A DNA stretch of 32,383 nucleotides from Betaproteobacteria bacterium (GTDB lineage Bacteria > Pseudomonadota > Gammaproteobacteria > Burkholderiales > Burkholderiaceae_A): contig VGHK01000023.1 of the NCBI GenBank assembly GCA_016868305.1, positions 1 to 32,383 of the forward strand, given 5' to 3'. Positions 1 to 32,383 of this stretch are shown one piece after another. Every line of letters begins with the position of its first letter. Position 1 is the stretch's first letter. The notes under the pieces are model-generated. The model saw only the letters and a list, made by a program, of their open reading frames with translations. It had not been told where the DNA came from and searched no databases. Made by a program: the position numbers and the translations under genes.

Positions 1-86
1 TAAAGCCTTTGCACAGGGTGTATCTTTCGGCCATCACCCGACTACTGGTTGACCTACCCGCCACAGCCCACGGTCAGGCGGCATCT

Positions 87-142
87 GATGCCCGATAACA
101 GATAACAGATAACAGATACCCGATGACTGATAACCGCTAACG
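87..142. repeat. Degenerate 7-bp tandem repeat array upstream of the GST gene
   Basis: Eight head-to-tail heptamers in register. Three are exact GATAACA copies (94-100, 101-107, 108-114). Around them are the variants GATGCCC, GATACCC, GATGACT, GATAACC and GCTAACG. The array ends 39 bp before the GST start codon. It does not lie in any convincing gene. It could be a regulator-binding array or simple slippage; the sequence alone cannot decide. Confidence 0.75.
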
Positions 143-181
143 CCCAGACCCTCTAAACATAATTCTTCACGGAGCAAGCCC

Positions 182-868
182 ATGATCACCCTGTATACCT
201 GGCCTACGCCCAATGGCAAAAAGATCTCGATTCTGCTTGAGGAACTCAAGCTGCCCTACAAGGCTGTGCCCATTGATATCGGTGCAGGAGATCAGTTTGC
301 GCCTGACTTTCTCAAGATTAGCCCGAACAATAAAATCCCTGCGCTTTTTGACTCAGAAGGGCCCGATGGCAAACCGATTTCTATTTTCGAGTCTGGCGCC
401 ATCATGATCTACCTTGCAGGCAAGACCGGAAGGTTCCTGCCCAAGACCGACCGCGAACGCTACGATGTGCTGCAGTGGCTGATGTTTCAAATGGGCGGCC
501 TCGGCCCTATGCTCGGGCAGGCGCATCACTTTCGGCTCTATGCGCCTGAGTCAATTCAATATGCTATCGACCGTTACACCAAAGAGGCGCATCGGCTCTA
601 TGGGGTGCTTGATAAGGCACTGGAGAAAACGGGCTATCTTGCGGCCGGGCAGTACACCATTGCCGACATGGCCTGCTGGCCCTGGGTGGGCTCGCACAAC
701 AACCATGGGGTTGCACTTGACCAATACCCCAATGTGCTGCGCTGGTTTAACAAGATTGCCGAGCGGCCAGCGGTGAAAAAAGGCAGCGCGCTTTTCGCTG
801 ACCTGCGCAAACCCATTACCGATGAGAAGGCCAAGGCGCGTCTCTACGGGTATTCGATTCCAAAATAA
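182..868 (+). CDS. yfcG: Nu-class glutathione S-transferase family protein (YfcG-like disulfide-bond oxidoreductase)
   Basis: This is a cytosolic glutathione transferase-fold enzyme of 228 residues. Nu-class members such as E. coli YfcG bind glutathione and act mainly as GSH-dependent disulfide reductases rather than classical transferases. The N-terminal thioredoxin-like domain (about 1-85) carries the family start TPNGKK, with Thr9 and Asn11 at the positions that contact glutathione in YfcG. It is followed by SPNNKIPA and the FESGAI glutathione-binding stretch. The helical C-terminal domain has the GGLGPMLGQ.HHF and ADMACWPW blocks typical of YfcG. The ATG at 182 has a GGAG Shine-Dalgarno sequence at 171-174. 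The gene stands alone; the next gene is convergent, 78 bp away. The family call is firm, the physiological substrate is not known. Confidence 0.9.
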   Translation: MITLYTWPTPNGKKISILLEELKLPYKAVPIDIGAGDQFAPDFLKISPNNKIPALFDSEGPDGKPISIFESGAIMIYLAGKTGRFLPKTDRERYDVLQWLMFQMGGLGPMLGQAHHFRLYAPESIQYAIDRYTKEAHRLYGVLDKALEKTGYLAAGQYTIADMACWPWVGSHNNHGVALDQYPNVLRWFNKIAERPAVKKGSALFADLRKPITDEKAKARLYGYSIPK

Positions 869-946
869 GAGACCGCATACGCCCCAGGCAGCAGCCCAGG
901 AACCCGCGCTATTGCGCCTTTACAGACCCTGAGCTTACAGGCCTTG

Positions 947-1417
947 CTATTGCAGACGGTCTTTTTTTCGCGTGGCAGACAAAGGCAGGGGCACCACGGC
1001 AATACCCTCTTCAAGCAGGGCACTAGCCTCCTGGGCGGTGGCCTCGCCAACAATCGGCCGCTCGGGCACCTCTTGATAATGCATACGACGGGCCTCTTCG
1101 GGAAAATCTTTTCCGACATAATCGGCCTTCTCGGCCAGACTCTGCGCCATGGCAATGATCTTGGACCGCAGGGCAATCTGCTCCTGGGTAAGGGTACTTG
1201 CCACCGCAGGCTTTGCGGGCGCCTCAGCATGCTGAGCAGGTACCGCCTGCAGCCCCAGGGCCACATGCGGCGCCGTGGGCATACGTCGTACCGTTGGGCT
1301 TTCGCAGAACGGGCACTGCAAAAGACCCTGCGCCTGCTGGGTATCGCATGCCGCAAGCGAGCCGAACCATCCCTCAAAGCGATGGCCGCAGTCGCACTCT
1401 AAGTTGAATACTTTCAT
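947..1417 (-). CDS. DUF1178 family protein with an N-terminal zinc-ribbon-like Cys motif
   Basis: The product is 156 residues and belongs to the DUF1178 family of uncharacterised bacterial proteins. The N-terminus shows the family pattern: a short strand, C8-x-C10, the GH.FEGWF block, then GLLQCPFC with C35 and C38, and the basic RRMPTAPHV segment. The cysteines suggest metal binding, but this is inference. The middle (about 60-80) is Ala/Pro-rich, and the C-terminal half is a predicted helix followed by the GEAT..EA..LLEEGI..VPLP ending usual for the family. Its ATG (1417-1415) overlaps the ATG of mnmH on the other strand, so each promoter must lie inside the other gene. No function is established for this family. 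Confidence 0.88.
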   Translation of the reverse strand: MKVFNLECDCGHRFEGWFGSLAACDTQQAQGLLQCPFCESPTVRRMPTAPHVALGLQAVPAQHAEAPAKPAVASTLTQEQIALRSKIIAMAQSLAEKADYVGKDFPEEARRMHYQEVPERPIVGEATAQEASALLEEGIAVVPLPLSATRKKDRLQ

Positions 1418-2480
1418 GAATGTTTTGTCTCAGTACCCCCGCATTGTAAGCGCCCAAGAGGTTCTGCGCTCTGTATCTGCATTCGATACGATTGTTGACA
1501 CGCGTACCCCGCCAGAGTTCGCGGAAGACCACATTCCCGGTGCGATCTGTCTGCCAGTGCTCAATACCGAGGAACGGGCAGAGATCGGCACCCTCTATAA
1601 AGAAGATGCCTTTCGGGCCAAGCGCAGGGGCGCGGCGCTGGTGGCGCGCAATATCGCCGAGCATCTAGTCAATACCCTTGCAGACAAGCCGCGCGACTGG
1701 CTGCCCCTAGTCTACTGCTGGCGGGGGGGCAATCGTAGCGGTGCCATGGCCACGATCTTTGCCAAGATCGGCTGGCGTGTCGCTCTGCTAGAGGGAGGCT
1801 ATCGTGCCTATCGGCGCGAGGTAATCGGCGCCATTCGCGAGTGCGTAGCGGCAGTCCGGTTTGTCGTGGTCTGCGGCGTTACTGGCTCTGGTAAGACCCG
1901 GTTTTTGTCGGCGCTTGCGCGTCAAGGACACCAGGTGCTCGATCTTGAGGCCCTGGCTTTGCATAAAGGGTCCCTGCTTGGGTTTCATCCCGATGCGCCG
2001 CAGCCCAGCCAGAAGTATTTCGAATCCTTACTCCTGCAGGCACTGCAGGGCTATGCCACCGACAGGCCTGTGTATGTGGAATCAGAGAGCCGCAAAATCG
2101 GCCAGGTGCAGCTGCCTGAGGCCCTCATTCTAGCCATGCGGGCAAGCCCTTGTATCTCGCTGGCGCTCTCGCTAGAAGACCGCGTGGGGCTGCTCTGCGA
2201 GGAATACCAGCACTTTTTTGAATCGCCTGAGGCCCTGAAGGCCCAGATTCAAAAGCTTGTGCCCATGCATGGTCATGCGGTCTGTGATACCTGGTGCGCA
2301 CTAATCGACCAGCGGCAATGGCAGTCGTTCGTGGAGGCGCTCTTGGTGCAGCACTACGACCCGAGCTACCAGCGGTCCCTGCTAAAAAATTATCCAGGCG
2401 TGGCCCAAGGAAGGCTAGTGCAGCTCTCGGGCTTTCAACCCGAGGACTATGACTCGGTTGCAGCGAGCTTTTCGGGGTAA
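1416..2480 (+). CDS. mnmH: tRNA 2-selenouridine synthase (MnmH/SelU)
   Basis: MnmH replaces the sulfur of 2-thiouridine at tRNA wobble position 34 with selenium from selenophosphate, passing through a geranylated intermediate. The 354-residue product matches the usual size (E. coli 364). The rhodanese domain (about 1-135) contains the active cysteine C101 in YCWRGGNRSG. It is followed by a P-loop domain with GVTGSGKT at 154-161 and the LDLE.LALHKGS...P.PSQ..FE segment typical of MnmH. The open frame extends upstream to 1275, but that part lies antisense to the DUF1178 gene and resembles nothing, so the ATG at 1416 is preferred. Its Shine-Dalgarno sequence is poor. The 3' end overlaps the convergent ppiD gene by 34 bp. 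A selenophosphate synthetase (selD) should exist elsewhere in the genome. Confidence 0.92.
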   Translation: MNVLSQYPRIVSAQEVLRSVSAFDTIVDTRTPPEFAEDHIPGAICLPVLNTEERAEIGTLYKEDAFRAKRRGAALVARNIAEHLVNTLADKPRDWLPLVYCWRGGNRSGAMATIFAKIGWRVALLEGGYRAYRREVIGAIRECVAAVRFVVVCGVTGSGKTRFLSALARQGHQVLDLEALALHKGSLLGFHPDAPQPSQKYFESLLLQALQGYATDRPVYVESESRKIGQVQLPEALILAMRASPCISLALSLEDRVGLLCEEYQHFFESPEALKAQIQKLVPMHGHAVCDTWCALIDQRQWQSFVEALLVQHYDPSYQRSLLKNYPGVAQGRLVQLSGFQPEDYDSVAASFSG

Positions 2481-3985
2481 CGCTCCACCTTAAATCGCTT
2501 CTCCTGTTCGCGCAGCCAGTTGGACCAGGAGGTCTCGGCAGTGACCCGTTCCATGCCAGTAAAGAGTTCTCCGAGCCTAGCACGAATGCGGGGCGCATCT
2601 TCGGCCGCGATACTGGTGGTGGTCCAGACAAACGCCAGGCTTCCTTCGCCAGGGCCCAGATCGATTACCGAGGGCTTTAGCCGGGTGAGGCCCGCAGAGA
2701 ATACCTGCCGTGCAACATCTCGCTGGCTGTTGGGGTTGGTGAAGTCCAGTACCTTGATGAGACCCTCGAGATTGTCTCGCGAGATGTCGAGGCGCTTGAG
2801 CCCCATGGCCCCAAGACTGGTGCGCTGGGCCACAAGCTCTGACGACTGCGACAGGGCCTGCTGCATCTGGGCAGCCCGCTGATCGGCCTGGTCGCGTGCC
2901 AGCTGCGCTGACTTCACCCGGGCCAGCTCTGCCCGTATCTGCGGCGTTACCTGGGCAAGCGACAAAGGCTCACTGGCATAGTGCTTGTCTACCCGGGCAC
3001 TTACCATAAGCCCGGGCCGTACCTCGATGGCCTCTGTGTTTCTGCCATCGGTGAGCACGTCAGGGGAGAACACCGCCTGTCGCAGGGGCCCATGGTTGAG
3101 CGCTAAGGCAGCCTCTGGGCTGGCAGAAGCCGTGCCCGCCACGTTATAGGGGCCGGACCGGGTAACCCCTGTAAACGAAACCACCGAGAGCCCGAGCCGC
3201 TGCGCGGCAGGCTGCAGGGTGTCGCTCTGCTCATAGACCAGATTGGAGAATGTCTCAGCCTTTTCGCTGTCAGGCTTAACAAGAATGAGCAGAGAGAGGT
3301 CTACCCTTTCGTCGGTGCGGTAGTCGGCCTGGCGCGCCTCAAAGTAGCTCTTTATCTCGTCATCAGAGGGCTGGGCATTAGCAAGTTGCGCCTGGGCAGA
3401 GAGCCGCACGACCCAGATCTCGCGCAGTTCGGTCTCCGACTGGGACAGGCGTCTGGCAAGACGTCGCGAAACAATCTCTGTCTGGCCAATGGCGCTGGGA
3501 TACTTTTCGGTGAGCAGGTCTGACCGCAGTCCCGCCTCAAAACCCGCGGAGGTGAGACCACGGGCCGCAAGGAACTGCTTGGCAAGCTCAAGATCGAAGC
3601 GGCCATCGGTCTGAAACTGCGGCACCTGCGCGATCATGGCGGCGATCTGAGAATCCGGAATCACCAGCCCTGCCTTGCGTGCTGCGGCTAGCGTAACCTC
3701 CCGGCCCACGAGTTCGTCAAGAGACTCCACCCGACTCGCCGGTGTATCGAAGGCCGAGAATGGCACCTTCCCCCCGAACTGCGAGACCATGGCCTCCACC
3801 GACCGACGATGGGTTTCCTGCCATACGGGCGTAGTGATCTCTCGGCCATCAACTACCGCCAGGGTGGAAGCGCCAGACCGCGGTGATACCAAGTCCCAGG
3901 CCCCGACAATCACGAACGAGGGCACGATAAAAATCAGGAGAACGACCTGCATGATGCGCCGGTGTCGGCGAATAGTATCGAGCAT
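2447..3985 (-). CDS. ppiD: PpiD-like membrane-anchored periplasmic chaperone lacking the parvulin PPIase domain
   Basis: PpiD is an inner-membrane chaperone near the Sec translocon, with an N-terminal anchor and a periplasmic SurA-like fold. This protein has a short cytoplasmic start and one membrane segment (about 11-30). The SurA-like N-terminal domain follows (VVDGREIT, DELV.REVTLAAARKAGLVIPDSQI, FQTDGRFD). After the YFE.RQADYRTDERVDLSLLILV stretch, where the parvulin domain normally begins, the sequence passes at about residue 240 straight to AETFSNLVYEQSDTLQPAA. In relatives that segment comes after the parvulin domain. No GGDLG or FGYHII parvulin hallmarks are present. The total of 512 residues fits a loss of about 110-120 from the usual 620-640. 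It follows tRNA-Asp by 57 bp and probably ends the hupB-tRNA transcript. The chaperone role is plausible; PPIase activity is not expected. Confidence 0.85.
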   Translation of the reverse strand: MLDTIRRHRRIMQVVLLIFIVPSFVIVGAWDLVSPRSGASTLAVVDGREITTPVWQETHRRSVEAMVSQFGGKVPFSAFDTPASRVESLDELVGREVTLAAARKAGLVIPDSQIAAMIAQVPQFQTDGRFDLELAKQFLAARGLTSAGFEAGLRSDLLTEKYPSAIGQTEIVSRRLARRLSQSETELREIWVVRLSAQAQLANAQPSDDEIKSYFEARQADYRTDERVDLSLLILVKPDSEKAETFSNLVYEQSDTLQPAAQRLGLSVVSFTGVTRSGPYNVAGTASASPEAALALNHGPLRQAVFSPDVLTDGRNTEAIEVRPGLMVSARVDKHYASEPLSLAQVTPQIRAELARVKSAQLARDQADQRAAQMQQALSQSSELVAQRTSLGAMGLKRLDISRDNLEGLIKVLDFTNPNSQRDVARQVFSAGLTRLKPSVIDLGPGEGSLAFVWTTTSIAAEDAPRIRARLGELFTGMERVTAETSWSNWLREQEKRFKVERYPEKLAATES

Positions 3986-4042
3986 AGCGTGCGGTCTGGA
4001 TCAGGAAAGCTACGAAGGCAAATTAGCAAGAGGGGAGAAAAA

Positions 4043-4119
4043 TGGCGGAGCGGACGGGACTCGAACCCGCGACCCCCGGCGTGACAGGCCGGTATTCTAA
4101 CCGACTGAACTACCGCTCC
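4043..4119 (-). tRNA. tRNA-Asp (anticodon GTC)
   Basis: This is a 77-nt cloverleaf with the 3' CCA encoded (complement of 4043-4045). The acceptor stem GGAGCGG pairs with CCGCTCC. The D-arm begins TAGTTCAGTCGG, the anticodon loop reads CTGTCAC with GTC at 4085-4083, and the T-arm contains GGTTCGAGTCC. It is almost identical to the E. coli tRNA-Asp. It lies 103 bp downstream of tRNA-Val on the same strand. Confidence 0.98.
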
Positions 4120-4222
4120 GCGCTACGAAACCGAGATTATACAACGCCCACACGTCTGTCTCCTCGCTGCATAACACGAGACCTGACTCACTACTGCCGG
4201 GGGGATTACCTAGGAAAGATGG

Positions 4223-4298
4223 TGGTGGGTGCTGAGAGGTTCGAACTCCCGACCTACGCCTTGTAAGGGCGCCGCTCTACCAGCTGAGCTAAGCACCC
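4223..4298 (-). tRNA. tRNA-Val (anticodon TAC)
   Basis: This is a 76-nt cloverleaf with encoded CCA. The acceptor stem GGGTGCT pairs with AGCACCC, with discriminator A. The anticodon loop CTTACAA (4267-4261) places TAC at 4265-4263, and the T-arm has AGTTCGAACCT. It starts 16 bp after the hupB stop codon, so it is probably processed from a hupB read-through transcript. Confidence 0.98.
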
Positions 4299-4314
4299 AT
4301 CTTTTTTGAGCGCG

Positions 4315-4587
4315 CTAGTTTAATGCGTCTTTTAGGGCCTTGCCAGGACGAAACTTGGGAAGCTTGGCAGCCTTGATCTTAATGGCCTCGCCAGTGCGGG
4401 GATTGCGGCCGGCGCGGGCAGCGCGCTTTGATACAGCAAAGGTGCCAAAGCCCACCAGAGTAACAGCGCCACCTTTTTTCAGGGTTCCGCGAACACCGGC
4501 AAGAAATGCATCTAGCGCCCGGCCTGCGGCCGCCTTGGAGATGTCTGCCTGTTTGGCAATATGCTCGATCATGTCTGTTTTGTTCAC
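4315..4587 (-). CDS. hupB: DNA-binding protein HU (beta-type)
   Basis: HU is a small dimeric nucleoid protein that bends DNA without strong sequence preference. The 90-residue product is full length. It has the helical dimerisation part (about 1-45, with [12 protein letters not shown]) followed by the DNA-binding arm GRNPRTGE (about 61-68) and the final [12 protein letters not shown]. The start is GTG at 4587-4585. It is supported by an AAGGA Shine-Dalgarno sequence nine bases upstream and by the family N-terminus [11 protein letters not shown]. The position between lon and ppiD is the usual one in this group of bacteria. A near-consensus sigma-70 promoter lies about 50-80 bp upstream. Confidence 0.97.
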
Positions 4588-4637
4588 GGCGTCATGTCCT
4601 TGTTCTGTGATTTTTGTATGAGAACTCCTAGAGGGGA

Positions 4638-4666
4638 ATTAGACTGCATCACCCTCCATGGGTCAA
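4638..4666 (-). promoter_or_regulatory. Sigma-70-type promoter for hupB (and probably the two tRNAs)
   Basis: On the minus strand, -35 TTGACC (4666-4661) and -10 TCTAAT (4643-4638) are separated by exactly 17 bp. Each hexamer matches the consensus at five of six positions. Transcription would start near 4631, giving a 5' leader of about 45 nt before the GTG of hupB. It lies in the 140-bp gap between lon and hupB, so HU is expected to be expressed independently of lon. Confidence 0.72.
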
Positions 4667-4727
4667 GCAATGAGAACGCCTCAGACATATGAACTGACTA
4701 ACACTCGCCGTAAAAAAGGGTAAGTAC

Positions 4728-7151
4728 CTAGTGCTTTACTGCCTCGGGAGTGCCCGTAGGCAGGTCTACCGCAGGCTGCCCTGGAACCGCTGCCGACGCG
4801 GTGTCTTCATCAGCCAAAGGCGTTGGCGTTTGGGCGAGCGCGAGTTCGAGTACACGGTCGATCCAGCGCACTGGGATGATCTCCAGAGAGTTCTTCACGT
4901 TGGCGGGAATCTCCGCAAGGTCGCGTACGTTCTGCTCGGGAATAAGTACCTTCTTGATGCCACCGCGGTGGGCTGCCAGAAGCTTTTCTTTCAAGCCACC
5001 AATCTGCAAGACCTCACCGCGAAGCGTGATCTCTCCGGTCATTGCCACATCGGCACGCACCGGAATGCCCGTCATGGCAGAGACCATAGCTGTCGTCATC
5101 GCAATACCGGCACTGGGACCATCTTTGGGGGTTGCGCCTTCGGGGGCATGGATGTGCAGGTCGCGCTTCTCGAAGTGTTCTTCGCGAATACCGAGCCTGC
5201 GGGCCCGGCTGCGCACCACCGAACGGGCGGCCTCTACCGACTCTTTCATGACATCGCCGAGCGACCCGGTGCGAATGATATTGCCCTTACCGGGCATAAC
5301 GGCTGCCTCGATGGTGAGCAGTTCGCCACCAACCTCTGTCCATGCCAGACCGGTGACCTCGCCTACCTGGTCTTCCTTTTCGGCCACGCCAAAGGTGAAT
5401 TTCTTTACCCCTAGGAAGTCTTCAATGTTCTCCGCCGAAACCGCCACCGTCTGCGCGTCTTTCTTGCCCAAGACCTTGCGGGTAACCTTGCGGCAGATCT
5501 TAGAGAGTTCACGCTCAAGCGCCCGCACGCCGGCCTCGCGGGTGTAGGAGCGAATGATCTCGCGAATGGCATCTTCGGCCACGGCAATCTCGCTTGGCTT
5601 GAGGCCCGTATGCTTAATCTGCTTGGGCAAGAGGTAACGCTGCGCGATATTCACCTTCTCGTCTTCGGTGTATCCCGACAGACGGATCACCTCCATGCGG
5701 TCAAGCAGTGCGGGTGGAATATTGAGCGAGTTGGCCGTTGCCACAAACATGACATCGGACAAGTCGTACTCTACTTCTACATAGTGGTCGGTAAAGGTGT
5801 TGTTCTGCTCGGGGTCAAGCACCTCTAACAACGCACTCGCAGGGTCACCACGGAAGTCCATGCCCATCTTGTCGACTTCGTCGAGCAGGAAGAGCGGATT
5901 ACGCACGCCCACCTTGGTGAGGCTGGTAAGAATCTTGCCGGGCATGGAGCCAATATAGGTGCGGCGATGCCCACGAATCTCGGACTCATCGCGCACGCCG
6001 CCCAAGGCCATACGCACAAACTTGCGATTTGTCGCGCGGGCCATCGACTGACCGAGAGAGGTCTTACCCACACCTGGGGGGCCAACCAGACAGAGAATGG
6101 GTGCCTTTACCTTATCGACCCGCTGCTGCACGGCCAGGTATTCGAGAATGCGCTCTTTTACCTTCTCTAGGCCAAAGTGTTCTTCCTCGAGCACCTGTTC
6201 GGCCGCGGCGAGGTCGCCATTGACCTTGCTCTTCTTGCGCCAGGGCAGGCCGACCAAAGCGTCCACATAGTTGCGCACCACGGTGGCCTCGGCCGACATG
6301 GGGGACATCATGCGCAGCTTTTTAAGTTCTGTCTGGGCCTTATCACGGGCCTCTTTGGGCATACGGGCGGCCTTGATCTTCTTGTCGATCTCGTCGAGTT
6401 CGTTGTCCTCGCCCTCACCGAGTTCTTTTTGAATGGCCTTGACCTGCTCGTTTAGGTAGTACTCGCGCTGGCTTTTTTCCATCTGGCGCTTCACACGGCC
6501 ACGGATGCGCTTTTCAACCTGCAGAATATCAAGCTCGGTTTCGATCTGGGCCAGAAGCTTTTCCAGCCGCTCGGCAACAGGCAGTACCTCAAGCACCGCC
6601 TGCTTTTCTTCCAGCTTCATGGGCAGATGGGCCGCGATGGTGTCTGCCAGGCGGCCGGGCTCCTCCATGCTTACCAGGCTGTTGAGGATCTCTGCCGGAA
6701 TCTTTTTATTCAGCTTTACAAACTGGTCAAACTGGGTAAGGATCGTGCGCCTTAAGGCCTCGACCTCCGGGCCCTGTTTCTGCTCGGGCGTGATGGGACG
6801 GCAGACCACCCGCAGATGGTCTTCAGCCTCGTGCATATCCAGAAGCTCTGCCCGCTGCACGCCTTCGACTAGCACCTTTACGGTGCCATCGGGCAGCTTG
6901 AGCATTTGCAGAATACTTGCCAGGCAGCCGATGGCATAGATGTCGGGAGCGCCGGGTTCGTCCTGGGTGGGCGACTTCTGCGCCGCCAAGAGCACATGGC
7001 TGCCCGACTCCATAGCCTTTTCCATAGCCCGAATCGACTTGGGCCGCCCGACAAAGAGCGGAATAACCATGTGCGGAAAGACCACCACATCCCGCAGGGG
7101 AAGCATGGGGAGGTCTATGGGTTCGTGGGCGAGAAGTTCTGGTTTGGACAT
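4728..7151 (-). CDS. lon: ATP-dependent Lon protease (La)
   Basis: Lon degrades misfolded and regulatory proteins in the cytoplasm as a hexamer combining AAA+ unfoldase and serine-lysine protease in one chain. The 807-residue product is full length. It has the LON substrate-binding domain (about 12-205), a coiled linker (about 205-300), the AAA+ module with Walker A GPPGVGKT (357-364) and the FLLDEVDK Walker B. The protease domain carries the catalytic Ser680 in KDGPSAG and Lys723 in GGLKEK. Extra Ala/Pro-rich residues follow the conserved core at the C-terminus. The ATG at 7151 has an AAGG sequence 10 bases upstream. It lies 84 bp downstream of clpX, with its own sigma-32-like promoter in the gap, so heat-shock induction is likely. 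Confidence 0.98.
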   Translation of the reverse strand: MSKPELLAHEPIDLPMLPLRDVVVFPHMVIPLFVGRPKSIRAMEKAMESGSHVLLAAQKSPTQDEPGAPDIYAIGCLASILQMLKLPDGTVKVLVEGVQRAELLDMHEAEDHLRVVCRPITPEQKQGPEVEALRRTILTQFDQFVKLNKKIPAEILNSLVSMEEPGRLADTIAAHLPMKLEEKQAVLEVLPVAERLEKLLAQIETELDILQVEKRIRGRVKRQMEKSQREYYLNEQVKAIQKELGEGEDNELDEIDKKIKAARMPKEARDKAQTELKKLRMMSPMSAEATVVRNYVDALVGLPWRKKSKVNGDLAAAEQVLEEEHFGLEKVKERILEYLAVQQRVDKVKAPILCLVGPPGVGKTSLGQSMARATNRKFVRMALGGVRDESEIRGHRRTYIGSMPGKILTSLTKVGVRNPLFLLDEVDKMGMDFRGDPASALLEVLDPEQNNTFTDHYVEVEYDLSDVMFVATANSLNIPPALLDRMEVIRLSGYTEDEKVNIAQRYLLPKQIKHTGLKPSEIAVAEDAIREIIRSYTREAGVRALERELSKICRKVTRKVLGKKDAQTVAVSAENIEDFLGVKKFTFGVAEKEDQVGEVTGLAWTEVGGELLTIEAAVMPGKGNIIRTGSLGDVMKESVEAARSVVRSRARRLGIREEHFEKRDLHIHAPEGATPKDGPSAGIAMTTAMVSAMTGIPVRADVAMTGEITLRGEVLQIGGLKEKLLAAHRGGIKKVLIPEQNVRDLAEIPANVKNSLEIIPVRWIDRVLELALAQTPTPLADEDTASAAVPGQPAVDLPTGTPEAVKH

Positions 7152-7205
7152 AGAAGGGCTACCTTTGGATAGCTAGATCGACGTTGAGAGGCATTTATAA
7201 AGCCC

Positions 7206-7233
7206 AGATGGGGCCCCTCGGGCAAAAAACAAG
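7206..7233 (-). promoter_or_regulatory. Heat-shock (sigma-32) type promoter for lon
   Basis: On the minus strand the -10 element CCCCATCT (7213-7206) fits the sigma-32 consensus CCCCATNT completely. The -35 element CTTGTTT (7233-7227) matches CTTGAAA at five of seven positions, and the spacer is 13 bp, within the known range. The element starts just after the clpX stop codon. A transcript would begin near 7199, about 48 nt before the lon start. Confidence 0.72.
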
Positions 7234-7235
7234 CC

Positions 7236-8507
7236 TTAACTGCGCTTACTACCGGCAACTTTGGGGGATTCACCGTAGAGAAGCAGCGGCTTTGCGTCAT
7301 CAAAGATGGTGTTTTCTTCCACCACCACCTTTGACACGTTCTTCTGGCCGGGGAGTTCATACATAGTGTCGAGCAGGGCCTGCTCCAAAATGGAGCGCAG
7401 CCCCCGCGCTCCAGTGCGCCGCTTAATTGCTTTTTGCGCGATGGCTGCCAGGGCGGCTGGCCGGATCTCGAGCTCGACCCCTTCCATATGAAAGAGCTGC
7501 TGATACTGCTTTATAAGCGCATTCTTGGGACCGGTAAGAATCTCGATGAGTGCAGGCTCGTCGAGCTCATCAAGGGTGGCCACAACCGGAAGGCGACCGA
7601 CGAGCTCAGGAATCAGGCCAAACTTAATAAGGTCTTCGGGCTCGGCGTCACGAAAGAGTTCACTGAGCTTGCGGTCGCTCGGCGACCGCACCTCTGCACC
7701 AAAGCCAATAGAGGTCTTTTCAGTGCGGTCGCGAATTACCTTATCGAGCCCGTCGAAGGCACCACCGCAGATAAACAGAATATTGGTGGTGTCGATCTGC
7801 ACAAAGTCTTGGTTGGGGTGCTTGCGGCCACCCTGTGGAGGAACCGACGCCACCGTGCCCTCGATCAGCTTTAAGAGCGCCTGCTGCACTCCCTCGCCAG
7901 AGACATCACGGGTGATCGAGGGGTTGTCTGATTTGCGCGAGATCTTGTCGATCTCGTCGATATAGACAATGCCGTGCTGGGCGCGCTCAACCTCATAGTT
8001 GCAGTTCTGCAAGAGCTTTTGAATGATGTTCTCGACATCTTCGCCCACATAGCCGGCCTCGGTCAGCGTAGTGGCATCGGCAATGACAAAGGGCACATTC
8101 AGAAGGCGCGCCAGAGTCTGGGCCAAGAGCGTTTTGCCCGATCCGGTGGGGCCAATCAGCAGAATATTGCTTTTGGCAAGCTCGATGTCAGACGACTTAC
8201 CGTGGGACCGCAGCCGCTTGTAATGGTTGTACACCGCCACGGCCAGGTTGCGCTTGGCCCGGTCTTGGCCAACGACATACTGGTCGAGAATGCCTGAGAT
8301 TTCTTGCGGCGTGGGTAGCGCGTCTTTAGGGGGGTCGGCGTCCGCCCCGCCGGACTGCTCGTCGCGAATAATGTCGTTACAGAGGTCGATGCACTCATCG
8401 CAGATAAACACCGAGGGGCCCGCGATGAGCTTTTTTACCTCGTGCTGGCTCTTGCCGCAGAAAGAGCAGTAAAGAAGTTTTTCTCCCGCCCCCTTTTTTT
8501 CTGCCAT
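7236..8507 (-). CDS. clpX: ATP-dependent Clp protease ATP-binding subunit ClpX
   Basis: ClpX is the AAA+ hexamer that recognises, unfolds and threads substrates into ClpP. The 423-residue product is full length. The N-terminal zinc-binding domain uses C14, C17, C36 and C39. It is followed by the AAA+ module with Walker A GPTGSGKT (119-126), Walker [10 protein letters not shown], the GYVGEDVE pore loop and the [10 protein letters not shown] sensor region. The IGF loop that docks on ClpP is visible as [14 protein letters not shown] lies eight bases before the ATG. The gene is 117 bp downstream of clpP on the same strand, and a shared transcript is likely. Confidence 0.98.
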
Positions 8508-8624
8508 TGTCGTCTCCGAGCCTTGTTGATACCGCCTGGTTACCGCCCCTATGACTGCTGCTTATTCTTGATGAACCGCTCTTGCCTACCGCCTGACTGA
8601 AACGACTTCGCTCGATAGGCCCCG

Positions 8625-9257
8625 CTATTCTCGCTGAGAAATTACCCGATCAATTAGCCCATACTTTAGCGCATCTTCGGCGGTCATGAAGTTGTCCCGA
8701 TCGGTGTCCCGGGCGATGGTCTCAAGGCTCTGCCCCGTGCGCTCCGACAGAATCTGGTTGAGCTTATCGCGCAGGGCCAGAATCTCGCGGGCATGAATCT
8801 CAATATCGGAGGCCTGGCCCTGCACTCCGCCAAGGGGCTGGTGAATCATCACCCGGCTATTGGGCAGAGCAAACCGCTTGCCCTTCTCTCCGGCTGCCAG
8901 CAAAAAAGCGCCCATGCTCGCGGCCATGCCGATGCAGAGCGTGCTCACTGCGGGCTTGACAAACTGCATTGTGTCAAAGATCGCCAGGCCGGCAGAGACC
9001 GAGCCGCCGGGCGAATTGATATAAAGAGAAATATCCTTGTCGGGGTTTTCGGACTCAAGAAACAAGAGTTGCGCCACCACCAGGTTGGCAGACATATCGT
9101 TAATGGGACCCACCAGGAACACCACCCGTTCTTTGAGCAGCCGAGAGTAGATGTCGTAGGCACGTTCGCCGCGCCCCGACTGCTCGATTACCATGGGCAC
9201 CATACCCAGTGCCTGTGGGTTTTGCGACTCTCGAATCATTGCGACTGTCTCAGGCAT
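8625..9257 (-). CDS. clpP: ATP-dependent Clp protease proteolytic subunit ClpP
   Basis: ClpP forms the two-ring tetradecameric serine protease chamber served by ClpX. The product is 210 residues, the normal size. The catalytic triad is Ser114 ([11 protein letters not shown]), His139 ([10 protein letters not shown]) and Asp188 (RDTDRDNFM). The YINSPGGSV oxyanion segment is intact. The first 15-20 residues probably form the propeptide and axial loop, with [12 protein letters not shown] as the usual mature start. An AGGAG Shine-Dalgarno sequence lies nine bases before the ATG. It sits 61 bp downstream of tig. Confidence 0.98.
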
Positions 9258-9294
9258 GGGTTAAGGCTCCTGCAAAAAGGGTTAGAACAAAAAA

Positions 9295-9302
9295 AGATGG
9301 GG
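9295..9302 (-). promoter_or_regulatory. Candidate sigma-32 -10 element upstream of clpP
   Basis: CCCCATCT on the minus strand, 38 bp before the clpP ATG, matches the sigma-32 -10 consensus in full and is identical to the one before lon. No good CTTGAAA-like -35 is seen 11-16 bp upstream; the bases there read CTAGGCG. The call is therefore only tentative. Confidence 0.35.
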
Positions 9303-9318
9303 CAGCAGCACCGCGCGC

Positions 9319-10632
9319 CTAGCCCGCCTCTTTCATAAGTGACTCGACATCCAGTGTCTTCTGCGATACCTGGGCCGCCTGCAGCACCCAGGACACCACA
9401 TTGTCTTCTAGAACAACCGCCTCTGCCTCCGACCGGCGCTCTTGGTTTGACATAGCCCAGCGCACAAACTCCTCGGCGTTTTCGTAAGACTGGCCCATCT
9501 CTTGGAGCATGGCCTTTACGGCATCCTCGTTGGGCTGCAGGTTCTGTGCCTTCACAATCTCCCCGACCAGAATCCCGAGCCGCACTCGCTTGGTGGCCTG
9601 CTCTTTAAAGAGCTCCGGCGGAAAGGGCGCGTCTTTTACGTTCATGCCGCGGCCAGCCATATCCTGGCGCGTTTGCTCAGCCATACGCTCGGCCTCCGCA
9701 TTCACCAAGGCAGAAGGCACATCAAAACTAGCCTGCGCCAGTAGGGCATCCATTACGGCCCGTTTTCCTTTGTTCTTTGCCCGTGCCGAGACCTCGCGGC
9801 GCAGGTTTTTTTCCACATCGGCCCTGAGTTGGGCGAGGCCGCCTTCTTTGATGCCAAAGGCTGCCGCAAAGCTGTCGTCGAGCGCGGGGAAATGGGGTTC
9901 GCGCACCTCGTGCACGGTTACTGAGAACTCGGCCAGCTTTCCGGCCAGATTGGTGGCATGGTAGTTCTCGGGAAACTGCACGGAAAACACCTTAACGTCT
10001 CCGGCGGTCATGCCGACCACGGCTGCCTCAAAGTCGGGCAGCATCCCGCCCACTCCGGCGACAAACTCAAAGCCCTCGGCCCTGCCACCCTCAAAGGGCT
10101 CGCCATCGACCTTGCCCAGAAAGTCAATTTTCAGCTGGTCGTCTTTCTGCACCGGACGCGAGACAACCGTGTAGGTGACCCGCTGACGGCGCAGGGTGTC
10201 AAGGGTGCGGTCGAGGTCAGCCTCAGTAACCTCACACTGCACGGTTTCTATCGACAAGGCCTCGCGGTTGGGCATGGGCACCTCGGGATAGACCTCAATC
10301 GTGGCCTCAAACCGCATCGACTCGGGCTGGGCTGCATCGGGCTCCAGAGTCTTGATCTGCGGCGGGCCTGCCGGCCGCATCTGCTGGGCTACGACTGCCT
10401 CACTATAGGCCTTGCTTAGGGCATCCCCTACCGCCTCAGACCGCGCCTGGGCGCCGTAGGACTGCTCAACGACCTTGAGCGGGGCCTTGCCAGGACGAAA
10501 TCCAGGCACCTTAAGCTTGCGGCCCATCTGCTGTAGCTGCTTGGTGGTGGCCGCATCGATCTCGGCCTTGGAGACCACAAGGGTGAGTCGGCGCTCGAGA
10601 CTCGAAGGGGTGGGCGTGGAGGTACTCGTCAT
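9319..10632 (-). CDS. tig: Trigger factor (ribosome-associated chaperone, peptidyl-prolyl isomerase)
   Basis: Trigger factor docks at the ribosome exit tunnel and shields nascent chains. The 437-residue product shows the ribosome-binding signature GFRPGK (44-49) in the N-terminal domain. A FKBP-like domain is centred on DDQLKIDFLGKVDGEPFEGG (about 165-245), followed by the helical C-terminal chaperone arms. An upstream in-frame extension to 10692 would run into the tRNA-Leu gene, so the ATG at 10632 is chosen. The first 10 residues are Ser/Thr/Pro-rich and precede the conserved LERRLTLVV block. A four-codon frame (ATG to TGA, 10640-10629) overlaps this start as ATGA. It lies 30 bp downstream of tRNA-Leu and heads the clpP-clpX-lon series. 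Confidence 0.97.
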   Translation of the reverse strand: MTSTSTPTPSSLERRLTLVVSKAEIDAATTKQLQQMGRKLKVPGFRPGKAPLKVVEQSYGAQARSEAVGDALSKAYSEAVVAQQMRPAGPPQIKTLEPDAAQPESMRFEATIEVYPEVPMPNREALSIETVQCEVTEADLDRTLDTLRRQRVTYTVVSRPVQKDDQLKIDFLGKVDGEPFEGGRAEGFEFVAGVGGMLPDFEAAVVGMTAGDVKVFSVQFPENYHATNLAGKLAEFSVTVHEVREPHFPALDDSFAAAFGIKEGGLAQLRADVEKNLRREVSARAKNKGKRAVMDALLAQASFDVPSALVNAEAERMAEQTRQDMAGRGMNVKDAPFPPELFKEQATKRVRLGILVGEIVKAQNLQPNEDAVKAMLQEMGQSYENAEEFVRWAMSNQERRSEAEAVVLEDNVVSWVLQAAQVSQKTLDVESLMKEAG

Positions 10633-10662
10633 AGGGTCATCTTTACAAGGGTCAGAAACAAA

Positions 10663-10747
10663 TGGTGCGAAGGGGGGGACTCGAACCCCCACACCTTGCG
10701 GCGTCAGGACCTAAACCTGGTGCGTCTACCGATTTCGCCACCTTCGC
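10663..10747 (-). tRNA. tRNA-Leu (anticodon TAG)
   Basis: This is an 85-nt class II tRNA with encoded CCA. The acceptor stem GCGAAGG pairs with CCTTCGC, with discriminator A. The D-arm contains GGTAGACGC, the anticodon loop TTTAGGT has TAG at 10713-10711, and a short variable arm with GCCGCAAGGTGT precedes the GGTTCGAGTCC T-arm. It lies 30 bp before tig on the same strand and is divergent from hpnC. Confidence 0.97.
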
Positions 10748-10827
10748 ACGGTGCGATTTATTACAGTTCAACCTTCCATTGTACTGAATGGACCGATGGG
10801 CCCACCAAGCCGTCTAGAATGCGGGGT

Positions 10828-11937
10828 ATGACCAGTCGCGGCCTCGGCCAGGCCTTTCATGGCGCCCATCATTACGAAAATTTTCCTGTCGCCTCCTGGC
10901 TTATTCCCGGTGCTATTCGGCCCTCTGTGGTTCAGCTCTATCGGTTCGCCCGCACTGGCGACGACTTAGCCGATGAAGGCAGTCTGAGCATATCCGCCCG
11001 CAAGGCGGGCCTGGCTGCGTTACGGGCAGGCCTTTGGGACCAGCCGATAGCAGAGCCTGGCCAGCACGAGGAGCTCGGCCGGGCAGGCATTAGCCTGCCT
11101 GCCCTTTACCTACTGGGGAAAAAGACCGGTCAGGTCGTCAGCCATCACCCCTCCGGAAGACCATGGGCCGATCAGCTCCTGCAGGCCTTCGAATACGACG
11201 CTGCGTTTCTGCCCTTTGCCGACTGGCAGTCGGTACTGCAGTACTGCCGAAAATCGGCGGCACCGGTGGGCAGGCTGATGCTCGGGCTTTTTGGCCTGTG
11301 GTCAGAGGCTAACGAGGCCAGCCCAGCCGACAGCCTCAGCGCAGCGCCCGAGGCAGTCCTCGAAGAGGCGCGTGTCTTTGGCAAGGAGGCGATCTTTGCA
11401 GAAAGCGATGCCATCTGTATTGGGCTGCAGCTCGTAAATTTTGCCCAGGACCTGCACCAAGACCTGGCACGGCATCGGCCTACCCTGCCGCAGACAGACT
11501 GGCCGCAGGCCTGGTCATGGCAGCCCATCGGCCCCGCCCCACAAAGCCCACAGACAATACAGGCAACTCAGTCCTTAGAAACACCGCAGGCACTGCAGAC
11601 ACCGCAAATAGAATCCCAGCTCCGACGCGGCCTGTTGCGGGGCGATACGCCTGCCGAAGAGAAAATACGCATCACCCGGGCCATTGCCGTGCGTGGCCTG
11701 CACCAGCTCGCGCGGGGCCGCGACCTGCCCAAACGGATCGAGGCAACGCGCATCCCGCATGCCCGAAGGCTGGCATTCGAGGTGGCCCTTACCCTGGATG
11801 GGGGCACCGCCATTGGCGAGCGGCTGATGCAAAAGCCCCTTTTGGGCTGGAAGGCCTCGACCCGGCTGTCCCGGCTCTGGCTAGCGACAGTGCTGATTAA
11901 CCGCCTGCCGCGGATGTTCTTCAAGACCCCGTTTTAA
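10828..11937 (+). CDS. hpnC: Hydroxysqualene synthase HpnC (squalene synthase family)
   Basis: HpnC is expected to convert presqualene diphosphate to hydroxysqualene in the HpnD-HpnC-HpnE route. It is a trans-isoprenyl diphosphate synthase-fold protein. The N-terminal HYENFPVASWL block, the aspartate-rich motif DDLADE (45-50) and the second motif LVNFAQDLHQD (202-212) are the family hallmarks. The start at 10828 is chosen because conservation begins at once; an in-frame ATG at 10819 is an alternative, and anything earlier overlaps tRNA-Leu. At 369 residues it is longer than the usual 270-300. Two low-complexity insertions explain this, one at about 160-185 and a Pro/Gln/Thr-rich one at about 234-262. 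hpnD follows after 16 bp. Confidence 0.9.
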   Translation: MTSRGLGQAFHGAHHYENFPVASWLIPGAIRPSVVQLYRFARTGDDLADEGSLSISARKAGLAALRAGLWDQPIAEPGQHEELGRAGISLPALYLLGKKTGQVVSHHPSGRPWADQLLQAFEYDAAFLPFADWQSVLQYCRKSAAPVGRLMLGLFGLWSEANEASPADSLSAAPEAVLEEARVFGKEAIFAESDAICIGLQLVNFAQDLHQDLARHRPTLPQTDWPQAWSWQPIGPAPQSPQTIQATQSLETPQALQTPQIESQLRRGLLRGDTPAEEKIRITRAIAVRGLHQLARGRDLPKRIEATRIPHARRLAFEVALTLDGGTAIGERLMQKPLLGWKASTRLSRLWLATVLINRLPRMFFKTPF

Positions 11938-11953
11938 GGCATAAGGCTGGAGC

Positions 11954-12796
11954 ATGACCCCACAGGACTACTGCGCGAAAAAAGCGGCCGAGGCGGGGTC
12001 GAGCTTCACCGCCGCCTTTCGGCTTCTGCCCACGGACCGAAGGCAGGCCATGGAGGCCCTGTATGCCTTCTGCCGTGAGGTGGACGATATCGTTGACGAA
12101 TGCAGCGACCCGGCCTTAGCCGAGGTGAAGCTGCACTGGTGGCGACAAGAGCTCGACCAGATTGCCGCCGGCAAGAGCCAGCATCCGCTGGGGCAGGCGC
12201 TGCATCCCTCAATTGGCCGCTACGGGCTCAACATGGCTGATCTGCATGCGGTGGTTGATGGCATGGAAATGGACCTGACTACGGGCGCCTACGCTGACTT
12301 TGCGGGTCTCGATGTTTATTGTGACCGAGTGGCCGGCGCCGTGGGAAGACTCTCGGCACGGATCTTCGGAACCATATCGGACCAGACACTGGCCTATGCC
12401 ACCGAACTGGGGCTTGCCCTGCAGTACACCAACATCCTGCGCGACGTGGGCGACGATGCCCGCAAGGGCCGGGTCTATCTGCCCGAGGCACTGCTTGCTG
12501 CACACGGTAGCTCCGGCGAGTCGGTGCTTAGCCTCCAGGCCTCGGCCGCACTTACCCAGGCTCTCGTCGATATGGCCCAGAGGGCGCATGCGCGGTACGA
12601 CAAGGCGCTCGACCTCCTGCCCCGGTCTGAGCGAGTGGCCCAGCGCCCCGGGCTGGTGATGGCTGCGGTCTATCGCGACCTGCTGCGAACGCTGGAGGTA
12701 TCCGACTTTGCCGTGCTCCACCAGAGAATATCGCTCACCCCTGCGCGCAAGCTCTGGGTGGCCTGGTGGGCTGCCGCCGGCCGCATGCCGCGCTAG
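11954..12796 (+). CDS. hpnD: Presqualene diphosphate synthase HpnD
   Basis: HpnD condenses two farnesyl diphosphates into presqualene diphosphate, the first step of the bacterial three-enzyme squalene route. The 280-residue product is of normal length. It shows SSFTAAFRLLP and ALYAFCREVDDIVDE with the first Asp-rich motif at 44-49, then the second motif NILRDVGDD (160-168) and GRVYLP. The ATG at 11954 has an AAGG sequence seven bases upstream. The gene sits between hpnC and hpnE and is surely co-transcribed with them. Unlike its neighbours it carries no extra insertion. Confidence 0.95.
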   Translation: MTPQDYCAKKAAEAGSSFTAAFRLLPTDRRQAMEALYAFCREVDDIVDECSDPALAEVKLHWWRQELDQIAAGKSQHPLGQALHPSIGRYGLNMADLHAVVDGMEMDLTTGAYADFAGLDVYCDRVAGAVGRLSARIFGTISDQTLAYATELGLALQYTNILRDVGDDARKGRVYLPEALLAAHGSSGESVLSLQASAALTQALVDMAQRAHARYDKALDLLPRSERVAQRPGLVMAAVYRDLLRTLEVSDFAVLHQRISLTPARKLWVAWWAAAGRMPR

Positions 12797-12867
12797 CACC
12801 GCCTGCGGCTAAAGCCCCCCAACGCCTTCCACCCGACCATCCCCTTCAGAGGACGCCGCAGCCATCC

Positions 12868-14685
12868 ATGTCGCTCCCTCCTTTTTCAGCGTCGCTGCCA
12901 GACGGCTCCCCATCCCAGCTGCCGTTTCGGGTGGCTGTCGTTGGCGCAGGCTGGTCAGGGCTGGCCTGCGCGGAGGCGCTCAGCGCATCCGCCCAGGCGG
13001 GCGGTGCGATTCGCGGTGGGCGCATGGCAATTACCCTGATCGAGGCAGCGCCGCAGGCGGGCGGGCGGGCCCGAGGGCTGTCTTGGCTTCCAGAAGGATG
13101 GGCTGACACAGAGGCCCTGCCTATCGATAACGGGCAGCATCTGTTGATCGGCGCCTACACGGCCACGCGTGACTTACTCAGGCGCACCGGGGTAGCAGAC
13201 GAGGCCTGGCAGCAGTACCCGCTGCACTGGGTCGTGCCAGGCGCTGCCCATGCCTCTGGCACAGACATTCACCCTGACCTTAGACCTGGCCTGAACCCTG
13301 GGCTTGCAAACCAGCACAGGCATCAGCCCCTTCGCCAAGAGGCCCACGCTCGGCTTCTGGTCGTGCCCTCCGATGGCGGCGTGAAGCGGCTTCTCAAAAG
13401 CGCCCTGCCCCAGACGCTGCCTGCCGGCTACGCAGGATGGCCGCTTGCATGGCAGTTGAGCCTGGCCAAGACTCTGGCCCGCGGCTGGCAGACCGACTGG
13501 TCTGCCCAGGGCACCGCCGAGGCATGGTGGAAGCAGCAGTCTGTACCCCCGGAACTGCTGCGCTATTTTTGGAAGCCCATGGTTGAAGGCGCCCTCAACA
13601 CGCCTTTTGCCGAGGCGAGCGCGCGGGTGGCCCTGCAGGTGATTAAAGACAGCCTGCTGGGCCCTGCCCATGCCAGCGACACGCTGCACCCCGTCCAAAG
13701 CCTCACCGCGCAGGCAGTTGGCCCGATTACCCAGGCGTTACAACAAAGGGGGGTGCAGTTGGTTTTTGGCTGTCGGGTTGTCGGGATAACTGCCAGGCAT
13801 CACAAGGCTGCTGATTCCGTAACGGCTGTAACCGAGGCCGGCCCTGCCACCGGTGCAGATCCTGCACATTCCGCCCACCCCGCGAAGCCCAACGACGCCC
13901 TCGGCTGGTTCTTGCAGTTTCATCCCACCAGCCAGACCAAGGCGGCCGAGAGCGGGCTTACCGAGGCGCTGTTTGACGCAGTGGTGCTGGCGCTGCCGGC
14001 CCGGGGCTGCCGAACCATCGCCTTCGATCTCCCTGACTCTCTCGGCCGAACGCGCTCTGGTGAGTATGGCGCCGCACGGGACGGGTTGAGCGCTTTCGCG
14101 CAAGAAAGACACCGCTGGGATACCGTGCATGGCCTAGGAGTGACCACCCTGTATGCCGCCCTTCGGCCAGACCAGGCAGCGCGCGCAGGCCTGTCGCCCG
14201 AGGTGCTGCGGCCTGTTTCCGTTACAGCCAGCCGGCCCCACCCGGAAAGCGGCTCGACCGTTGACTCTACAGACAGTGTCGCGCAAGGTGATACGGGTAG
14301 CGGTGTCGCAATGGTTCTAGCCCGGCCTGAGGGCCCCCAGGGCCAGGTGATCGCCGCCGTGGCGAGTGCCACCGCGCGCGAGAACGAAGCAGAGACCCAC
14401 CAGCTGCTTCAGGCAGCAGTCAGCGAGGTTCTCGCGCCCCGACTGGGCGACGACACATTTGCCAAGATTCCTTTACGCACCACCCACGACTACCAGGCCA
14501 CCTGGGCCTGCACCGCCGACCACGTCGACAGCGGCGCAGCCTGGGGGCCGAGCGCACTGGGCCCAGCGGGGCTCTATCGGGCGGGCGACGACCTCACGCC
14601 AGGCTATCCTGCCTGCATTGAGTCTGCGGTGCGTGGCGGCGTGCAGACCGCCCAGGCTGTTATCGCGCAGGCCATGCGCAAATAA
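12868..14685 (+). CDS. hpnE: Hydroxysqualene dehydroxylase HpnE (FAD-dependent), enlarged
   Basis: HpnE reductively removes the hydroxyl of hydroxysqualene to give squalene. The flavin-binding Rossmann motif VVGAGWSGLACAE starts at about residue 24. It is followed by the GGRARG block (65-70), DNGQHLLIGAY (88-97), FWKPMVEGALNTP (234-246) and the C-terminal AGDDLTPGYPACIESAVRGG, all as expected. The protein has 605 residues against about 420-450 in relatives. Extra low-complexity stretches lie at about 125-165, 308-365 and 432-480. The frame is open earlier, to 12766, but that part overlaps hpnD and has no family similarity. The ATG at 12868 is the best start, with a GAGGA 14 bases upstream (rather far). 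There is a 71-bp gap after hpnD. Confidence 0.9.
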   Translation: MSLPPFSASLPDGSPSQLPFRVAVVGAGWSGLACAEALSASAQAGGAIRGGRMAITLIEAAPQAGGRARGLSWLPEGWADTEALPIDNGQHLLIGAYTATRDLLRRTGVADEAWQQYPLHWVVPGAAHASGTDIHPDLRPGLNPGLANQHRHQPLRQEAHARLLVVPSDGGVKRLLKSALPQTLPAGYAGWPLAWQLSLAKTLARGWQTDWSAQGTAEAWWKQQSVPPELLRYFWKPMVEGALNTPFAEASARVALQVIKDSLLGPAHASDTLHPVQSLTAQAVGPITQALQQRGVQLVFGCRVVGITARHHKAADSVTAVTEAGPATGADPAHSAHPAKPNDALGWFLQFHPTSQTKAAESGLTEALFDAVVLALPARGCRTIAFDLPDSLGRTRSGEYGAARDGLSAFAQERHRWDTVHGLGVTTLYAALRPDQAARAGLSPEVLRPVSVTASRPHPESGSTVDSTDSVAQGDTGSGVAMVLARPEGPQGQVIAAVASATARENEAETHQLLQAAVSEVLAPRLGDDTFAKIPLRTTHDYQATWACTADHVDSGAAWGPSALGPAGLYRAGDDLTPGYPACIESAVRGGVQTAQAVIAQAMRK

Positions 14686-14764
14686 ATGCCCCGGGCGCGT
14701 CCTCGCCGATGCTATCGAGCACGAGCACAATAACCAAAGGGCCCCGCATGCCGAGCAAGCGGCT

Positions 14765-16174
14765 CTAAAAAAGCCGTTCCAGGGCCTCTGACAGACGCGC
14801 CACCGGCCAGACCTCCAGGCCCTCTATCTGCCGTTTCGGTGCATTGGCCGCCGGCACCAGGGCATGCGAAAAGCCCAGGCGGGCCGCCTCTTTCAGGCGC
14901 TCCAAGCCACGCGGGGCGGGCCGCACCTCGCCGGCCAGGCCGAGTTCCCCAAAGACCACCAGACCACGTGGCAGAGGCCGGTTACGCAGCGAAGAGACCA
15001 CGGCCGCGAGAATGGCAAGATCGGCCGCCGTCTCTTGAATACGCACCCCCCCCACGGCATTAAGAAAGACATCCTGGTCATAGCAGGCGATGCCCGCATG
15101 GCGGTGCAAAACAGCCAAGAGCATGGCAAGTCGTTGCGGGTCGAGACCCACGCTAAGCCTTCGCGGATTGGGCACATGGCTGGTGTCGACGAGGGCCTGA
15201 ACCTCAACCAGCAGAGGGCGACTTCCTTCTTGGGTGACCAGCACACAGGCCCCTGGCACGAGAGACTGGGCAGCCTTGTCGCCATGCGACTGGCCCAGCT
15301 GGCCTTCGGACAGAAACAATGCTGAGGGATTGGTCACCGCCTTAAGCCCGGCCTCGGTCATCGCGAAGACCCCGAGTTCATTGGCCGTACCAAAGCGGTT
15401 CTTGACCGCCCGCACCACCCGAAACGAGGCCTGGGCATCACCTTCAAAATACAAGACCGCATCGACCATGTGCTCCAGCACGCGAGGGCCCGCCAGGGTG
15501 CCTTCTTTGGTGACATGGCCAACAAAGATCACGGCATTGCCGCTGTCCTTGGCCCACCGGGTGAGACGCGCCGCCACGTCACGCACCTGCGAGACCGAGC
15601 CCGGCGCCGCCCCGAGTTGTTCGGTAAAGAGCGTCTGAATCGAATCGATCACCACCAGCGGTGGCTTGAGTCGCTCGAGCTCTGGCAAGATCAGTTCTAG
15701 CTGCGTCTCGGCGAGAATCTTGACGCGGTCTAGGCTTTGGGTGGGAAGCCCCAGACGTCGGGCCCGCAGCGCCACCTGGGCGGCAGACTCTTCACCCGTC
15801 ACATACAGCAGGCTCTGCTCTTGCGATAAGGCCGCGGCCATACGGGCGAGGGCCTGCAAGAGGAGCGTGGACTTTCCAATTCCTGGGTCACCGCCAAGCA
15901 GCACCACCGCACCGGGCACCAGCCCGCCCCCGAGCACACGATCAAATTCGTCCATGCCCGTCGACCAGCGGGCCAGGCTTTCCGCCGCGACTTCGGAGAG
16001 CGGCTGCAGACTGCTCGAAGGCGCCAGACTGCGCGCTGCCGCCTTAGCCGATGTCTCCTGCAACCGCCCGCCTTCAAGCGTGTTCCAGGCCCCGCAGCCG
16101 TCGCACTGCCCCTGCCAGCGTGCATGGCCCTGCCCACAGGCATTGCATACAAAGCCCAGCTTCTGCTTGGCCAT
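14765..16174 (-). CDS. radA: DNA repair protein RadA/Sms
   Basis: RadA is a RecA-like hexameric helicase that helps branch migration and processing of recombination intermediates. The 469-residue product is full length. It has a four-cysteine zinc finger (C10, C13, C24, C27), a RecA-type ATPase with Walker A GGDPGIGKS (94-102), the RadA-specific KNRFG motif (257-261) and a C-terminal Lon-protease-like domain without the catalytic serine. Its ATG overlaps the alr TGA by one base, which points to translational coupling. It is the last gene of the ispDF-tsaB/rimI-orf-alr-radA operon and is convergent with hpnE, 79 bp away. Confidence 0.97.
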   Translation of the reverse strand: MAKQKLGFVCNACGQGHARWQGQCDGCGAWNTLEGGRLQETSAKAAARSLAPSSSLQPLSEVAAESLARWSTGMDEFDRVLGGGLVPGAVVLLGGDPGIGKSTLLLQALARMAAALSQEQSLLYVTGEESAAQVALRARRLGLPTQSLDRVKILAETQLELILPELERLKPPLVVIDSIQTLFTEQLGAAPGSVSQVRDVAARLTRWAKDSGNAVIFVGHVTKEGTLAGPRVLEHMVDAVLYFEGDAQASFRVVRAVKNRFGTANELGVFAMTEAGLKAVTNPSALFLSEGQLGQSHGDKAAQSLVPGACVLVTQEGSRPLLVEVQALVDTSHVPNPRRLSVGLDPQRLAMLLAVLHRHAGIACYDQDVFLNAVGGVRIQETAADLAILAAVVSSLRNRPLPRGLVVFGELGLAGEVRPAPRGLERLKEAARLGFSHALVPAANAPKRQIEGLEVWPVARLSEALERLF

Positions 16175-17337
16175 CAGCCCTTGCCTGTCCCAGACATAGC
16201 CCCGGGTATCGCCAGGGCATGGCGGGCCACGCGGGGGGTAATCGCGGTAAGCAGTTCATAGCCTACCGTGCCACAGTGGCTTGCCACCTCGTCCACCGCG
16301 AGGCCGGCGCCCCAGAGCTCCACCCGGCTTCCCACCCGTGCCTGAGGTACGGCAGTCAGGTCAATCGTGAGCAGGTCCATAGACACCTGCCCCGCCACCG
16401 CGCAGCGTTTTCCATCGACCAGCACCGGCGTGCCGTCGGGCGCCGTGCGGGGGTAGCCATCGGCATAGCCCACGGCCGCAACCCCTATCCGCATAGGCCC
16501 AGAGGCACGAAACCGCATGCCATAGCCCACCCCATCGCCGGCCTGCAGATGCTGAATGGCAATAAGCTCGGTCTGTAGGGTCTGTGCGGGCCGAAGCCCA
16601 AGGTTCGAAAACACCGGGGCATGCCCTCCCCGGTCGAATCGAAAAGGCGAGGCCCCATACAGGGCGATTCCGGGCCGCAGCCAGCCCATGCGGGCAAAGG
16701 CAAGGTGAATCACCGCAGCAGAGTTCGCCAGGCTCAGCGGCTCGCCGGCACCGTGGCCCAGACGCTCAAGCGCCCATTCAAACCGCGCAAAAGGCTCCTC
16801 AGAGGCAAGGGGGGACTCCGCCTGGGCAAAGTGCATCATGAATCCCACCCGCCCCACGCCCAGCGTCTGCCGCAGGCTGTCAACCAGTTCGCGCAGAGGC
16901 TCTAATCCCCCTCGCGTGGGGAACCCAAGCCGATTCATGCCCGTATTGAGCTTTAGCCAGACCCGGGCGCCTGACTGTAGATAGGCTACCGCCGGCGCAG
17001 CCGCAGAGAAAAACGCCTGGGCCTGCTCGGCCTGATGCACGGCCAGGTCAAGCCGAAGCTCTGCGGCTGCCGACAGGTCTTGGGGCCGGAATAAACCCTC
17101 AAGTAGCAGAATCGGCTTTTCCCATCCCGCGCTACGCAGGTGGGCCGCCTCTTCTATTTCGAGCACCGCGATGCCGGCCGCCGCCGAAAACCCCTGCAGG
17201 GCCTGTGAGAGCCCATGGCCGTAGGCTCTGGCCTTGGCTACTGCCCAGATGGGCGCATTGGGCGCGAGCGACTGAATCCGGGCAAGGTTGTGGGCCAGCG
17301 CGGAAGCGTCGATGCGGCAGATCAGAGGGCGGGTCAT
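16174..17337 (-). CDS. alr: Alanine racemase
   Basis: Alr interconverts L- and D-alanine with pyridoxal phosphate and feeds peptidoglycan synthesis in the cytoplasm. The 387-residue product has the N-terminal TIM-barrel PLP site AVAKARAYGHG with Lys35, where most relatives have KANAYGHG. Also present are LKLNTGMNRLGF, RPGIALYGASPF and, in the C-terminal beta domain, GYADGYPR and VAGQVSMDLL. The start overlaps the stop of the upstream unknown gene by four bases (ATGA), and its stop overlaps radA. A single alr is essential for D-alanine if no second racemase exists elsewhere. Confidence 0.95.
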   Translation of the reverse strand: MTRPLICRIDASALAHNLARIQSLAPNAPIWAVAKARAYGHGLSQALQGFSAAAGIAVLEIEEAAHLRSAGWEKPILLLEGLFRPQDLSAAAELRLDLAVHQAEQAQAFFSAAAPAVAYLQSGARVWLKLNTGMNRLGFPTRGGLEPLRELVDSLRQTLGVGRVGFMMHFAQAESPLASEEPFARFEWALERLGHGAGEPLSLANSAAVIHLAFARMGWLRPGIALYGASPFRFDRGGHAPVFSNLGLRPAQTLQTELIAIQHLQAGDGVGYGMRFRASGPMRIGVAAVGYADGYPRTAPDGTPVLVDGKRCAVAGQVSMDLLTIDLTAVPQARVGSRVELWGAGLAVDEVASHCGTVGYELLTAITPRVARHALAIPGAMSGTGKG

Positions 17338-17975
17338 GCGCGTAATCGCTTGAGGGCAAGAAGCTCGGTCCAGGTCTGACGCCGGGCGGCAGCGGTTGAA
17401 AACTGGCCTGGCGCGGGCAGGCCAAGCAGCCAGGTGCCTGTCGGGCTTGCCGAGTCTGTCGGGCCTGCCGGGTCTGTCGGGCCTGCAAGAGCCACGGGGC
17501 CTGAGAAGGCCGCTCCCCAGACCAGCACCACCCGTGGCAGAGCATCCGACAGACGCCCCTTCTGCTGCGCAACCAGCCAGTTCTGCAGCGCCTGCAGGCT
17601 GAGCGGGCCTTCGGCCGTCGCGTCGCCGCGCTGCGCGCCGGTTTGTCCTGCGGACTCTGGCAGCAGATGATCTTCCCAGTGCAGTGACAAGGACCCCGCT
17701 GGGGCCAAGGCCAGAGCAGCCGCGCGCCGCAGGGCCTCACGCTGGACGGCTGAGACGGGCGCGCTCGCAATCGAAACCGACCAACACTGAATGCCTTCTG
17801 AGGGAAGGGGCAGCGCCCCTGCCACAGGGGATTCGGAGTCAGGCTGGCCGGCATCGCCAGGGCCATCGCCAGGGCCATCCCCAGGGCCGGATATGCCGCG
17901 AAACCGCCATACGGGATGGAGCTCAAGGATCTCGCGGGCGTAAACAGAGAGAGCCGACCGACCAGGAGATGACAT
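17334..17975 (-). CDS. Hypothetical protein between tsaB-rimI and alr, with short internal repeats
   Basis: This is a 213-residue protein that I do not recognise with confidence. It is in an operon: two bases after the tsaB-rimI stop and overlapping alr by four bases (ATGA). The N-terminus reads AREILELHPVWRFRG, and the C-terminus has RVVLVWG followed by WLLGLPAPGQFSTAAARRQTW. Between these lie a Gly-Asp-Gly-Pro repeat (about 31-41), a helix-rich middle and a Gly-Pro-Thr-Asp repeat (about 160-180), both encoded by tandem DNA repeats. In Burkholderiales and gammaproteobacteria, rimI neighbours often encode a DNA polymerase III psi-like (HolD) or uracil-DNA glycosylase-like protein. The terminal patterns are faintly HolD-like (R..xL..xxxW.LR at the start). 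That is a guess. No catalytic motif or membrane segment was seen. Confidence 0.7.
   Translation of the reverse strand: MSSPGRSALSVYAREILELHPVWRFRGISGPGDGPGDGPGDAGQPDSESPVAGALPLPSEGIQCWSVSIASAPVSAVQREALRRAAALALAPAGSLSLHWEDHLLPESAGQTGAQRGDATAEGPLSLQALQNWLVAQQKGRLSDALPRVVLVWGAAFSGPVALAGPTDPAGPTDSASPTGTWLLGLPAPGQFSTAAARRQTWTELLALKRLRA
17438..17491. repeat. 18-bp tandem repeat, three imperfect copies
   Basis: Units at 17438-17455, 17456-17473 and 17474-17491 share the core CTGTCGGGCCTGC. They lie in frame inside the hypothetical gene before alr and encode successive six-residue blocks of the type GPTDxA on the minus strand. The last copy is degenerate. Confidence 0.8.
17852..17887. repeat. 12-bp tandem repeat, three copies
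   Basis: CATCGCCAGGGC occurs twice in tandem (17852-17863, 17864-17875), with a third copy differing by one base (17876-17887). In the hypothetical gene this gives a repeated four-residue Gly-Asp-Gly-Pro unit. Copy number could vary between strains without shifting the frame. Confidence 0.85.
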
Positions 17976-17977
17976 AG

Positions 17978-19276
17978 CTAGGAACGCAGATCAGGCGCGA
18001 GCGCCTGGGCCATAACAAAGCTGCCCTCCTGAGAGGCATCGGTCGCAATGGCCCGGGCCCTTGCCTCACGCAGACCCTGGGCCTGCAAGGACAGGGCTCG
18101 CTGCATCAGCAGGGCGTCTTCGCGACTGCCTTTTTCAGCAGGGTAGTAGCCCTTACGCCGGCCAATCTCGGCAAAGCCATTACGCGCATAGAGTCGAATC
18201 CCAGCGTCGTTGGAGGGACGTACTTCCAGAAGCATCGAGGCGGCCCCCTCATCGGCCACGCGGGCCAGAAGCCGCTCTAGAAAGGCCTGGCCCAGACCAC
18301 GCCGCTGCCGCAGAGGCGCAATCGTGAAGTTCAAGAGATGGGCCTCGTCCAGCACCCGCATGTAGATGCAGTAGCCCACCATGGCCCCCTGGTCCACCAG
18401 CTTGAGCGCGGTATAGCCTGCTGCCAGGGCATCCCGAAAATTGCCGGAGGTCCAGGGAAAGGCATAGGCCTGATTCTCAATCACCATGACCGAGGCAAGG
18501 TCGTGGCTGGATAAAGGCTGCAGCTGCAGCGCCGGGCCCTGCTCGCGCTCGGCCCTGGTCTGGGCAACCTTTGAGCGCACATACAGTGGCTGGGCCATGA
18601 TCGGCGGAAGAAATAAGGCCGCGGGGTCGGGGGCGTCGACGACCACCGCGAGGCTCCAGGCGGCAACAGACTGCAGAGACAGGTCGCCTGCTCCTGAAGC
18701 GCGATAAGGCGGCGCAAAGGCGTCTGGTTGTGGATCGCGCAAAACGCCCGGGGCCTCGTCGGGGAGCGCTGAGACGATCTCGGGTTCGCTGGCGTAGCCC
18801 ATGGGATAGCCCTGGGCGTTACGCATCACCGAGGCAGAGTAGTACTCACCGAGCCGGGCATCAAAATAGATCGCGACAGGGCGGGCGGTATCCAAATCCC
18901 CGGCCAGACCAGGCCTACCCGAGGCATCTGCAGCATCCTTGCCTTGGGCCTTGCCATGGGCATAGGCCATGGCAAAAAACCCCGAGACACAGGCTACCCC
19001 CACCCCCAGCCCGCGGGCCATTCCCTGCACCAGACCCGCCGCAATCCGCAGGCCGGTAAACGAACCCGGCCCCTGGCCCAGAACAAACCCACGCACGGAC
19101 TGCAGCGACAGGCCCGCTGCCGCCAGGAGTGCCTGGGCCTCGGGCAGCAGATCAGAGGCCTGGTTCTGTCCGGCAGGAAGGATGCGGCCCCGCCAGTCTT
19201 CGGCAGACAGCGCAAGCACCAGACTGCCTGCCCCTCGGGAACAGTCCACCGCCAGCAGCGGGTAGCGAAGGCTCAT
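17978..19276 (-). CDS. tsaB-rimI: TsaB-RimI fusion: t6A-synthesis subunit TsaB joined to ribosomal protein S18 N-acetyltransferase
   Basis: One 432-residue open frame holds two proteins that are usually encoded by adjacent genes. Residues 1-235 are TsaB, the TsaD partner needed for threonylcarbamoyl-adenosine at tRNA position 37. They start LLAVDCS and contain the [11 protein letters not shown] signature (67-77). Residues 255-395 are a GNAT acetyltransferase of the RimI type, which acetylates the S18 N-terminus. This part has [10 protein letters not shown] for acetyl-CoA (323-332), LLEVRPSN with Glu351, and Tyr378 in GYYP. TsaB carries a low-complexity insert (about 107-130). The tail after 395 is an extra 35-residue extension. 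The ATG at 19276 overlaps the ispDF stop (ATGA); the frame is open further upstream to 19345 but antisense logic and conservation favour 19276. Confidence 0.9.
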
Positions 19277-20706
19277 GATGCTGGCACCACCATGGCGACC
19301 GCCTGGCAGGCAATGCCCTCGCCCCGGCCGGTAAACCCCAGCCATTCCGTGGTGGTGGCCTTTACATTCACGCGGCTGCAGCCGCAGTCAGCCTGGATAT
19401 TGGCCACCATCTGGGCAATATGCGGCGCCATCTTGGGTGCCTGGGCAATGATCGTGGCATCAATCTGCTGTGGGGCCAGACCCAGACCCTTGAGTTTGGC
19501 AACCACATCGCGCAGTAAGACCCGGCTGTCGGCATCCTTGTAAGCCGCCGCACTATCGGGAAAATGCCGGCCGATATCTCCCAGGCCTGCAGCGCCCAGC
19601 AAGGCATCACAGATGGCATGCAGCAGGGCATCGGCATCGGAGTGGCCCAAGAGACCCTTCTCATACGGAATCTCCACTCCCCCGAGAACCAGACGCCGCC
19701 CTTCGACCAGGGCATGCACATCAAAGCCTTGGCCGATCCGTGGCCAGGCAGTCGGCAGTGCGGGTGTGGTCATATCAGAGAAGCCCGTAAAGTCTTTTTC
19801 ATAAGTGAACTTGCGGTTGGCCCAGTCGCCTTCCACCAGTATCGGACAAACGCCGAGATTCTCGATGGCGCTCGACTCATCGGTGGCGGTGGGCATGGCC
19901 CGAAGCGCATTGGTAAGCGGCGCTAACCGAAACATCTGCGGCGTCTGGGCAAGCCAGAGGCCCTCCCGGGAAAGGGTCTGGGCCACCTTGGGGACAACTG
20001 CGTTATTCCCAGGAACCAAGTCCCGCCCGGCCTGACGGTGCTCACCCGGACGATCGATCGGGTCATCCTCCCCGACCGAGCTCTGGCGCTTCACGGTGTC
20101 GGGCACTGGCAGGGCCAGAAGCCCCCCGCTCTCGCTCTTATGCAAGGCGGACCAGAGCCGCATCAGGGCATCAGACGAAAGCTCCGGCCGTGCCGCGTCG
20201 TGCACCATTACCCAGTCACGATCGGCCTCGGGGCCCAGCGCCGTGTGCAGCAGGGTTAATGCCGCCAGTACCGAGTCACGCCGGCTGGCTCCACCGATGG
20301 CGCAGGCCATGAGGGGGAAGTCATTCCCTAGTACTGCCCGCAGCGCTGCTCCTAGCCCTTCTGCCTCCCAGTGGGAATCCTCGGGCGAGACCACCACCAG
20401 AATTCCGGCAAAGGCGTCGATCCGGGCGATTGCTGCCAGGGCCAGCGTGCTGCGTTCGAGCATAGTGGGGCCAGGGCCTCCGCCACGCCAGTACTGCTTG
20501 GGCAGCCCCAGCCCCGCCCGCAGGCCGGCCCCGGCTGCCGGAAGCACGCCCCAAAGGGCTGATGACTGCGATAAGGACGGCGACGAGTGCGCAGCAGAGC
20601 GCACCGCACGGGCACGCCAGGACTGCAGCAGGCCATGGGCCTCTTGGGCAGCGCCGGCATTCTGGGCAGCATCGGCGCGCAGGGGCGTCCGCAGAAAATC
20701 AGTCAT
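19273..20706 (-). CDS. ispDF: IspDF bifunctional enzyme: MEP cytidylyltransferase and MEcPP synthase
   Basis: This fusion would carry out steps three and five of the methylerythritol phosphate isoprenoid pathway. The IspD part (about 51-310) shows [19 protein letters not shown] and MVHDAARP, then [10 protein letters not shown] and [10 protein letters not shown]. The IspF part (about 322-477) starts [11 protein letters not shown] with metal ligands Asp329 and His331. It continues with [23 protein letters not shown] and [15 protein letters not shown]. No stop or Shine-Dalgarno sequence separates them; Met312 could be a remnant IspF start. IspD has an N-terminal extension of about 50 residues and an insertion at about 208-240, where relatives pass directly from DTVKR to the conserved RVA.T segment. 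The true start could be internal. It diverges from mfd with only 18 bp between start codons and heads a five-gene operon. Confidence 0.9.
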
Positions 20707-20724
20707 GCCCCTAAAATTAACAGA

Positions 20725-23700
20725 ATGACGTCACTCGCCGATTTTCCAGGCAATCCCTGGGGCCTGCAGCCGACCAAGCCGGGGCCTGTCTTTTCTCTTC
20801 CCCTACCCCACGGCTCTGCCGATGGGCTGCTGCTGGCCGACTGGGTGGCCGAGTCTCGCCGACGCCAGGAAACAGGCGCAGCCAAGCCCGCGCGACACCA
20901 GGGTGCGGGCTTTCTGGCAGTCACCGACACCGCCCTGCGGGCCCAGCGGCTTGCCCAAGAGGCGGGGTTTTTCGCGCCACACCTGCGGGTGCGGGTGCTG
21001 CCCGACTGGGAGACACTCTCGTATGAGGCCTTCTCACCCCACCAAGACCTGATCTCAGACCGTCTGCTTGCCCTCTATGAGGCCATGACGGGACAGATCG
21101 ATGTGCTCATCGTCGCCGCGGCCTCGGCCTTGGTGCGCCTGCCGCCCCCGGCCTTTCTGGCAGCCAATACGTTCTTTTTTAAGAATGGGCAGCAGTTGTC
21201 GGTCGAAGGCCTGCGCCTGCAGATGCAGACCGCGGGCTACACCCCGGTAAGCCAGGTCGTATCTCCAGGGGAATATGCCCTGCGCGGCGGCATTATCGAT
21301 CTCTTTCCCATGGGCAGCAGCCTGCCCTACCGGGTCGAACTCTTCGACGATGAAGTCGCCAGCCTGCGGGTCTTTGACCCCGACAGCCAGCGCAGCATTC
21401 ACCCCGTGCCCGAGGTGCGCATGCTGCCCGGGCGGGAGTACCCGCGTGGTGAGCAGTCCGCCCAGCGGTTTCGGGCTAAGTGGCGCGAGGTCTTTGAGGG
21501 CGACCCTTCCAAGTGCGCCCTTTATAAAGACGCGGGAAACGGCCTCTTTGGCGCGGGCATCGAGTACTACCTGCCGCTTTTGTTTGAAGAGCCGCTCGCC
21601 AGCGTGGCCGACTACCTGTCTGCCGATGCCCAGGTGCTCCTCGTAGGCGAGGTACAAGAATCATTTACAGCAAGCATGCAGGAGGTGCGCACGCGGTATG
21701 CCTTTTTAAAGCACGATATCGAGCGCCCAGTGCTGCCGCCCGAAGCAATTCTGCTAGCGCCCGAGCAGATCAACCAGACCCTTGCGGTGTTTCCACGCAT
21801 CAGCCTGCATCGCGAATCTGCCGAGGCACCCACCCGGCCCGTGCCCGATATTCGTGCCGACCGCCGGGCTGATCCCCCTCTGCTACGACTGCACGGCGCC
21901 ATCATTCATGCGCGGGCGCAAGGCCAGCGGTTTGTGCTTGTGGCCGAGACCGAAGGCCGCCGTGAGACGCTGTTAGAGCTGCTCGCCGAATCGGGGATCA
22001 CGAGCTTATCGATCGATCACTGGCAGGCACTGGTGGGACCCCAGGATGCTGCGACCGCTCAGCCCATCGGGGTCACTAAGGCTACTGCAACCACTGAAGC
22101 CACTGATGCCTCGGCCCCAGAGGGCCAGACGCCCCTCTGCCGCCTGGTGGTAGCGCCGTTGCAGCAGGGGTTCAGCGCACCGTGGCTTGGCCTGACCATC
22201 GCCACCGAGGCCGAGCTCTTTGCCGATCTGCAACGCCGGCAACGCCACGGCCAGCGCGACCGGCAGACCAATGTCGATGCCATTCTCAAAGACCTCTCCG
22301 AACTCAAGGTGGGCGACCCCGTGGTGCATCTTCAGCATGGGGTGGGCCGCTACCAGGGCCTGGTCAACCTCGACCTCGGCGACGGGCCCAGCGAGTTTCT
22401 CCACCTGCTCTATGCTGGCGACGCGGCCCTTTATGTTCCTGTCTCGCAGCTCCATGTCATTAGCCGCTATACCGGTGCCGACCCCGATTCGGCGCCACTG
22501 CACCGCATGGGCAGTGGGCAATGGGAAAAGGCCCGATCCAAAGCCGCCAAGATGGCCCGCGACACCGCGGCCGAACTGCTTAACCTCTATGCCCGACGGG
22601 CCGCGCGCAAGGGCCATGCCTTTGCCTTTCAGCCCTCAGACTATGAGCGGTTCGCCGATGGCTTTGGGTTTGAAGAAACCCCCGACCAGCGCGCCGCGAT
22701 TCATGCCGTGATCCAAGACATGATCTCCGAAAAACCCATGGACCGACTGGTCTGTGGCGATGTGGGCTTTGGCAAGACCGAGGTGGCGCTGCGGGCCGCC
22801 TTCATGGCGGTCATGGACGGCCGCCAGGTGGCTGTGCTCTGCCCCACCACTCTGCTGGCAGAGCAGCACTACCAGACCTTTAAAGACCGGTTTGCCCAGT
22901 GGCCTGTGAAGATTGCTGAGCTCTCACGGTTTCGTTCTAACAAGGAAATCGATGAGGCACTAGAGGGGCTGGCCCAGGGCAAGGTCGATATCGCCATTGG
23001 CACCCATAAGCTCTTTTCCACCAAGACCCGGTTCGACCGTCTGGGCCTGGTGATCATCGATGAAGAACACCGGTTTGGGGTGCGCCAGAAAGAGGCACTC
23101 AAAAACCTGCGGGCCGAGGTCGATGTGCTGACGCTTACTGCCACTCCCATTCCCCGCACGCTGGCCATGAGCCTGGAAGGTATTCGCGAATTCAGTGTGA
23201 TTGCCACTGCGCCACAAAAACGCCTAGCCATTAAGACCCTGGTACGTCGCGACAATAACGATACTGTGCGCGAGGCTCTCTTGCGGGAGTTTCGCCGCGG
23301 GGGCCAGGCCTATGTGCTACACAACCAGGTGGAAACTATCGGTCACCGGCTCGAGGCGCTGCGTAACCTTGTGCCCGAGGCCCGCATTGCACTGGCCCAT
23401 GGCCAGATGCCCGAGCGCGAACTCGAGCAGGTGATGCGCGACTTTCACCAGCAGCGCATCAATGTGCTTCTCTGCACCACCATTATTGAGACGGGCATTG
23501 ATGTGCCCTCGGCCAACACCATCGTGATCTATCGGGCGGACCGGTTTGGCCTGGCCCAGCTGCACCAGTTACGCGGCCGGGTAGGACGGTCGCACCACCA
23601 GGCCTATGCCTATCTTCTGGTGCCCGAAGAAGACGCCATGACGGGCGATGCCAAGAAGCGGCTTGAGGCCATTCAGGCCATGGAGGAGCTCGGCAGCGGC

Positions 23701-24312
23701 TTTTATCTTGCCATGCACGACCTAGAGATTCGCGGGGCCGGTGAGGTGCTTGGCGACAACCAGTCGGGCAACATGACCGAGGTGGGCTTTCAGCTCTACA
23801 CCGATATGCTGCAAGAGGCCGTGAGTGCCTTGAAAGCCGGACGTGAGCCCGATCTTGAGTCGCCCCTGGCGGTCACCACCGAGATTCAGTTGCACCTGCC
23901 CGCGCTGCTGCCGGTGGACTACTGCCCCGATATTCGCGAGCGTTTATCGCTCTATAAACGGCTGGCCAATGCCACCGAGCAGGACATGGTCACCGAGATT
24001 CAAGAAGAGCTGATCGATCGATTTGGAAAACTGCCCGATGCTGCCCGAGGCCTAATCGAGACCCATCGCCTGCGCCTAAAGTGCCAGCAATGGGATATCC
24101 GCAAGATCGATGCGGCACCGCAGGCGGTGGTGGTGACCTTTGGGCCGAAGGCCCCCGTCGACCCCGTGCGCGTCATGCAGATTATTCAAAAAGATGGTCG
24201 GTATAAGCTCATTGGTAACGACCGCGTGCGTGCTAACCTCAATTCAGAAACGCTCACCGAGCGGCTATCGGTGCTTACACAGGTACTCGGACAGCTCCTC
24301 ACCATCTCTTAA
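20725..24312 (+). CDS. mfd: Transcription-repair coupling factor Mfd
   Basis: Mfd removes stalled RNA polymerase and recruits UvrA for repair of the transcribed strand. The 1195-residue product has all the parts in order. These are the UvrB-like N-terminal region (about 25-350), the RNA-polymerase-interacting domain ([16 protein letters not shown], near 530) and the RecG-like helicase with Walker A GDVGFGKT (678-685), DEEH (779-782) and [15 protein letters not shown]. The C-terminal TRCF domain completes it. A Thr/Ala-rich insert (about 437-468) lies in the linker between domains. The frame is open to 20587, but the start at 20725 (MTSLADF) avoids overlap with ispDF and fits the family. serB follows after five bases. 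Confidence 0.97.
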
Positions 24313-24317
24313 ACACC

Positions 24318-25313
24318 ATGGCCAAAAAAATTCTTGTCGTTACCCCGGGTTGTGATCCCCAGGGGCACATTCTGCCCATCACCGAGGCGCAAAAGGCACA
24401 ACTGGAAGACGAGACCATGCTCACGGCCTCGGGAGTCTCCGACACACATGGGCTGGGCAATCACGATGGTCCAGGGTACGGCGTTTCGACGAGCAGGATG
24501 GGAGGCGGTGAAGCCCGCGGATCGGCGGGCAGTACGGGGGACGAACCCTTGGGCTATGCCGCGCTCACATTTGAGGCGCTCTCGCCCTGCTGTACCGGGC
24601 CGGTGGTTCAGGCCATGCCCGCCCTGGCCGAAGCCCTGCACCTCGACTGGGCCTTTATCAACGAAGGCCAAAAACTGCCTGACTTTAAGGTGCTCGCCAT
24701 GGACATGGACTCCACGGTGATCAACATCGAATGCATTGATGAGATTGCCGACTTCTGCGGCAAGAAGGCCGAAGTGGCAGCAATTACCGAGGCCGCGATG
24801 CGTGGCGAGATTGCTGACTATGGCGATAGCCTGCGGCGCCGTGTTGCCTTGCTTAAGGGCCTGCCTGAATCGGTACTACAGAAAGTGATTGATGAACGTC
24901 TGCAGATCAACCCCGGGGCCCGCGAGCTTGTGGCCGCCGCGAAGGCCGCCGGTCTGCACACCCTCTTGGTCTCCGGTGGGTTTACCCAGTTCACGCGCCA
25001 TGTCGCTCAGACGCTGGGATTCGATCAGGTGAAATGCAATGAACTAGAGATCCGCGACGGAGTTCTCACCGGAGACCTGGTGGGCGAACTGGTAGACGGC
25101 GCCGTGAAAAAAGCCACCTTTGAGGCCGCCTGTGCCGCGCGGGGCGCCGCACCTACCCAAGGCATAGCGATTGGCGATGGGGCCAATGACCTGCCCATGA
25201 TGTCGGTAGCAGGAATGAGCGTGGCCTACCGGGCCAAGCCCTCCGTGGCCCAGAAGGCAAACCGCCAGATTCGGTTTGGGCGGCTTGATAGTGTTCTTGT
25301 GGGAATCGGGTAG
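24318..25313 (+). CDS. serB: Phosphoserine phosphatase SerB
   Basis: SerB is the haloacid-dehalogenase phosphatase that releases L-serine from phosphoserine, the last step of serine synthesis. The catalytic motif DMDSTVINIECIDE has the nucleophile Asp129 and Asp131. It is followed by LVSGGFTQFT (motif II), a conserved lysine and IAIGDGANDLPM (motif III). The N-terminal regulatory part (about 1-115) is weakly conserved, as usual. Here it holds a Gly/Ser-rich stretch at about 38-76 that relatives lack, so 331 residues is long compared with about 280-300. The ATG is five bases after mfd, implying one transcript. It is convergent with uup. Confidence 0.95.
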   Translation: MAKKILVVTPGCDPQGHILPITEAQKAQLEDETMLTASGVSDTHGLGNHDGPGYGVSTSRMGGGEARGSAGSTGDEPLGYAALTFEALSPCCTGPVVQAMPALAEALHLDWAFINEGQKLPDFKVLAMDMDSTVINIECIDEIADFCGKKAEVAAITEAAMRGEIADYGDSLRRRVALLKGLPESVLQKVIDERLQINPGARELVAAAKAAGLHTLLVSGGFTQFTRHVAQTLGFDQVKCNELEIRDGVLTGDLVGELVDGAVKKATFEAACAARGAAPTQGIAIGDGANDLPMMSVAGMSVAYRAKPSVAQKANRQIRFGRLDSVLVGIG

Positions 25314-25361
25314 GTTGGCATTATCAGATCAAGGCTTCCAGCCCCTTGCGTTCCAGCAGGT

Positions 25362-25375
25362 TCAGAAGCTTCTGA
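25362..25375. repeat. 14-bp perfect palindrome between convergent serB and uup
   Basis: TCAGAAGCTTCTGA reads the same on both strands and sits in the 104-bp gap between the two stop codons. It has no loop and no following T-tract, so it is not a standard terminator. It may be a protein-binding site or chance. Confidence 0.5.
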
Positions 25376-25417
25376 GAAGGGCCGCTGAAGGTCACCATAC
25401 GCGCCGTGCCGCAAACG

Positions 25418-27340
25418 CTACGCTGCAGGCCGCGCGAGTAGCGCCTCCCAGCGAGCCATCGCAGCCGCAATCTCACCTTCAAGACCCTTGGCCTGTGCCT
25501 CAATCTCAGGTACCGTCAGCGGCGCATTCTTATAAAGATTCGGGTCAGCAAGCTGGGCATGCAGCGCCTTGAGCTGCTCTTCGAGAAGCTCAATTTTCTC
25601 TGGCAACCCCTCGAGTTCTTTTTTCTCTTTGCTGTTGAGCTTCAGCGCTTTAGCTGGAATGCTAGCTGGTGTAATAGCTTGTACATTTGCCGGCGCCCCG
25701 ACCGTGCTGGATCGCGCGGACGACTGCGCTGGCGCCAACGAGGCCATCCGCCGCGCGCGCTGCGCGACATAGTCTTCATATCCGCCCTCATACTCCAGCC
25801 ACTGGCCCTGGCCCTCGTAGGCCACCATGCTGGTCACCACGCCATCCAGAAAGGCACGGTCGTGGCTGACCAGCAGCACAGTGCCATTAAAGTCTTGCAG
25901 CAGGCCCTCAAGCAACTCGAGGGTTTCAATATCGAGATCGTTGGTGGGCTCGTCTAAGACCAGCACATTGGCAGGCCGCGCAAAAAGCCGTGCCAAGAGC
26001 AGGCGATTGCGCTCACCACCCGACAAGCTCGACACGGGCGAGCCCGACCGCTCGGGCGCAAACAAAAAGTCCTGCAGATAGCTCTTGACGTGCTTGCGGG
26101 TCGGGCCAATTTCGATCCATTCGCTGCCCGGGCTAATCGTGTCCTCGAGGCTCGCATCGAGCCTAAGGCCCTCGCGCATCTGATCAAAATAGGCCACCGA
26201 GAGCCGACTACCTTGCACGATCGTGCCCGACTGCGCCGCCAAGGTTCCCAGAATCAGCCGCAGCAGGGTGGTCTTGCCCGCACCGTTGGGGCCAAGTAAC
26301 CCCAGCTTGTCGCCGCGCAAAACGGTAAGGGTTAGGTCTTTCACCACCAAGGGCTTGCCGGCATAGCCATACGACACCCTCTGCAGATCGGCCACCACCT
26401 TGCCGCTGCGCTCGCCCCGCGAGACCTCAAGCCGCACCTGGCCCACCTGCTCTCGCCGTGCCGCCCGTTGGCCTCGCAGAATCTCCAGCCGCTCTAGCCG
26501 CGCCATACTCTTGGTGCGACGGGCCTCAACCCCCTGACGCGACCAGGCTTCTTCTTGGGCCAGCAGCTTGTAGGCGCGGGCATTGGCCAGGGCTTCGGCC
26601 GCCAGCTGATCTTCTTTGGCCCGCTGATAGGCCGTAAAGTTACCGGGAAATAAACGCAATACGCCGCGGTCAAGTTCCAAAATATCGGTGCAGACACGAT
26701 CAAGAAAAGCGCGGTCGTGGGTCACGAAGACCAGCGCACCGTTAAACCCGAGCAGCACCGTCTCAAGCCATTCGATGGCCTCAAGGTCCAGGTGGTTGGT
26801 AGGTTCATCGAGCAGCAGTACGCCCGGCGCCTCCGCCAATACCCGGGCAATAGCCACACGTTTTTTCTGGCCCCCTGAGAGCGTTGCCACAGGCAGGTCA
26901 CCCGCAATTCCCAGTAACGACACCTGCGCCTCCACGCGCCGCTCCCAGTCCCAGGCCTGTAGCGCATCGCACTGGGACTGCAAGGCATCAAGGGCATGGT
27001 GGTCGTCCTCGGTCTGCATGGACAGACTTAAAGACTCATAGGCAGAACGCGCTTCACGCGCCTGAGTTAGGCCCTCGGCCACCGCATCAAAGACCGAAGA
27101 CTCGTGGGCAAAGACTGGCTCCTGGGGAAGGTAGGTCACGCGCAGCCCCTGCTGCAGCTGCAGGCTGCCATAATCCAGGTTTTCAGTGCCTGCCAGAATC
27201 TTTAACAGAGACGACTTGCCCGTGCCATTGCGGCCAATCAGGCCGACACGCTGCCCGTCTTCCAAAGAAAAAGCCGCCTTCGCGAGAAGGGGCACATGGC
27301 CGAAGGCAAGGTCTGCATCCGAGAGAACGATGACTGCCAT
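25418..27340 (-). CDS. uup: ABC-F family ATPase Uup
   Basis: ABC-F proteins have two fused ATP-binding cassettes and no membrane part; they act on the ribosome or, for Uup, are linked to genome stability and branched DNA. The 640-residue product has cassette 1 with Walker A GRNGTGKS (36-43), LSGGQKKRVAIAR and LLLDEPTNHLD. The linker contains RRTKSMARLERLE. Cassette 2 has GPNGAGKTT, LSGGERNRLLLAR and LVLDEPTNDLD. A C-terminal charged coiled coil (about 560-635, with LNSKEKKELEGLPEKIE) is diagnostic of the Uup subgroup. The ATG is only 17 bp from the divergent hydrolase gene. Subgroup assignment is by the linker and coiled coil. Confidence 0.92.
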   Translation of the reverse strand: MAVIVLSDADLAFGHVPLLAKAAFSLEDGQRVGLIGRNGTGKSSLLKILAGTENLDYGSLQLQQGLRVTYLPQEPVFAHESSVFDAVAEGLTQAREARSAYESLSLSMQTEDDHHALDALQSQCDALQAWDWERRVEAQVSLLGIAGDLPVATLSGGQKKRVAIARVLAEAPGVLLLDEPTNHLDLEAIEWLETVLLGFNGALVFVTHDRAFLDRVCTDILELDRGVLRLFPGNFTAYQRAKEDQLAAEALANARAYKLLAQEEAWSRQGVEARRTKSMARLERLEILRGQRAARREQVGQVRLEVSRGERSGKVVADLQRVSYGYAGKPLVVKDLTLTVLRGDKLGLLGPNGAGKTTLLRLILGTLAAQSGTIVQGSRLSVAYFDQMREGLRLDASLEDTISPGSEWIEIGPTRKHVKSYLQDFLFAPERSGSPVSSLSGGERNRLLLARLFARPANVLVLDEPTNDLDIETLELLEGLLQDFNGTVLLVSHDRAFLDGVVTSMVAYEGQGQWLEYEGGYEDYVAQRARRMASLAPAQSSARSSTVGAPANVQAITPASIPAKALKLNSKEKKELEGLPEKIELLEEQLKALHAQLADPNLYKNAPLTVPEIEAQAKGLEGEIAAAMARWEALLARPAA

Positions 27341-27357
27341 AGTGGCGGGAGTATCAC

Positions 27358-28518
27358 ATGTTCGTGCAGACTACTGGCTCCATGCATACCGTCGTCGCAT
27401 TCAACGTATTCATTCGCCGCTGTCTCTCTGGCCTGGTCGTTGCCGGCCTGAGCCTCGGGGCAGGCTGTGCGGCACAGACCGATGGCTCTGCTGTCCCGAA
27501 TCCGGTCCGGGCCGCGCAACCGTCGACTGGGCAGAAACAGGCCGCACCAGCGCTGCCGCCCACGGAACAACTTCTCGGGCGCCCTTTTCGGGTATGGAAG
27601 GAGTCCAGCCCGACGCTTATTGTCTTGGGCATTCACGGGTTTAATGACTACAGCAAGGCATTCGCACCCCTGGCCGAGGCCCTTCAAGGCACGGGGGCCA
27701 GAGTCTATGCCTATGACCAACGGGGATTTGGTGAAAATGCCGACGCGGGCCAGTGGCCGGGCGATCAGGCATTAATTGCTGATATCCGCCAGGCCGCAGC
27801 CCATCTGCGCCGCAGCTATCCAGCGACTCCACTGGTGGTGGTGGGCGAGAGCATGGGGGGTGCGCTCGTGCTGCGCGCCTCCTCTGAGCCCGAAGGCCTC
27901 GAGTCCGATGCAATTGTGCTCTTAGCACCTGCTGTATGGGGCATGCAGATCATGCCCTGGTATCAGCGCTGGGGCCTTGCCTTCATGAATACCGTGATGC
28001 CCAACATGACGTTTACAGGCAATGGCATTCAGCACCTTGGTATTCGACCCACCAACGACCCAGAGGTGTCACGCGACCTTTCACGCGACCCCTTGTTTAT
28101 CAAAGAAACACGGGTGGCCAGTCTTTATGGCATCAGTCTGCTCATGGATAAGGCACTGGCCCATCCGATTCGGTTTCCAGTACCTACCCTCGTCATGTAT
28201 GGCCTCAACGACCGCATCATTCCACCAGCCCCCACCTGCGCCTGGCTGTCGCGGCTATCGATGCAGTCTGAAAAGATTCCAAGCCATATGGAATTTATTA
28301 TTTATCCCGAGGGCTGGCATATGCTCACCCGCCAGATACGGGCCGAGGACGTAAAAAGAGATCTGCGCCTCTGGCTGCAGACATTTGCCAATCCTCAGGC
28401 CAAGGCGATTAAGCAGAACGGTGTGTCGGCGGCTGGCCCGTCAGCCAGGTCACCCAGCATAGGCCTAGTCGCTGCGCGAAAGGCGGTCTGCGAGAAGGCT
28501 GGCCTTGTCATACCCTAG
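27358..28518 (+). CDS. Alpha/beta hydrolase, monoglyceride lipase/lysophospholipase-like, probable exported lipoprotein
   Basis: This is a 386-residue serine hydrolase of the Hydrolase_4 / PldB-like type, likely acting on acyl glycerols or lysophospholipids. The N-terminus is basic with a hydrophobic stretch (about 22-36) ending LSLGAGC. C37 could be lipidated, although the lipobox is not ideal (Gly at -3). The hydrolase core starts at about 85 with LGIHGFNDYS. It contains the nucleophile Ser165 in GESMGG, the acid Asp285 in YGLNDRIIPP and His321 in PEGWHML. A GGGAG Shine-Dalgarno sequence six bases upstream supports the ATG at 27358; 27382 is an alternative. The Ala/Ser-rich tail of about 35 residues has no clear role. 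It diverges from uup by 17 bp. Confidence 0.85.
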   Translation: MFVQTTGSMHTVVAFNVFIRRCLSGLVVAGLSLGAGCAAQTDGSAVPNPVRAAQPSTGQKQAAPALPPTEQLLGRPFRVWKESSPTLIVLGIHGFNDYSKAFAPLAEALQGTGARVYAYDQRGFGENADAGQWPGDQALIADIRQAAAHLRRSYPATPLVVVGESMGGALVLRASSEPEGLESDAIVLLAPAVWGMQIMPWYQRWGLAFMNTVMPNMTFTGNGIQHLGIRPTNDPEVSRDLSRDPLFIKETRVASLYGISLLMDKALAHPIRFPVPTLVMYGLNDRIIPPAPTCAWLSRLSMQSEKIPSHMEFIIYPEGWHMLTRQIRAEDVKRDLRLWLQTFANPQAKAIKQNGVSAAGPSARSPSIGLVAARKAVCEKAGLVIP

Positions 28519-28565
28519 CCCCGCGGTCTTCCCGGTCCGTTGTCTCGAGATCCCTTACCGTCAGT

Positions 28566-29588
28566 TTAGCCCTGATCAAATTGCCTGGTGTTAGGGCAGA
28601 AGGAGTTCTCAGCATTACCTTGCGCGCCAAGCCAAGCCGCACCCAGCACTCCGGCTGAGTCACCCAAGTGATTCACCACGATGGGCGTGTCGAACTCTCC
28701 GCCGAAAATCTGGCTTCTCACCTGCGGGGGCCCTTTTTGGCAGAGCCCGGGGTGGGCAGAAAGTCCGCCGCCCAGCACCACAATATCGGGATCCAGAATC
28801 GAGCAGACTCGCCGCAAGCCCTCGCCAAAGGCCCAGAAAAAACGTTTCTGCAGATCTATTGCGTGTTGAACTGCTGAGGCAGCCACAGGATCATTCTGGG
28901 CAGGCGTAACCTCAAGAATTTGCTGGGCAGACCATTGCAGTCCAGTGGCATCGTAAAACGCTTTCTGCAGGCCACTGCCCGACAAGAACGTCTCCAGACA
29001 TCCACGTTGTCCGCACCAGCAGAGAGGCCCTAAAGGGTCAATACCCACATGACCCCACTCCCCGGCAAGCCGATTTCTGCCCGCATGAATCCGACCATTA
29101 ATCACCAGACCCGCTCCACAGCCGGTTCCCATAATGACGCCAAAGACAACGGAAAAGCCTCGACCCGCCCCTTGCTGGGCTTCAGCCAGTGCAAAGCAGT
29201 TGGCATCATTCTCAATAACTACTGGCCCGTCTAGAACCCGTTCAGCCCAAGTCTGAAAAGGCAAGCCATTGAGGCAGTTGGTATTCGAATTACGCAGCCG
29301 ACCTGAAGCCGGGGATACCGAGCCTGGGGTGCCAAGACCCATGGTAATTGAGCGTCTAACGCCTTTGGCAGCAACTTCGTCAGACTCTTGCAGAACCATC
29401 TGCTTTAGCTGTCTCAGGGTGTCACCAATAGCCTGAACCTGTTTGTCGGGGTCGGGATGATGGGGAGTTGGCAGCCGACGCCTCGAGAGCTGCTGACCCG
29501 TCTGGCTCAGGGCCACCGCCTCAATCTTGGTACCGCCAAGATCAAAGCCTAGGTGGGTGATTGCAGAAGGGAAAGCTGCAGATCCCAT
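28566..29588 (-). CDS. mak: ROK-family sugar kinase (Mak fructokinase-like)
   Basis: The product resembles E. coli Mak, a ROK kinase phosphorylating fructose and other hexoses. The 340 residues contain the phosphate loop FDLGGTKIEA (15-24), GLGTPGSVSP and the catalytic Asp128 in ENDANCFALAEA. GTGCGAGLVING is followed by the ROK zinc site GEWGH (His180) with C190, C192 and C197 in CWCGQRGCLETF. The C-terminal part has LDPDIVVLGGGLS and the FGGEF.TP..... GDSAG..GAAWL block found in Mak. The start at 29588 is chosen over an in-frame TTG at 29621 because it follows the upstream stop by four bases; no clear Shine-Dalgarno sequence is visible. Substrate cannot be fixed from sequence; N-acetylglucosamine is also possible. 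Confidence 0.87.
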   Translation of the reverse strand: MGSAAFPSAITHLGFDLGGTKIEAVALSQTGQQLSRRRLPTPHHPDPDKQVQAIGDTLRQLKQMVLQESDEVAAKGVRRSITMGLGTPGSVSPASGRLRNSNTNCLNGLPFQTWAERVLDGPVVIENDANCFALAEAQQGAGRGFSVVFGVIMGTGCGAGLVINGRIHAGRNRLAGEWGHVGIDPLGPLCWCGQRGCLETFLSGSGLQKAFYDATGLQWSAQQILEVTPAQNDPVAASAVQHAIDLQKRFFWAFGEGLRRVCSILDPDIVVLGGGLSAHPGLCQKGPPQVRSQIFGGEFDTPIVVNHLGDSAGVLGAAWLGAQGNAENSFCPNTRQFDQG

Positions 29589-29592
29589 CGGT

Positions 29593-29895
29593 CTAGAAGA
29601 GCCCAGTGAAAAACCCCACAATCGTAGGCCACAACTGGTAAATGGCTACTACAACTGCAATTAACAAAACCAAGCCTAAGGTCAGCATGGCAAGCAGTGT
29701 CTGGATGTAATCCTTCAATAGCGCTGCAATGAGCAGTTTGGTGTCCCCAAAGCCTCTCAGAAGGCCGTGCACAAGCAGAGACCATGGGAAGAATGCCATC
29801 ACCATGGCCGCCAGTATGCCAAACCGCCAGAAGCTCAACTCCGAGTAAGGGTTGGTCGTTGGGTTAATCTCTGGGTTGGTCGTTGGTTCAGTCAT
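29593..29895 (-). CDS. Small inner-membrane protein with two transmembrane segments
   Basis: This 100-residue protein has a polar, Asn/Thr/Pro-rich start (1-18, with a repeated NPTTNP-like unit). Two hydrophobic segments follow, about 24-46 and 66-92, joined by a short loop with LLRGFGDTKLLIAALLKDY. It is not assigned to a named family. It lies between the methyltransferase/PaiB-like region and mak on the same strand, four bases before mak. Coupled translation with mak is therefore likely, though no shared function is evident. No strong Shine-Dalgarno sequence precedes the ATG; a GAGAGG is 15 bases away. Confidence 0.75.
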   Translation of the reverse strand: MTEPTTNPEINPTTNPYSELSFWRFGILAAMVMAFFPWSLLVHGLLRGFGDTKLLIAALLKDYIQTLLAMLTLGLVLLIAVVVAIYQLWPTIVGFFTGLF

Positions 29896-29898
29896 CTG

Positions 29899-30081
29899 CT
29901 AGTCACCAAACCTCTCTCGCATTGCCTTACCAAGTCCGTCGACACCCTTTGCAATCAGTGTCCTTGCCACAACACCACGGACAAACTTTTCCTCGTCCAT
30001 CACCGTCAGGCAAACATGCACATGCACCACCTCGTAGTTCCAGGTTGGCACCTGCCTGAGTGTCTCGAGCGCGCTCCTATC
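29899..30081 (-). pseudogene. Possible remnant of a PaiB-like FMN-binding protein, or a small 50-residue ORF
   Basis: A 60-codon open frame lies in the gap between the methyltransferase and the small membrane protein. With a GTG start at 30051 it encodes 50 residues, starting VPTWNYEVVHVHV and continuing LTVMDEEKFVRGVVAR. That matches the pattern VPTWNY..VH..G...V.D...... in the middle of PaiB-type FMN-binding proteins (about 200 residues). The N-terminal two fifths and the C-terminal half of such a protein are absent, and the last 20 residues do not follow the pattern. The open frame overlaps the methyltransferase stop by five bases, and there is no ATG at a sensible place. A degraded gene is the simplest reading. 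A true small protein cannot be excluded. Confidence 0.4.
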
Positions 30082-30949
30082 TTATGACTCTTTTCGCTAG
30101 GAAAACGAGCGAAGACCTCCCATCCCCATGGCGCTCATAAAGACTCAGACCATTCCCCTCGAAAACCCCATACATGGCTCTTTTTCTTTCAGTCGGCGTA
30201 TTTATCTCGAAGGTAAAGTCGTTTCCTTTAATAGACCCCGCTTCGATACTGCCAGTTTTGCCAGACAGTGGAGTAAACGAACCACGAAAATACTGTTTGC
30301 TCTGACGTATAACCAAGCGGGCTGTTGATGTTGAAGGGTTAATCGCGTCCTGCACTTCCCAAGTTCCATCTAGTGACGCCGGGACAATCCACAGAAAACC
30401 GGCCTCTCCAGTAGATGATCGGAATTCGCTATCGGGCTGCCATGTCCCCATTCGAAAGGTATTAGACACAATCCTGGTTCCAGGCTTCATAGCCAGCAGC
30501 GTAGGCTTGAGCTTCAAGTTGAGATTCTCACCAAGGTACAGCGTAACCACGGTCGCGCGAGAAAAATCCTCGATAAAAATATCACCTTGCCTGAAAGACG
30601 CAAGGTCTGATACCTCGGCGCGCTGGGCATTTCTCACTGACAACTCAACCAGATCTTTGTTGTATTCAATACCATACGAACGAACCCCACGGGTTTTTGC
30701 CGCTTCTATGGGGATGATTCCGTCTCCAGAGCCCAGGTCGTACAGAACGTCATTTTTGGTGACCTTGGCCTGGTCAAGCATGAGATGCACGAGCTCTGTC
30801 TTTGAGGGCACCCACATTACGTCTTTGCCATGCGCGCCCACCCTTATCTGATACTGGTCATCACCATACCGAAAGCTCGCACACCCGGAGAGCAGGGTGA
30901 GACCTAGAAAACATAAAGGCAGCACAACGCGTAGGGTGGAATAGTGCAT
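30077..30949 (-). CDS. Class I SAM-dependent methyltransferase with a lipoprotein signal peptide
   Basis: The 290-residue protein has an N-terminal signal peptide with hydrophobic core (about 7-20) and a classical lipobox LSGC, Cys23 becoming the lipidated first residue; Ala at the next position favours the outer membrane. Residues about 45-190 are a Rossmann-fold methyltransferase. It has motif I VLYDLGSGDG (67-76), the acidic residue Glu94 in SYGIEYN, ASFRQGDIFIEDFS and ATVVTLYLGENLNLKL. Related betaproteobacterial proteins share the D(L/V)GSGDG..I.AAK and TLYL..N.KL patterns and often carry signal peptides. The C-terminal third (about 195-290) is rich in predicted beta strands. SAM is normally cytoplasmic, so activity outside is puzzling; it may instead have lost catalysis. 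The start ATG is at 30949. Confidence 0.82.
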   Translation of the reverse strand: MHYSTLRVVLPLCFLGLTLLSGCASFRYGDDQYQIRVGAHGKDVMWVPSKTELVHLMLDQAKVTKNDVLYDLGSGDGIIPIEAAKTRGVRSYGIEYNKDLVELSVRNAQRAEVSDLASFRQGDIFIEDFSRATVVTLYLGENLNLKLKPTLLAMKPGTRIVSNTFRMGTWQPDSEFRSSTGEAGFLWIVPASLDGTWEVQDAINPSTSTARLVIRQSKQYFRGSFTPLSGKTGSIEAGSIKGNDFTFEINTPTERKRAMYGVFEGNGLSLYERHGDGRSSLVFLAKRVIR

Positions 30950-31277
30950 ATGTAAAAACCTCGATAGTGAAAACTAAGCGGAAAGCGAGAACTGTCTTCC
31001 GATTGCGGAATTAAGTGACATTAAACTGTCACCATAATAAGACCGAAATAAGTGATTCTACCGTTCAGGATCAGTCCCCTGGGGCTAAACCGCTCAGTCG
31101 AAGAATTCGCTTAGCAACGATTTAGGCTTCTTATGGAAACCGCACCTCGAATCAGGGTATGACCTTGACTCGCCACACTGAGCAGGCCTAATAACGGGAG
31201 GAGCCTTCGTCCCTTCCCTTCAACCTGCTTGCTGGCATTTCACTTTATTAGTAGAGTGCAATGCGATTCACTGCGCC
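30950..31277. other. 328-bp intergenic region between divergent methyltransferase and glyoxalase-like genes
   Basis: No convincing gene lies here. It presumably holds divergent promoters. An inverted repeat is at 31015-31032. A GGGAGGAG purine run at 31195-31202 resembles a Shine-Dalgarno sequence but has no fitting start codon. A six-codon frame (31261-31281) overlaps the start of the downstream gene. No tRNA, and no strong sigma-70 hexamer pair that I would defend, was seen. Confidence 0.6.
31015..31032. promoter_or_regulatory. Inverted repeat GTGACA-N6-TGTCAC, candidate operator
   Basis: Two perfect 6-bp arms are separated by TTAAAC in the divergent promoter region. An 18-bp dyad of this form is typical of a dimeric helix-turn-helix regulator site. 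No T-tract follows, so a terminator is unlikely. The regulator is not identified. Confidence 0.45.
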
Positions 31278-32012
31278 ATGAGCCCCATGGAGAACCAGAT
31301 AAAAAATCATTGTGCCAATACCCTAGCATCAACGCTCGACCATCTTGTTGTGGCTGCCACAACGCTGGATGCCGGGGTGAAATGGTGCAAAGAAACTTTG
31401 GGCGTGACGCCGCTACCCGGAGGCAGTCATCCTCTTTTTGGCACCCACAACCGTCTCCTGCCGCTCGTATCGCCCAGCCATCCTCTGGTTTACCTAGAGA
31501 TCATCGCGATCGACCAGACTATTCCAGCAGACAAAGCCCTACGACTGCCCAGATGGTTCGACCTTGATGACCCCACAATCCAAGCCCAGTTGCAGGCAGA
31601 AGGACCACAGCTTCTGCATTGGGTTGCACGTGTGCCTGATCTAAGCGCGGCCCTTCATGCCTGGGCTAAGCTCGGAATTAATCGAGGGCCCATGATCGAG
31701 GCGTCACGCCCAACACCCAACGGCCTCTTGCGCTGGAAGATCTCAGTTCGTGAGGACGGGCAGAGGTTGTTTAACGGCATTTTGCCCACGCTCATTGAAT
31801 GGGGCACGGATCACCCACGCAAAAGCCTTATCGGGCCGACATTCTCTCTGAAATCGCTTACTCTCGCCCACCCACAACACGACCTTCTTCAACGGGCTTT
31901 CAGCGCTATAAACCTTCAACACATTAACTTGACAAGCGGTCCGCCGGAGATACTTACGGAATTAGTCGCGCCCGACGGTAGCCTCAAAACCCTGCGCTAT
32001 CTCGCCCCATAG
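31278..32012 (+). CDS. Glyoxalase-like (VOC superfamily) domain protein
   Basis: This 244-residue protein has the N-terminal pattern LDHLVVAATTLDAGVKWCKETLGVTPLPGGSHPLFGTHNRLL (about 20-61; the metal-binding-like His22 and the GTHN.LL segment are typical of the glyoxalase-like family PF13468). Then LVYLEIIAIDQ provides a conserved Glu. The second half repeats the beta-alpha-beta fold with LLHWVARVPDL and LLRWKISVREDG, then ILPTLIEW. No specific reaction can be assigned; family members are mostly uncharacterised. The ATG at 31278 lacks a good Shine-Dalgarno sequence; an ATG at 31287 is also possible. It stands alone in the window, and its base composition is less GC-rich than the core genes. 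Confidence 0.83.
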   Translation: MSPMENQIKNHCANTLASTLDHLVVAATTLDAGVKWCKETLGVTPLPGGSHPLFGTHNRLLPLVSPSHPLVYLEIIAIDQTIPADKALRLPRWFDLDDPTIQAQLQAEGPQLLHWVARVPDLSAALHAWAKLGINRGPMIEASRPTPNGLLRWKISVREDGQRLFNGILPTLIEWGTDHPRKSLIGPTFSLKSLTLAHPQHDLLQRAFSAINLQHINLTSGPPEILTELVAPDGSLKTLRYLAP

Positions 32013-32166
32013 TGCGAGAAACCTGTTGAACCCCGCAAGGATTGGTGACAGAGGCATTGGAGTCAGGACCCAAATCACCGCGCAAGACGCGATCACCTAA
32101 ACAGGAGAAATCCCATAGATCAGCCACATGTAAACCTCTTGCTGGGCCTCGCGCCTCGCATACCTG

Positions 32167-32383
32167 CTAATTTCCACGCCATCGCCAACCATGTGGAGTG
32201 AGAAGAACGTCTGCAACGAACAAGGGCCCGACCCAGAGGTACTGAAGATCTTCAAAAAAAGAGGGCTTTCGGCCTTCTATCTTGTGTCCAACGAACTGGG
32301 CGATCCACCCGCTCACAAAAAGAGAGAGGCAGACCAACAACCGAAAGTCTCCCATCAGAACAATGAGCAGCGTAAGCAAGAAA
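32167..32383 (-). CDS. Mpo1-like (DUF962) membrane protein, 5' end beyond the window
   Basis: The frame runs off the right edge, so only the last 71 residues are visible. The hydrophobic stretch LLVCLSLFVSGWIAQFVGHKIEGRKPSFFEDL and the following LQYLWVGPLFVADVLL match the DUF962/Mpo1 core (W..Q..GH...E...P.......L...P.F...E). Yeast Mpo1 is a dioxygenase acting on 2-hydroxy fatty acids, using conserved histidines; one is in the visible GHK. The bacterial function is unproven. A TTG at the edge is not a credible start because the hydrophobic frame continues upstream. The 150 bp between this stop and the previous gene hold nothing recognisable. Confidence 0.8.
   Translation of the reverse strand, partial: FLLTLLIVLMGDFRLLVCLSLFVSGWIAQFVGHKIEGRKPSFFEDLQYLWVGPLFVADVLLTPHGWRWRGN

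Follow-up and report, generated by a model that had tools for sequence, protein, structure and literature searches.

A PpiD-type gene lacking its parvulin domain across a sampled family of Burkholderiales

Can a PpiD protein dispense with its parvulin domain? The question is raised by a gene in a 32,383-nucleotide stretch of betaproteobacterial DNA (contig VGHK01000023.1, hereafter the window), which a first-pass annotation, made without database searches, described as a PpiD-like chaperone with the parvulin domain cleanly missing. The need for this domain has been argued from E. coli, whose PpiD parvulin is reported to be catalytically inactive in the available parts of PMC2956729 and PMC9797188. 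We therefore asked what this gene has lost, how widely the loss is shared and how it is best explained.

The locus and its deletion point

The relevant features, in window positions, are:
2447..3985, minus strand: ppiD, parvulin-less form, 512 residues from an ATG start (open reading frame, Pfam, relatives)
3890..3961, minus strand: predicted N-terminal membrane helix, residues 9–32 (helix in the structure model, putatively in the membrane)
3503..3985, minus strand: SurA-like N-terminal domain (SurA_N_3, PF13624), residues 1–161 (Pfam, 129 bits, E 2e-37)
3254..3280, minus strand: junction, residues about 236–244 (alignments; PF00639 absent)
2969..3319, minus strand: retained degenerate parvulin-like host domain, residues about 223–339 (model secondary structure, fold matches, Rotamase_2 at cut-off)
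2495..2959, minus strand: C-terminal half, residues 343–497, with what remains of the second domain plus the NC domain's C-terminal helix (structure model)
4043..4119, minus strand: tRNA-Asp(gtc), directly upstream of ppiD
4223..4298, minus strand: tRNA-Val(tac)
4315..4587, minus strand: HU-family DNA-binding protein gene in the hupB position (named by eye)
4728..7151, minus strand: lon protease gene (named by eye)

The order clpX-lon-hupB-tRNA-Val-tRNA-Asp-ppiD (protein genes named by eye) agrees with the earlier statement that the gene sits after hupB and the tRNAs, and it matches the lon-hupB-(tRNAs)-ppiD neighbourhood usual for PpiD. Both tRNA genes precede ppiD in all eight scanned loci of the window's family (f1), only tRNA-Val does so in the two scanned loci of genus g33 described below, and tRNA-Asp lies upstream of ppiD in both scanned full-length loci (L150 and L028). 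In the protein, the predicted membrane helix is followed by the SurA-like domain and by a C-terminal half homologous to those of other PpiDs; both ends had been described as kept, and both are. The domain scheme applied to the C-terminal half is that of E. coli PpiD, as given in the available part of PMC9643414. The window protein lacks the central canonical parvulin of PpiD (PF00639) and the two conserved histidines of a parvulin-type peptidyl-prolyl isomerase (PPIase); it also lacks the two parvulin domains of SurA. Against NCBIfam NF008054, which we take to be the PpiD model, it scored 93.6 bits (cut-off 493), with its best stretch at profile positions 1–239. Judged by its sequence, the window protein is orthologous to PpiD but belongs to a variant without the parvulin.

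Two further observations concern the neighbourhood. ppiD and a convergent plus-strand frame (1275–2480), which resembles a tRNA 2-selenouridine synthase gene, share 34 bases at their stop ends (2447–2480). Frames 19273–20706 and 17978–19345 appear by eye to be fusions, IspD-IspF and TsaB with a RimI-like acetyltransferase, respectively.

A jump in the sequence had been noted near residue 240, at about position 3268. Residue 240 indeed corresponds to 3268, and the junction extends over residues 236–244 or so, where the chain across the gap reads VDLSLLILVKPDSEKAETFSNLVYEQSD. Here 14 residues separate two flanking anchors, against 160–174 in each of the 27 full-length PpiDs aligned with it; in alignments, full-length relatives carry about 146–160 extra residues at the junction, corresponding to the connectors and the parvulin domain. 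Pfam searches of the window protein gave no match to PF00639 or PF13616, and Rotamase_2 (PF13145) matched residues 206–346 with 27.0 bits, exactly at its cut-off of 27. We assign this match to a retained degenerate domain, on the basis of the structure models.

The model of the window protein has a mean pLDDT of 86.3 and a pTM of 0.56 (pTM 0.45 for the model of a full-length PpiD). In the host region it predicts a strand at 227–236, helices within 240–264, a strand at 268–275, helices within 290–313 and strands at 320–323 and 326–336, a predicted order that is parvulin-like. The same region matched 8sot (Z 8.0, rmsd 3.2, 99 residues), 2m08 (Z 6.5, rmsd 3.1, 85 residues) and 2kgj from E. coli PpiD (Z 6.1, rmsd 3.1, 91 residues); Z-scores of 6–8 alone can reflect a common arrangement, and the Rotamase_2 match agrees with a parvulin-like fold. 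As a whole, the window model aligned best to SurA with Z 13.9 (rmsd 17.0, 270 residues) and to 8zht, E. coli PpiD-YfgM, with Z 12.1 (rmsd 12.3, 407 residues), the large rmsd values meaning that the domains are placed differently. In the full-length model, the parvulin (strands 268–277 to 361–371) is placed between host strand 228–236 and a long helix at 378–411. The available part of PMC9643414 describes an E. coli PpiD model whose third domain consists of residues 228–261 and 360–470 with the parvulin in between, and both our short and full-length models fit this nested geometry. The models thus predict that the parvulin lost here ordinarily sits within a second, degenerate parvulin-like domain, and that this host domain has stayed. 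Loss of the nested tip would leave the host domain continuous, and its retention explains why the cut is clean and why Rotamase_2 matches marginally. Profile searches, alignments, models and relatives together bear out the missing parvulin. The earlier description of a cleanly missing domain holds for the canonical parvulin, but a degenerate parvulin-like fold is still present.

Distribution of the short form

The sample of family f1 comprises 26 genomes of three genera, of which 25, including the window's own (2.26 Mb, 97 contigs), carry PpiD; all 25 proteins are short and cross the deletion point without the insertion, and the remaining genome, G014, gave no PpiD match. The 23 complete proteins measure 484–527 residues, with starts chosen by motif, and ppiD of G016 is truncated by the contig start. 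Carriers include LSUCC0115 (L037), listed as an isolate, and the one-contig genome G011; other members are TMED41, TMED100, MED-G174 and UBA954. The deletion is not peculiar to this gene and is not of recent origin: the whole sampled family shares it, and it recurs in other lineages. In the draft genome G004, a short ppiD (L021) is spread over three overlapping frames, as a pseudogene or an assembly error; being of short length with a broken frame, it was excluded from alignments and trees. Four metagenome assemblies (L038, L058, L061 and L095) are labelled Bordetella parapertussis or Rickettsia typhi, names that look wrong; they carry PpiD genes of other groups, and that of L038 is a short form like those of f1.

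A survey of the order covered 399 genomes of 51 families. Among the matches listed near its top, the only other contiguous ones came from genus g33 of family f31, the other genera of which have full-length PpiD. A match was found in 134 of 141 g33 genomes; 132 of these cross the deletion point and two end at or before it, with no full-length PpiD among the 134. Genomes of g33 measure 0.9–3.1 Mb, those of relatives 6–7.8 Mb plus one of 1.2 Mb, and the short form may be linked to small genome size. Family f44 is divided, with four of 11 genomes short and seven full length. This family may be Neisseriaceae; the uptake-sequence 10-mer occurs five times in L153 and twice in L154, and in neither L157 nor L132. 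In a survey of the class (369 genomes, 340 with a match), short frames, all read as sequence, were found in at least 19 further genomes from at least 14 gammaproteobacterial families; L235 and L236 were called short from reading the sequence alone. In G679 and G658 a stop had been flagged; it is simply where the gene ends. Architectures were inspected for the order-survey matches listed, for G026–G060 and for 13 + 80 handles, and the counts of short forms are lower bounds.

Profile searches separate the two forms. PF00639 was found in 26 of 26 full-length PpiDs and in none of 30 short proteins at E ≤ 0.01, nor in any of six further f1 proteins at E ≤ 0.1. Rotamase_2, in contrast, matched 29 of the 30 short forms (Pfam, E ≤ 0.01; best E 7.8e-24), which marks the retained host domain as a member of that broader family; in the six further f1 proteins it matched only below the cut-off. 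One weak Rotamase_3 match among the short proteins (E 0.014) misses the 0.01 threshold.

Isomerases, the disulfide pathway and the direction of change

The parvulin could have moved to a separate gene. We rejected this, because the only two PF00639 matches in the window's genome (97% completeness) sit in one SurA-like frame of 455 residues (G000:C21), and no free parvulin was found there. A related possibility is that the domain was lost as another periplasmic isomerase took over its work, rather than because it was never needed. The window's genome does keep the SurA-like frame with its two parvulin matches, and several relatives have short PpiC-like frames; among the matches listed, however, such frames occur in full-length families too and are not specific to short lineages. 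Such a takeover is compatible with the reading proposed below, but we consider it rather unlikely.

A computed model in the available part of PMC9797188 proposes the distal parvulin, or hand, of E. coli PpiD as a dock for DsbA, and loss of the domain might then follow changes in the disulfide pathway. In keeping with this, DsbB was not found in any of the ten genomes of the f1 genera g1 and g2 (G000, G001, G002, G003, G005, G009, G011, G013, G015 and G017). It nevertheless scored over the cut-off in two of three genomes of the third f1 genus, g3 (two of 13 for f1 overall), in six of six g33 genomes (in one of them through no more than a partial match) and in all four short f44 genomes, so that loss of the hand requires no loss of the disulfide system. 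Moreover, DsbB was over the cut-off in 18 of 20 full-length genomes and missing from the other two, which speaks against a general coupling. We rejected a tie between parvulin loss and the DsbA/DsbB pathway on this mixed pattern, and hold it improbable that the lost domain was a DsbA dock whose loss followed changes in that pathway.

Alternatively, PPIase activity may never have been lost, the retained parvulin-like domain (residues 223–339) being itself a working isomerase. Its Rotamase_2 match at the cut-off, its fold matches to parvulin domains (Z 6–8) and the Rotamase_2 matches of 29 of the 30 short forms would agree with this. The histidines argue otherwise. H273 and H363 (numbering of L086), presumably the catalytic ones, lie in the first parvulin strand and near the start of the last, and are invariant in all 26 full-length betaproteobacterial relatives aligned; in the host domain of the window protein, the first strand (227–236) contains no histidine and the last (326–336) only H335, near the strand end. 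Furthermore, a PDB search with a short-family profile retrieved SurA chains only, matched at their N-terminal region, whereas a full-length profile retrieved 73 sequences, most of the best 60 of which were matched at the parvulin domain. We therefore regard a working isomerase in the host domain as very improbable, and the short form as probably devoid of PPIase activity, a reading limited by the parvulin-like fold of the host domain and by its Rotamase_2 matches.

The numbers of residues between the anchors flanking the insertion are bimodal, 12–68 in 30 short forms versus 160–174 in 27 full-length ones. On a tree of 57 PpiDs built without the gap region, the two states change nine times, a number forced by the starred branches; a tree of 41 PpiDs with the insertion omitted gave five changes and placed f1, g33 and f44 in separate groups. 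These trees comprise selected rows, and parsimony counts changes without giving their direction. The short form might thus be ancestral, with the parvulin inserted later in other lineages. Yet full-length PpiDs of distant families have the parvulin at the same point with similar connectors, and repeated insertion at a single point is less likely than repeated loss. Several short forms also retain connector remnants: L153, L198 and L208 match full-length relatives, L153 aligning with L193 and L208 with L232. The single insertion point, the similar connectors and these remnants favour loss over gain, and an ancestral short form seems to us highly implausible.

Repeated independent loss of the parvulin seems to be the pattern. 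The residual gaps of the 30 short forms measure 52–68 residues in 14, 30–43 in four and 12–22 in 12, which include f1. Such a gradation would fit an initial loss of the parvulin core with both connectors intact, as in the first group, and trimming of the connectors afterwards. Within f44, the junction is nearly identical between L153/L190 and L198, all of them short, and one loss plus one regain is as short as two losses. Among the 27 full-length PpiDs, 23 keep both histidines, three keep one (L193, L227 and L232) and one keeps none (L231). Short forms are near relatives of L193 and L232, a hint of decay before deletion. L193, L227, L231 and L232 are possible intermediates preceding deletion.

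Finally, although the window comes from a 97-contig assembly, an artefact of assembly or binning that removed about 0.5 kb from its contig is excluded in practice, since all 24 other f1 genomes with PpiD, among them LSUCC0115 and one-contig G011, share the deletion.

Proposed function and known systems

By their substitution patterns, the short forms are under purifying selection: dN/dS was 0.023–0.218 in 12 of 13 close pairs from f1, g33, f44 and f81, rough values given dS > 1 in seven of the 12, and the 13th pair was saturated. YfgM is the usual partner of PpiD. Its family (PF09976) scored over the cut-off in 42 of 43 genomes examined, the exception being the draft G017, and the window's genome carries its member at G000:C35.

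We consider it likely that ppiD lost its distal parvulin by an in-frame deletion in the ancestor of f1 and was kept by selection afterwards, as a translocon-side chaperone without its hand. From the sequence and the models, the protein would begin with a membrane helix, followed by the SurA-like chaperone domain (NC) and two nested domains. An ordinary PpiD would carry the parvulin at its tip, as an insertion that separates the first strand of the innermost host domain from the first helix; the window protein has lost both this insertion and its connectors, and its host domain is predicted to run without interruption. Through the kept membrane helix and NC domain, the protein may dock on YfgM and the SecYEG translocon and hold freshly exported chains; it would have no prolyl isomerase activity and no hand with which other factors might dock. 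Periplasmic proline isomerization would be left to SurA and, in some relatives, to a PpiC-like protein. That the window protein is a working chaperone we infer from homology, selection and the published work on E. coli.

The same loss would have happened several times, the parvulin being an add-on that can be shed. In its general form, this reading holds that gammaproteobacteria repeatedly shed a dispensable nested domain, the core going first and the connectors being trimmed later. What is conserved in PpiD would be its role, together with YfgM, as a chaperone beside the translocon; the hand would be an accessory, and its loss would be tolerated even in groups that otherwise keep its histidines. 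We favour this generalization with some reserve.

A domain with both histidines in 26 full-length betaproteobacterial relatives is nonetheless absent from the sampled f1 and g33. The several natural deletions, some with full-length sisters, offer material for testing what the parvulin contributes, and they limit the proposal of the hand as a general DsbA dock. In the titles and openings of abstracts of the open-access papers searched, we found no mention of a natural loss of the PpiD parvulin.

Among known systems, E. coli ppiD presumably adjoins lon-hupB as well. In the available part of PMC9643414, E. coli PpiD resembles the window protein in its membrane helix, SurA-like NC domain and nested second and third domains; it retains the distal parvulin, whereas the window protein lacks that domain and the connectors. 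The engineered PpiD-delta-Parv of E. coli has the same module removed and is a functional chaperone: according to the available part of PMC2956729, it complements a strain mutated in fkpA, ppiD and surA and surpasses the wild type in protecting citrate synthase, though it was judged less stable and its rescue of surA skp cells was slightly weaker. That form is a laboratory deletion, whereas the natural form of f1 has also lost the connectors, in all f1 genomes with PpiD. The N-Ct core of SurA has an N-terminal chaperone domain homologous to that of the window protein, and the chaperone activity of SurA is separable from its parvulin domains in the same source. SurA itself has two parvulin domains and a gene of its own; a SurA-like frame also occurs in the window's genome. 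Full-length betaproteobacterial PpiDs, such as L086 from Massilia, have N- and C-terminal parts homologous to those of the window protein; they carry a parvulin with both histidines conserved, a domain that the window protein lacks.
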